NCBI RefSeq assembly: GCF_022775115.1
Contig: NZ_JALFLA010000087.1
Span: forward strand, 1 to 48,777
Length of the DNA stretch: 48,777 bases
From: Agathobaculum sp.
GTDB taxonomy: Bacteria > Bacillota > Clostridia > Oscillospirales > Butyricicoccaceae
Direction: 5' to 3'
The notes beneath the pieces were generated by a model. It saw nothing but the letters and a program-made list of their open reading frames with translations, had not been told where the DNA came from and did not search any database. Shown here one piece after another: positions 1 through 48,777 of the stretch (its first letter is position 1; each line of letters opens with the position of its first letter). The translations under genes and the position numbers were made by a program.

Positions 1-1665
1 GCGCGAATAAATACCGTGCGCCGCGAACAACGCAACGTTCTTTTCATCCAGATAGTGCGGCAGCGCGTCGATCGTCGACTTAAGATTGCGCAGGCCGCGC
101 TTTTCCGCCTCGTCCACCCATGCGTCATCATAACCGTTGCCATTGAAGATGATGCGCTTGTGCGCCTTCAGCTCCCGCTTGACCAGCGCGGTGAGCGCGG
201 CGGGGAAGTCCTCCGCGCCTTCCAGCTCGTCGGCAAACAGGCGCAGCGATTCGGCAACCGCCGTATTCAGCATGATGTTCGGGCAGGCGATGTTGACCGA
301 GGAGCCGAGCGAGCGGAACTCAAACTTGTTACCGGTGAAGGCAAAGGGCGAGGTGCGGTTGCGGTCGGTCGTATCCTTAGGAATGGCCGGCAGCACGGAC
401 GCACCGAGATCCATCTTGGTCTTACCCACGTCGGTGTAGTCCGCGCCGGTCTCGAGCGCGTCGATGATCGCCTGCAGCTCATCGCCGATGAACATGGAGA
501 TAATGGCCGGCGGCGCTTCGTTTGCACCCAGACGGTGGTCGTTGCCCGCCGAGGCGACCGAAATGCGCAGCAGATCCTGATATTCGTCGACCGCCTTGAC
601 CACCGCGGTCAAAAACAGCAGGAACTGCGCGTTTTCGCTCGGCGTTTTGCCCGGCTCGAGCAGATTTTCGCCCGCGTCGGTCGAGATAGACCAGTTGTTG
701 TGCTTGCCCGAGCCGTTTACGCCGTCAAACGGCTTTTCATGCAGCAGGCAGACAAGATCGTGCTTCTGCGCAACGCGCTTCATGACCTCCATGGTCAGCT
801 GGTTATGGTCGGTGGCGATATTGGTGGTGGTGAATACGGGCGCCATCTCATGCTGCGCGGGCGCGACCTCATTGTGCTTGGTCTTGGCGAAGATGCCGAG
901 CTTCCACAGCTCCTCGTCCAGATCGGCCATAAACGCAGCCACGCGCGGGCGGATCGAACCGAAATAGTGATCCTCCATCTCCTGCCCCTTGGGCGGCCTT
1001 GCGCCGAACAGCGTGCGCCCGGTAAAAATCAAATCCTTGCGCTGCGCGTAGTCCTTCTGGTCAATTAGGAAATACTCCTGCTCCGGACCGACCGTGGTTG
1101 TCACGCGCTTGACATCCTTGCCGAACAGCGCGAGCACACGGCAGGCCTGCTTGCTGATCGCGTCCATCGAGCGCAGCAGGGGGGTCTTTTTGTCCAGTAT
1201 CTCGCCGGTGTAGGAGCAGAACGCGGTCGGGATGTACAGCGATCCGTCCTTGACGAAGGCGTAGCTGGTCGGATCCCACGCGGTGTAGCCGCGCGCTTCA
1301 AAGGTGGCGCGCAGGCCGCCGGACGGGAATGAGGAGGCGTCCGGCTCGCCCTTGACCAGCTCCTTACCGGAAAACTCCATCATCACGCCGTCCTGCTCGG
1401 TCGGGGTGATGAACGAATCATGCTTTTCCGCGGTGATGCCGGTCATCGGCTGGAACCAGTGCGTGTAGTGCGTCGCACCCTTGGAGATCGCCCAGTCCTT
1501 CATCGCGCTCGCCACAACAGCGGCAACATCCGGGTCGATCGCGGTGCCTTCCCGCATGGTTTTTTGCAGCTTCTTGTAAACATCCTTGGGCAGGCGTTCC
1601 TTCATGACGGCCTCGTTAAAGACCATGCTGCCGAAGAGCGCGGGGACATTCCTTGCTGTGCTCAT
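1..1665 (-). CDS. glnN: Type III glutamine synthetase (C-terminus off the left edge)
   Basis: ATP-dependent glutamine synthesis from glutamate and ammonia in the cytoplasm. The 555 visible codons begin [18 protein letters not shown] and contain the type III hallmarks: a long N-terminal region (about residues 1-180), GPEQEYFL near 195, and catalytic-domain motifs [27 protein letters not shown] and GNKFEFRS. The family is about 700 residues, so roughly 145 residues lie beyond position 1; the frame is open to the edge. The ATG at 1665 has an AGGAG ribosome site 8 bases upstream. It is divergent from the glutamate synthase operon and has its own sigma-A promoter plus a terminator leader with an ANTAR-type hexaloop (1721-1763). 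Function follows from family identity; regulation is inferred from the leader. Confidence 0.97.
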
Positions 1666-1720
1666 GAATGATTCGCTCCTTTACTTATGTGAATTTTATT
1701 GACAACAAAGTTTATAAAAT

Positions 1721-1763
1721 AAAACAAGCGCTGCGGGTTGTGTTCCCACAGCGCCTTTGCTGT
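1721..1763 (-). promoter_or_regulatory. glnN leader: ANTAR-type hexaloop hairpin overlapping an intrinsic terminator
   Basis: Read on the minus strand, ACAGC-(AAAGGC)-GCTGT forms a 5-bp stem with a six-base loop (1748-1763) having A at loop position 1 and G at position 4, the pattern known for ANTAR targets. Its 3' arm is part of the 5' arm of a second hairpin, GCGCTGTGGG pairing with CCCGCAGCGC around the loop AACACAA (1728-1754), followed by a T-rich tract: an intrinsic terminator. The two structures cannot coexist. The simplest reading is that an ANTAR protein stabilises the hexaloop form and lets transcription enter glnN. Structures are read by eye; ANTAR recognition is inferred. Only one hexaloop hairpin is seen, whereas described ANTAR targets have two in tandem. 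Confidence 0.72.
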
Positions 1764-1774
1764 TAACACTTTGC

Positions 1775-1803
1775 ATTATATCCATCCTCTCTTTGCTTGT
1801 CAA
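1775..1803 (-). promoter_or_regulatory. Sigma-A promoter of glnN
   Basis: On the minus strand a perfect TTGACA (-35, 1798-1803) and perfect TATAAT (-10, 1775-1780) are separated by exactly 17 bases. Transcription should begin near 1766-1770, immediately before the hexaloop hairpin of the leader. A consensus promoter followed by an intrinsic terminator suggests control by antitermination rather than by initiation. Confidence 0.9.
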
Positions 1804-1924
1804 GTTCAAATGGCGTGTTTTTTCCCGTTTTGGCGGATTTGTTGCAAGATACTGAATTTCCGGCCGCTCAGCCGAATGCTTTCTATGCATTTTGCAAGAA
1901 TCCGCAAATATATTATCTTTTTGC

Positions 1925-1953
1925 TTGACGCTTACCCACCCGCGCTATACAAT
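1925..1953 (+). promoter_or_regulatory. Sigma-A promoter of the glutamate synthase operon
   Basis: TTGACG (-35, 1925-1930) and TACAAT (-10, 1948-1953) have a 17-base spacer. Predicted transcription start is near 1960, directly at the hexaloop hairpin. It diverges from the glnN promoter; the roughly 120 bp between the two -35 boxes is AT-rich and I see no other clear site there. Confidence 0.85.
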
Positions 1954-1960
1954 GTGAACA

Positions 1961-2033
1961 GGACAAAGGCGTCCGCCGCAGCCAAGGATTTGGTTTTCCG
2001 ATCCTCGGCTGCGGCGGGCGCCTTTTTATTTTG
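1961..2033 (+). promoter_or_regulatory. Glutamate synthase operon leader: ANTAR-type hexaloop hairpin overlapping an intrinsic terminator
   Basis: GGAC-(AAAGGC)-GTCC (1961-1974) is a 4-bp stem with the same hexaloop, AAAGGC, as the glnN leader but on a different stem sequence. From 1965 the bases AAAGGCG onward pair through 1983 with 2007-2025 to give a 19-bp stem (one G-U pair), capped by a smaller internal stem AGGAT/ATCCT and followed by a T-run: a strong intrinsic terminator. Forming the hexaloop hairpin removes the base of the terminator. The conserved loop with changed stems, in two leaders next to an ANTAR gene, supports a shared RNA target. The start codon at 2095 follows an AGGAGG ribosome site. 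Confidence 0.78.
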
Positions 2034-2094
2034 TTCCGTTTCCATCGCCCTGAAACGGGCGCTGCATCAGCGCGACACATAAGGAGGAAGCATC

Positions 2095-3192
2095 ATGTTG
2101 CAAAAAGAAGGTCAAATCCGCATCCCCGCAGGCTGCGCGATCTCCGGCATCTTCCATAAGGACGGCACGCGGGAGAACGGCACGCGCATCATCGACTCCA
2201 TCCGCACCATGCACGACCGCTCCAACGGCCTCGGCGGCGGCTTTGCGGGCTACGGCATCTATCCCGAATACGCCGATTACTACGCCTTTCACGTTTTTTA
2301 TGATACGCAGACGGCCAAGGATACCTGCGAAAAGGAGCTTGAGCGGCATTTTGACATTGTAAACCTCTCCAAGATACCGACCCACCGCCACCCGCGCATT
2401 ACCGACGAGCCGATGATCTGGCGCTACTTTGTCTCGCCGCTCAACACCAAGCTGACCGCCAGCCAGCTCGACGAGCGCGAATACGTCTCCCGCTTTGTCA
2501 TCCGCATCAATCACACGCTGGATGGGGCATACATCTTCTCCTCCGGCAAGAACATGGGCGTATTCAAGGCCAATGGCTTCCCCGAGGACGTGGGCGAATA
2601 TTACAAGCTGGAAGAGTATGAGGCCTACTCGTGGACCTGTCATGGCCGCTATCCCACCAATACCCCCGGCTGGTGGGGCGGCGCGCATCCGTTCGCGCTG
2701 CTCGACACAACGGTCGTGCACAACGGCGAGATATCCTCCTACGACGCCAACCGCCGCTTTATTGAAATGTTCGGCTACTCCTGCGATTTGCTGACCGACA
2801 CCGAGGTCATCACCTACATTGTCGATTATCTGGGGCGCAAGCTCGGCCTGACCTATGACGAGATCGCAAACGTGATAGCCGCGCCGTTCTGGTCGACCAT
2901 TGAAAAGCAGGAGACTGCCGAGCGCGAGCGCCTGACCTATCTGCGCAATGCGTTCGCATCGCTGCTGGTCACCGGCCCGTTTTCCATTCTGGTCGGCTTT
3001 GAGGGCGGTCTGATGGCGCTCAACGACCGTCTCAAGCTGCGCTCGATGGTCGTGGGAGAAAAGGATAAGACCGTATACATCGCCTCTGAAGAATGCGCGA
3101 TCCGCGTCATCGAGCCGACGCTCGACGCGATCTGGGCGCCGCGCGGCGGTGAGGCGGTCATCGTAGGTTTGAGCAAGGGAGGAAACCGGTAA
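2095..3192 (+). CDS. Split glutamate synthase, class II glutamine amidotransferase subunit (GltB1-like)
   Basis: Ntn-type glutaminase that releases ammonia from glutamine for the synthase subunit. 365 aa. The probable nucleophile is Cys14 in GCAISGIF, which would become N-terminal after removal of a 13-residue propeptide, as in other class II amidotransferases. Downstream motifs typical of the fold include CHGRYPTNTPG (substrate Arg region) and VVHNGEISSY, the NGE loop seen in GltB and PurF. The stop overlaps the next start by one base (TAATG), so it is coupled to the FMN subunit. AGGAGG lies upstream of the ATG. In ordinary bacteria this domain is the N-terminal part of GltB; here it is a separate gene, as in archaea and many Clostridia. 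Confidence 0.92.
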   Translation: MLQKEGQIRIPAGCAISGIFHKDGTRENGTRIIDSIRTMHDRSNGLGGGFAGYGIYPEYADYYAFHVFYDTQTAKDTCEKELERHFDIVNLSKIPTHRHPRITDEPMIWRYFVSPLNTKLTASQLDEREYVSRFVIRINHTLDGAYIFSSGKNMGVFKANGFPEDVGEYYKLEEYEAYSWTCHGRYPTNTPGWWGGAHPFALLDTTVVHNGEISSYDANRRFIEMFGYSCDLLTDTEVITYIVDYLGRKLGLTYDEIANVIAAPFWSTIEKQETAERERLTYLRNAFASLLVTGPFSILVGFEGGLMALNDRLKLRSMVVGEKDKTVYIASEECAIRVIEPTLDAIWAPRGGEAVIVGLSKGGNR

Positions 3193-4697
3193 TGGCTATT
3201 GATTTCTTGTATCCGCAGTATGAGGTCGCGCGCAATTACGACCGCTGCATTTCCTGCCGCGCGTGTGAGCGGCAGTGCGCCAACGAGGTGCACTTTTACG
3301 ACCCCGAGTTTCAGAAAATGATGGCCGACGAGTCCAAGTGTGTCAACTGCCACCGCTGCGTGTCGCTTTGCCCGACGCGCGCGCTCAAGATCGTCAAGAC
3401 CGACCACACCTTCAAGGAGAATGCCAACTGGACGGGCAAGGCCATCTCCGAGGTCTACCGTCAGGCCGGCTCGGGCGGCGTGCTGCTCTCCTCTATGGGC
3501 AACCCCGAGCCTTACCCCATCTATTGGGATAAGATTCTCATCAACGCCTCGCAGGTCACAAACCCATCCATCGACCCGCTGCGCGAGCCGATGGAGACAC
3601 GCACCTTTCTCGGCAAGAAGCCGGGCAAGATCGAGCGTGATGCCAATGGCAAGCTCGTCCCCAACCTGTCGCCCCAGCTTGCGCTGAACGTGCCGGTCAT
3701 GTTCTCAGCGATGAGCTACGGCTCGATCTCCTACAACGCGCATGAGTCGCTCGCCCGCGCCGCATGCGCGCTCGGCACCTTCTACAACACCGGCGAGGGT
3801 GGCCTGCACGCGGACTTTTACCAGTACGGCGCGCACACCATCGTGCAGGTGGCCTCCGGCCGCTTTGGCGTCCATCAGGACTATCTGGAGGCGGGCGCGG
3901 CCATCGAGATCAAGATGGGACAGGGCGCAAAGCCCGGCATCGGCGGCCACCTGCCCGGCCTGAAGGTCGGCCCGGATATCTCCAAGACGCGCATGATCCC
4001 GGAGGGCACGGACGCGATCTCCCCCGCTCCGCACCACGATATCTACTCCATCGAGGATCTGCGGCAGCTCGTATTCTCGCTCAAGGAGGCGACCGGCTAC
4101 AAAAAGCCTGTCATGGTCAAAATCGCGGCAGTACACAACGTCGCGGCCATCGCCTCGGGCGTTGCCCGCTCGGGCGCGGATGTCATCTGCATCGACGGCT
4201 ACCGCGGCGGCACGGGCGCGGCACCCACCCGCATCCGCGACAATGTCGGCATTCCGATCGAGCTTGCACTCGCCGCTGTTGACCAACGCCTGCGCGACGA
4301 AGGCATCCGCGATCAGGTCTCGATCGTGGTCGGCGGCTCGATCCGCAACGCGGCCGATCTGGTCAAGGCCATCGCGCTCGGCGCGGATGCCTGCTACATC
4401 GCCACCTCTGCCCTGCTCGCGCTCGGCTGCCACCTGTGCCGCTCCTGCCACGCCGGCAAGTGCAACTGGGGCATCGCCACCCAGCGCCCCGACCTTGTCA
4501 AGCGGCTCAATCCAGATATCGGCTCGCAGCGTTTGATCAATCTGGTCACCGCATGGGATCACGAGCTGAAGGAGATGATGGGCGGCATGGGCATCAACTC
4601 GATCGAAGCCCTGCGCGGCAACCGGCTGATGCTGCGCGGCATTGGCCTGAACGACCGCGAGCTTTCCATCCTCGGCATCAGGCACGCGGGCGAATAA
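3192..4697 (+). CDS. Split glutamate synthase, FMN-binding synthase subunit with N-terminal ferredoxin domain (GltB2-like)
   Basis: Forms glutamate from 2-oxoglutarate and ammonia using electrons from iron-sulfur clusters and FMN. 501 aa. Residues 18-70 carry two 4Fe-4S motifs (CISCRACERQC and CVNCHRCVSLCP), a ferredoxin head absent from standard GltB. The FMN barrel follows, with MSYGSISYNAHESLARAA, NTGEGG, GQGAKPGIGGHLPG, the TIM-barrel phosphate motif DGYRGGTGAAP and GGSIRNAADLVKAIALGAD. CHLCRSCHAGKC near 415 supplies the 3Fe-4S cluster cysteines of glutamate synthase. It is translationally coupled to the amidotransferase gene and followed 15 bases later by the electron-transfer ferredoxin. 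Confidence 0.93.
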   Translation: MAIDFLYPQYEVARNYDRCISCRACERQCANEVHFYDPEFQKMMADESKCVNCHRCVSLCPTRALKIVKTDHTFKENANWTGKAISEVYRQAGSGGVLLSSMGNPEPYPIYWDKILINASQVTNPSIDPLREPMETRTFLGKKPGKIERDANGKLVPNLSPQLALNVPVMFSAMSYGSISYNAHESLARAACALGTFYNTGEGGLHADFYQYGAHTIVQVASGRFGVHQDYLEAGAAIEIKMGQGAKPGIGGHLPGLKVGPDISKTRMIPEGTDAISPAPHHDIYSIEDLRQLVFSLKEATGYKKPVMVKIAAVHNVAAIASGVARSGADVICIDGYRGGTGAAPTRIRDNVGIPIELALAAVDQRLRDEGIRDQVSIVVGGSIRNAADLVKAIALGADACYIATSALLALGCHLCRSCHAGKCNWGIATQRPDLVKRLNPDIGSQRLINLVTAWDHELKEMMGGMGINSIEALRGNRLMLRGIGLNDRELSILGIRHAGE

Positions 4698-4712
4698 GGA
4701 GGGTAAAGCGAC

Positions 4713-5141
4713 ATGAAACGTGTTTACGTCAACGAAAAATGGTGTCTCGGCTGCCATTTGTGCGAATATTACTGCGCGTTTGCCAACTCCGGCAAATCGT
4801 CCATGGTCAAGGCGCTCAAGGATCACAAGATCGCGCCCCGCATCCGCATTGAGGAACGCAACAACATCTCCTTTGCGGTCTCCTGCCGCCACTGCGAGGA
4901 CCCGCTGTGTGTCAAGGGCTGCATCTCGGGCGCGCTGACCATTGTGGAGGGCGCGGTGCATATCGACTCGGAGCAGTGCGTCGGCTGCTACACCTGCATC
5001 CTGTCCTGCCCCTACGGCGCGCTGTACACCTCGCACGAAGGCGCGGTGCAGAAATGTGAGCTTTGCCTGAAAAATGAGTGCGGCCAGCCCATGTGTGTGC
5101 AGGGCTGCCCGAATAAGGCAATCGTCTACGAGGAGAGGTGA
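4713..5141 (+). CDS. Four-cluster 4Fe-4S ferredoxin (HycB/DmsB-type electron-transfer subunit)
   Basis: 142 aa with four cysteine clusters: CLGCHLCEYYC near 10-20, CRHCEDPLCVKGC near 56-68, CVGCYTCILSCP near 90-101 and CELCLKNECGQPMCVQGC near 116-133. This is the pattern of the HycB/DmsB family that wires redox enzymes. Between the FMN synthase subunit and an FAD oxidoreductase, it probably carries electrons from the flavoprotein to the synthase. No signal peptide or membrane segment is seen, so it is likely cytoplasmic. GGAGG precedes the ATG. The family assignment is firm; the specific partnership is inferred from the operon. Confidence 0.88.
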   Translation: MKRVYVNEKWCLGCHLCEYYCAFANSGKSSMVKALKDHKIAPRIRIEERNNISFAVSCRHCEDPLCVKGCISGALTIVEGAVHIDSEQCVGCYTCILSCPYGALYTSHEGAVQKCELCLKNECGQPMCVQGCPNKAIVYEER

Positions 5142-5147
5142 GCAACC

Positions 5148-6386
5148 ATGAATTATGTTATCATTGGCAACGGCACCGCCGCCATCGGCGTGATTGAGGG
5201 CATCCGCGTCGTCGATAAGCACAGCCCGATCACCGTGATCTCCGACGAGGTCTATCCGGTTTACGGCCGCCCGCTGATCTCCTATCTGCTGCTGGGCGAA
5301 ACGACCGAGCAACGTATGCTGCACTACCGCCCGGCGGACTTTTATGAAAAGAACAACGTCAAGACCCTATTCGGCCGGACGGCCTTGTCCATCAACACCG
5401 CCGGCAAGACTGTTTCTCTTGAGGGCGGCGAGAGCGTGCCCTACGACAAGCTGTGCATCTGCACCGGCTCGCGCCCTTTCGTGCCGCCGACAGAGGGCTT
5501 GGAGACCGTCAAGAACAAAACCAGCTTTATGACGCTGGATGACGCCAAGCGCCTTGATGCTTTGCTCGGCGACAAAAATGACAAGCGCGTGCTCATCATC
5601 GGCGCGGGACTGATCGGCCTGAAATGCGCCGAGGGCATCCACCGGCGTGTGTCCGCGCTGACCGTTATCGATCTGGCGCCGCGTATCCTGCCCAATGTGC
5701 TGACCGACGCGCCCGCCGCCATCATCCAGCGGCACATGGAAAGCAAGGGCGTCCAATTCATACTGGGCGACTCGGCCGCGCGGCTAACGCCAGACAGCGC
5801 CATCCTGCAAAGCGGCAAGGTGGTCGATTTTGATATTCTGGTCGTCGCCGTCGGCGTGCGCCCGAACACCGAGCTTGCCGCCGCGGCTGGCTGCACGGTC
5901 GAGCGCGGTATCCTGATCGACGACCACGCCGCCACCTCAGTGGCCGACATTTACGCCGCAGGCGACTGCACGGTATCGCACGACATCGCCTCCGATACCG
6001 ACCGCATCCTCGCCATCCTGCCCAACGCCTATTTGCAGGGCGAGACGGCAGGCATGAACATGGCCGGCGGCGACCGCGCGTTTACCAAGGCCATCCCGAT
6101 GAACGCCTCGGGCTTTATGGGGCTGCACATGGTCACCGCCGGCTCGTACGAGGGCGAGCAGTACCTTGAGCATGATGCGGACAGCTACAAGCTGCTCGTC
6201 ACCCGGGACAACCGTCTGGTCGGCTTCATTCTGATCGGCGAGGTCGACCGCGCGGGCATTTACACCTCGCTCATCCGCGAGCAGACCCCGCTCGACACCA
6301 TCGACTTCGCACTCATCCGCGAAAAGCCGCAGTTGATGGCGTTCTCCCACGCCGAGCGCGCAAAACAGTTAGGAGGGGCACACTGA
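5148..6386 (+). CDS. FAD-dependent NAD(P)H oxidoreductase of the glutamate synthase cluster
   Basis: 412-aa flavoprotein of the pyridine nucleotide-disulfide oxidoreductase fold. The N-terminal dinucleotide motif is YVIIGNGTAAIGVIEGIR (FAD), the second Rossmann motif VLIIGAGLIGLKCAEGI near 147 (NAD(P)), and DIYAAGDC near 268 the conserved FAD-ribityl motif. No redox-active CxxxxC pair is evident, so it resembles rubredoxin/ferredoxin reductases and NirB-type heads more than GltD. It probably oxidises NAD(P)H and passes electrons to the preceding ferredoxin. It starts 6 bases after the ferredoxin stop and its TGA overlaps the next ATG (TGATG). Confidence 0.88.
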   Translation: MNYVIIGNGTAAIGVIEGIRVVDKHSPITVISDEVYPVYGRPLISYLLLGETTEQRMLHYRPADFYEKNNVKTLFGRTALSINTAGKTVSLEGGESVPYDKLCICTGSRPFVPPTEGLETVKNKTSFMTLDDAKRLDALLGDKNDKRVLIIGAGLIGLKCAEGIHRRVSALTVIDLAPRILPNVLTDAPAAIIQRHMESKGVQFILGDSAARLTPDSAILQSGKVVDFDILVVAVGVRPNTELAAAAGCTVERGILIDDHAATSVADIYAAGDCTVSHDIASDTDRILAILPNAYLQGETAGMNMAGGDRAFTKAIPMNASGFMGLHMVTAGSYEGEQYLEHDADSYKLLVTRDNRLVGFILIGEVDRAGIYTSLIREQTPLDTIDFALIREKPQLMAFSHAERAKQLGGAH

Positions 6387-7114
6387 TGACTACTGTACAG
6401 GCAGGTCTTACCTATTATAAACAAGTCAACGAGGATATCCGCGCCGTTGCCGACAGCGAGATAACCGTCGAGAATGTCCTCGGCCAGCGCTACATCGGCT
6501 GCGGCTCGGCGGATAAAAAAATCACCATCCGCGGCACACCGGGCAACGGACTTGGGCAGTATCTAAACGGCTCGACGCTCGAGGTGTTCGGCAACGCGCA
6601 GGAAGCCGTCGGCGACACGATGAACGACGGCGATATCATCATCCACGGCAACGTGGGCGACGCCTGCGGCTACGGTATGCGCGGCGGGCGCATCTTCATC
6701 CAAGGCGACTGCGGCTACCGCGGCGGCATTCACATGAAGGCCTATCAGGATCACTTCCCCGTCGTTGTCATCGGCGGCAAAGCAGGCTCATTTCTTGGCG
6801 AGTATCAAGCCGGGGGGCTGATACTCGTGCTCGGCCTTGGTCAAGATGGTGCGTATCCCGCCAGTAATTTTTGCGGCACGGGTATGCACGGCGGCAAAAT
6901 TGTGTTAAGATGTGATAAAGCGCCGGGCGGCCTGCCGCCGCAGGTGCTGGTGCGCGCCGCCTTAGCGGATGATCTGGACGAGATCGCCCCCTATATTACG
7001 GCATACTGCGGCTTTTTCGGCGGCGATCCCGCCGCATTGCAGGCGCAGCAATATTATGTGCTCACCCCCAACCCCGCAGCAGGCTATAAACAGCTTTACA
7101 CCTATGAAGACTGA
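6386..7114 (+). CDS. Split glutamate synthase, GXGXG-repeat subunit (GltB3-like)
   Basis: 242 aa matching the C-terminal right-handed beta-helix domain of glutamate synthase, here a separate polypeptide. Regular glycine repeats are visible: GCGSADKKITIRG, GNGLGQYLNG, GNAQEAVGDTMNDG, GNVGDACGYGMRGGRIFIQG, GDCGYRGG and GTGMHGGKIVLR. In the fused enzyme this domain is structural and helps position the channel between the glutaminase and synthase sites. It is coupled to the upstream gene, with AGGAGG just before the overlapping ATG. The presence of GltB1, GltB2 and GltB3 as separate genes makes this a complete split synthase. Confidence 0.92.
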   Translation: MTTVQAGLTYYKQVNEDIRAVADSEITVENVLGQRYIGCGSADKKITIRGTPGNGLGQYLNGSTLEVFGNAQEAVGDTMNDGDIIIHGNVGDACGYGMRGGRIFIQGDCGYRGGIHMKAYQDHFPVVVIGGKAGSFLGEYQAGGLILVLGLGQDGAYPASNFCGTGMHGGKIVLRCDKAPGGLPPQVLVRAALADDLDEIAPYITAYCGFFGGDPAALQAQQYYVLTPNPAAGYKQLYTYED

Positions 7115-7148
7115 TGCTTCATCCCCATATTGTTAGGAGGACGGCTTT

Positions 7149-8468
7149 ATGGACACCACCATGAGCGAGGTCGTACAATTTATTGAGGAGAACGACGTGA
7201 AGTTCATCCGGCTGGCATTTTGCGATATCTTCGGCAATCAGAAGAACATCGCCATTCAGCCGGCCGAGCTGTCCCGTGCGTTTGACCAAGGCATTCATTT
7301 CAACGCCTCGGCGCTGCGCGGCTTTCTCAACGTTGATGTGTCCGACCTACTGCTTTTCCCCGATCCGTCCACGCTTTCCGTGCTGCCGTGGCGGCCCGCG
7401 CAGGGGCGCGTGGTGCGGTTCTACTGCGATATCAAATACCCTGACGGAACGTACTTTGAGGGCGACGGCCGTCATCTGCTGCGGCAGGCCAGCCGCCGCG
7501 CGCGGCAGGCGGGCTACTCGCTCACCATGGGTACGGCAAGCGAGTTTTATCTGTTCGAGCTGGATGAGCACGGCCACCCGACCACCATCCCGCACGACCA
7601 CGGCGGATATTTCGACGTTGCCCCGCTCGATAAGGCGGAAAACGTGCGCCGCCAGATCTGCCTGACACTGGAGGAGATGGGTATCCAGCCCGAATCCTCC
7701 CACCACGAGCAAGGCCCCGGCCAGAACGAGGTCGATTTCCGTTACGCGGAGGCGCTTGAGGCCGCGGACAACTTCGTCACGTTCAAGTGGGTCGTCAAGA
7801 CCATGGCCGCCTCGAGCGGCCTGCATGCCTCCTTCCTGCCCAAGCCCCTGCCGGACGCGCCGGGCAGCGGACTGCACCTGTCGGTCTCGATTCTGCGCGA
7901 GGGACGCAACCTCTTTCACCCCACGCTCGCGGACTCTGCCGACGGCCGGTGCTTTATTGCCGGTGTGCTGCGCCGCGCGGCTGAAATGACCCTGTTCGGC
8001 AATCCGCTGACCAATTCCTACCAGCGCCTGGGCGAGTTTGAAGCGCCCAAGTATATCACTTGGTCGCACCGTAACCGCTCGCCGCTCATCACTGTGCCGC
8101 TGGCCGACGGCGTGCGCGCAAACCGGATGAAGCTGCGCGCGTTCGACGGCTGCATCAACCCGTATATCGTCTTCTCGCTGCTCATCCATGCCGGTCTTGA
8201 CGGCATTGAGCAGCAGCTCCCCCTGCCGGCGGCGTGCGATGACAACCTGTTCACCGCGCCCACCGATGTGCGCGCGCGCTACGCCGCGCTGCCCGGTACG
8301 CTGTGCGAAGCCATCGCCTGCGCCCGGCAGAGCGACTTTATCCGCCGCTGCCTGCCTGACAAGGCGCTGCGCGCATTCTTTCTGTCCAAACAGGCCGAGC
8401 ATGACCAGATCGCCGCGGCGGAGGACCGCATCACAGCCGAGCACGCACTCTACTTTGAGCGCTACTGA
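7149..8468 (+). CDS. Glutamine synthetase type I-like protein with degenerate active site
   Basis: 439 aa, close to the usual length of type I-alpha GS and alignable throughout: FIRLAFCDIFGNQKN, GTASEFYLF, SSHHEQGPGQNEVDF, GLHASFLPKP, PGSGLHLSVSI, NPLTNSYQRLGEFEAP, WSHRNRSPLITVP, RMKLRAFDGCINPY. Against B. subtilis and Salmonella GS, several catalytic positions differ: the first Glu of GxExEF is Ala130 (Salmonella Glu129), NGSGMH has Pro for Asn264, NRSPLIR has Thr315 for Arg344, and RxExR has Lys328 for Glu357. Glu129 and Glu357 are two of the three n2-metal ligands; His269 (His243 here) and the n1 ligands remain. It is probably inactive or altered and may act as a sensor. AGGAGG precedes the ATG; the ANTAR gene follows 35 bases later. 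Confidence 0.9.
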   Translation: MDTTMSEVVQFIEENDVKFIRLAFCDIFGNQKNIAIQPAELSRAFDQGIHFNASALRGFLNVDVSDLLLFPDPSTLSVLPWRPAQGRVVRFYCDIKYPDGTYFEGDGRHLLRQASRRARQAGYSLTMGTASEFYLFELDEHGHPTTIPHDHGGYFDVAPLDKAENVRRQICLTLEEMGIQPESSHHEQGPGQNEVDFRYAEALEAADNFVTFKWVVKTMAASSGLHASFLPKPLPDAPGSGLHLSVSILREGRNLFHPTLADSADGRCFIAGVLRRAAEMTLFGNPLTNSYQRLGEFEAPKYITWSHRNRSPLITVPLADGVRANRMKLRAFDGCINPYIVFSLLIHAGLDGIEQQLPLPAACDDNLFTAPTDVRARYAALPGTLCEAIACARQSDFIRRCLPDKALRAFFLSKQAEHDQIAAAEDRITAEHALYFERY

Positions 8469-8503
8469 AGCCCACCAGCTGCCGAAAAGGAGGGGGAAAC
8501 CGT

Positions 8504-9079
8504 TTGGAGCACATTCTGATCGTATCAGCAACCGCCAAATCGCTGGCTATGCTGACCCAGTTTCTCTCCTCCTGCGCGGTACAGGCGCAGATCGCCACGG
8601 CCACCTCCTGCGCTGAGGCGCGCCGCACTCTGCTTGACACGGATTACGACCTGCTGCTTGTCAACGCACCTCTGCCCGATGAGTTCGGCCACGAGCTGGC
8701 GCAGACCGCCGCGCAGGACACGCTCGCGGGCGTCATCCTGCTGGCCAAGACTGACATCGCCGATGCCGTTTCCGAAAAGGTGGAGGACGGCGGCGTGATC
8801 GTCGTGCCCAAGCCGCTCTCCCGCACGCTGTTCTTGCAGGCGCTGCGCATGATCCGTGCTTCCCGCGCACGGCTGGCCGGGCTGCAAAAGGAAAACCGCC
8901 AGCTGCAAAAGCGCATCGAGGATATCCGCCTTGTCGACCGCGCCAAATGCCTGCTGATCGAATGCTGCGCGATGACCGAGCCGGAGGCGCACCGCTATAT
9001 CGAGAGGCAGGCCATGGAGCAGCGCCTGACTAAGCGCGAGGTGGCCGAGCGCATCCTCAGCGGCGGGCTGCCCGGCTGA
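8504..9079 (+). CDS. ANTAR-domain antiterminator with pseudo-receiver
   Basis: 191 aa, TTG start preceded by an AGGAGGGGG ribosome site. Residues 1-115 look like a response-regulator receiver (ILIVSATAKSLAML; Lys103 in VPKPLSRTLF), but the acidic pair after strand 1 is Ser-Ala and the phosphoacceptor Asp is Asn54 (LLVNAPLPDEFG), so phosphorylation is unlikely. A coiled-coil linker (116-135, LQKENRQLQKRIED) leads to an ANTAR domain (about 130-187, DRAKCLLIECCAMTEPEAHRYIERQAMEQRLTK split across helices), the three-helix RNA-binding module that prevents transcription termination. As last gene of the glutamate synthase operon, its likely targets are the two hexaloop leaders at 1721-1763 and 1961-2033. 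A terminator follows. Confidence 0.9.
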   Translation: MEHILIVSATAKSLAMLTQFLSSCAVQAQIATATSCAEARRTLLDTDYDLLLVNAPLPDEFGHELAQTAAQDTLAGVILLAKTDIADAVSEKVEDGGVIVVPKPLSRTLFLQALRMIRASRARLAGLQKENRQLQKRIEDIRLVDRAKCLLIECCAMTEPEAHRYIERQAMEQRLTKREVAERILSGGLPG

Positions 9080-9085
9080 ACGCCG

Positions 9086-9111
9086 CCCGCCGGACGGCGG
9101 GAAAAATTTTT
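9086..9111 (+). terminator. Probable terminator of the glutamate synthase operon
   Basis: CCCGCC (9086-9091), loop GGAC, GGCGGG (9096-9101), then AAAAATTTTT. The T-run is offset from the stem by five A residues that could pair with it only in part, so strength is uncertain. Confidence 0.55.
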
Positions 9112-9151
9112 GCACTTTTTTGAAATGGATAGAGAAATCCTCGACAAATTA

Positions 9152-9160
9152 TGATATACT
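9152..9160 (+). promoter_or_regulatory. Extended -10 promoter for dapF-pyrG-dapL
   Basis: TGATATACT (9152-9160) is an extended -10 element (TGN followed by TATACT). The best -35 candidate, 9132-9137, matches the consensus poorly, as is common for extended -10 promoters. About 70 bases of leader follow, ending in AAGGAGGG before the GTG of dapF; I see no convincing riboswitch in it. Confidence 0.55.
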
Positions 9161-9238
9161 GAATGGTGTATGGGCTGCCGCGCCGCGCGTGTCCGCTCAT
9201 GCGCCATTTTCGTTATCGTTTTTTAAGGAGGGAAAACC

Positions 9239-10084
9239 GTGAAGCTGTCCTTCACCAAGATGCACGGCTGCGGCAACAATTATCTCTACTTCAACTGCTT
9301 TGAGCAGACCGTATCCGATCCCGAAGCCCTTTCTATCCGCCTGAGCGAGCCGCATTTCGGCATCGGCAGCGACGGTATCATCCTCATTTCCCCTTCCGAC
9401 AAGGCCGATGCGCAAATGCGTATCTTCAACGCCGACGGCTCGGAAGGACGGATGTGCGGCAACGGCATCCGCTGCGTGGGCAAATACCTATATGACAACG
9501 GCATGGTCGGCGGACGGACGACGATCACGGTGGACACGCTCTCCGGGGTCAAAACGCTCACGCTGTCGGTAAAGGACGGCCGGATGGAGACCGCCCGCGT
9601 CGATATGGGCGCGGCCATTCTCACTCCGCGGGATATCCCGGCCGCGCTGGACGGCGAGCGCGCGATCGGCGTGCCGCTCGTCGTGGATGAAACGGTGTAC
9701 CACATCACCTGCGTATCCATGGGCAACCCGCACTGCGTCGTCTTTCTTGAGGAGGATATCGACCAGCTCGACCTGCCGCGCATCGGCCCGAAGTTTGAGC
9801 ATAACGCGCTGTTTCCCGAGCGGGTCAACACTGAATTTGTCAATATCCTGCCTGACGGCAGCTTGAAAATGCGCGTTTGGGAGCGCGGCAGCGGAGAGAC
9901 ATGGGCCTGCGGCACAGGCGCCTGCGCTGTCGGCGTGGCCGCCTGTCTGACCGGGCGCGCGCGCATGAACGAGGATATCACCGTCCATCTGCGCGGCGGC
10001 GATCTAACGGTACAATACACCGACGAGACCGTGTTCATGACAGGCGCGGCAACGACTGTATGTAAAGGGGAAGTGGAGATATGA
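9239..10084 (+). CDS. dapF: Diaminopimelate epimerase
   Basis: Converts LL-diaminopimelate to meso-diaminopimelate for lysine and peptidoglycan. 281 aa, GTG start with an AAGGAGG site. The two catalytic cysteines sit in [12 protein letters not shown] near residue 74 and [11 protein letters not shown] near 223, and the N-terminal [11 protein letters not shown] motif is typical. It overlaps pyrG by four bases (ATGA). The aminotransferase DapL, which makes the LL-DAP substrate, lies two genes downstream, so consecutive pathway steps share one operon with CTP synthase between them. Confidence 0.97.
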
Positions 10085-11700
10085 CCAAGTACATCTTTGT
10101 GACCGGCGGCGTGGTTTCCGGTCTCGGCAAGGGGATCACGGCGGCTTCGCTCGGCCGTCTGCTCAAAAGCCGCGGCCTAAAGGTGGCCGCGCAAAAGCTC
10201 GATCCCTATATCAACGTCGATCCCGGTACGATGAGCCCGTTTCAGCACGGCGAGGTTTATGTGACCGACGACGGCGCCGAGACCGACCTTGACCTCGGTC
10301 ATTATGAGCGCTTTATCGACGAGGATCTGAACAAATTTTCCAACCTAACCACCGGCAAGGTATATTGGAACGTGCTCAACAAGGAGCGCGCGGGCGAATA
10401 TCTGGGCGAGACCGTGCAGGTCATCCCTCATATCACCAACGAGATCAAGTCGTTCATCTACTCGGTCGGCAAAAAAACCTCGGCCGATGTGGTCATCACC
10501 GAGATCGGCGGCACAACGGGCGATATCGAGTCCCAGCCCTTCCTGGAGGCTATCCGGCAGGTAGCCAGCGAGGTCGGCCGGCGCAACTGCCTGTTCATCC
10601 ATGTCACGCTCGTGCCGTTCATCTCCGGCTCGAACGAGCCGAAGTCCAAGCCCACGCAGCACTCGGTCAAGGAGCTGCGCGGCCTTGGCATTTCCCCGGA
10701 CATCATCGTCGCCCGCGTCGACCAGCCGATGGACGACGAAATCAAGCGCAAGATCGCCATGTTCTGCACCGTGGCCGAGGACTGCGTGATCGAAAACCGC
10801 ACGCTGCCCGTGCTGTATCAGGCGCCGCTGATGCTTGAGGAAAGCCACCTGTCCGATATCGTCTGCCGCGAGCTGTCCATCGGCGCGGGCAAGGGCGATA
10901 TGAGCGAGTGGATCGCCATGCTTGAGCGCATTGCCGCCCGTAAAGAGCATGTCAAGATCGCACTCGTCGGCAAATATGTCAAGCTGCACGACGCCTACCT
11001 CTCGGTTGCCGAGGCCTTGCAGCACGGCGGCTATGAGAACGAGTGTTTTGTCGATATCGACTGGGTTGACTCCGAAGAGATCAACGACTCGACTGCGGAC
11101 AAGCTGCTCGGCGAGGTCGATGGCATCATCCTGCCCGGCGGCTTCGGCCCGCGCGGCGTGGAGGGCATGATCTGCGCGGCCAATTACGCGCGCACGCAGG
11201 GCATCCCGTATTTCGGCATCTGTCTGGGCATGCAGATCGCGGTGATGAGCTATGCGCGCAACGTGCTCGGCTTTGAGGATGCGAACTCGGCCGAGTTCGA
11301 CCCCGATTCGACCCACCCGGTCATCGACCTGATGGAAAGCCAGCAGGGCATCTCCAAAAAAGGCGGCACGATGCGTCTTGGCGCATATCCGTGCAAGGTG
11401 CGCCCCGGTACGATCATGGCCGACTCCTACCAGCAGGAGATGATCTCCGAGCGCCACCGCCACCGCTATGAGTTCAACAACAGCTTCCGTGAGGAGATTG
11501 AGCGGCACGGTATGCTGATTACCGGCACCTCGCCCACCGGCGAGCTGGTCGAAACCGTTGAAATACCCGCGCACCCGTTCTATATCGGCGTGCAGTTCCA
11601 TCCTGAGTTCAAATCCCGTCCAAACCGGGCGCATCCGCTGTTCAAGGCGTTTGTTGCCGCATCGCTGAAAAGGAGCAAACAACATGCAGATCAACACTAA
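10081..11700 (+). CDS. pyrG: CTP synthase
   Basis: Amidates UTP to CTP with ATP and glutamine. 539 aa, full length for the family. The N-terminal synthetase domain has [16 protein letters not shown] and [19 protein letters not shown]; the C-terminal class I glutamine amidotransferase domain has the oxyanion segment [10 protein letters not shown], nucleophile elbow FGICLGMQ (Cys near 382), and the His-Glu pair in HPEFKSRP near 517. The ATG overlaps the dapF stop, and its 3' end overlaps the dapL start by 17 bases. Confidence 0.98.
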
Positions 11701-12865
11701 TTTTGACAACATCGCACAGAGCTACCTGTTCTCGACCGTCGCCAAAAAGCAGCGAGAGTTTCAGGCCGCCCACCCGGAGGCCGACGTCATCAAGCTGTCC
11801 ATCGGCGACGTGACCCGCCCGCTCGTGCCCGCCGTCATTGACGCGCTGCACACAGCAGTTACCGAGCAGTCCCAGCAGGAAACCTTCCACGGCTACGGTG
11901 ACGAGCAGGGCTACGGCTTCCTGCACGAAGCGCTGCAAGGCTATTACCGCGCGACCCACGGTGTCGCGCTTGATGCGGACGAGATCTTCATCTCGGACGG
12001 CGCAAAGAGCGACCTTGGCAACATCCTCGACCTATTCAGCGCGGACAATACCGTGCTCGTGCCCGACCCGGTCTATCCGGTTTATGTAGACACCAACGTC
12101 ATGGCCGGCCGCCGCGTCATCTTTGCCGACGCCAATGAGGGCAACGGCTTTCTGCCGCTGCCGGATGCGTCGGTCTCGTGCGACGTGATCTACATCTGCT
12201 CACCCAACAACCCGACCGGCGCAGCCTACGACCGCGCGGGTCTCAAAGCATGGATGGACTATGCCAACGCGCAGGGCGCTGTCATCCTGTTTGACGCGGC
12301 GTATGAATGCTTCATTGAGGACACGAGCCTGCCCCGCTCAATCTACGAGATCGAGGGCGCGCGGACATGTGCGATCGAGTTCTGCTCCTTCTCCAAAATG
12401 GCGGGTTTTACCGGCACGCGCTGCGGCTGGACGATCGTGCCCAAGGCGCTGCTTGACGGCAAGCTGAACAAGATGTGGCTGCGCCGCCAGACGACCAAGT
12501 TCAATGGTGTGCCCTACATCGTGCAGCGGGGCGCGGCGGCCTGCTTCACCGAGGCAGGACAAAAGCAGCTCACGGAGACGCTGAGCTACTACAAGCAGAA
12601 TGCCAAGGTGCTCGCCGCCACGCTTGACGCGCTCGGCATCTGGTACACCGGCGGCAAAAACAGCCCGTATCTCTGGCTCAAGTGCCCGAACGGCATGGAT
12701 AGCTGGACTTTCTTTGACTACCTGCTCGAAAATGCCCACATCGTCGGCACGCCCGGCGCGGGCTTTGGCAAGAACGGCGACGGCTTCTTCCGCCTGACTG
12801 CCTTCGGTGACCAGCAGCGCACGCTGGAAGCCGCCGAGCGGCTGAAAAAGCTGCTCGGCAAATAA
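11684..12865 (+). CDS. dapL: LL-diaminopimelate aminotransferase
   Basis: PLP enzyme that makes LL-DAP from tetrahydrodipicolinate and glutamate in one step, bypassing the succinylase and acetylase routes. 393 aa; [15 protein letters not shown] near the N-terminus, [14 protein letters not shown], and the PLP-lysine segment [15 protein letters not shown] near 236 identify a class I/II aminotransferase of the DapL type. The start lies within the end of pyrG, preceded by AAAGGAG. An intrinsic terminator follows immediately. Together with dapF and a MurE of the meso-DAP type, this indicates a meso-DAP peptidoglycan. Confidence 0.94.
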
Positions 12866-12871
12866 GTTCTC

Positions 12872-12903
12872 AAAGGGCTGTCCCTACGCGGATAGCCCTT
12901 TTT
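12872..12903 (+). terminator. Intrinsic terminator after dapL
   Basis: AAAGGGCTGTCC (12872-12883) pairs with GGATAGCCCTTT (one G-T wobble) around a CTACGC loop, and the stem runs into a T-tract ending near 12903. It separates dapF-pyrG-dapL from the downstream ComF gene. Confidence 0.85.
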
Positions 12904-12922
12904 ATAAGGGAGGTGTGTTGGG

Positions 12923-13576
12923 TTGGGCATTCTGTTTACCAAGCGCTGCGTGCTCTGCGGCAAGCTGCTCTCGACCGCGGATGATGGCCAAACTGCCATG
13001 CTGTGCCGCGCCTGTGCCGCCGAGATACGGAACAGCTACCGCTGCCCCGGCCATGTGCAGGTCAAAGGCGCGGATGAAGCTGCCGCCGCGCTGTACTATA
13101 CAGGAGCGGTCAAAAGCGCGATGCACCGGCTGAAGTTCCGTCATATGCCGCACTATGCGGACTGGTTCGCGGCACAGACCGCTCCGCTGCTCGCTGCGCG
13201 GCTGGATGAATGGAAGCCCGATCTGGTCACCTTTGCGCCAATCGGTCGACTGCACCTGTACCAGCGCGGGTACAACCAAGCCGAGCTGCTCGCCCGCGCA
13301 ATCGCACAGCTGCTTGCCCTGCCTTGCGCACCCACGCTGCGCAAGCGCAATTTTGCGCCCAAGCAGTCTGCGCAGCAGAGCGCTGAGGCGCGCTGGGTCA
13401 ACGCTGACCGGTCGTTTCTGCCACGCAAAAACACAGACCTGACTGGTAAGTCAGTCATTTTCGTCGACGATATCATCACCACCGGCGCGACGGCTGCGGC
13501 CGCTGTCCATCTTCTGCGGCAAATGGGCGCGGCGCGGGTCTATGTGCTCGCACCGACCAAGGTGCCCCGCGGATAG
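12923..13576 (+). CDS. ComF-type phosphoribosyltransferase
   Basis: 217 aa, TTG start with AAGGGAGG upstream. An N-terminal zinc-finger-like segment (CVLCGKLLS ... CRACAAEI ... CPGH) precedes a type I phosphoribosyltransferase domain; VIFVDDIITTGATAAAA near 178 is the PRPP-binding loop. ComFC proteins are needed for DNA uptake in Bacillus, but homologues are widespread in bacteria not known to be competent and the reaction is undefined. It sits alone after the dapL terminator and may rely on read-through; I see no strong promoter. Confidence 0.88.
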   Translation: MGILFTKRCVLCGKLLSTADDGQTAMLCRACAAEIRNSYRCPGHVQVKGADEAAAALYYTGAVKSAMHRLKFRHMPHYADWFAAQTAPLLAARLDEWKPDLVTFAPIGRLHLYQRGYNQAELLARAIAQLLALPCAPTLRKRNFAPKQSAQQSAEARWVNADRSFLPRKNTDLTGKSVIFVDDIITTGATAAAAVHLLRQMGAARVYVLAPTKVPRG

Positions 13577-13684
13577 GCGGCGGCTTTTTCAGCCACCTGC
13601 CTGTCCGACCGGCCGGTCTTCCCTCAGCCGATTCGCTGTTTAATGTGCCCGGCAAACTTATCCGAGAAATTTGTAAAAAAACGC

Positions 13685-13713
13685 TTGACTTTCTGCCATC
13701 CTCTTGCTATAAT
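13685..13713 (+). promoter_or_regulatory. Sigma-A promoter of tRNA-Gly
   Basis: TTGACT (13685-13690), 17-base spacer, perfect TATAAT (13708-13713). It lies 44 bases before the mature tRNA 5' end, a normal distance for a tRNA precursor. Confidence 0.88.
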
Positions 13714-13757
13714 AATATTCGCGCTGATGAGTTAGCGCAAACAAAAAAATAAGACAT

Positions 13758-13833
13758 GCGGCTGTAGCTCATCTGGTAGAGCGCCACCTTGCCAAGGTGG
13801 AGGTAGCGAGTTCGAGCCTCGTCAGCCGCTCCA
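13758..13833 (+). tRNA. tRNA-Gly (anticodon GCC)
   Basis: 76 nt with all arms readable: acceptor GCGGCTG/CAGCCGC, D-arm GCTC...GAGC, anticodon stem CCACC/GGTGG with loop TTGCCAA (anticodon GCC), T-arm with GTTCGAG, and an encoded CCA end at 13831-13833. It decodes GGC and GGU. A promoter lies upstream and a terminator directly downstream, so it is a monocistronic tRNA gene. Confidence 0.97.
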
Positions 13834-13835
13834 AC

Positions 13836-13866
13836 AAAAAGCACTATCGAAACGATAGTGCTTTTT
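13836..13866. terminator. Bidirectional terminator between tRNA-Gly and the 306-aa gene
   Basis: AAAAAGCACTATCG, AAA loop, CGATAGTGCTTTTT: a perfect 14-bp palindrome giving a stem with T-runs on either strand. It can end both the tRNA transcript and the convergent minus-strand gene that stops at 13900. Confidence 0.9.
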
Positions 13867-13899
13867 ATATTTTCCCTGCACATTAGGCTGCGGCGGTCA

Positions 13900-14820
13900 T
13901 CATCCTGGTTTTCCGTCCGCTTTCTCTTGCAGATGCAACTGCTTGGCCAGCCGATCATAAAAGCCAACCACCCCTTGGTTGTCCCCCCGCATCAAAAACG
14001 TATACTGGTGCCGACCAAAGTCAAGCGTGCACCGCAGGATGTCCTCATACTGCTCTTCCTCTTGCACACGGATCGCATGGATATTTCCCAGTGGAATATA
14101 GGTGAACTCATAGCTGAACTCATTCTTCTTTGCCCTTTTTTCCTCTTTGCCGCGCCGAATCAGAATCAACTCCTCATGGTTGACCATATGCAGCATGCTT
14201 GGCATCGTACGAAGAGACAGCGGATGCACAATCTTTTGCAGCCAATCCCTCCCCGCCGATGCAAGCGGCGCTTCGGGCTGAAATGCACCCACACGCGCAG
14301 TTTCCCCCTCGCCTTCCATGTCCCGCAGCAGATTGATGAACAGCACATCCAAGTCGGGTATGTCCTTCGGGTCGCCCACGCAGAGCACCGCCGATGTGAT
14401 GTGGCGCGCCGTCTGATACCGCGCACGGATGATCGAGACAAAGCGCTGCATGATCGACATAGAGACCGTGTTGAATGGAATACACACCTCACCCTTTGCC
14501 GTGTACAGCATCAAATTCCCCTGCAGGAAGTACCGGTACAGCGCAAGCCCCTCGATCTCCCGATACAGCACCTCGGTTCGCTGCACGGCCGCTTCGTGCC
14601 GCTTAAGCAGCACGACCCGCTCCTCATACGCCCCGACAACATAATCATACAGCTCCATGTCTGGCGTTGCCCTTCTTCTCTCGATATCCCGCGGGATCTT
14701 GAGAAGCATCAGGGCATCGGCCCGCTCCCGCACATAGGGCGCGAACAGGCGTGGAAGCGGATGCTCCCCATCAACCTCATATATCCACGGCCCAAACGCA
14801 TCGTATTCCGAAATCGCCAT
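13900..14820 (-). CDS. Conserved-looking protein of unknown function, 306 aa
   Basis: I do not recognise this family. The ATG has a GAGAGGGGG ribosome site. There is no signal peptide or membrane segment, so it is probably cytoplasmic. Two regions have similar beta-rich character suggestive of PH-like modules: about 65-125 (EERVVLLKRHEAAV ... GNLMLYTAKGEVCIPF) and about 215-295 (EELILIRRGKEEKR ... FTYIPLGNIHAI ... YTFLMRG). That resemblance is an impression of strand pattern, not a match. Codon use and GC are like its neighbours. It is a lone minus-strand gene ending at the tRNA terminator, with the pyridoxal-kinase-like gene 78 bases upstream. Confidence 0.8.
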   Translation of the reverse strand: MAISEYDAFGPWIYEVDGEHPLPRLFAPYVRERADALMLLKIPRDIERRRATPDMELYDYVVGAYEERVVLLKRHEAAVQRTEVLYREIEGLALYRYFLQGNLMLYTAKGEVCIPFNTVSMSIMQRFVSIIRARYQTARHITSAVLCVGDPKDIPDLDVLFINLLRDMEGEGETARVGAFQPEAPLASAGRDWLQKIVHPLSLRTMPSMLHMVNHEELILIRRGKEEKRAKKNEFSYEFTYIPLGNIHAIRVQEEEQYEDILRCTLDFGRHQYTFLMRGDNQGVVGFYDRLAKQLHLQEKADGKPG

Positions 14821-14898
14821 AAAATCCCCCTCTCTTTCCGCGATACGCGCGCATTGCTGCTTTTTTGAGCCGCACCCCGGTCTCCCCTTGTGATGCGT

Positions 14899-15756
14899 TT
14901 ATATGCTCATGGGCGCATTCCCGGTGTCTGCCGGCCGGCTGCTCAGCCGACCGAGCAGCTTTTCAAACTGTACCCCGTGCATCGGGTCAGTCTGCTGCGC
15001 TGCTGTGTACGCGATGCAGTCCTTGACAAATGCACCGGCGTGCGTACAGGCATCGGCCAGCTTACCGCCATTTAACAGCGCAGCCAGCATGACCGCGGCA
15101 AACAGATCGCCCGTTCCCGGATAGTACCGGTCAATGCGTTGGTGAAGCGAGAGTGCGCCGCCCTCGTCCGACAAGCACCCCGTACCCACGCGCCCCTCCG
15201 CAAAGTCAAGTCCCGTCAGCACGACCTGCGCACCGTATGCTGCGCACAGCGCGTGTATCCACTCCCACGCCTCGTCCGGGCCGGACGGGCGGCTGGCCGG
15301 GTCGCGGCCGAGCAGGATGGCAGCCTCGGTCGTGTTAGGCGTGATGATATCCGCAGCCGCGCACAGCTCGCGCATACGCGCGCACAGCGCGGCTGTCAGC
15401 GTGGCATACACCCTTCCGTTGTCGCCCATGACGGGGTCGATCAGCACTATGCCCCCCGGCGCCTTGAGTCGCGCTGCCGCCTCACGCACACGGTCGATCT
15501 GCCCGACCGAGCTGAGAAAGCCCGCATAGACCGCCTCAAACCGCAGGCCGATGCGCTCGTATTGCTCAATCGTACCCTGCATCGCATCAGTCAAATCGGT
15601 CGTTACCCAGCCGGGTATGGCCATATGGCTGGAAAACACCGCCGTGGGCAGCGGCACACACTGATGTCCGGCCGCTGAGAGCACTGCAATGACTGGCACA
15701 AGCGACGAGCGCCCAAAGCCTGAAAGGTCGTGCAGCGCCAAAACCTTTTTTTGCAT
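14899..15756 (-). CDS. Pyridoxal/pyridoxine kinase family protein
   Basis: 285 aa, ribokinase-like fold. MQKKVLALHDLSGFGRSSL at the N-terminus, VLIDPVMGDNGRVY in the middle and YPGTGDLFAAVM near 215 (anion hole and catalytic Asp of the GTGD motif) fit the PdxK/PdxY/ThiD-like group that phosphorylates B6 vitamers to give PLP. The chosen ATG has GAAGGA upstream; a longer open frame continues to 15873 but lacks family similarity. It lies 26 bases downstream of the Vat-like gene and probably shares its promoter. Substrate (pyridoxal or another hydroxymethyl compound) cannot be settled from sequence. Confidence 0.88.
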   Translation of the reverse strand: MQKKVLALHDLSGFGRSSLVPVIAVLSAAGHQCVPLPTAVFSSHMAIPGWVTTDLTDAMQGTIEQYERIGLRFEAVYAGFLSSVGQIDRVREAAARLKAPGGIVLIDPVMGDNGRVYATLTAALCARMRELCAAADIITPNTTEAAILLGRDPASRPSGPDEAWEWIHALCAAYGAQVVLTGLDFAEGRVGTGCLSDEGGALSLHQRIDRYYPGTGDLFAAVMLAALLNGGKLADACTHAGAFVKDCIAYTAAQQTDPMHGVQFEKLLGRLSSRPADTGNAPMSI

Positions 15757-15782
15757 CCATCCTTCACATCCTTCGCAATTTG

Positions 15783-16415
15783 TTACCGGGCAATATGCTT
15801 GATTCGCTGCAAATCCCCGCTGCACAGCGCATCCATATTTCTGAATATCTTTTCCGCGTCCCAGTCCCACCATTTCAGGTCGAGCAGATACGCGATCAAC
15901 GCTTCGTCAAAGCGTTTTCGGAGCACCCTGCACGGGTTGCCGCCGGCGACGCAGTACGGTGGAATGTCCTTGGTCACAACAGAACTTGCCGCTATGATCG
16001 CGCCGTCTCCAATGTGAACGCCGGGCATGACCGCTACATCCTGCCCGATCCAAACATCATTGCCAACAACCGTGTCCCCTTTTAGCGGGAGGTCTTCAAA
16101 GCGCGGTGTAAATTGCTCCCATCCACCGCCCATGATATTGAATGGATAGGTTGTCACGCTGTTCATCCTGTGGTTTGCACCACTCATAACAAATTCTATC
16201 CCCTTTGCTATGGCACAAAACCTGCCGATGATCAGCTTGTCTCCGAGAAACGCATAATGGTGTGTAACATAGTCTTGAAAGCGCTCCGCACCGTTTATAT
16301 CGTCGTAATAAGTATATTCCCCGACGATGATATTCGGTCTGGTGATAACATTTTTGATAAACACCACTTGCTTGATGTTTTCGTTCGGATATATGCTATG
16401 CGGATCCAGCCCCAA
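15783..16415 (-). CDS. Vat-like xenobiotic O-acetyltransferase (hexapeptide repeat family)
   Basis: 210 aa, TTG start preceded by GGAGGGGG. Hexapeptide left-handed beta-helix repeats are clear ([20 protein letters not shown] then [15 protein letters not shown]), and the acetyltransferase signature [17 protein letters not shown] contains the His that acts as base in Vat and CatB enzymes. The C-terminal KRFDEALI ... LKWWDWD segment also matches Vat. Characterised relatives acetylate streptogramin A or chloramphenicol with acetyl-CoA; chromosomal homologues may have other substrates. I am confident of the family but not of a resistance role. It has its own sigma-A promoter and leads a two-gene unit with the kinase. 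Confidence 0.88.
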
Positions 16416-16453
16416 GACCTCACCCCCTCCAAACTGCTTGCTTTTCCCGCTTC

Positions 16454-16482
16454 ATTCTATCATAGATCGCGGCGCGCTGCAA
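16454..16482 (-). promoter_or_regulatory. Sigma-A promoter of the vat-like/kinase unit
   Basis: On the minus strand TTGCAG (16477-16482), 17-base spacer, TAGAAT (16454-16459). The TTG start codon is about 40 bases downstream. Confidence 0.7.
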
Positions 16483-16542
16483 TGCTCGGTGAACGCGCAA
16501 GCCACCGTTCTCGGCTGACACAGCGGTGCAGGCGAATCTCCC

Positions 16543-16571
16543 TTGCTTTCCGATGGACACAATGGTAAAAT
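16543..16571 (+). promoter_or_regulatory. Sigma-A promoter of the GHL10 gene
   Basis: TTGCTT (16543-16548), 17-base spacer, TAAAAT (16566-16571), 40 bases before the ATG at 16611, which has AAGGAG upstream. It is divergent from the vat-like promoter. Confidence 0.65.
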
Positions 16572-16610
16572 AATGATAGAACCAATCTGTTTGCCAAAGG
16601 AGTATGTTCC

Positions 16611-17885
16611 ATGCTGCACAAACGCATCCTTTCCATTTTGCTGCTGCTTAGCCTGCTGCTGCCCGCCGCCTCAGCCGCCCCCACGGAGACAAGTGAAATG
16701 CGCGGTGTCTGGGTTGCCAGCGTGTATAATATCGACTACCCCACCAAGCAGGGCATGACGGCCGAGGCGCTCCGGCGTGAAGCCGACACCATGCTCGACA
16801 ACATCACCGCCATGGGGCTGAACACGGTCTTTTTGCAGGTGCGTCCCTCGGCGGACGCACTGTATACCTCCACCCTGTTCCCTTGGAGCCGGTACGTCAG
16901 CGGTACGGCCGGGAGCGCCCCGGACGGCGGCTTTGATCCGCTGGCCTACTGGATCGAGGGCGCGCACCGACGTGGTCTGGAGCTGCACGCATGGCTCAAC
17001 CCCTACCGCATCACCAAGCAGGGCAAGAGCGAGCTCGATGCGCTGCCCGCGGACAGCCCTGCCAAGGCGCATCCCGAATGGGTGATCGAATATGAGGGTA
17101 ACTATTATTTCGACCCCGGCCTGCCCGCCGTGCGGCAGCTTGTGGTCGATGGCGCTGCCGAGATCGTCCGCAGCTACGACGTTGACGGCATTCATCTTGA
17201 CGATTACTTCTATCCCGGCGCAGACTTCAACGATGCGGCCACCTACGCCCGCTACGGCAAGGATTTTGCCGATATCGCGGACTGGCGGCGCGACAATGTC
17301 AACACCCTGATCGCCGCGCTGGACAAGACCCTGCACCAGCTTGACCCCACGTTGTCCTTTGGCGTCAGTCCCGCCGGTATCTGGGATAATAAGCAGAGCA
17401 ATCCCCGCGGCAGCGACACCCGCGGCCGCTCATCCTACCGCGAGATCTACTGCGATCCGCTGGCGTGGATCGAGCAGGGCACGGTCGATTACATCTGCCC
17501 GCAGCTCTACTGGTCGATCGGCTTTGAAGCCGCCGATTTCAAGGTGCTGGTCGAATGGTGGCAGCGCGCGGTGCAAAACAGCGACGTAGCGCTTTATATC
17601 GGCACGGGCGCTTACCGCGCGGCCGAAGCCGCGCCCGGCGATGTGTGGTACGGCACGGACGAGCTGACACGCCAGCTTGACCTGATGGACGGTGCCTCCG
17701 GCGTGCAGGGCGCGGTGTACTTCAGTTATACCTCACTGCGCAGCATCCCCGGCTGTCCGGCCATGCTGGCCGACCGCTATGCCGCCCGCGACCGCGACCA
17801 GACAGACGATAACATACCTGAGACCGTCCGGAAGGACTCGCTGCTGGACATTTTCTCCCGCTTTATCGCCAGCCTGTTTTATTGA
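16611..17885 (+). CDS. Secreted GHL10/DUF187-type glycoside hydrolase
   Basis: 424 aa with a classical signal peptide (positive start, then ILSILLLLSLLLPAASA, cleavage near AAPTET at 22-24). The mature part matches the GHL10 family: EMRGVWVASVYNIDYPTK, GLNTVFLQVRPSADALY, GLELHAWLNPYRITKQ, DVDGIHLDDYFYPG near 200 (acidic candidate catalytic residues) and DYICPQLYWSIG. Family members act outside the cell, probably on cell-wall or other glycans; the substrate is unknown. No anchor or LPXTG is seen, so it is probably released. The next gene begins 64 bases later and may be co-transcribed. Confidence 0.88.
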   Translation: MLHKRILSILLLLSLLLPAASAAPTETSEMRGVWVASVYNIDYPTKQGMTAEALRREADTMLDNITAMGLNTVFLQVRPSADALYTSTLFPWSRYVSGTAGSAPDGGFDPLAYWIEGAHRRGLELHAWLNPYRITKQGKSELDALPADSPAKAHPEWVIEYEGNYYFDPGLPAVRQLVVDGAAEIVRSYDVDGIHLDDYFYPGADFNDAATYARYGKDFADIADWRRDNVNTLIAALDKTLHQLDPTLSFGVSPAGIWDNKQSNPRGSDTRGRSSYREIYCDPLAWIEQGTVDYICPQLYWSIGFEAADFKVLVEWWQRAVQNSDVALYIGTGAYRAAEAAPGDVWYGTDELTRQLDLMDGASGVQGAVYFSYTSLRSIPGCPAMLADRYAARDRDQTDDNIPETVRKDSLLDIFSRFIASLFY

Positions 17886-17949
17886 CGAAACGCCTCTGTT
17901 GTCCAACAAAGCTGCCCGCTACGAATTTGACCCACAGGAGGATGAAAGG

Positions 17950-18261
17950 ATGAATGATTTGATCGCACAGGCGGTGCGGGATATCCTGACCGTCTGCCAC
18001 CCGCAGAAGATCTTGCTGTACAACGAAAAGCGCACACTGTCCACCGGCAAGCTCAAGGCGCTCAGCTTGTGTATCATCGTACCCAACGGCACCAACTGCC
18101 GCCAGCTGCGTACCAACCTCTATCTTGCCATCTCTGTCGATATATCGGTATCACTCAACGTGTATCCTGCCGACGAGTGGCAGACGCTGCTGTCCGAGCA
18201 CTCCTCCTATGCGGCGTGGATCGCGCGGAAAGGTCAGGTGGTTTATGAGTCGGAGACGTAA
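17950..18261 (+). CDS. Degenerate MNT-type nucleotidyltransferase partner of a HEPN protein
   Basis: 103 aa, AAAGG directly before the ATG and an AGGAGG further up. Position and fold pattern match the minimal nucleotidyltransferase of HEPN/MNT pairs: helix LIAQAVRDILTV, strand KILLYN, strand LKALSLCIIVP and C-terminal helix TLLSEHSSYAAWIARKG. However, the diagnostic GS in GSxAxG is Tyr24-Asn25 and the metal-binding DxD strand reads ALSLCIIV, without Asp. It should therefore not transfer nucleotides. It overlaps the HEPN gene by 17 bases, so the two are coupled. The assignment rests on the partner and secondary-structure pattern more than on motifs. Confidence 0.7.
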   Translation: MNDLIAQAVRDILTVCHPQKILLYNEKRTLSTGKLKALSLCIIVPNGTNCRQLRTNLYLAISVDISVSLNVYPADEWQTLLSEHSSYAAWIARKGQVVYESET

Positions 18262-18685
18262 AGGTGCGTCCGACAGCCATTTCTACTACGAATGGTTGGA
18301 TAAGGCGCTGTGCGACCTGCAATGCGCCCGCCTTCTGCTGACCTATGGCGGCGATGCCTGCAACACTGCTTTCCACTGCCAGCAGGCGATTGAAAAGGCG
18401 CTCAAAGGCTACCTGCTGTTCCGCACCGGCAAGCATTTTGACGGCCACAACCTGACCTACCTCTGCCGGCAGGCCATCCGCCTGGATCCAGATGCTTTCA
18501 CCGAATATCTGGACGAAAGCGCCGCACTGAACGACCTGTACATCGAAACGCGCTACCCCACCGACTTCCCCTTCGAGATCGACGAGCTGGAGATCCGGCG
18601 CTATCTGGATATGTCCGAGCGGATGTTCGCCGCCATTCGCCAACAGCTCTATGCCAGCGACCAGCCGTACACGGTCGAGCAATAG
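18245..18685 (+). CDS. HEPN domain protein
   Basis: 146 aa, all-helical. The core FHCQQAIEKALKGYLLFRTG near 48-67 and HNLTYLCRQAIRLDP are the HEPN (PF05168-type) signature, followed by LNDLYIETRYPTDFPFE, the conserved LN-x-YI-x-xRYP segment. HEPN proteins occur as RNases in toxin-antitoxin systems but this subclass also appears in non-toxic sensors; the RNase motif Rx4-6H is not obvious here. It starts inside the end of the nucleotidyltransferase-like gene, an arrangement typical of HEPN/MNT pairs. A strong terminator follows. Confidence 0.85.
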   Translation: MSRRRKGASDSHFYYEWLDKALCDLQCARLLLTYGGDACNTAFHCQQAIEKALKGYLLFRTGKHFDGHNLTYLCRQAIRLDPDAFTEYLDESAALNDLYIETRYPTDFPFEIDELEIRRYLDMSERMFAAIRQQLYASDQPYTVEQ

Positions 18686-18705
18686 TCCGCGTGAAACAAC
18701 AAAAG

Positions 18706-18753
18706 AACGCTGCCTTGCAGGATTTCCTCGAATCGAGCAAGGCAGCGTTTTTT
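18706..18753. terminator. Bidirectional terminator between the HEPN gene and corA
   Basis: AACGCTGCCTTGC (18706-18718) and GCAAGGCAGCGTT (18736-18748) form a perfect 13-bp stem with a T-run on the plus strand and a T-rich stretch on the minus strand. It ends two convergent transcription units. Confidence 0.9.
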
Positions 18754-19691
18754 CAGTCCAAATTTTTCTTTTTCAGCATAAACCATGCGAGGAAGCAGCC
18801 CCCGACCGAAATCAGCAGCGGAATCCACCAGAAGAAGCTGCCCGGCAGGCCACCGTCGATATTCATGCCGTAAAAACCGAATATGATGTTCGGAATGGTC
18901 ATGATGATGGTCAGCACGGTCAAAACCTTCATGATAATATTCAGGTTGTTGGACACGACTGAGGCATACGCATCCATCGTACCGGACAAGATGCTGGAAT
19001 AGATGCCGGCCATCTCGATCGCCTGCCGAATCTCGATCAGCGCGTCCTCAAGGATATCGCGGTCATCCTCGTACAACTTGAGCACCCGGCCGCGCAGCAC
19101 CTTTTCCATCGTGACCTCATTGCCCTTGAGCGAAGCGGAAAAGTAAACCAGCGATTTGCTCAGGCCAAGCAGCTGGATCAGTTCCTCATTCTTCAGCGAA
19201 TCATACAGGCGCTTTTCAATGCGCGAAAAGTCGCGTTCGATCATGCGCAGATTTTTGAGGAAACGCCCCGCTACGCGCAGCAATATCTGAAACACAAACC
19301 GGGTGCGCAGCGCGGTGTGCACGCCCTTGACCGCACCCTCCGCAATTGACCGCAGAATAACGCTGTCCTCCAAGCAGACAGTAATGACCGAGCTTTGCCC
19401 AACGACAATGCCCATCGGCAGCGTGCTGAACATCTGTCCGCCATCCTCGACCGAGTTTTTTTCGACCATCGGAATGTCGATGATCATCAACAGACGATCC
19501 TCCTCAGTTTCGACGCGGGAGCTTTCCTCCGGGTCAAGCGCCGCGCGGATGAACTCCTCCTCGACGTGCGCCGCGCGGGCGATCGCGTCGATCTCATCCG
19601 AGCTCGGCCGCACCATATTGACCCAGCACCCCTCGGTGAAGCCCTCCATCTCGGTGACGCGGCCATCGACCGTTTTGTAAAATTCAACCAT
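18753..19691 (-). CDS. CorA-family divalent cation transporter
   Basis: 312 aa from the ATG with AAAGGCGG upstream (an open extension to 19730 has no support). Cytoplasmic N-terminal domain and long helices lead to two C-terminal membrane segments (VLTVLTIIMTIPNIIFGFYG and FFWWIPLLISVGGCFLAWFM) with the pore signature YGMN between them. The family carries Mg2+ and sometimes Co2+, Ni2+ or Zn2+. The C-terminus is basic (KKKN), as expected for the ring that gates the pore. It lies downstream of ftsZ on the same strand, with a terminator between them. Confidence 0.92.
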   Translation of the reverse strand: MVEFYKTVDGRVTEMEGFTEGCWVNMVRPSSDEIDAIARAAHVEEEFIRAALDPEESSRVETEEDRLLMIIDIPMVEKNSVEDGGQMFSTLPMGIVVGQSSVITVCLEDSVILRSIAEGAVKGVHTALRTRFVFQILLRVAGRFLKNLRMIERDFSRIEKRLYDSLKNEELIQLLGLSKSLVYFSASLKGNEVTMEKVLRGRVLKLYEDDRDILEDALIEIRQAIEMAGIYSSILSGTMDAYASVVSNNLNIIMKVLTVLTIIMTIPNIIFGFYGMNIDGGLPGSFFWWIPLLISVGGCFLAWFMLKKKNLD

Positions 19692-19815
19692 ATTGTACCG
19701 CCTTTCCGCAGCGGTATCAGATAGGAGCACCGCCGCGTGTTATTTTGTTTTGCTTACTTCGAGGGTCAGGACTCACGGCGATCACACTCCTTTTTTCATT
19801 TTATTATTTCACACC

Positions 19816-19841
19816 AAAACAGCCCTTTTCAGGGCTGTTTG
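19816..19841 (-). terminator. Intrinsic terminator after ftsZ
   Basis: On the minus strand AAACAGCCC, loop TGAAAA, GGGCTGTTTT (stem arms 19817-19825 and 19832-19840). It ends the dcw/ftsZ transcript 20 bases beyond the ftsZ stop. Confidence 0.85.
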
Positions 19842-19859
19842 CAATATGAGCTGATTTTT

Positions 19860-21014
19860 TTATCTATGATCCTTGTCAAAAATACGCATCAGCACGTCGA
19901 ACGCGGCGTCGTCCGAGCCAAGTTCGCTCGACTGGGTCTGCACCGGGGCGGCAGGCTTGTCCTCCGCCGCGGCGGCGCTCGAAGCCTCCGTAAACAGACC
20001 GGCGCCCGCACCATGCGTATCCTGCCGGCCGTCCATGTTCAGCTTGGCCGAATTTGGCGCGCTGTCAAAGCCGGTCGCAATGACCACGACGCGAATCTCA
20101 TCGTCCATCGTGTCATCAATAAACGCACCAAAAATGATGTGCGCATCGGGGTGCGCGGCCTGCTGCACCATCGTGGCCGCAGTCTCGACCTCGTCAAGTC
20201 CGATATCGTCCGAGCCAATGACCGAAACGATAACACCGCGTGCCATGTCGATCGAGGTCTCGAGCAGCGGGCTGGAAATCGCCATACGGGCGGCCTCTGC
20301 CGCCTTATCTTTCCCAGCAGCGCGGCCGGTGCCGATATGCGCGTAGCCCGCATCCTTCATGACCGAGGTAACGTCGGCAAAGTCCAGGTTGATGAAGCCC
20401 GGGACGGTGATAAGCTCGGAGATATTGGCGACCGCCTGACGGAGCACACCGTCCGCGATCTCAAATGCGTTCTTAAAGGTGATCTTCTGCTCGGAAACGT
20501 ATTTCAGCCGTTCGTTCGGGATGATGACGAGCGAGTCCACATTTTTATTCAGCTCGTCGATGCCGCCGAGCGCCTGCTCGAGACGCTTTTTGCCCTCAAA
20601 CGCAAACGGACGGGTGACAACGCCCACCGTCAGGATGCCCATTTCACGCGCGATCTGCGCCACGACCGGCGCTGCGCCCGTGCCGGTACCGCCGCCCATG
20701 CCGGCGGTGATGAACACCATGTTAGTACCCTGCAGCGCCGCAGCGATCTGATCCTTGCTCTCCTCGGCAGCCTTGCGGCCGATCTCCGGGTTGGCGCCCG
20801 CGCCCTGCCCCTTGGTCAGCTTTTCACCGATCTGGATCTTGGTACCGGCCTGAGAAAAGTGCAGCGCCTGCATATCCGTGTTGATCGAAACAAATTCAAC
20901 ACCCTGCACGCCACTTTCCACCATGCGGTTGACCGCGTTGCCGCCGCCGCCGCCGACGCCGATGACCTTAATATTTACCACGCCATCCAAGCCCTGTTCA
21001 AACTCAAAACCCAT
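19860..21014 (-). CDS. ftsZ: Cell division GTPase FtsZ
   Basis: Tubulin-like GTPase that builds the division ring. 384 aa from the second of two in-frame ATGs (21014), which has the ribosome site CGGAGG at the right distance; the first (21023) abuts that site. Motifs: [17 protein letters not shown], the tubulin signature [10 protein letters not shown] near 105-114, and NLDFADV. A variable linker rich in Ala, Ser and Glu precedes a C-terminal conserved-type tail ([17 protein letters not shown]), the docking site for FtsA or SepF. ftsA is not adjacent. It has its own promoter in the 265-bp gap after ftsQ. Confidence 0.98.
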
Positions 21015-21121
21015 TGTTGCCATCCTCCGTTATGCTAAAAATCGTCTCGATTATTTTATTCCCAAATTTGAAGCCGGCAGCCGCCGCGCCGCGCTCCGGG
21101 CATACGTCCAGTATTATTTTA

Positions 21122-21150
21122 ATTTTAACCCTTTTTGCCCTATTTTGCAA
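21122..21150 (-). promoter_or_regulatory. Sigma-A promoter of ftsZ
   Basis: Minus strand TTGCAA (21145-21150), 17-base spacer, TAAAAT (21122-21127), within the AT-rich gap between ftsQ and ftsZ. The leader is about 100 bases and includes a GC-rich palindromic stretch near 21075-21100. Confidence 0.65.
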
Positions 21151-21279
21151 CATAAATTAGTGAATTTTTCAAAATTGTATTGAAATTTTCTGTGCCATTC
21201 CACCAAAAGCATCATCTTTCGGGCGCAAACACACGGTTTAATCCACTCTCCCTCGTATTTTCGGCTTGTTTTGTTCCTT

Positions 21280-22230
21280 TTACGCGGCGTCACCACCGCT
21301 TGCCGGTTCACCGCCGTCACCATCGTCCTCGCCCGCCTGCTGCCCGTTGTCCAGCTGCTCCTCCGCACCGTCATCTATGATAGCGCCGTCCGGGTCAAGC
21401 TGCACCGGCGCGCTGTCATCTCCGCCGACTGCCGATTTGGCCACATTCTCCGCCGTGTCGGGCACAAAGTGCAGCCGTGCCTTGCTGTCCCAATACAGCC
21501 TGCCGGTATCCGAGGGCGAGAGCCGCTCAGCGATGACCGTCTGCACGAAGCGCAGCCGGTAGCCGAGCCTTTCCGTCGTGCCCACACGGATATCAAAGCG
21601 CCGCAGGTACCCGATGCGCACGTCGGTCAGCGACTGCATGTTGATAAAATCGACCTGATCCAGCATACCTGCCTCATCGAGCGTTTGCAGTGCGGTCAGC
21701 AGCGCATCCGTATAGGCATCCGCATCCGGCGTGACCGTCTGCCCCGGCTGCATCCCCATCAGCGACACCCCGGTCACCACCGGCAGCCCGCCGTCCGTGG
21801 CGCGCCGCTCCAGCACCTTACCCTGTGCGCTCAGCAGAAAATAGCCGCCGTCAGACGGCACTGCGAGCACGGCCTTGCACTCGGTCACAGTCACGACGAT
21901 GGCATCCGGCAGGTGCCGCCTGATCTGCACTGTCTCCAGATACGGAAAGCGTTCGGTCAGGCTGTTTGCCGTTTTGATCTTGTTCCACAAATAAAGGTTG
22001 TCCCCTTTTTTGACGTCCATCCCGGCAACAAGTTCCTCAGCGCTGTATTTAGACACGCCCACAACTGTGATCGTGTCCACTTGGAAAAAGATCGTCAGCG
22101 CGAGCACGGCCGCCGCGAGCAGTATGCCGACGAACAGCGCCCGTCCCACCGCGGAAAAAAGGCGCTGTCTTCGGTTTGCCCGTCGTCGTCTTTGTTCGGG
22201 CGTCTTCTGTTTTCGTCTTCGTCGTTTCAT
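21280..22230 (-). CDS. ftsQ: Cell division protein FtsQ/DivIB
   Basis: 316 aa. A very basic cytoplasmic start (MKRRRRKQKTPEQRRRR), one membrane segment (about 30-48, GRALFVGILLAAAVLALTIF), a POTRA domain (VDTITVVGVSKYSAEELVAG) and the FtsQ beta domain. It stabilises the FtsL-FtsI-FtsW division complex on the outer face. The last 45 or so residues are low complexity and strongly acidic (repeated Asp, Glu, Gly), a tail beyond the usual fold. It follows murG by 24 bases in the dcw cluster. Confidence 0.92.
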   Translation of the reverse strand: MKRRRRKQKTPEQRRRRANRRQRLFSAVGRALFVGILLAAAVLALTIFFQVDTITVVGVSKYSAEELVAGMDVKKGDNLYLWNKIKTANSLTERFPYLETVQIRRHLPDAIVVTVTECKAVLAVPSDGGYFLLSAQGKVLERRATDGGLPVVTGVSLMGMQPGQTVTPDADAYTDALLTALQTLDEAGMLDQVDFINMQSLTDVRIGYLRRFDIRVGTTERLGYRLRFVQTVIAERLSPSDTGRLYWDSKARLHFVPDTAENVAKSAVGGDDSAPVQLDPDGAIIDDGAEEQLDNGQQAGEDDGDGGEPASGGDAA

Positions 22231-22254
22231 CTCACCGGGACGCCCCTTTTTGCC

Positions 22255-23391
22255 TTACTTTTGACGCTGCTCCACCACCTGCATGATCTGCTGATAGATC
22301 TTTTCGCTCGGATCATGCGCGGCCAGCTTAGTCGCGTCGCGCCCCATACGCGTCAGACGCGCGCCGTCGGCCAGCAGCGCCTGCACCGCGTCGTAGAGTA
22401 CCTGCCCGGTCGCGTCCTTTTCCAGCAGCACACGGCAGCCGCCAGCCTGCTCGAGCGCGCGCGCGTTTTTTTCCTGATGATTCTCCGCCACAAACGGCGA
22501 CGGCACCAGAATAGACGGCCGGCCGAGCATACAAAGCTCGCCCAGCGTCGCCGCGCCTGCGCGGCACACGACCAGATCAGCCGCGGCCAGCCGGTCAGCC
22601 ATATCGTAGATATATTCGGTCAGCTCGATATTCGGATGCTTTGCCAGCTCCGCGCCCTGCTCGGCTGCCAGCTTGGGCAGCCACTCACGCGCGGCCGCAC
22701 CCGTCGCGTGGATATGGTGATAGGCCACGTTGTTTTTGCACTCGAGCGCCAGCATACCCGCCATGTGCTCATTCATGTATTTGGCGCCCATCGAGCCCCA
22801 AAAGGACACGACCAGCTTATCCTCCGCGCCCAGACCAAACTTGGCGCGTGCCTTTGCGCGGTCGGCCGCAGCGATTTCCCCGCGCACCGGCGCGCCGGTC
22901 AGCACGATTTTATCCGCCCCGCCGAGCAGAGCGCGCGTCTGCTCAAAGCAGACCAGTACACGGTCGGCCTTTTTGGCCAGCATCTGTGTCACCTTACCGG
23001 GCAGCGCGTTGACTTCGAGCAGCACGGTCGGTATGCCCATTTTCTGCGCCGCGCGCACAACCGCGAACGACGCATAGCCGCCGCAGCCGATCACGCAGTC
23101 CGGCCGCGCCTTTTCCAGCAGCTTTTTCGCCTTACCCACCGCCGCGACAGCCAGCTTTGCCGCCTTGAGATTGTGCGCAAGCCCCTTGGGGCTGAGCGAG
23201 CGCGACAGACCGATGATCTCGATCGTGTCGAGCGGATAGCCCTCGCGCGGCACGAGCTTATTCTCGATCCCGCGCGCCGAGCCTGCAAAGCGCACGACCG
23301 TCTCCGGCTGCTTCTGCTCAAAATACCGCGCGATCGCAAGACCGGGTGTGACATGCCCGCCTGTACCGCCGCCGGTGATGTAGAGTTTCAA
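22255..23391 (-). CDS. murG: UDP-GlcNAc transferase MurG
   Basis: Transfers GlcNAc to lipid I to give lipid II on the inner membrane face. 378 aa from a TTG start with AGGGGG eight bases upstream; an alternative GTG at 23427 would overlap the region just after ftsW and lacks a ribosome site. Motifs: LYITGGGTGGHVTPG (UDP-sugar transferase glycine loop), GCGGYASFAVV, SFWGSMGAKYMN and CRAGAATLGELCMLG plus PSILVPSPFVAENHQ for nucleotide-sugar binding. Position between ftsW and ftsQ is the classic one. Confidence 0.96.
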   Translation of the reverse strand: MKLYITGGGTGGHVTPGLAIARYFEQKQPETVVRFAGSARGIENKLVPREGYPLDTIEIIGLSRSLSPKGLAHNLKAAKLAVAAVGKAKKLLEKARPDCVIGCGGYASFAVVRAAQKMGIPTVLLEVNALPGKVTQMLAKKADRVLVCFEQTRALLGGADKIVLTGAPVRGEIAAADRAKARAKFGLGAEDKLVVSFWGSMGAKYMNEHMAGMLALECKNNVAYHHIHATGAAAREWLPKLAAEQGAELAKHPNIELTEYIYDMADRLAAADLVVCRAGAATLGELCMLGRPSILVPSPFVAENHQEKNARALEQAGGCRVLLEKDATGQVLYDAVQALLADGARLTRMGRDATKLAAHDPSEKIYQQIMQVVEQRQK

Positions 23392-23429
23392 ATCTGCTTT
23401 CCCCCTGTCATAAGTCGCGCGCCGCACGC

Positions 23430-24656
23430 TTACTCGCTCTGCCGCGCGTCTATCCGCATATAGCGCGATATATTCAGCAGTATGCCCATCTCGCCAAGCT
23501 GCATGAGCAGCGCCGTGCCGCCAAAGCTGAAAAATGGCAGACTTGCGCCCGTGACCGGCAGAATACCTGTCACAACGAACAAGTTCATCAGCGTCTGAAT
23601 AGCGAGCTTGGCGGTAATGCCGGTGGCGACCATCGCGCTGAACTTATCCGGCGCGGCGCGCGCGACCGTGAAGCCGCGGTAGATCAAATAGCCGAACAGG
23701 ACGATGATGATCAGCGCGCCGATAAAGCCCATCTCCTCACACCATGCGGCGAAGATAAAGTCGTTCTGCGGCTCGGGCAAGTACAGGTGCTTTTGCCGCC
23801 CCTGCCCAAGTCCAAGGCCGAAAAAGCCGCCCGAGCCGATGGCGATCTGGCTCATCGAGCCTTGGTAGCCGTCGCCCTGCATATCCAGAAACGGATTGAG
23901 CCAGACGGCAAAGCGCTCCCGCACGTGCCCAAACAGAAAATAGAACGCGGTGACCGCGCCCGCGCCCGCCACGCCGATCGGGATGAAATACCACAACCGC
24001 ATACCTCCTGCCAGCAGCATGACAACGCCGATGCCGCAGATGATGAGCATACCTGAGGTGTGCGGCTCAAGCGCGAGCAGCACAACATAGGCGGCCAGCA
24101 AGAAGCCGTATGGCCGTATCAGTCCCTTGAAGCTGCGCAGACCCTGCGAGTCCCGCGCGATCCAGTACGCAAAGCAGATGATGACCGCGATCTTGGCGAT
24201 CTCGGACGGCTGGAAGCCAAACAGCCAGCGCCGCGCACCGTTGCGTACTGTGCCGAGCGGCGTGGCGACCAGCACCAGCAGCACGACCGACAGCCACATG
24301 ATCGGTCGGTAAAGCTGCGCGTACACCTTATAATACAGCTTGGAGACAAGCACCATAACGGCGACACCGGCCACTGCATTGATGCTCTGCCGCTTGATAA
24401 AATAGGTCGAGCTGCCATACAGGTAATACCCGCTTGAGTAGCTTGCCGAATACAGCGCGATCAGGCCGACGGCCAGCAGCAGCAGCACACAGAAAAACAT
24501 ACCGGCATCCCATGTATGCGCGTGGACGCGCACATGCCCCCGCGCCTGTGCGCTGGGGGCGGCGTGCGCGGCGGCCACCTCGCGCGGAGCCGGGTGCAGC
24601 TCCCGTCGCGCCGGGATGCGGTGCGCGGAGCGCGTCTGCTTGGTTGTCGAAGCCAT
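23430..24656 (-). CDS. ftsW: Lipid II polymerase FtsW (SEDS family)
   Basis: 408 aa; ATG with GGAGG upstream. About nine to ten hydrophobic segments and SEDS signatures: ARRWLFGFQPSEIAKIAVI, EPHTSGMLII with the catalytic Asp/Glu region around DMQGDGYQGSMSQIAIGSGG, GLGLGQGRQKHLYLPEPQND and GASLPFFSFGGTALL near the end. It polymerises septal glycan together with the class B PBP upstream in the cluster. The roughly 50-residue cytoplasmic N-terminus is Ala/Arg/His-rich and longer than usual. murD, often between mraY and ftsW, is absent. Confidence 0.95.
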   Translation of the reverse strand: MASTTKQTRSAHRIPARRELHPAPREVAAAHAAPSAQARGHVRVHAHTWDAGMFFCVLLLLAVGLIALYSASYSSGYYLYGSSTYFIKRQSINAVAGVAVMVLVSKLYYKVYAQLYRPIMWLSVVLLVLVATPLGTVRNGARRWLFGFQPSEIAKIAVIICFAYWIARDSQGLRSFKGLIRPYGFLLAAYVVLLALEPHTSGMLIICGIGVVMLLAGGMRLWYFIPIGVAGAGAVTAFYFLFGHVRERFAVWLNPFLDMQGDGYQGSMSQIAIGSGGFFGLGLGQGRQKHLYLPEPQNDFIFAAWCEEMGFIGALIIIVLFGYLIYRGFTVARAAPDKFSAMVATGITAKLAIQTLMNLFVVTGILPVTGASLPFFSFGGTALLMQLGEMGILLNISRYMRIDARQSE

Positions 24657-24680
24657 TGGACACCTCCAAAGGGTCAAAAA

Positions 24681-25691
24681 TCAAAGGATGGGCGCGAGCG
24701 CGCCAAAGTACGCCAGCAGGCAGAGCAGCAGGGTCAGGCCGGAGAAAACGAGCACGATCTTCTTTTCCCCCCAGCCGCACATCTCAAAATGGTGGTGGAT
24801 AGGCGCCATCTTAAACAGGCGCTTGCCGCCCGAGGCCTTAAAATAGGCCACCTGCAAAATGACCGACAGCGTTTCTATGATATAGACCAGACCGACCAGC
24901 AGCAGGATGAGCGGCATATCGCACGCGAACGCCAGCCCCGCGACCGCGCCGCCGAGAAACAGCGAACCGGTATCGCCCATGAACACCTTGGCCGGATTGA
25001 AGTTATAGAGCAGAAAGCCGAGCAGACCGCCCGCCAGCGCTGCGGCAAAGACGGTAACACCGAAATCGCCGCGCGCGATGCCAATGCAGGCGAAAAATAC
25101 TGCGACCGGCAGCGTCACACCGGCAGCAAGGCCGTCTATGCCATCGGTCAGGTTGACTGCATTATCCGCGCCGACGATGACGAACGCGGCAAAAATGATG
25201 TACAGCGGCCACGGCAGCGGCAGCTGCACAGCAGTAAACGGAATCCACAACTCAGGCAGGCCGTCTGACTCCAAAAACAACACCACAATGAACGCTGCCG
25301 CAACCAGAATTTGCAGCACCAGCTTTTGCCTGGGTGTCAGGCCGGCGTTTTCCTTTTTGCGAATTTTCGCATAGTCGTCCACCAGGCCGACCGCACCATA
25401 GGCCAGCGCCAGACCGAGCACAGCCAGCGACGAAACCGAGACCGTCCCCTCGCGCAGCAGTGACAGCACATTGCCCGCGGCCACCGCCGCCGCAATGCCG
25501 ATGATGAACATAAAGCCGCCCATCGTCGGTATATTCTGCTTGTTCATATGCCATTTCGGACCGATCTCCAAGATCTTCTGGCCGAATTTCATCCGCCGCA
25601 GATAACTGATAACAGCGGGGCCTATCGCTGCGGTGATTAGGAACGCGGCCGCGCAGATGAGCAGCGCCAGCCTTTCGTTTGTCATATTCAT
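24681..25691 (-). CDS. mraY: Phospho-MurNAc-pentapeptide translocase MraY
   Basis: Makes lipid I from UDP-MurNAc-pentapeptide and undecaprenyl phosphate in the membrane. 336 aa with about ten membrane segments. Motifs: GPKWHMNKQNIPTMGGFMF, GLVDDYAKIRKKENAGLT with the DD pair, DNAVNLTDGIDGLAAG, FMGDTGSLFLGG and MAPIHHHFEMCGWGEKKIV with the HHH motif. The ATG overlaps the murF stop (ATGA). Confidence 0.97.
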   Translation of the reverse strand: MNMTNERLALLICAAAFLITAAIGPAVISYLRRMKFGQKILEIGPKWHMNKQNIPTMGGFMFIIGIAAAVAAGNVLSLLREGTVSVSSLAVLGLALAYGAVGLVDDYAKIRKKENAGLTPRQKLVLQILVAAAFIVVLFLESDGLPELWIPFTAVQLPLPWPLYIIFAAFVIVGADNAVNLTDGIDGLAAGVTLPVAVFFACIGIARGDFGVTVFAAALAGGLLGFLLYNFNPAKVFMGDTGSLFLGGAVAGLAFACDMPLILLLVGLVYIIETLSVILQVAYFKASGGKRLFKMAPIHHHFEMCGWGEKKIVLVFSGLTLLLCLLAYFGALAPIL

Positions 25692-27070
25692 TCTTCCACA
25701 TCCTCCCCCAGGAACATCCCGAGCGCGCGCTCCATCCGCATACCGCGGCTGCCCTTGAACAGCAATGCGTCGCCCGGGCTCGCGTCCCGCAGCAGCGCGG
25801 CGACAAGCGCCGCGTGGTCGTCAAACGCGAACGCGCGCACCATGCCGCGCTCCTGCGCACCCGCGACCATTGCGGCCGCGTCCGACCCATAAGCGTACAG
25901 CGCGTCGGCGTGCTCCGCTGCCGCGCGCCCCGCGCGCCGGTGTCCCTCCTCGGCATAATCGCCCAGCTCGAGCATTGAGCCAAGCACGGCGAAGCGGCGT
26001 CCCTCAGGCGCCATCGCGCCAAGCACACGCAGCGCGGCCTCCATCGCGTCCGGACTGGCGTTATAGCAGTCGGCATAGATGTGGTAGCCGTTCTTTTCAT
26101 AAAGATTCTGCCGCATACCGCTTGCCTGATAACCGGCAAGTCCGGCCGCGATCTCCTCCGGTGTTTGGCCGAGCAGCAGACCGACCGCCGCCGCTGCCAA
26201 GGCGTTGCACACATTGTGCGCGCCCGGCACGTGCAGGCGCACGGTAAACCGCTCGCCCTGCGGCAGCGTCTGACACGGCAGGCCATTGTTGACGACATCA
26301 AATGCGCCATCCTCCCGCTGCTCTGCAACGAGGTCACACGCGGTATTTTCCACGCCGTAGGTATAGACGCGGCAGCCGAGTGACGCGCGTTTGTCCCACA
26401 GCAGCGGCTCGTCGCCGCAGAATACGGCGCAGCCATCGGGCGCAAGACCCTCGAGTATCTCGAGCTTGGCCTTGCAAATACCCTCCCGCGAGCCGAGAAA
26501 CGCGATATGCGACGTGCCGATATTGGTGATGACCGCAATATTGGGCTTTGCTGCCGCCGTCATGCGGCTAATTTCTCCGAAGTGGTTCATCCCCATTTCA
26601 GCCACCATGACCTCGGTCTCCCGGGTCATGCGGAACAGCGTCAGCGGCAGGCCGATCTCATTATTGAGGTTGCCCTCGGTCTTGCGCGCGGCAAAGCGGC
26701 GGCTGACCACGGCGTAGATGAGCTCCTTGGTCGTCGTTTTTCCAGCCGAGCCGGTCACGCCGACCACCGTGCCGCCGCACAGGCGGCGGTAACCGCCCGC
26801 CAGGTCGAGCAGCGCCTGCGCGGTATCCGCCACATACAGCGCGGGCACGGGATACGTTTCGTGCCGCCGATGCGACACGACCGCAGCCGCGCCATTCTCG
26901 ATCGCCCCCGCGATGAAATCATGCCCGTCAAACCGTTCCCCTTTGATCGGAACGAACAGCGCCTGCGCCGGGAGCTGACGGGAGTCAGTCGAAATATTTT
27001 GCAGCGCGGCATCCCCTATTGTCTCTCCCTGTGTCCACGCGGCCGCGTCGCGCAGCGTAAAGCGTTCCAT
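25688..27070 (-). CDS. murF: UDP-MurNAc-tripeptide:D-Ala-D-Ala ligase MurF
   Basis: 460 aa from the ATG at 27070 (MERFTLRDAAAW), preceded by AGGAGG; the open frame continues upstream without similarity. Adds D-Ala-D-Ala to the UDP-tripeptide. Motifs: GVTGSAGKTTTKELI (ATP P-loop near 110), EMGMNHFGEISRMT, NIGTSHIAFLGSREG and ADCYNASPDAMEAAL. Its C-terminal domain contains the usual DYAEEGHRR. It overlaps mraY by four bases. Confidence 0.96.
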   Translation of the reverse strand: MERFTLRDAAAWTQGETIGDAALQNISTDSRQLPAQALFVPIKGERFDGHDFIAGAIENGAAAVVSHRRHETYPVPALYVADTAQALLDLAGGYRRLCGGTVVGVTGSAGKTTTKELIYAVVSRRFAARKTEGNLNNEIGLPLTLFRMTRETEVMVAEMGMNHFGEISRMTAAAKPNIAVITNIGTSHIAFLGSREGICKAKLEILEGLAPDGCAVFCGDEPLLWDKRASLGCRVYTYGVENTACDLVAEQREDGAFDVVNNGLPCQTLPQGERFTVRLHVPGAHNVCNALAAAAVGLLLGQTPEEIAAGLAGYQASGMRQNLYEKNGYHIYADCYNASPDAMEAALRVLGAMAPEGRRFAVLGSMLELGDYAEEGHRRAGRAAAEHADALYAYGSDAAAMVAGAQERGMVRAFAFDDHAALVAALLRDASPGDALLFKGSRGMRMERALGMFLGEDVEE

Positions 27071-27092
27071 ATGTTCGCTCCTCCTGTAACAT

Positions 27093-28529
27093 TTACTTCC
27101 CGAAATAATCGGCGACGATCTCTCTTTCATCCATGTGATGCTTGACATGGTCGACCTCCTGGTAGGTCTCATGTCCCTTACCCATCAGCACGATGATATC
27201 GTCCTTTTTGGCGTGTGCCAGCGCCCAGCGGATGGCCTCTGGCCGATCGACGATGACCTGCACCGGCGTTTTGGTATCCTGCATACCCTCCAGAATATCG
27301 TCGATGATGGCCTGCGGCTGCTCAGTGCGCGGGTTGTCACTCGTCACGATACAGAGATCGGCAAGCGCAGCCGCGATGCGTCCCATCTTCGGGCGCTTAC
27401 CGCGGTCGCGGTCGCCGCCGCAGCCAAACAGTGCGACCACGCGCCCCTTGGCAAAGCCCCGCACCGCGCGCAGCACGTTTTCCACGCCGTCCGGTGAGTG
27501 CGCATAGTCGATCAGAACAGTATAATCGGTATCGGTCGGCACGACCTCCACCCGTCCCTTGACACCGGAGGCGCTCGCCAGCGCGTCAGCCGCCTGCGCC
27601 AGCGGCATACCAAGCTGCATCACGATGCCGAGCGCGCACAGCGCGTTCTGCACCGAAAAATGCCCCGGAATGCCCAGCCTGACGCGCGCCAGCTCACCCA
27701 TCGCATTGGCGAGAAACGCAACGCCGTCCGCGTGCAGGCACAGGTTTTTTGCGGTCAGATCGGCTGCGTCCTTGTCGCAAGAAAAGGTCAGGCAGGGACA
27801 GCGCGCATCGGCCAGCATGGCCGTGGCCGCCGGATCGTCCAGATTGACCACACCCTTATCACACACCGTAAACAGCAGCGCCTTGGCCTTGCGGTACGCC
27901 TCCATCGTCTTGTGAAAGTCCAGATGATCCTGTGTCAGATTGGTGAACGCGCCCACTGCAAAGCGGATGCCGTGTACGCGGTCGAGCACGAGCGAGTGCG
28001 AAGACACCTCCATGATGACATGGGTGCAGCCGGCCTCGCGCATACGCGCCAGCAGCGCGTGCAGCTCGTAGGACTCGGGTGTGGTGCGCTCGGTTTCGAC
28101 GACCTCTCGGCCGATCAGGTTCTGGTTGGTGCCGATCAGCCCCACCTTGTGCCCCGCGCACTCGAGCATGTGCTTGACCAGATAGGTCGTAGTCGTTTTG
28201 CCGTTGGTGCCCGTCACACCCAGCATCACCATGCCGTCCGCGGGATGTCCGAAGCGGTTGGCCGCGATCTCAGCCAGCGCGCGGCGTGCATTTTCCACCA
28301 CGATGGCAGGCGCACCCGCGGGTGCCTCCTCGCACACGATGGCCGCCGCACCCTGCTCGAGCGCCTTGCCGATATACCGGTGTCCATCGGTCTCGTAGCC
28401 GCGAACGGCGACAAACAGGTCGCCCGGTTCAACCGCACGCGAATCATACCGCACCTCGCGGATATCCGTATCCTGCGCCGCGGTGCTGCTTTCCACCGCG
28501 ACGCCTTGCAGCAGCTGCTGTAATTTCAT
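27093..28529 (-). CDS. murE: UDP-MurNAc-L-Ala-D-Glu:meso-DAP ligase MurE
   Basis: 478 aa. P-loop VTGTNGKTTTTYL near 115, MEVSSHSLVLDRV, YRKAKALLF with the carbamylated-Lys region, and near the C-terminus TSDNPRTEQPQAI, whose DNPR motif marks specificity for meso-diaminopimelate rather than lysine. This agrees with dapF and dapL in the same window. It lies 9 bases after the transpeptidase gene and 22 before murF. Confidence 0.96.
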   Translation of the reverse strand: MKLQQLLQGVAVESSTAAQDTDIREVRYDSRAVEPGDLFVAVRGYETDGHRYIGKALEQGAAAIVCEEAPAGAPAIVVENARRALAEIAANRFGHPADGMVMLGVTGTNGKTTTTYLVKHMLECAGHKVGLIGTNQNLIGREVVETERTTPESYELHALLARMREAGCTHVIMEVSSHSLVLDRVHGIRFAVGAFTNLTQDHLDFHKTMEAYRKAKALLFTVCDKGVVNLDDPAATAMLADARCPCLTFSCDKDAADLTAKNLCLHADGVAFLANAMGELARVRLGIPGHFSVQNALCALGIVMQLGMPLAQAADALASASGVKGRVEVVPTDTDYTVLIDYAHSPDGVENVLRAVRGFAKGRVVALFGCGGDRDRGKRPKMGRIAAALADLCIVTSDNPRTEQPQAIIDDILEGMQDTKTPVQVIVDRPEAIRWALAHAKKDDIIVLMGKGHETYQEVDHVKHHMDEREIVADYFGK

Positions 28530-28538
28530 GTGTTCCTC

Positions 28539-30929
28539 CTATCGGTCGTCGACGCCGGTCGTATTGGTAAAGTCCACCGTGACCACCGCGCCGATATTCA
28601 CTTTCGTTCCCTGCACCGGGTTCTGACGGGTCGCTGTTGTCTCACCCGTCACCTGCGAACTGGCAACGCCCTTCTGCTTCAGGTACAGCCCGTATTCAGC
28701 CAGCTTGTCGCGGCACTCGCCCGGCGTCAAGCCGGTCAGATCGGGTACCTCGACCTGCTCAGTATGCTTTGCGCCGCCATAGTACAGAATGACGGAGCCG
28801 TTCGCCGGTATCTTGATGCCGCCCGCAGGCACCTGATCGGTGACCACGCCGCCGCCGTTATCCACTATGCGGTATGCGAGGCCGGCTTGCTTGAGCGCGT
28901 CCGCCGCCTGATATTCGTCCATGCCGATCACACTGGGTACGGTCAGCTCGCGGCGATCGTTCTCCTCCTCAGAATAGCTGGGTGTTACGCCGATGTAGGG
29001 CAGCACATCCTCCATGATGCGCCCGACCACAGGCGCGGCCACCGCGCCGCCGCCGTGCGGTGCCGATTCCGGCAGATCCTGCACCGCGACCAGCACAGCG
29101 ATCTGCGGATCGTCCATCGGCGCGACGCCGATAAAGGACGCGGTGTAGCGGTCCTCCTCATCGCCCTTCTGCTTCTGTATTTCCGAGGTCGCGGTCTTGC
29201 CGCCCACGCGATAGCCCGCGACATAGGCGTTCTTACCTGTGCCGCCGTTTACAACGGCCTCCATCGCCTCGCGCATAAAGGCCGAGGTCTCGGCCGAGAT
29301 GACCTGACGAACCACCTCGGTCTTGGCGGTCGATTTGACCGAGCCGTCGGCATTGAGCACCTCCTTGACGATAAAAGGCTTTTTCAGCTTGCCGTTATCG
29401 ACGATGGCCGAAACCATGTTGACCATTTGGATGGGCGTTACCGTAAAGCGCTGGCCGAACGAGGCCACTGCGAGCGATACCTCATTCCATGCCGAGGTAT
29501 CATTCAGATCATGGAAAATGCCCTTGCTCTCGCCCGGCAGGTCGATACCGGTCTTGCCGGTCATGCCGAAGGCCTTATAGAACTGGTAAAAGCGCTCCTT
29601 GCCGGTTTTGGCGGCAATCTGCATCATGCCAACATTGCAGGAGTTGACCAGCGTCTCCTCAAGCGTCAGCGAGCCGTGCCCACCGGTCTTCCAGCATTTG
29701 ATCGGCTGCGACCAGTCGCCCACCATCATTGAACCGCCGCAAAAGTAGCTGTCCTGCTTATGCGCCACGCCCAGCTCGTAAGCCGTGGCGACGTTCATCA
29801 GCTTGAAAGTCGAGCCGGGCTCATAGGTGTCCATGATGACCGGGTTGCGCCACATTTTGTACAGCACATTAACGCGCGCCTCGCCGATCTTGTTATACAG
29901 CGCCTCATTGGCCTGAATGCTCTCAGGCAGGTTTTCCAGCCCGCCCTGCTGATAGTATTTGTCGGAGATCGCAGCTTCAACACCCGCTTCCTCCAATATT
30001 TTCTGCACCCCGTCCTTGACTTCGTTGAGATAGCGCTCCTCGGTTATTACATAGACGCTGTTGGGGTCAAAATCGGGCAGGTTGGCCATGGCCAGCACGG
30101 CGCCCGTCTTGACATCCAGCACAACGCCGGACACACCGGCGCGCGCGCTCGGGTTATCGGCCAGCGCGGTTTGCAGATGCTTTTCCAGATAGCTCTGGAT
30201 ATCGCTGTCGATGGTCAGCACGAGCGAATTGCCGTCCTGCGCGGGAATTTCCTGCTCATATTCGACCGGCATATCCTGATTTCTGGCGTTTTGCGCGCGC
30301 ACGATTCGCCCCGCCGTGCCGGCCAGCTCATTTTCATACTGTGCCTCAAGGCCGATCACGCCCTTGTTGTCGCCGTCCACATAGCCGAGCACGGCAGAAA
30401 GGAACGCGCCGTATTGGTAATAGCGCTTGGTATCCGGCTCCAGATAAACGCCCGTGCAGCCTGCGTCCTCCAGCGTGGCAGTCAGCTCCTTTACCGTGTC
30501 CTGCTCGACCTTATGCGCGATGATCTCATACATCGAGCTGGTCTTCTGCACCTTTTTGAGCACCACATCATAGTCCAATTCAAGCGCTTCGGACAGAACC
30601 TCCGCCAGCTTTTGCTGCTGCATCTCGGCCGTTATGCCCTTTTTCACCTTGGCCTCGTCGATTACGCCCTTGGGGTTTACCGTCACGCGCTGCACCGTGG
30701 CCGACTCGGCCAGCACCTGCATATTGGCATCGTATATCGTGCCCCGGTTGGGCGCGACGATCGCGTCCCGCGTTTGCAGGGTTACAGCCTCCTGCATATA
30801 GAAATCGTGCCGCAGCACCTGCATATAGAACAGCCGCAGCCCGACCAGACCAAAGCCCAGCCCGACAAACAGCAGTGTCAGCGCGCCGATACGCCCGCGC
30901 ATTTGGTTATTCGGTCCCTTGACTGTCAT
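28539..30929 (-). CDS. Class B penicillin-binding transpeptidase with two PASTA domains (FtsI/SpoVD-like)
   Basis: 796 aa. One membrane segment (about 14-38), dimerisation domain, transpeptidase domain with S373TFK (SxxK) and S430CN (SxN), and a third motif reading K578-T-A rather than the canonical KTG. Two C-terminal PASTA domains (about 661-727 and 731-796) bind peptidoglycan. Cross-links septal peptidoglycan with FtsW. Position after ftsL fits FtsI/PBP2B; the PASTA number also fits SpoVD, and the two cannot be separated here. GGGAGG lies upstream of the ATG. Confidence 0.93.
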   Translation of the reverse strand: MTVKGPNNQMRGRIGALTLLFVGLGFGLVGLRLFYMQVLRHDFYMQEAVTLQTRDAIVAPNRGTIYDANMQVLAESATVQRVTVNPKGVIDEAKVKKGITAEMQQQKLAEVLSEALELDYDVVLKKVQKTSSMYEIIAHKVEQDTVKELTATLEDAGCTGVYLEPDTKRYYQYGAFLSAVLGYVDGDNKGVIGLEAQYENELAGTAGRIVRAQNARNQDMPVEYEQEIPAQDGNSLVLTIDSDIQSYLEKHLQTALADNPSARAGVSGVVLDVKTGAVLAMANLPDFDPNSVYVITEERYLNEVKDGVQKILEEAGVEAAISDKYYQQGGLENLPESIQANEALYNKIGEARVNVLYKMWRNPVIMDTYEPGSTFKLMNVATAYELGVAHKQDSYFCGGSMMVGDWSQPIKCWKTGGHGSLTLEETLVNSCNVGMMQIAAKTGKERFYQFYKAFGMTGKTGIDLPGESKGIFHDLNDTSAWNEVSLAVASFGQRFTVTPIQMVNMVSAIVDNGKLKKPFIVKEVLNADGSVKSTAKTEVVRQVISAETSAFMREAMEAVVNGGTGKNAYVAGYRVGGKTATSEIQKQKGDEEDRYTASFIGVAPMDDPQIAVLVAVQDLPESAPHGGGAVAAPVVGRIMEDVLPYIGVTPSYSEEENDRRELTVPSVIGMDEYQAADALKQAGLAYRIVDNGGGVVTDQVPAGGIKIPANGSVILYYGGAKHTEQVEVPDLTGLTPGECRDKLAEYGLYLKQKGVASSQVTGETTATRQNPVQGTKVNIGAVVTVDFTNTTGVDDR

Positions 30930-31029
30930 GCTCGTTTTGTTCCTCCCTGCGGTGTTTGAGGTCGAAAAAAGTGTAAGGAGTCAGAAGCATTCCACCTCTC
31001 ACTCCCCTGTACGCATCCTATTCATTTCA

Positions 31030-31515
31030 TCAGCGGATATATTCCACGACCGCCGAAAAGCTGCGCACCAGCCCGGCAAGCAGCGTGTCCAGCGAAACGC
31101 CGCTTCTTGTGACCGTGACACTGTCCGGGTTGACCAGCTCGATATACTCGATCTGCGAATTGTCCATCTTGACCATGCCGAGCGTACCGACCGCGTAGGC
31201 CTCCACCTGATCCATGTTGAGGCTATGAACCTTTTTGTTGGAAAGCGAAACGTTTTGCGCGGTCAGCTCGTCCAGCCTGTCCGCCTGCGCGGTGACCTCG
31301 GCGGTCAGCTGGGTCAACTGCATATGGCAGAACAGGATATAGACCGCCGCCACAGCCAACACGACCAGACAGGTACACACCCCCGGATACAGGCGCGCCC
31401 GTTTGCGGCGGCGCTGCGCAGGAACGGCGTGCAGGCCGCCCGCAGGCTCGGAACGGGCGGGGATAAAGCGCTCCTCATATTCTCTGTATGCTACGCTTTC
31501 CCGGCTCGCTCTCAT
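31030..31515 (-). CDS. ftsL: Cell division protein FtsL-like
   Basis: 161 aa. Basic cytoplasmic N-terminus (QRRRKRARLYPG), one membrane helix (about 47-65, CTCLVVLAVAAVYILFCHM), then a leucine-zipper-like coiled coil (LTQLTAEVTAQADRLDELTA) and a segment typical of FtsL (VEAYAVGTLGMVKMD). It forms a complex with FtsQ/DivIB and DivIC. Sequence conservation in this family is low, so the call rests on topology and its place between rsmH and the transpeptidase. It is longer than usual by about 40 residues. Confidence 0.85.
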   Translation of the reverse strand: MRASRESVAYREYEERFIPARSEPAGGLHAVPAQRRRKRARLYPGVCTCLVVLAVAAVYILFCHMQLTQLTAEVTAQADRLDELTAQNVSLSNKKVHSLNMDQVEAYAVGTLGMVKMDNSQIEYIELVNPDSVTVTRSGVSLDTLLAGLVRSFSAVVEYIR

Positions 31516-31551
31516 CGTCCATGCTTCCTTTCTCCGCCCCGTGCGGTGTAG

Positions 31552-32487
31552 TTACAGTCGCTCACACACACGCAGCTTGGCGCTGCGCGCGCGCGGATTC
31601 TCCTCGATCTCCCCCGCATCCGGCAGGATGGGCTTACGCGGCATCAGCCGCACCCGGGGCTTTTTGCCGCACACACAGGCCGGAAAGTCCTTCGGGCAGG
31701 TGCAACCCTGTGCAGCCGCCTGAAACGCGGTCTTGACGATACGATCCTCCAAGCTGTGGAAGGTGATGACCGCAAGCCGTCCACCCGGCCGCAGACAGTC
31801 GATCGCCTTGTCCATCGCCTCGCGCACCGCGCCCAACTCGTCATTGACCGCGATGCGGATCGCCTGAAAGCTGCGCTTCGCCGGATGCTGCTTTTCACGC
31901 AGCGCCTTTTTCGGCATCGCGCCTTTGATGATATCGACCAGCTCCAGCGTGGTCTTGATCGGCTTTTGCGCCCGCGCGCGCTCGATTGCCGCGGCAATCA
32001 GCGGCGCATAGCGCTCCTCGCCATAGTCAAACAGGATGCTGCGCAGCTCCTCGCGGCTCCAGCCATTGACGACATCATACGCGCTCAGCTGCTGGCTTTG
32101 ATCCATGCGCATATCGAGCGGCGCGTCCTGCATATAGGAAAAGCCGCGCTCCGCGTGGTCAAGCTGGGGCGAGGATACACCCAGGTCGAACAGGATACCG
32201 TCCACCTCCGCAAGACCCAGCTCGTGCAGCACCGCGTCGAGCTGCCGAAAGTCGCTTCTGACCGGTGTGACCCGCTGCCAAACGTCCCGTAGGCGGTGTG
32301 CTGCGTTTTCCAACGCCTCGCTGTCACGGTCGATGCAGATCAGGCGGCCCGCGTCGCTCAGCCGCTCAGCGATGCCGAGCGAATGTCCCGCGCCGCCAGT
32401 CGTCGCGTCCACATACACGCCGTCCGCTTTGATGCAGAGCGCGTCCAGACATGCGTCAAGCAGAATGGATACATGATGAAATTCCAT
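31552..32487 (-). CDS. rsmH: 16S rRNA m4C1402 methyltransferase RsmH
   Basis: 311 aa SAM-dependent methyltransferase. HHVSILLDACLDAL at the start, DATTGGAGHSLGI (SAM loop), FDLGVSSPQLDHAERGFSY, PLDMRMDQSQ, and FHSLEDRIVKTAF near 220 are all family hallmarks; the C-terminal KPILPDAGEIEENPRARSAKLR is also typical (shown in parts: KPILPDAGE, NPRARSAKLR). It lies 18 bases after mraZ in the usual order. Confidence 0.97.
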   Translation of the reverse strand: MEFHHVSILLDACLDALCIKADGVYVDATTGGAGHSLGIAERLSDAGRLICIDRDSEALENAAHRLRDVWQRVTPVRSDFRQLDAVLHELGLAEVDGILFDLGVSSPQLDHAERGFSYMQDAPLDMRMDQSQQLSAYDVVNGWSREELRSILFDYGEERYAPLIAAAIERARAQKPIKTTLELVDIIKGAMPKKALREKQHPAKRSFQAIRIAVNDELGAVREAMDKAIDCLRPGGRLAVITFHSLEDRIVKTAFQAAAQGCTCPKDFPACVCGKKPRVRLMPRKPILPDAGEIEENPRARSAKLRVCERL

Positions 32488-32505
32488 GCTGCCTTTTACG
32501 CCTCC

Positions 32506-32913
32506 TTAAAAATCGACATCCTCCAGATCGTCCTCATCACTCTGGTCGTTGTATGCGTTCCAGCGCTCACTGTCCCAGATCTCCGCGCGATCCATCATGC
32601 CGACCACTGTCACGTCCTTTTGCAGGCCGGCAAACTCGCGCAGATCGGCGCGGATCAGCACACGCCCCTGCGCGTCCAGCTCCACATCAATCGCTTTGGC
32701 CATGTAATACCGCTGCGTGCGGCGTGCTTTCTCGCTGCCGCCGAGCGCCTTGAGCCTTTGCTCAAACGCCTGCCATTCCTGTTCCGGGTAAGCGTACAGG
32801 CAGCCGTCCCGCCCTTTGGTGATGGTGAACCGGTCTCCCAGCGCGTCGCGGAGCTTGGCGGGCATGGCAAGACGACCCTTGGCGTCTATGGAATGCTTAT
32901 ACTCGCCCTTCAC
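32506..32913 (-). CDS. mraZ: Transcriptional regulator MraZ
   Basis: AbrB-like double-domain DNA-binding protein that represses the dcw operon. Family similarity begins at KGEYKHSIDAKGRLAMPAKL and repeats at VELDAQGRVLI. I place the start at the GTG at 32913 (135 aa) because similarity starts there and because putative MraZ boxes lie in the bases just upstream; a GTG at 32955 would give 149 aa with a GGTGGTGA ribosome site 13 bases away and cannot be excluded. It is the first gene of the division cluster. Confidence 0.9.
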   Translation of the reverse strand: MKGEYKHSIDAKGRLAMPAKLRDALGDRFTITKGRDGCLYAYPEQEWQAFEQRLKALGGSEKARRTQRYYMAKAIDVELDAQGRVLIRADLREFAGLQKDVTVVGMMDRAEIWDSERWNAYNDQSDEDDLEDVDF

Positions 32914-32925
32914 CGATCCACACCA

Positions 32926-33013
32926 CACTTTCTGTCTCGGTGGAACGTGTGACACTTTGCCCCACTTCTCACCACCGTATTTTCATTATAGCGATGCGCT
33001 CTGAAGATTGCAA
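32926..33013 (-). promoter_or_regulatory. dcw operon promoter with putative MraZ boxes
   Basis: Minus strand TTGCAA (33008-33013), 17-base spacer, perfect TATAAT (32985-32990); transcription should start near 32978. Downstream lie GAAGTG (32963-32968) and AAAGTG (32953-32958), exactly 10 bp apart, and a further AAAGTG at 32926-32931. Ten-base-spaced AAAGTG repeats match the MraZ site known from mollicutes, and their position between promoter and gene fits autoregulation. The promoter is clear; the operator call is inferred. Confidence 0.7.
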
Positions 33014-33159
33014 GATTTTTTTCTGAATTTTTTGCAGATTATCTTGGCTGATTTTCGATGTTTTTATGCACTTTTTGCAATTTCAAACACTTGTTCGATG
33101 AAATAATGTAAGATTTTAGGGAGACTGTACCGCCAGCTTGGGTGGGGGAAAATCCCACA

Positions 33160-33198
33160 AAAACAGCCGAGCGCTGCCCTTACGGACAGCGCTCGGCT
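33160..33198 (-). terminator. Intrinsic terminator after the coiled-coil gene
   Basis: Arms AGCCGAGCGCTG (minus-strand reading of 33187-33198) and CAGCGCTCGGCT (33165-33176) form a perfect 12-bp stem, followed on the minus strand by GTTTTTG and a T-rich stretch. It ends the uvrC-rsmD-coaD unit and insulates the dcw promoter. Confidence 0.88.
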
Positions 33199-33209
33199 CC
33201 GGTATTTTT

Positions 33210-33665
33210 TCACTTGGCAACGCTCCGAAAGCGCTGGCGCGCCTTGCGCACTTCCTCAAGCGAAAGCGCAACGGCTTCCTCGGTTCGCTTGAGGGTATCC
33301 TCGCAATACTCGTTGGCGACACGGCGCAGCTCGCGCGCCTGTATCTCAGCATTGCCCTGCACTTCCTTGGCCTTGCGGCGGGCGGCAACAACGATCTCAG
33401 TTTCCGACACCATCTGGCGGGCATCCTCCTCGGCCTGCCGGCGGATGGCCTCGGCCTCCCGCTTGCCGGAAGACAGCATCTCATTGCGCTTTTCCACGAT
33501 ATCCTGCGCCATCTTCAGGTCGCTCGGCAGCGTCGCGCGCAGCTCATCGAGCAGATCGAGCAGACGGTCACGCTCTATGATGCATTTTTCGCCCGCCAGC
33601 GGGATGCCCTTGGCGTCCTGCACCATGTCGTACATGCTGTTGATCAGTTCGTCTAAAGTTGCCAT
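33210..33665 (-). CDS. Coiled-coil protein of unknown function, 151 aa
   Basis: Almost wholly helical and charged, with heptad-like runs from about residue 50 to 140 (KMAQDIVEKRNEML, AEAIRRQAEEDARQMV, ARRKAKEVQGNAEIQAREL). This resembles DivIVA/ATP-synthase-b-like proteins commonly encoded next to coaD and rsmD in Firmicutes, but I cannot name a function. The ATG is preceded by AAAGGAGG, 3 bases after the coaD stop. A strong terminator follows. Confidence 0.85.
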   Translation of the reverse strand: MATLDELINSMYDMVQDAKGIPLAGEKCIIERDRLLDLLDELRATLPSDLKMAQDIVEKRNEMLSSGKREAEAIRRQAEEDARQMVSETEIVVAARRKAKEVQGNAEIQARELRRVANEYCEDTLKRTEEAVALSLEEVRKARQRFRSVAK

Positions 33666-33668
33666 CGT

Positions 33669-34154
33669 TTAGCCTCCTTTTTTTGTGCGGCGCACGATAT
33701 CCTCCATCAGCTCGTCCGGGACAAAACCCGCTATACTGCCGCCATGCACGGCAATATCTTTTACCACCGAAGAGGAAAGATACATATTCTCCGCGCTTGT
33801 CATCAGAAACATGGTGTCAAGCGCAGGATTTAGCTTGCGGTTGGCAAGCGCCATCTGGAATTCATATTCAAAATCCGATACCGCGCGCAAGCCCTTGACG
33901 ATCGCGCATGCATTTTTGCGCGCCGCATAATCGGCCAGCAGGCCGCCGCACGAGTCCACCTCGACCCCGGACAAGCCGGCGGTCGTCCGCCGCAGAAAAT
34001 CCATGCGCTCCTCCATGGTGAACATGGGCGTTTTATTCTGGTTATGCATGACCGCAACGATCAACCGGTCAAACATGACAGCCGCGCGCCGAATGATATC
34101 CAGATGTCCCAAGGTGACCGGATCAAAGCTGCCCGGGTAGATCGCAGTTCTCAT
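33669..34154 (-). CDS. coaD: Phosphopantetheine adenylyltransferase
   Basis: Penultimate step of coenzyme A synthesis. 161 aa from MRTAIYPGSFDP; an ATG three codons upstream (34163) is possible. YPGSFDPVTLGHLDII holds the TxGH nucleotidyl-transfer motif, KGLRAVSDFEYEFQMA and YLSSSVVKDIAVHGG are family-specific. It overlaps the end of rsmD, the common rsmD-coaD pairing. Confidence 0.97.
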   Translation of the reverse strand: MRTAIYPGSFDPVTLGHLDIIRRAAVMFDRLIVAVMHNQNKTPMFTMEERMDFLRRTTAGLSGVEVDSCGGLLADYAARKNACAIVKGLRAVSDFEYEFQMALANRKLNPALDTMFLMTSAENMYLSSSVVKDIAVHGGSIAGFVPDELMEDIVRRTKKGG

Positions 34155-34710
34155 GTTCTTCATCCGTTCCGCCGTTCTGCCGCTGCAAAACGGTAATCAT
34201 AGTCGCACCGTAGCGGCGCTCCCGCACCGCGGCAAAGCAGTGGGAGAACTTGTCCTCTGCGGCACTTTCGCATATTATTATACCATTTATAGCGAGAATG
34301 TCAAACCTTTCTATCTGCGCGAGCGCATTTTCCAGCACTGTGCCCCCGTATGGCGGATCGAGAAAAATCACGTCATACCGCCGTTTTGCAGTGCGGGAGA
34401 GAAAGGCGGCCGCCTCTGTTTTGAACAGCGAGGCACGCGCGTCCACCCGGGCGGCCTGTGTATTTTTACGCACGATATGGTATGCCGCCGCCGCATGCTC
34501 CACAAAATCGCAGTGCTTCGCGCCGCGGCTGAGCGCCTCGATGCCAAGCTGCCCCGTACCCGCGAACAGGTCGAGCACCTCGCTCCCGCGGATGTGCTCC
34601 TGAATCAGGTTGAAGATATTTTCTTTGACGCGGTCGGTCGTTGGCCGGGTGTGCATACCGGGCACAGGCGTCAATCTGCACCCGCGCGCCGAACCGGATA
34701 CCACACGCAT
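34123..34710 (-). CDS. rsmD: 16S rRNA m2G966 methyltransferase RsmD
   Basis: 195 aa. MRVVSGSARGCRL at the N-terminus, RPTTDRVKENIFNLI, SAM loop VLDLFAGTGQLGIEALSRGA and catalytic DPPYGG near 117 are diagnostic. It starts 4 bases after the uvrC stop and its 3' end overlaps coaD. Confidence 0.96.
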   Translation of the reverse strand: MRVVSGSARGCRLTPVPGMHTRPTTDRVKENIFNLIQEHIRGSEVLDLFAGTGQLGIEALSRGAKHCDFVEHAAAAYHIVRKNTQAARVDARASLFKTEAAAFLSRTAKRRYDVIFLDPPYGGTVLENALAQIERFDILAINGIIICESAAEDKFSHCFAAVRERRYGATMITVLQRQNGGTDEEHENCDLPGQL

Positions 34711-34713
34711 GGC

Positions 34714-36537
34714 TCAATCCTCCTTGTGGAAAAAGTCGTACACCGCTTTGGCCGCATTGCGCGGCACGACGCGGGCAAGCTCCTGCTCGCCGGCGTTTTT
34801 CACATTCTCAATGCTGCCGAAATGCCGCAGCAGGTCGGCGCGGCGCTTGTCGCCCACGCCGGGGATCTTATCCAGCGTCGAGCCGCGCACCTTTTTGCCA
34901 CCCAGCTTGCGGTTGTACTCGATGGCAAAGCGGTGCACCTCCTCCTGTATCCGGCCGATCAGCGCGAACAGCGCAGGCGTGGCCGAGATGCCGAACTCCC
35001 GTCCGTCCGGCGCGACGAGCGCGCGCGTGCGGTGGCGGTCGTCCTTGACCATGCCGAAGCAGGGCGTCGAAAGGCCGAACGAATCGAGCACCTCCTTGCA
35101 CACGCGCACATGCCCCAAGCCGCCGTCAATCAGAAAAGCGCTCGGCAGCGGGGTGAATTTTTCATCTCCGTCCAAATAACGCCGCACCCGGCGGGTAAGC
35201 ATTTCGCGCATCGAGGCGTAATCGTCCTGCCCATTGGCCGCGCATTCGATCTTAAATTTGCGGTAATCACTCTTTTTGGGCTGTCCTTCCGCAAATACGA
35301 CCATTGAGCCGACCGTGTCCTGCCCGGCGAAGTTGGAGATGTCGTAAGCCTCCAGCCGCAGCGGCAGCGCAGCCATGCCGGTAACATTTTGCAGCAGCTC
35401 GAGCGATTTATGCCGCCGCTCAGACTGCATCTCGCGGCGCTCGATCTCCTCCCGCGCGTTTTTTTCCGCCATGCGGGTCAGCACACGGCGCTCACCGCGC
35501 TGCGGCACGGCCAACTCGACCCGCCGCCCGGCGATCGACGACAAGTATTCTGCCACCGCCTCCTGCTCCTCCAGCTCGTGCGAGAGCAGCACAGCCTTGG
35601 GCACCGCACCGCGCGCCGCGTAATACTGCTTGATAAAGGAGGAGAGCACCTCAGCCGGGTCGCTCCCGGTCAGGTGGAACAGGGTATACTCCTTGTCCTG
35701 CAGCGCGCCGCCTGCATAGTGCAGCACGCAGACGCAGGCGCGCGTCTGTCCCTGCACAAAGGCCACCACGTCCAGCTCGGCAAAGCCGCCCGCGACTACA
35801 TGCTGCCGCGTGCCCAGCTTTTGCACGGCACGCAGCCGGTCGCGCAGCAGGGCGGCGCGCTCGAACTGCAGCTCCTCCGCGGCCTCGTTCATCTTTTCGG
35901 TCAGCTCCCTTTCGAGCTTTTTCGCGTCGCCCTCGAACAAAGCGACCGCCTGCGCGATCAGCGCGCGGTACTCCGCCGACTCTACCTTACCTGTGCATGG
36001 CGCACAGCACCGTCCCAGATGCAGGTTGAGGCACGGCCGCTCCTTGCCGATGTCCCGCGGGAACACACGCGAGCAGGTCTTGAGATGCAGCGTCTCGCAG
36101 ATCGTGTCGATCGCGCGGCGGGCGGCCACGCGCCCCGGGTAAGGCCCGAAATACCGCGCCCCGTCCTGCGCAGGTCGGGAAACGACCTTAAACTCGGGAT
36201 ACGGCGCGTCGGCATTCAGCCGGATATAGGGGTAGCCTTTGTCGTCCTTGAGCAGAATATTGTACTTGGGCTTATATTTTTTGATCATCGAGTTTTCAAG
36301 GACGAGCGCCTCAAACTCACTGTCGGTCACGATGATATCAAAATCGTCGATATGGCTGACTAGCTGCCGCGTCTTGGCGTTCAGGCTTTCAGGCGGCTGA
36401 AAATAGTTGGATACACGGTTTTTCAGCGCCTTGGCCTTGCCGACATAGATGACCTTGCCGGTCTTGTCCTTGTGCAGATACACGCCCGGCTGCATCGGCA
36501 GCTTGCGCACGCGCGCCTTCAATTGTTCACGGGTCAC
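34714..36537 (-). CDS. uvrC: Excinuclease ABC subunit C
   Basis: Dual-incision nuclease of nucleotide excision repair. 607 aa from a GTG with GGAGGG ten bases upstream; the open frame extends to 36579 without similarity. GIY-YIG domain at 14-90 (QPGVYLHKDKTGKVIYVGKA), UvrB-binding UVR motif near 205 (EREL ... EELQFERAALLRDRL), RNase H-like nuclease domain (YDISNFAGQDTVGSMVVF, LIDGGLGHV) and a C-terminal helix-hairpin-helix (LDKIPGVGDKRRADLLRHFG). First gene of the unit with rsmD and coaD. Confidence 0.97.
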   Translation of the reverse strand: MTREQLKARVRKLPMQPGVYLHKDKTGKVIYVGKAKALKNRVSNYFQPPESLNAKTRQLVSHIDDFDIIVTDSEFEALVLENSMIKKYKPKYNILLKDDKGYPYIRLNADAPYPEFKVVSRPAQDGARYFGPYPGRVAARRAIDTICETLHLKTCSRVFPRDIGKERPCLNLHLGRCCAPCTGKVESAEYRALIAQAVALFEGDAKKLERELTEKMNEAAEELQFERAALLRDRLRAVQKLGTRQHVVAGGFAELDVVAFVQGQTRACVCVLHYAGGALQDKEYTLFHLTGSDPAEVLSSFIKQYYAARGAVPKAVLLSHELEEQEAVAEYLSSIAGRRVELAVPQRGERRVLTRMAEKNAREEIERREMQSERRHKSLELLQNVTGMAALPLRLEAYDISNFAGQDTVGSMVVFAEGQPKKSDYRKFKIECAANGQDDYASMREMLTRRVRRYLDGDEKFTPLPSAFLIDGGLGHVRVCKEVLDSFGLSTPCFGMVKDDRHRTRALVAPDGREFGISATPALFALIGRIQEEVHRFAIEYNRKLGGKKVRGSTLDKIPGVGDKRRADLLRHFGSIENVKNAGEQELARVVPRNAAKAVYDFFHKED

Positions 36538-36631
36538 GGCTTGTGCTCCCTCCTCTGTACACGGCTTTACAAACGGCACAGGACATGCCGCCTGCCGCCG
36601 CTATCCTATGCCCATTCCGCGCGGATAAAAT

Positions 36632-36661
36632 AAAAGCGCCGATTCTGCGATCGGCGCTTTT
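36632..36661. terminator. Bidirectional terminator between the HPr-like gene and uvrC
   Basis: AAAAGCGCCGAT, loop TCTGCG, ATCGGCGCTTTT: a 12-bp stem with T-runs on both strands. On the minus strand it ends the HPr-like transcript 16 bases past its stop. Confidence 0.9.
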
Positions 36662-36676
36662 GCAGGATGCGATAAC

Positions 36677-36940
36677 TCAATCGGTAAAGTTGGAGGTGAT
36701 CAGCTCGACCAGCGCAGCGACAGCGTCTTCCTCATCCGGGCCGTCCGCGATCAGGTTGATCGTCGTGCCCTTGGTGATGCCAAGGGAGAGAATGCCGAGC
36801 AGGCTCTTCGCGTTGACGCGGCGCTCCTCCTTCTCTACCAGAATGGTGCTCTTATACTCGTTGGCTTTCTGAATAAAAAAAGTGGCAGGGCGGGCATATA
36901 AGCCTACCTGATTTGTAACCTTGACCTCTTTCGAATACAT
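36677..36940 (-). CDS. HPr-like/Crh-like protein lacking His15
   Basis: 87 aa, the length and fold of HPr. The active-site loop reads VGLYARPATFF: residue 15, the histidine that PEP-dependent enzyme I phosphorylates in HPr, is Tyr. Ser46 in NAKSLLGILSLGI, target of HPr kinase, is kept. Loss of His15 with Ser46 intact is the Crh pattern (Gln15 in Bacillus Crh), so it more likely serves carbon-catabolite signalling with CcpA than sugar transport. It stands alone, with its own promoter and terminator. AGGAG lies upstream of the ATG. Confidence 0.9.
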   Translation of the reverse strand: MYSKEVKVTNQVGLYARPATFFIQKANEYKSTILVEKEERRVNAKSLLGILSLGITKGTTINLIADGPDEEDAVAALVELITSNFTD

Positions 36941-36978
36941 ACTTGCATCGCTCCTATTTCTTCAAATCCGGTATTTAT

Positions 36979-37007
36979 AGTCTATCCCTTTTTACCCGTT
37001 TCGTCAA
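36979..37007 (-). promoter_or_regulatory. Sigma-A promoter of the HPr-like gene
   Basis: Minus strand TTGACG (37002-37007), 17-base spacer, TAGACT (36979-36984), 38 bases before the ATG. I did not find a convincing cre site over it. Confidence 0.6.
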
Positions 37008-37121
37008 GGCGGTTTTGGAAAACCACCCTTTGCGTTTTCCACGAAAATTTTACTTAAAAGCATATTTTCTCAGGCATTTTCCCTAATACAACCAATGAAA
37101 ATACCTTTTCGCGCCCGTGCT

Positions 37122-39515
37122 TCAACGAAGCTCCACAATGGTCACACCCTGCTCGCCCTCGCCGTAAACGCCGCTGCGCACCGACTTGACGCGCTTGTTT
37201 TTACGCAGATGAGCCTGTATCGCACCGCGCAACACGCCAGTGCCCTTGCCGTGGATGACCGTGACCGAGGGAAGCCCCGCCATGAGCGCGCGGGACAGGA
37301 AATTGTCCACCTCGAATACAGCTTCCTCGGCGCTCATGCCGCGCACATCGACCTCGCTCTCGGCTGTGCGCAGATTCAGCTCGCGCGCGGGTGCGCTGCG
37401 GCGCGGCGGCGCTTGCCGCTTCTGCGCGGGCTTCGGCTCGTCCACCAGCCGCATTTCGTTGGCCTGCACAGTCATTTTCATCGCACCCGCCTGCACCTGC
37501 ACACCGCCGTCCTTATCGGCCGGCGCAAGCACGGTGGCGATCACGCCCGCGACGTTGAGCAGCCGCACACGGTCACCCTTGCGCACGGGGCGCTGCTCGT
37601 CCGCTTCGACCACACGCTTGGCAATGCCCCGGCGCTGCTCGTTCTCCGTCTGGGTGATGACGCCCCGCAGCGCGGCCTTGGCCGCAGCCAGATTCTGCTC
37701 CGCCGCGTCCTTTTGGGACTGCTTTTTCAGCTCCTCCAGCTCGCCGAACACGGTCTCGGCTGTCATGCGCGCGTCCTTCAGGATGCGGTCGGCCTGACTG
37801 CGGGCACTCTCCACCATCTTATCGGCTTTTTGCTCGGCTGCGTCACGCTCAGCTCGCATTTTATCCCGCTCGGACTGCGCGGCCGCGCGCATTTTTGCGG
37901 CCTCGTCCCGCAGCTGCTCAATACGGCGGCGCTCGCGCTCCAGCTCGGCCAGCACATCCTCAAACCGTGCGTCCTCGGTCGATACCTGCTCCTTGGCGCG
38001 CTCGATGATGGTCGGCTGCAAGCCCAAGCGCGCCGCGATAGCAAACGCATTGGACTTGCCCGGGATGCCGGTCAGCAGGCGGTAGGTCGGCTGCAAAGAC
38101 TGCACATCAAATTCACACGAGGCATTCTCGATGCCGTCGGTCGTCAGCGCGAAGGTCTTCAGCTCGGCGTAATGCGTGGTCGCGGCGACACAGGCGCCCA
38201 TCTGCCGCGCATAGCCGATGACCGCGACGGCGAGCGCCGCGCCCTCGACCGGATCGGTGCCCGCGCCCAGCTCGTCAAACAGCACAAGGTCGCCGGGGGC
38301 GCAGCAGTCCATGATGGATACGATGGTCTTCATATGCGCCGAAAAGGTCGAGAGCGACTGCTCGATCGACTGCTCATCGCCGATATCGGCGTAAACGCGG
38401 GTGAACAAGCCGATTTCGGACTGCTCATTCGCCGGGATATGCAGGCCGGAGGCCGCCATCAGGCTCAAAAGACCGAGCGTCTTGAGCGAAACCGTCTTGC
38501 CGCCCGTGTTCGGGCCGGTGATAATAAGCGTGTCGTATGCCTGACCGATGGCAATGTCGATCGGCACGGCCTTGTCCTTGTCCAGCAGCGGATGGCGCGC
38601 GCGGAGCAGGCGGCAACGGCTGCCGCTTTCCAGCAGCACGGGCGCGGCGGCGTTCATCTCAAACGACAGCTTGGCGCGCGCGAAGATAAAGTCAAGTGTG
38701 GTCAGCGCGTCCACATCCTGCGCGATCGCGTCGCTGTACAGCGCCACCTCGGCCGAAAGCGCGGCAAGAATGCGCTCGATCTCGGCCTCCTCCCTGCCCT
38801 CGAGCACCTTGATCTGGTTATTGATCTCGACCACCTGCTGCGGCTCGACGAACACGGTTGCGCCCGTGGACGAGGTATCGTGTACCAGGCCGGGTACATC
38901 GCCGCGATGCTCGGCCTTGACCGGCACGACAAAGCGGCCATTTCGCTGCGTGATGATGGTTTCCTGCAAGTACTTTGCCCGCTCGCCCGAGATCAGGCGG
39001 CTGAGCGTTTCGCGCACCTTGCCCGATATCCGGCGCAGCTCGCGGCGGATGGACAGCAGCTCAGGCGATGCGCCGTCGGCTATCTCCTCCTCGGAAACGA
39101 TGGCGGTCGTGATCGACTCCTCAAGCGGCCGGTTGCCCGAGAGCAGGCCGAAGATGGGCGTCAGCGTGGTTTTTTCCTCATGCTCGGCATCGTATAGCAG
39201 CGCGCGGCGCGCAGTTTGCAGCACACTCGCCACATCGAGCAGCTCACGCGGGTTGAGCGTGCCGCCGCGCCCGGCGCGGGACAGCACAGCCCCCACCGCG
39301 CGGATGCCGCCGAACGACGGACTGCCCTGCCGAATCATCAGGTCTTTAGCGTCGCTCGTCTGCCGCATCCAGAGCGCGGCCTGCTCCCGGTCGTCCAGCG
39401 GACGCAGCGCACGGCATTTCTCCTTTGCGCCCTCCGACGCGGCCTGCGCCGCAAGGCGATCCAGAATTTCATAATATTCGAGTGTTTTTAAGGATTTCTC
39501 CCCCAATTTATTCAT
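37122..39515 (-). CDS. mutS2: MutS2 (DNA/ribosome-acting ATPase with Smr domain)
   Basis: 797 aa. MutS-type ATPase core with Walker A GPNTGGKT near 335, Walker B LVLFDELGAGTDP near 410 and TTHYAELK; long coiled-coil clamp (about 510-630); basic linker; C-terminal Smr nuclease domain (VDVRGMSAEEAVFEVD and VIHGKGTGVLRGAI). MutS2 suppresses recombination or rescues collided ribosomes; it lacks the mismatch-binding domain of MutS. ATG with AGGAG upstream. It is the last gene of the yqfC-to-mutS2 unit. Confidence 0.97.
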   Translation of the reverse strand: MNKLGEKSLKTLEYYEILDRLAAQAASEGAKEKCRALRPLDDREQAALWMRQTSDAKDLMIRQGSPSFGGIRAVGAVLSRAGRGGTLNPRELLDVASVLQTARRALLYDAEHEEKTTLTPIFGLLSGNRPLEESITTAIVSEEEIADGASPELLSIRRELRRISGKVRETLSRLISGERAKYLQETIITQRNGRFVVPVKAEHRGDVPGLVHDTSSTGATVFVEPQQVVEINNQIKVLEGREEAEIERILAALSAEVALYSDAIAQDVDALTTLDFIFARAKLSFEMNAAAPVLLESGSRCRLLRARHPLLDKDKAVPIDIAIGQAYDTLIITGPNTGGKTVSLKTLGLLSLMAASGLHIPANEQSEIGLFTRVYADIGDEQSIEQSLSTFSAHMKTIVSIMDCCAPGDLVLFDELGAGTDPVEGAALAVAVIGYARQMGACVAATTHYAELKTFALTTDGIENASCEFDVQSLQPTYRLLTGIPGKSNAFAIAARLGLQPTIIERAKEQVSTEDARFEDVLAELERERRRIEQLRDEAAKMRAAAQSERDKMRAERDAAEQKADKMVESARSQADRILKDARMTAETVFGELEELKKQSQKDAAEQNLAAAKAALRGVITQTENEQRRGIAKRVVEADEQRPVRKGDRVRLLNVAGVIATVLAPADKDGGVQVQAGAMKMTVQANEMRLVDEPKPAQKRQAPPRRSAPARELNLRTAESEVDVRGMSAEEAVFEVDNFLSRALMAGLPSVTVIHGKGTGVLRGAIQAHLRKNKRVKSVRSGVYGEGEQGVTIVELR

Positions 39516-39565
39516 AACAAACTCCTGTTGCAGTCAATTGCGGTATATGGTGCGCCAAAGCCCGT

Positions 39566-40336
39566 TTATCTGCCCGCCTGCGGCGCGGGGATGCAGACCG
39601 ACCGGTAAAACCGCAGGCTTTCAAACCCGCGCGCCAGATGATACTGCGCATATTGCTCGGCCAGCGCGCAGAACTGCCCGCGGGAAGGCTCGCCAAGGGT
39701 GAATGCGTACACCTTGCGCGTTTCGCTTGTCAGCGCATGGATGATAGCGCGCAGCGTCCCTGCGTACAGCGGCGCATAGCCGCCGACGCGCTGCGCACAG
39801 TCTGCGTCCGCCGCGCGCCCCGCCGCGACCGAAAAGCACACGGGTGGGGGCTCGATCGTCCGCCCGCACACGCCGCAGCAGGACAAATCAGGCGCGTAGC
39901 CGCTCTCGGCCAGCGCACGCCACTCAAACGCCGCCTTGACCAGCGCAGCATCCCGTTTGCGGTTCAGCAGCGCGCCGAACGCGCCGAACAGCAGCCGGAA
40001 AACCGCCGGCGCGTCCTCGTCCGGTGTAGTCAGCGCGCCCGCGACCTCGGCCAGATAGCAGGCCAGCGCGTACCGTTCGATATCCCGCGTCAGGTCGAAA
40101 AAGGAATGCACCAGATCGGCCTCGCGCAGCGTGTATCTGCCGCCGCGCGCAAGCAGGATAAAGTCGGAAAAGCAAAGCTGCCGCGCCGCGGGCAGCTGCT
40201 TTTTGCCGCCGCGCCGCGCGTTTTTGCACAATATCTCGATTTTGCGCCCATCCTCGGTCAGCGCGGTCAGGTAGCGGTCGTAGTCACCGAAATCGACCTC
40301 GCGCAGGCCGAGCGCGCGCAGCTTGACCTCGGCCAC
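39566..40336 (-). CDS. recO: DNA repair protein RecO
   Basis: 256 aa, GTG start 3 bases after the era stop. N-terminal OB-fold (LRALGLREVDFGDYDRYLTALT, here LREVDFGDYDRYLTALT), central helical region and a zinc-finger-like Cys set (CCGVCGRTI). Loads RecA onto SSB-coated DNA with RecR. The era-recO adjacency is conserved in Firmicutes and supports the call, as overall similarity in the family is weak. Confidence 0.93.
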   Translation of the reverse strand: MAEVKLRALGLREVDFGDYDRYLTALTEDGRKIEILCKNARRGGKKQLPAARQLCFSDFILLARGGRYTLREADLVHSFFDLTRDIERYALACYLAEVAGALTTPDEDAPAVFRLLFGAFGALLNRKRDAALVKAAFEWRALAESGYAPDLSCCGVCGRTIEPPPVCFSVAAGRAADADCAQRVGGYAPLYAGTLRAIIHALTSETRKVYAFTLGEPSRGQFCALAEQYAQYHLARGFESLRFYRSVCIPAPQAGR

Positions 40337-40339
40337 CGG

Positions 40340-41236
40340 TCAACTGTCCTCGTAGCCGAAGTTGCGCATCTGGTATTGGTTGTTGCGCCAGCCCTCCTTG
40401 ACCTTGACCCACAGCGTCAGATACACCTTGGCATCCAGCATCCGCTCCATGTCGGCGCGCGCCTGCTGGCCGACCTCCCGCAGCATCTTGCCCTGCTTGC
40501 CGATGATGATCCCCTTGTGGCTGGCCTTTTCGCAGTAAATGGTGGCGCCAATTTCGATCAGGCCGTCCTCCCGCTCGCTCCAGTGCTCAATGCCGACCGC
40601 CGTGCCGTGCGGCACCTCACGGTCGAGCAGGCGCAGCAGCTTTTCACGCACGATCTCGGCGGCAAGCTGGCGCTCGGGCTGGTCGGACACCATATCCTCC
40701 GGAAAGAGCGGCGGCCCCTCGATGGCGTATTTGTCGATCTCGCCCAGCAGCTCGTCCAACCCCTCGCCCGTGCGTGCGCTGACCGGCACGACGGCCGCAA
40801 ACTCATGCGCCGCCGCATAAACGGCGATCACGGCAAGCAGCTCCTCCTTGGGCAGCGTGTCGATCTTGTTGATGACCAAAATGGCCGGCATATGATTGCG
40901 CTTGATCTGCTCAATCAGGCTCTCCTCAGCCGGGCCGATGCTTGCGATCGGCTCGACGACCAGCGCGGCCACGTCGACCTCGCCAACCGTGTCGGTGACG
41001 ACCTTGCACATATAGTCCCCCAGCCGGGAGCGCGGCTTATGCAGGCCGGGCGTGTCCAGCAGCACATACTGCGTCTCTCCGCGGCTGAGCACACCCGTGA
41101 TGCGGGTGCGGGTCGTCTGCGGCTTGGAGGAGACGATGGCGACCTTCTGTCCCACCAGCTTATTGGTCAGCGTCGATTTGCCGACATTCGGGCGGCCGAC
41201 CACAGAGACGACCGCAGTTTTGGTTATTTCGCTCAT
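40340..41236 (-). CDS. era: GTPase Era
   Basis: 298 aa from MSEITKTAVVSVVGRPNVGK; the open frame further upstream lies in the dgkA gene and is not expected to be used. G1 GRPNVGKSTL, G3 DTPGLHKP, G4 NKID, and a C-terminal KH domain (IYCEKASHKGIIIGKQGKML). Binds the 3' end of 16S rRNA during 30S assembly. The ATG overlaps the dgkA stop by four bases. Confidence 0.97.
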   Translation of the reverse strand: MSEITKTAVVSVVGRPNVGKSTLTNKLVGQKVAIVSSKPQTTRTRITGVLSRGETQYVLLDTPGLHKPRSRLGDYMCKVVTDTVGEVDVAALVVEPIASIGPAEESLIEQIKRNHMPAILVINKIDTLPKEELLAVIAVYAAAHEFAAVVPVSARTGEGLDELLGEIDKYAIEGPPLFPEDMVSDQPERQLAAEIVREKLLRLLDREVPHGTAVGIEHWSEREDGLIEIGATIYCEKASHKGIIIGKQGKMLREVGQQARADMERMLDAKVYLTLWVKVKEGWRNNQYQMRNFGYEDS

Positions 41237-41700
41237 TGTATTCTCCCATATCGAAAAATAAACCACCACGCCGCCGGCACGGAAACGGCCAGCGCGGCCA
41301 ACACCCACCGGTGCGCCGCCATGCACCGCAGCGCGCACAGCAGCACGCCGCCGCTGACAAACACGCAGACGCCCACGGCGACGCAGGCGAGCGCACACAC
41401 AAAAACAGCGGCGGCGGCAATGTCCTTCGCGTCCCGCACCAGCATATCATAGCCGCTGGCGTGCTTGTCGCACAGGCGCTCAACGGCGGTATTCATCAGC
41501 TCCGCGCCCATTGTCAGGCCAAAGCACACGCACAGGATCGCGGCCTGCGTGGCGCTCGCCTGCCCCAACACCGCAAACAGGGTGACATACAGCGCCGCCA
41601 TCATGTGCACGCGGAAGTTGCGCTCGCCCCGGATGCAGAGTGCCAATCCGCGCAGCGCATACAGAAAGCTGTCCCTTAATTTTCTGATTTCTTTTTTCAT
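41233..41700 (-). CDS. dgkA: Undecaprenol/diacylglycerol kinase (DgkA family)
   Basis: 155 aa small integral-membrane kinase. RNFRVHMMAALYVTLFA, the catalytic segment GAELMNTAVERLCD near 65-78 and VRDAKDIAAAAVFV are family signatures; the Gram-positive form phosphorylates undecaprenol for cell-wall carrier recycling. A further hydrophobic helix at the C-terminus (VLAALAVSVPAAWWFIF) makes it longer than the usual 120-130 residues. It overlaps ybeY and era by ATGA junctions. Confidence 0.94.
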   Translation of the reverse strand: MKKEIRKLRDSFLYALRGLALCIRGERNFRVHMMAALYVTLFAVLGQASATQAAILCVCFGLTMGAELMNTAVERLCDKHASGYDMLVRDAKDIAAAAVFVCALACVAVGVCVFVSGGVLLCALRCMAAHRWVLAALAVSVPAAWWFIFRYGRIQ

Positions 41701-42191
41701 GTATCTCTTGTCAGTCCGAGAAAGGCGAGGTTGCCCTCTTCCTTTGCGCGCATCAATTTGGTGTCCTCATCGTTCCGCTCGTGGTCATAGCCCAACAGAT
41801 GCAGCACGGAATGGGTGGTCAAATAGCCGCACTCGCGCGCGGGCGAGTGGCCGAACGCCTCGGCCTGCTCGCAGGCGCGGGTGTAGCACAGCAGCATATC
41901 GCCCAGCATGACGCAGCCCGTGTCCGGCTCACTTTCCAGCTCCTCCTGCGCTTTGCCGTTGTAAAACGCATACATCGGAAAGGACAGCACATCGGTCACG
42001 GCATCCTTGCCCCGCTGCTCGGCGTTCACCCAGCGAATGGTGTCCGCATCGACTACGGTCACGTCGATCTGCGCGGCAAAGCCGACCCCTTCGCTCACCA
42101 GCACCCGCTTGGCACACGCTTCGATCAGCGCGCGCACGTCCTGCTGCTTGTCCACCTTAGTCTCAAACCCGATATTGATCCGGTGCTTCAT
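41697..42191 (-). CDS. ybeY: Endoribonuclease YbeY
   Basis: 164 aa. The zinc-binding motif HSVLHLLGYDHERNDED near 130-146 (H-x3-H-x5-H) is diagnostic. Participates in 16S rRNA 3'-end maturation and ribosome quality control. Its start overlaps the phoH stop and its stop overlaps the dgkA start, each by ATGA. Confidence 0.96.
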   Translation of the reverse strand: MKHRINIGFETKVDKQQDVRALIEACAKRVLVSEGVGFAAQIDVTVVDADTIRWVNAEQRGKDAVTDVLSFPMYAFYNGKAQEELESEPDTGCVMLGDMLLCYTRACEQAEAFGHSPARECGYLTTHSVLHLLGYDHERNDEDTKLMRAKEEGNLAFLGLTRDT

Positions 42192-43243
42192 CGCTTGTCC
42201 CCCCTGCGGCGGACGATCGCCTTTTTGTGCGGCTTTACGCCTGACCTCTTGCCCTCATATTCGGCATAGGCCTTGACGATGCGCTGCACCAGCTCGTGGC
42301 GCACCACATCCTTTTCGCTCAAAAAGCACTGGGCGATGCCCTCAACGCCGTCCAGCACACGCAGCGCTTCCTTTAGTCCGGACTGCTTGCCGTCCGGCAA
42401 ATCAATCTGCGTCACATCGCCCGTGATGACCGCCTGCGAGCCAAAGCCCAGCCGGGTCAGGAACATCTTCATCTGCTCGGGCGTGGTGTTCTGCGCCTCG
42501 TCGAGAATGATGAAGCTGTCGTCCAGCGTGCGTCCGCGCATATAGGCGAGCGGCGCTACCTCGATCGAGCCGCGCTCCTGATATTTTGCGAAGTTTTCCG
42601 CGCCCAGCATGTCAAACAGGCCGTCATACAGCGGGCGCAGATAGGGATCGACCTTGCTCTGCAAGTCGCCCGGCAAAAAGCCGAGCTTTTCCCCCGCCTC
42701 GACCGCCGGGCGCGTCAGGATGATGCGGGATACCTTTTTATCGCGGAACGCGGCCACGGCGGCGGCCACGGCAAGATAGGTCTTGCCCGTGCCGGCCGGG
42801 CCGACGCCGATGACAACTGTATTGCTGCGGATGGCCTCCATATACTTTTTCTGTCCGAGCGTCTTGGCCTTGACCGGCTTTCCCTTGGCCGTGATGCACA
42901 GCACATCGCGGCTCATGGTCTGCACCTCGCCCTCACGCCCATCGCGTGCAAGACCGATGACATACTGCACGGTCTGTGTGCCAATAGCTTCGCCGCGCCT
43001 TGCCATGCCGGTCAGCGCGTCGATCGTGCGCGCGGCGGTCTCAACGTCCCGTTCTTCGCCGGCTATCTTCAGCTCGCTGCCGCGGCTGACAACGGATACG
43101 CCCAGCGCCTGCTCGATCTGCTTGATGTTTTCGTCGAACGCGCCGAACACGGTCATCATCAGTTCAAGCTGTTCGATCTGAATGGTCTTTTCTATGTTGC
43201 TGCACCTTGCTTTCCATGGTGATTTTGTACTTCTCCGAAGCAT
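42188..43243 (-). CDS. PhoH-family ATPase
   Basis: Up to 351 aa. N-terminal KH-like region (FGAFDENIKQIEQALGVSV), then the PhoH ATPase: Walker A GPAGTGKTYLAVAAA, RPAVEAGEKLGFLPGD, FIILDEAQNTTPEQMKMFL and TGDVTQIDLP. Often fused or paired with YbeY in RNA metabolism. The start is uncertain: the ATG at 43243 has only a distant ribosome site, similarity begins around TIQIEQLEL about 20 codons later, and no standard start codon lies between; an ATA preceded by AAGG is the only nearer candidate. Confidence 0.93.
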   Translation of the reverse strand: MLRRSTKSPWKARCSNIEKTIQIEQLELMMTVFGAFDENIKQIEQALGVSVVSRGSELKIAGEERDVETAARTIDALTGMARRGEAIGTQTVQYVIGLARDGREGEVQTMSRDVLCITAKGKPVKAKTLGQKKYMEAIRSNTVVIGVGPAGTGKTYLAVAAAVAAFRDKKVSRIILTRPAVEAGEKLGFLPGDLQSKVDPYLRPLYDGLFDMLGAENFAKYQERGSIEVAPLAYMRGRTLDDSFIILDEAQNTTPEQMKMFLTRLGFGSQAVITGDVTQIDLPDGKQSGLKEALRVLDGVEGIAQCFLSEKDVVRHELVQRIVKAYAEYEGKRSGVKPHKKAIVRRRGDKR

Positions 43244-43251
43244 TGCGCGGC

Positions 43252-44478
43252 CTACGGCACCTCTCCGGCCGTTTCCGGCTCAGGCGGGGGTATCGTGCTG
43301 TCGTCGAGCGCCTCCTCGCCGATCTGCTCGAGTGCGTCCGCCGTCAGCCGCAGCACAGCCGCGCCGTTCTCCTCGGTGACGCTTTCGGTGTGCGCGGTCA
43401 GCGTGCCATCCATCCCGCGGACTATATCGCCCAGCGCACGGGATATCATGTCCACCCGCACCTGTTCTGCCGTACGCGTATCGGCGGTGCGCTCATAGAA
43501 CGTATAGGTCTGCACGACGAGCGACACTGGGAACACCACGCTGTCCGACAGCCACGCTGTCTTCGTTTCCACTATTTTATCACAAGCACCAGCTGAAATT
43601 CCACTACTAAAATACAAATTTAACCGTTTCTTTCCGACCACCAGCGCGTACTGCCGCCGCACCTTGCCGGTATAGGTCTTTTTATCCACCGTCAGCGCAC
43701 GGGAGACCGTTTTTTGGTAGGCTGTGTAGGCCTGCACCTGACCGCGTGCGTGCGCCAAATGGTATTCGCCGCCCTCGGCGGTCGGCGGCACCAGGCCGCT
43801 GATGAGCGTGTCTCCCGTGCGCACCGCATCGCCTGCGCGCACCGTGGGCTGCCCCTCCTGTGCGCGTACCGTATGTATCACGCCGCTGCGCGCAGCGACC
43901 ACCTTGGTCACCGCCCGCCCGTCCAGCAGCTCAGTGTGGGGCTTTGCAGCGCGCGCCTCGACCGTCAACCGGTTGCCCTGCAAATTGAGCGCGAAAAAGC
44001 TGATCTCGGGCTGCTGCTGTAAAATCTGCCAGCGGATGCGCTTGGCATCCAGCGCGCCGCACCGCATACCGACGCGCACGCCGAGTGCGTCCAGCTGCCG
44101 CAGGATCTCCGCGCGCGGCAGCGTGGGGTCGATGTGCGGCTCGATCGCCCACACATGCGCATACAGCACCCAGCACAGCAGCGCGAGCATACACAGTCCG
44201 CCCCAGAGGGCGTAGCGCGGCCGCAGACGCGCCGAAACAAACGGCAGTCCGCGCCTGCGCACGATATGCACCCGGCAGCCCGTGCGCCCCATACAGCCGC
44301 GCAGCGCGCGGAAATCCGCGACCGACAGCGTGGCGTACATCTCATTCCACGCCGTGCGCTCCATCCGCCGCAACGTCAGCGAATGGCTCGCACACACGTT
44401 AAGAAAGCGCGGCAGGCTCGCGCCCGTCACGCGCACGCGCACCTGCCCGCGCGCCAGCAGCAGCAGCCGCCCTATCAT
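43252..44478 (-). CDS. yqfD: Sporulation protein YqfD
   Basis: 408 aa. Begins MIGRLLLLARGQVRVRVTG, has one membrane segment near 90-108 (YALWGGLCMLALLCWVLYAH) and an extracytoplasmic domain with GVRVGMRCGALDAKRI and NLQGNRLTVEARAA, the pattern of YqfD/SpoIV-type proteins made in the mother cell under sigma-E. Role in spore formation is known only genetically. A Pro/Glu-rich tail ends the protein. It follows yqfC by 12 bases. Confidence 0.92.
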   Translation of the reverse strand: MIGRLLLLARGQVRVRVTGASLPRFLNVCASHSLTLRRMERTAWNEMYATLSVADFRALRGCMGRTGCRVHIVRRRGLPFVSARLRPRYALWGGLCMLALLCWVLYAHVWAIEPHIDPTLPRAEILRQLDALGVRVGMRCGALDAKRIRWQILQQQPEISFFALNLQGNRLTVEARAAKPHTELLDGRAVTKVVAARSGVIHTVRAQEGQPTVRAGDAVRTGDTLISGLVPPTAEGGEYHLAHARGQVQAYTAYQKTVSRALTVDKKTYTGKVRRQYALVVGKKRLNLYFSSGISAGACDKIVETKTAWLSDSVVFPVSLVVQTYTFYERTADTRTAEQVRVDMISRALGDIVRGMDGTLTAHTESVTEENGAAVLRLTADALEQIGEEALDDSTIPPPEPETAGEVP

Positions 44479-44490
44479 CCCGCTCCCTCC

Positions 44491-44745
44491 CTACCGACCC
44501 GAGGTGTATTCGACCGAGACGATCGTCCCGGTCACTGCCAGCTCGTCAAGCGAGAGCGCGGTCAGCCGCAGCGCGTCGCCCGTGATGCGCACCTCGCAGC
44601 CGGCGCATTTGACGCGCAGCAGGCCATCGTCGTATTCCTGTATGCCGCGGTGGTTTTCGACCACGACACGGCTGTTGCCGATGATCTCTACCCGCGGCCG
44701 CCCGCTGTGCAGATCGTCTATCAGTGACGAGGTGAATCCCTCCAT
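44491..44745 (-). CDS. yqfC: Sporulation protein YqfC (YabP/YqfC family)
   Basis: 84 aa; ATG with GGAGGAG upstream. RPRVEIIGNSRVVVENHRGI and ALRLTALSLDELAVTGTI are the family's beta-rich core; homologues are paired with yqfD in spore formers. First gene of the minus-strand unit that continues through phoH, ybeY, dgkA, era, recO and mutS2. Confidence 0.92.
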   Translation of the reverse strand: MEGFTSSLIDDLHSGRPRVEIIGNSRVVVENHRGIQEYDDGLLRVKCAGCEVRITGDALRLTALSLDELAVTGTIVSVEYTSGR

Positions 44746-44768
44746 GCGTTCTCTCCTCCGTTCGACTT

Positions 44769-44776
44769 ATCGTATG
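44769..44776 (-). promoter_or_regulatory. Possible sigma-E -10 element before yqfC
   Basis: Minus strand CATACGAT resembles the sigma-E -10 consensus CATACAnT, 24 bases before the yqfC start. The upstream -35 region is a poor match. It is listed because yqfC-yqfD are sigma-E genes in Bacillus; the sequence alone is weak support. Confidence 0.3.
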
Positions 44777-44834
44777 CGCAGATAGCATCAAACTTGCCTG
44801 CCGCACATAGGCTTGCAAGACCGAGGTGACCGCT

Positions 44835-45869
44835 ATGAAGCTGCTTTTATCGTTTGCGCTGTTTTTCGCCTTTCTCATCTGCCCCGCCGCATGCGCCGAG
44901 GGGGTGCGCGACGGCCTTACGCTCGCCGCGCGCGACGCGCTGCCCGCGCTTTTCCCCTTTTTTGTGGCCAGCGGCCTGCTGGTGCGCACAGGCGCCGCCG
45001 ACCGCCTTGCGCGCCTTGCCGCACGCCCGCTCGCGCGGCTGTACCACCTACCGCCTGCGGCCGCGCCCGCCGTACTGCTTGGGCTGACCGGCGGCTATCC
45101 GGTCGGCGCGGCGACCCTGTCCGGCCTGCTTGCGCAAAAGCTGCTGTCCCCTGCGGATGCGGCGCGCGCGTGCACCTTTTGCAACTGCGCAAGCCCCGGC
45201 TTCTGCATCGCTCTGGTCGGCCTGCGGGTGTTCGGCAGCGCGCGCACCGGCGCGCTGCTATATGCCATACACGCGCTGGCCGCACTGCTGACCGGGCTGC
45301 TCCTCGCCCGCGCGGACACCGAGCCGCAGGCGCGCGCCGACACATCCCGCCCTACCGGCGAGGGCTTTTCCGCCGCCTTTTGCGGCGCGGTGCAGCAGGC
45401 CGCGTCCACCGCATTGACTGTGACCGCCTTTCTGACCATCTTTTCGGTGCTGCTCACCCTGCTGCGCCCCGTCCTGTACACGCTGCCCGGCGGTATGCTG
45501 CTCTGCGGCGGCATCGAGCTGACGAACGGACTGCTCGCCCTTCCGCTCCTGCCGCTGCCCACGGGTGCGCTGCTCACGCTCGCCTCGTTCCTGCTCGGCT
45601 TCGGCGGGCTGGCCGTACAGTTTCAGGTGCGCGCGCTGCTTGCGCCGCACGGACTTGCGCTGCGCGGCTTTGTGCTGGCCAAGCTGCTGCACGGCGCGCT
45701 GGCTGCCGCGATGACCGCGGCGCTTTTCCGGCTCTCGCCCGCCGTGCTCAGCGCTTGCGCGCCCTGCGCCGCCCCGGCCGCGCCTGCCGCGGACTGGACA
45801 GGCGCGGCCGCCCTGCTTCTGGCTTTGTTTGCAATTGGGGGTAGAAAAAAAGTGAAAACTGCTGTATAA
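44835..45869 (+). CDS. YlbJ-like sporulation membrane protein (nucleoside-recognition/Gate domain)
   Basis: 344 aa from an ATG with GAGGTGA just upstream (a GTG three codons earlier is possible). Eight or so hydrophobic segments; GLTGGYPVGAATLSGLL and CTFCNCASPGFCIALVG near 115-130, together with FLLGFGGLAVQFQVRAL, match YlbJ/SpoIVMVB-type proteins of the Gate family. In Bacillus ylbJ is sigma-E-dependent and needed for heat-resistant spores. It is divergent from yqfC, another sporulation gene. Very Ala/Leu-rich and GC-rich. The transported ligand, if any, is unknown. Confidence 0.85.
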   Translation: MKLLLSFALFFAFLICPAACAEGVRDGLTLAARDALPALFPFFVASGLLVRTGAADRLARLAARPLARLYHLPPAAAPAVLLGLTGGYPVGAATLSGLLAQKLLSPADAARACTFCNCASPGFCIALVGLRVFGSARTGALLYAIHALAALLTGLLLARADTEPQARADTSRPTGEGFSAAFCGAVQQAASTALTVTAFLTIFSVLLTLLRPVLYTLPGGMLLCGGIELTNGLLALPLLPLPTGALLTLASFLLGFGGLAVQFQVRALLAPHGLALRGFVLAKLLHGALAAAMTAALFRLSPAVLSACAPCAAPAAPAADWTGAAALLLALFAIGGRKKVKTAV

Positions 45870-45945
45870 TAAAAAAATCCACGGCAGCATCCATGCACAG
45901 CAGGCGCGAAATGCACCACCCTGCTGTGCGCCGCGCGGCGCTGCC
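45842..45945 (+). promoter_or_regulatory. Promoter and structured leader for the Cys-rich/carboxypeptidase genes
   Basis: TATAAT (45865-45870) with TAGAAA (45842-45847) 17 bases upstream, inside the end of the ylbJ-like gene. The leader that follows has nested hairpins: GCACAGCAGG (45895-45904) with CCTGCTGTGC (45920-45929), enclosed by GGCAGC (45883-45888) with GCTGCC (45940-45945). No T-run follows, so it is not a terminator; its role is unknown. Confidence 0.5.
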
Positions 45946-45975
45946 TACCACACTTGGATTGGAGTGAGCCACCGC

Positions 45976-46215
45976 ATGAAGCTGAAAAAGCTGCTGCGAA
46001 AAAATATCGAGCCGCGCTGCTCTTACTGCGCGCACGGCAGTCCGCTGGCCGATGGACTGCGCATTCTTTGCCCCCGCCGGGGCGTTGTAAACGGCAGCGA
46101 ACACTGCCGTGCCTTCCGTTATGACCCGCTGCGCCGCGTACCGCCCAAGCCTGCCGCCCTGCGCGGCCACTTCACTGATGCGGACTTCGCGCTGGAGAGC
46201 CCCCATGAGAGCTGA
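45976..46215 (+). CDS. Small Cys-rich protein, 79 aa
   Basis: ATG with GGAG upstream. Four cysteines in a C-x2-C ... C ... C layout (PRCSYCAHG, LRILCPRRG, SEHCRAF) suggest a small zinc-binding fold, followed by FRYDPLRRVPPKP. I recognise the pattern from uncharacterised Clostridia proteins but know no function. Basic N-terminus, no signal peptide. Its 3' end overlaps the carboxypeptidase start by 11 bases, so the pair is probably translationally coupled. Confidence 0.8.
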   Translation: MKLKKLLRKNIEPRCSYCAHGSPLADGLRILCPRRGVVNGSEHCRAFRYDPLRRVPPKPAALRGHFTDADFALESPHES

Positions 46216-47659
46216 CACGATCTTCCGCCGCCTGACAGCGCTCGGCCTTAGCTGTCTGCTGCTTTGCGGCGCACTTCCTCTGCCATATGCCCTCGCCGCG
46301 CCCGAGGACGGCGTTACGGCAGACACACCGGCCGTCGATACGGGCACACCCGGTGCAGCGGACACCGCCGGCACGGTGATGTCCAGCCTGCTGGAAGACC
46401 CCAAGATCGAGGCGACGGCCGCTATGCTCATCAACCCGGATACCAACATGGTGCTGTATGAGAAAAACGCGGATGAAAAACGCTATCCGGCCTCGATCAC
46501 CAAGGTCATGACCGCGCTGCTGACACTCGAGCAGGTGTCCGACCTGAATGAGACGGTCACCTGCACCGAGGAAGACTGGGCCGAAATCACCGCCGACAGC
46601 TCGAACGCTGATATCAAGGTCGGCGAACAGGTCAAGGTCATCGACCTGCTGTATGCACTCATGCTGCCCTCGGCCAACGAGGCCGCATATATGCTTGCCC
46701 GCCATGTCGGCGGTACGAGCGAGGCCTTTGTTGATATGATGAATACCCGCGCCGCCGAGCTGGGCTGCACGGGTACACACTTCTCCAATCCCTGCGGCCT
46801 GCATGAAGATGACCACTACTCGACCGCACGCGACCTGCTCAAGATCACGCAAGCCGCTATGCAGGACGAGACCTTCGTCACGATCGCCAACACCGCGCAG
46901 AAAACTATCTCAGCCACCAATATGCACGCCGAGCGCAAGCTGTATACGACCAATCAGCTGATCTTCAGCTCCTATCAGCCGTGGTACTATGCCTACTGCA
47001 AGGGCATCAAGACCGGCCATACCTCACAGGCGGGCAACTGTCTGGTCTCCTACGCGGAAAAGGGCAAGGCGCGGCTGTTTGCCATCGTGCTGGGCTGCGA
47101 GGACGCGCCCGATTCGTCATCGGTCGCCAAGAGCTTTACCGAAACAAAGCGCCTGTTTGAGTGGGGCTATGAAAACTTCGTCTCCAAAACGCTTGCCAAA
47201 AAGGGCGATGAGATCATGCGCATTGATGTGCGCCTGTCCACCGATACGGACGAGCTGATACTGACCGCCAAAACCGATCTGGTCGCCTCCATCCCCCGCA
47301 ATCTCGCGGTTGAGGATCTGGACACAGTCTCGACCACGCCCGCGAGCAAGGACGCGCCCATCAAGGCGGGCGAGGTCATCGGCAGCCAAACCTACTCCAA
47401 GGACGGCGTTGAGTACGGAACGGTCGAACTGATCGCACTCAACGACGTCGAGCTGAGCCTTGTGCTCTATTATGCGGACAAGCTGGAAAACTTCTTCAAG
47501 AGCACCGCGTTTAAAATCGTACTCGCCGTGCTGGCCGTCTTTGTCGTGCTATACATTCTGCTCAATTTGTTCCTCGGCAGCGTGCGCCGCCATAATCAGC
47601 GCCGCAATATGCGCTCACGCTATGAAAACACCAACTACCAGCGCAGACGCAGAAGATAA
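46205..47659 (+). CDS. D-alanyl-D-alanine carboxypeptidase (DacA/DacF-type PBP)
   Basis: 484 aa. Signal peptide (LTALGLSCLLLCGALPLPYALA), then the S11 peptidase domain: SxxK as SITK (PASITKVMTALLTLE), SxN as SANEAAYML, KTG in GIKTGHTSQAGNC. A beta-rich PBP5 C-terminal domain and a C-terminal membrane helix (AFKIVLAVLAVFVVLYILL) with a basic tail follow, so it is anchored at both topology-relevant ends after signal cleavage. Removes the terminal D-Ala from peptidoglycan stem peptides. The ATG at 46205 lies in the end of the Cys-rich gene. Confidence 0.95.
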   Translation: MRADTIFRRLTALGLSCLLLCGALPLPYALAAPEDGVTADTPAVDTGTPGAADTAGTVMSSLLEDPKIEATAAMLINPDTNMVLYEKNADEKRYPASITKVMTALLTLEQVSDLNETVTCTEEDWAEITADSSNADIKVGEQVKVIDLLYALMLPSANEAAYMLARHVGGTSEAFVDMMNTRAAELGCTGTHFSNPCGLHEDDHYSTARDLLKITQAAMQDETFVTIANTAQKTISATNMHAERKLYTTNQLIFSSYQPWYYAYCKGIKTGHTSQAGNCLVSYAEKGKARLFAIVLGCEDAPDSSSVAKSFTETKRLFEWGYENFVSKTLAKKGDEIMRIDVRLSTDTDELILTAKTDLVASIPRNLAVEDLDTVSTTPASKDAPIKAGEVIGSQTYSKDGVEYGTVELIALNDVELSLVLYYADKLENFFKSTAFKIVLAVLAVFVVLYILLNLFLGSVRRHNQRRNMRSRYENTNYQRRRRR

Positions 47660-47691
47660 CGCCAGAAATCCCACCTACGCGGTGGCAAAAT

Positions 47692-47719
47692 AAAAGGAGC
47701 GCTTCAGCGCTCCTTTTAT
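47692..47719 (+). terminator. Intrinsic terminator after the carboxypeptidase gene
   Basis: AAAAGGAGCGC, loop TTCA, GCGCTCCTTTT followed by ATTTTT: an 11-bp stem with U-tract. It is the last feature with the composition of the host chromosome; the AT-rich segment starts right after it. Confidence 0.9.
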
Positions 47720-48637
47720 TTTTAACGCTTATTAAGCATAATGATTACGAAAAACATTCATATGCAGATAGAGAAAACGGGGCTGTGAATTGCGTGGCGC
47801 AGCGCCGCAAGTGAAGGGTTGGTTGCATCATCAGACAGAGCGTATATGAAAGCCTCCGTCCCTTGTTCCATGCCGGACTTCGGGACAACTTGGAGTTGTT
47901 GACAAAGTCATATAGCGAAAAAAGCCTCCTGATTTTTAGAGAGCATTTATCGCTGATATAATAGTTGATATCATAGTTTTTAGAACTTACTAGAAAGTTA
48001 CTTTTTGAAGAACAGACTTTGTCAACAGCCCTAAATTGTCCCGAACTTGTAGCTGCACTCCCGAAAAGCAGATGGATTTTTCTCTCAAAATCGAAATGGG
48101 CAGGAAGCCATTTTAAGGCTTTCCCGTCCATCGGAATAAGCCGCCCGACTTGTCTGGCAGTCATAGCATTGACCGTCACTATTATTCCCAGCAGTTACTG
48201 TTTCTCCCGGCTGTTCACCTCTGTCCGTGTCTTGCTTTATATCCCGCAGGATAGCATTGATTTTCTCCATCTCCGCTTCATGTTCTCCTATCTTCTATGC
48301 GTTCAAAAATTTGTATATCCTGTCTTGCTTTCGCCCGGTATTCCGGACGGTGCTTCGTCAAATCAGACAGCGAAGCCGCAGCCATTCCAACAAGCTGGTT
48401 TCGTTGCATAACTTCCCTTGCCCTGTGTCTGCTTCCCGAAATTCAGAAATTCTTTGAAATCCCGGAGGGATAGAAAAATTGGAAGAATGGAAAGCACAGC
48501 GGGACAAGGAAACAGAGGAAAAAAGAAGCCTATGAGAAAAGCGGCGGTATCCCTCATGATGATGTTGTATAAATAAAGTTGACAGCTTATTCTCAAAGAA
48601 TTCATGTATAATTAAAGAGAATAAGGAGGAACTCTTA
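47720..48637. other. AT-rich segment with gene debris and no intact gene
   Basis: About 900 bases whose composition drops sharply from the rest of the window. No open frame has both a ribosome site and a recognisable family. Short minus-strand frames look like remnants: MQRNQLVGMAAASL onward (48278-48409, 43 aa), MEKINAILRDIKQDT onward (up to 48270), MTARQVGRLIPMDG onward (reading into the inverted repeat), and MEQGTEAFIYALSDDATN onward (47758-47871, 37 aa). On the plus strand near 48545 a fragment reads AYEKSGGIPHDDVV then stop, reminiscent of an antitoxin tail. I read it as decayed mobile-element DNA. Confidence 0.6.
47877..48047. repeat. 33-bp imperfect inverted repeat flanking 105 bp
   Basis: Left arm 47877-47909 and the reverse complement of the right arm 48015-48047 agree at 28 of 33 positions, sharing TTCGGGACAA and TGTTGACAAAGTC. 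The 105-bp AT-rich interior has no coding capacity. This could be a MITE-like element, the paired ends of a deleted insertion sequence, or a large hairpin. No target-site duplication is evident outside the arms. Confidence 0.75.
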
Positions 48638-48777
48638 ATGTCACGTACCCAACGTAAATATGACCATGAATATAAGGTGCAGGCTGTCAAACTTGCCAGA
48701 GAAATCGGCGGTGCTAAGGCAGCCAAAGAATTAGGTATTCCAGAAGGAACCATCCATACATGGCTGAAAGCAGTTAG
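48638..48777 (+). CDS. IS3-type transposase OrfA, N-terminal part (runs off the right edge)
   Basis: 46 codons visible. ATG with AAGGAGG upstream. SRTQRKYDHEYKVQAVKLA then GGAKAAKELGIPEGTIHTWL is the helix-turn-helix of IS3/IS2-family OrfA (transposase_8 type). Low GC like the flanking segment, so recently acquired. The left end of the element must lie between about 48570 and 48637; I cannot fix the terminal repeat without the other end. Confidence 0.88.
   Translation, partial: MSRTQRKYDHEYKVQAVKLAREIGGAKAAKELGIPEGTIHTWLKAV

Follow-up and report, generated by a model that had tools for sequence, protein, structure and literature searches.

Lone-hexaloop leaders before glnN and a glutamate synthase operon in Agathobaculum: candidate targets of a pseudo-receiver ANTAR protein

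The locus and its two leaders

The stretch of Agathobaculum sp. DNA analysed here (48,777 nucleotides, hereafter the window) comes from a single contig of a draft genome of 2.19 Mb that is 96% complete. Close to its start, two divergent promoters lead into glnN (1775-1803, minus strand) and into a glutamate synthase operon (1925-1953, plus strand), in which the plus-strand order is split glutamate synthase, a second glutamine synthetase (GS) and a receiver-like ANTAR protein. The features are listed below; transcription starts were deduced from the promoter sequence.

1..1665, minus: glnN, type III glutamine synthetase, running off the window (Pfam GSIII_N, 271.4 bits)
1756-1726, T-rich tail to 1716, minus: intrinsic terminator of the glnN leader (terminator scan and fold)
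1748..1763, minus: putative antiterminator hairpin of the glnN leader, ACAGC-AAAGGC-GCTGT
1775..1780, minus: -10 box TATAAT of the glnN promoter, 11 nt upstream of the hairpin
1798..1803, minus: -35 box TTGACA of the glnN promoter (promoter scan)
1925..1930, plus: -35 box TTGACG of the glutamate synthase promoter (promoter scan)
1948..1953, plus: -10 box TACAAT of the glutamate synthase promoter, 7 nt upstream of the hairpin
1961..1974, plus: putative antiterminator hairpin of the glutamate synthase leader, GGAC-AAAGGC-GTCC
About 1965 to 2030, T run 2023-2027, plus: intrinsic terminator of the glutamate synthase leader (fold)
2095..7114, plus: split glutamate synthase operon (open reading frames and domain matches), with the following five parts
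2095-3192, plus: GATase
3192-4697, plus: FMN-type synthase
4713-5141, plus: ferredoxin-like
5148-6386, plus: pyridine-nucleotide oxidoreductase
6386-7114, plus: GXGXG
7149..8468, plus: glutamine synthetase of 439 aa directly before the ANTAR gene, candidate sensor
8504..9079, plus: receiver-like and ANTAR protein, TTG start, 191 aa, candidate antiterminator

The glnN promoter (TTGACA, 17 nt, TATAAT) matches the consensus at 12 of 12 positions, and a spacer of 17 nt also separates TTGACG and TACAAT before the glutamate synthase (glt) operon. The original prediction held that each leader carries an AAAGGC hairpin exclusive with an intrinsic terminator, and the window sequence and the folds agree on this; the different stems, each perfectly paired, and the identical loop that it described are confirmed by ACAGC/GCTGT versus GGAC/GTCC. 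The 5' arm of the glnN terminator consists of loop bases 3-6 and the right arm of the hairpin. The glt terminator, which was missed by a simple terminator scan of the window and seen by folding, overlaps the loop and the right arm of its own hairpin.

When both leaders were folded as growing RNAs, the hairpin was the best fold at most early lengths (the exceptions being 28 and 48 nt for glt and 16 nt for glnN) and the terminator at later ones. Forcing the hairpin in the full leader cost 14.0 kcal/mol for glnN and 16.8 kcal/mol for glt, so the terminator should win without help. The octamer CAAAGGCG alone is not above chance in the window (4 occurrences versus 3.5 expected); what is above chance is a hairpin with an overlapping terminator behind a promoter, together with the conservation of that composite.

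Conservation of the hairpin, its loop and its position

In 80 titled relative loci, 25 AAAGGC or AAAGGT hairpins with an overlapping terminator were found with no promoter requirement, three or four of them chance-like by eye, and each of eight scrambled hexamers tried on the same loci gave none. Leaders for covariation analysis were picked by promoter, AAAGGY and terminator, the left arm not being used. This selection gave 111 distinct 30-mers, 92 of which have at least four pairs beside the loop, four have three and 15 have fewer. Eight of the 15 were register errors, in which the left arm itself reads AAAGGC; they were shifted six bases by hand, which leans those rows towards structure, and the other seven were kept unshifted.

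For 110 distinct leaders the covariation score was 0.525, against 0.232 (sd 0.015) after shuffling, and none of 500 shuffles reached 0.525, although the alignment rows are related, so that shuffle numbers are not probabilities. Slid-alignment controls scored at most 0.191, and 74.4% of cells were paired versus 57.5% in shuffled alignments of the same leaders. Two of the five measures do not discriminate, namely pairs changed on both sides (6 versus 5.2 shuffled, matched by 79 of 500 shuffles) and further pair types (23 versus 22.3 shuffled). By these alignments, the relatives keep the hairpin paired through compensatory change in the stem.

A chance origin is rejected by the scrambled-loop control, the covariation and the conservation. 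A DNA operator is rejected as well, since stems of unrelated sequence keep their pairing, which a DNA repeat does not explain. At gathering scores, Rfam release 15 recognised only a tRNA in the window, where a tRNA gene lies at 13758-13830 on the plus strand, and nothing in 12 relative loci. A permissive search gave nine matches far below gathering scores, which we took as hairpin look-alikes; the best were mir-2756, at 30.4 bits where 61 are required, and a plasmid antisense RNA, at 29.1 where 50 are required, over the long glt terminator hairpin.

The loop was studied in a loop-blind scan anchored on the glnN and glt gene starts, in which any hexaloop was allowed and a promoter was required. 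Candidates were found in 47 of 56 glt leaders and in 40 of 44 glnN leaders, and two of these 87 (L064 glt and L250 glnN) were dropped as false. The four glnN leaders lacking a candidate each follow immediately on an upstream gene that looks like asnA, and the element of L128 and L159 precedes asnA. Seven of the nine glt leaders lacking one show an A-A-N-G loop by eye (L026, L029, L157, L159, L192, L199 and L205), with a shorter stem, a weaker terminator or a distant promoter, and L031 and L137 show no such loop by eye.

The loop consensus is mostly AANGRY. At n = 85, positions 1, 2 and 4 are A in 83, A in 85 and G in 85 leaders (G4 was present in 85 of 87 before the two false candidates were dropped), positions 5 and 6 read G 81/A 4 and C 82/T 3, and position 3 is the most variable (A 70, C 7, T 6, G 2), with a bias towards AAAGGY since some loci were fetched by that pattern. 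A1 and G4 are given as the fixed positions of ANTAR hexaloops in the excerpted text of PMC8164766 and PMC8934654. The expectation that the loop carries A1 and G4 as in ANTAR targets is thus upheld (83 of 85 and 85 of 85); the original prediction was silent on one versus two hexaloops and on the missing phosphorylatable Asp. Loss of the hexaloop or of its pairing in homologues, which it had set against itself, did not occur: the stems show compensatory change and the loop is kept.

Some of the loop conservation could come from a constitutive promoter-proximal terminator whose A tract and stem make a hairpin by accident: at their 3' end, many of these terminators have GCCTTT, with which AAAGGC can pair, and part of the loop is therefore constrained by the terminator. 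However, the left arm lies outside the terminator and yet covaries with the right arm. Moreover, pairing with the terminator U tract would make position 3 the best-kept A, and it is the worst kept, while positions 1, 2 and 4 are fixed, a pattern opposite to that expected from an A tract. The terminator A tract is therefore ruled out as the cause of the loop conservation, which follows the A1/G4 rule of ANTAR targets and not the terminator. Furthermore, the combination of an A-A-N-G-R hexaloop with a terminator is found in none of 28 near-full-gene glnN leaders scanned in ANTAR-less genomes, a control drawn from 34 of 143 such genomes that were hand-picked across families (G306, which has the element, is not among them). 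We regard the accidental hairpin as highly implausible.

As described in the parts of PMC3369931 and PMC8934654 available to us, the EutV target has two hexaloops 5-12 nt apart, both needed in vivo, with P1 interpreted as a recruitment hairpin; the AmiR, NasR and EutV systems are all described with two hairpins (PMC3369931, same extent). The window leaders might likewise be ordinary dual-hexaloop targets with an overlooked P1, which could for instance lie on a longer transcript begun at a promoter further upstream. Against this, near-consensus promoters end 11 nt (glnN) and 7 nt (glt) before the window hairpins, which leaves no room for P1 between the -10 box and the hairpin. Among gene-anchored leaders collected with no promoter requirement, the hexaloop with a terminator occurs in 49 of 59 for glt and 39 of 46 for glnN, and TANNNT stands at most 20 nt upstream of the hairpin in 48 of 49 and 37 of 39 of these (85 of 88; 13% expected per 26 nt). 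With a promoter box so near, a second hairpin would not fit after +1. In the leaders selected for the covariation analysis, the distances of 6-22 nt from -10 box to loop are bounded by the search range of 2-22 nt and prove nothing alone.

An upstream A-x-x-G hairpin of at least four pairs was found in none of the 25 titled-locus cases and in four of the 88 gene-anchored leaders (L010, L014, L021 and L255); these four, and that of L244, all lie over a -35 or -10 box. A scan for dual hexaloops gave nothing in 11 regions, ten near other ANTAR genes and one around the G028 element. In the 80 titled loci it flagged six places, five of which were judged chance and the sixth of which, in L244, lies over the -10 box of the element; in ten eut regions it flagged one place (L346), judged chance. 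Having returned no true eut match, the dual scan has no positive control, and this speaks for the possibility that P1 was missed. Overall, a P1 of the EutV type was not found in the lone-hexaloop leaders, and judging from their promoter positions we think it quite improbable that these leaders are dual targets. The glt leader of L199, with its hairpin about 50 nt after the -10 box, is a true exception to the near-promoter placing; its upstream stretch could, by eye, pair with the left arm of the hairpin, a possible further layer.

The ANTAR protein and the distribution of the element

The 8504-9079 protein matches the ANTAR domain (PF03861) at 59.7 bits, against a curated cut-off of 27.3, and the receiver domain (Response_reg) at 29.1 bits, just under the cut-off of 30.2. 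The top PDB matches of its predicted structure (pLDDT 95.0) are Rv1626, EutV and AmiR, which points to a receiver fold before the ANTAR domain; Rv1626 came first by E-value and RNA-bound EutV second, the latter with the highest full-length TM-score (0.75) among the 50 matches listed. The nearest titled relatives of the protein come from Butyricicoccus and further clostridial gut bacteria. Asn54 of the window protein aligns with Asp54 of EutV. When the protein was lined up with 25 of the 80 relatives fetched, Asn54 was invariant in 26 of 26 rows, as were A55, P56, L57, D59, E60, F61 and G62, and P58 was nearly so. A phosphorelay at the usual Asp is rejected for this protein family by Asn54.

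RNA contacts were mapped through a HMMER alignment to those given in the excerpt of PMC8934654. The EutV contacts kept or similar in the window protein are K143-R142, K147-R146, K149-K148, E160-E159, Y164-H163, M172-M171 and R175-R174; not kept are R142-I141, R168-E167, N173-E172 and R177-T176. A147, K148, E159, H163 and M171 are invariant in the 26 rows, and R146 is present in at least 90%. By this alignment, the RNA-touching residues of EutV are largely kept in the family.

The protein is the one ANTAR match in its genome, in which only the two window elements were real among the matches to a relaxed pattern. Of 345 genomes sampled from the order, 152 have the strict pattern and 202 an ANTAR domain: both are present in 136 (a pattern-based count, inspected in part), the element only in 16 (all inspected), ANTAR only in 66 and neither in 127. 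Thus 66 of the 202 ANTAR genomes have no match to the strict pattern. As background, the reversed pattern has 13 occurrences in the 345 genomes versus 254. Counted by genus (n = 162), the figures are 82 with both, 8 with the element only, 29 with ANTAR only and 43 with neither. The claimed link of the ANTAR gene at the operon end to both leaders is supported, so far as genome comparison can tell, by its being the sole ANTAR match in the genome and by the order-wide co-occurrence.

The same hairpin could be truly regulatory and have a different binder, either a further RNA-binding protein or a small molecule (glutamine, for example), with ANTAR genes merely sharing the nitrogen clusters. Eight of the 16 element-only genomes are chance matches without a terminator and one (G156) has a mismatched stem before pyrG, but seven look real: they keep intact elements and have no Pfam ANTAR match, which favours another binder. 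These elements stand before purA in G036 and G296, two species of one genus, purB in G041, asnA in G051, glnN in G306 and glt in G114; the seventh genome is G310. In G310, however, a family-specific profile finds the receiver half of an ANTAR protein ending one base before the contig end, so this genome does have an ANTAR gene, cut by the contig end. In the other six the same profile finds nothing convincing; G306 and G114 each have a congener that carries ANTAR. What speaks most against an exclusive link to ANTAR is the three genera left, with purA, purB and asnA elements. The intact elements without an ANTAR gene found are at L107 (G036), L153 (G296), L130 (G041) and L128 (G051).

On the other side, the loop rule is that of ANTAR targets, the genus-level co-occurrence holds with an odds ratio of 15, and five of the eight element-only genera are chance matches without a terminator. 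A stem of 4-9 bp with a hexaloop is also small for a ligand pocket. On balance we consider a binder other than the ANTAR protein unlikely. About 200 nt beyond the mismatched pyrG element of G156 (L151, contig C36) there is a 24-residue ANTAR-like stretch with a stop (E 0.098), which is possibly, on weak evidence, the remnant of a lost ANTAR gene.

In relatives, the genes downstream of the element are glnN, glnA, gltB, split glt, amtB, asnA, asnB, gdhA, carA, pyrG, purA and purB, with a few others (an Lrp-type regulator, atpB, a ThiS-like gene and an antiporter-like gene); they were named by eye from their first residues. By these names, most of the regulated genes would code for enzymes that produce or consume glutamine, glutamate or ammonia. 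The strict pattern occurs in 90 of the 162 genera of the order sample, some chance matches included. At class level it occurs in 52 of 157 genomes, and in 48 of 152 outside the order, again with some chance matches; the reversed pattern gives nine matches in seven genomes. Of 12 class-level loci fetched, nine have the element before glt, glnN, asnA, amtB or gdhA, one is truncated where its contig stops, one precedes an unidentified gene and one is chance-like. Among the titled relatives, the element is present for example in Butyricicoccus, Intestinibacillus and Anaerotruncus colihominis (L181, L183, L197).

Several of these loci show variations on the arrangement. On the minus strand of L095 (G014, contig C202), two tandem promoter-hairpin-terminator units 166 bp apart precede glnN, with hairpins near 1394-1437 and 1560-1603; they may be serial attenuators or two starts. 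The minus strand of L126 has a second AAAGGC hairpin (the AATGAAGGC/GTCTTTCG region) after the first glnN terminator and without its own promoter box, possibly a further attenuator in series on one transcript. In L294 (G000, contig C43, near 7496-7536) a promoter is followed at once by a short GACAAAGGTG...CACCTTTGTC terminator without an antiterminator stem. L100 and L178, both of genus g10, have nine-pair AAAGGC hairpins with a terminator before similar proteins, with HIQEANDWVIFNN near their start.

Of 72 loci for which enough sequence was available, 71 have a GS homologue on the same strand as the ANTAR gene and less than 1 kb upstream of it; these neighbours were identified by tblastn, used in place of a first regular expression that gave 43 of 72. 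Since a GS gene so regularly precedes the ANTAR gene, GS may be the sensor. Most GS neighbours listed read FD[AG]S[AS]xxGF where the window GS (7149-8468) reads FNASALRGF, as does that of L182 (that of L181 reads FNAAALKGF). The Asp of the FD[AG]S motif is the ammonium-binding residue of type I GS, so the window copy may be weak as an enzyme.

Proposed mechanism and comparison with known systems

The proposal of an RNA-level nitrogen switch acting on both promoters is supported as far as comparison shows, by the covariation, the loop rule and the ANTAR co-occurrence, and both leaders are, with good probability, ANTAR-controlled transcription attenuators with a single hexaloop. Polymerase would start a few bases before the hairpin, which would form early. 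If no active ANTAR protein is present, the terminator would take over from the hairpin, whose right arm it needs, and transcription would stop after about 60-70 nt. The active 8504-9079 protein would grip the A-A-N-G-R-Y loop and hold the hairpin closed until polymerase clears the U tract, allowing transcription of glnN and of the operon of glutamate synthase, GS and ANTAR genes. The input would be something other than phosphorylation at the usual Asp, probably the GS encoded just upstream, much as GS under feedback inhibition controls GlnR. The parts of the mechanism that we infer are ANTAR binding, antitermination, the sufficiency of one hexaloop, GS as the sensor and nitrogen limitation as the ON state. 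More tentatively, the leaders may belong to a clostridial nitrogen regulon in which GS sequesters or releases a pseudo-receiver ANTAR protein and one hexaloop at the 5' end is enough to stop termination, a wider reading that we would not yet favour.

AmiR of Pseudomonas aeruginosa is an ANTAR protein with a non-phosphorylatable pseudo-receiver and is controlled by AmiC. The window protein resembles it in its receiver without phosphorylation and in the His at the position of EutV Tyr164, which AmiR has too, and input from a protein partner is plausible here as well. In contrast, the partner would be a glutamine synthetase, whereas that of AmiR is an amide sensor, and the AmiR target is described with a dual-hairpin motif in the excerpt of PMC3369931.

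The closest parallel to the leaders themselves is EutV and the eut operon of Enterococcus faecalis, which share the A1/G4 hexaloop, a hairpin over the 5' arm of the terminator and a receiver-ANTAR protein, as set out in the portions of PMC3369931 and PMC8934654 cited. However, each window leader has one hexaloop near the 5' end versus two in EutV targets, and EutV is switched by phosphorylation of Asp54, where the window protein has Asn. The excerpt of PMC8934654 mentions an extra hexaloop that stands alone in the EutX RNA, as well as irregular stem-loops of M. tuberculosis, and these resemble the window leaders in having one hexaloop as a possible ANTAR site; unlike the window hexaloop, which lies on a terminator, those are described there as sites of sequestration or in the RBS or 5'-UTR. 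According to the same excerpt, lone sites are expected where the time limit set by a transcribing polymerase is absent, and against this expectation the lone window hexaloop is on a terminator, where that limit applies.

Among open-licence PMC papers, we found no description of a lone-hexaloop ANTAR terminator switch. What is new here is ANTAR antitermination, as predicted above, at a single hexaloop close to the 5' end, by an ANTAR protein that has a pseudo-receiver and is encoded next to GS. The closing question in the available text of PMC8934654, which calls for more work, is how far single hexaloops act in ANTAR function, and is asked because the terminator model of that paper needs two hairpins. 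The leaders described here, in which a lone hexaloop lies on a terminator ahead of nitrogen genes in many clostridia, lend themselves naturally to testing it, and if the proposed mechanism is true, nitrogen control in these gut bacteria becomes directly testable.

Nitrogen regulons under ANTAR control have been predicted by covariance search in Desulfotomaculum and others (PMC3369931, in part), and these predictions likewise place glutamate synthase, glutamine synthetase and ammonium transporter genes under ANTAR RNA control. In contrast to the window leaders, they used the dual-hairpin motif. A dual-hairpin covariance model would presumably miss lone hexaloops, and searches of this kind would then overlook the present regulon. 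In clostridia, ANTAR genes beside GS/GOGAT genes have been noted, among them Clo1313_2030 and the nitR antiterminator of C. acetobutylicum, and in C. thermocellum treatment with methyl viologen is followed by a joint fall of the ANTAR-bearing cluster and of a GS gene distant from it (PMC4676874, in part). The window shares with Clo1313_2030 and nitR a receiver-ANTAR gene, a suspected antiterminator, in a GS-GOGAT cluster; unlike the case presented here, no RNA target is described for them in the available excerpt of that paper.

Finally, the GS-GlnR circuit of Gram-positive bacteria, as outlined in the portion of PMC9249791 cited, is a precedent for GS as a nitrogen sensor, and there too glutamine synthetase and a nitrogen-gene regulator are encoded in one operon. 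GlnR represses by binding DNA, whereas the window regulator is a predicted RNA-binding antiterminator that would be contacted by GS. If GS is indeed the sensor and one hexaloop suffices, the system described here would be an RNA-level counterpart of GS-GlnR that does without the P1 recruitment hairpin.
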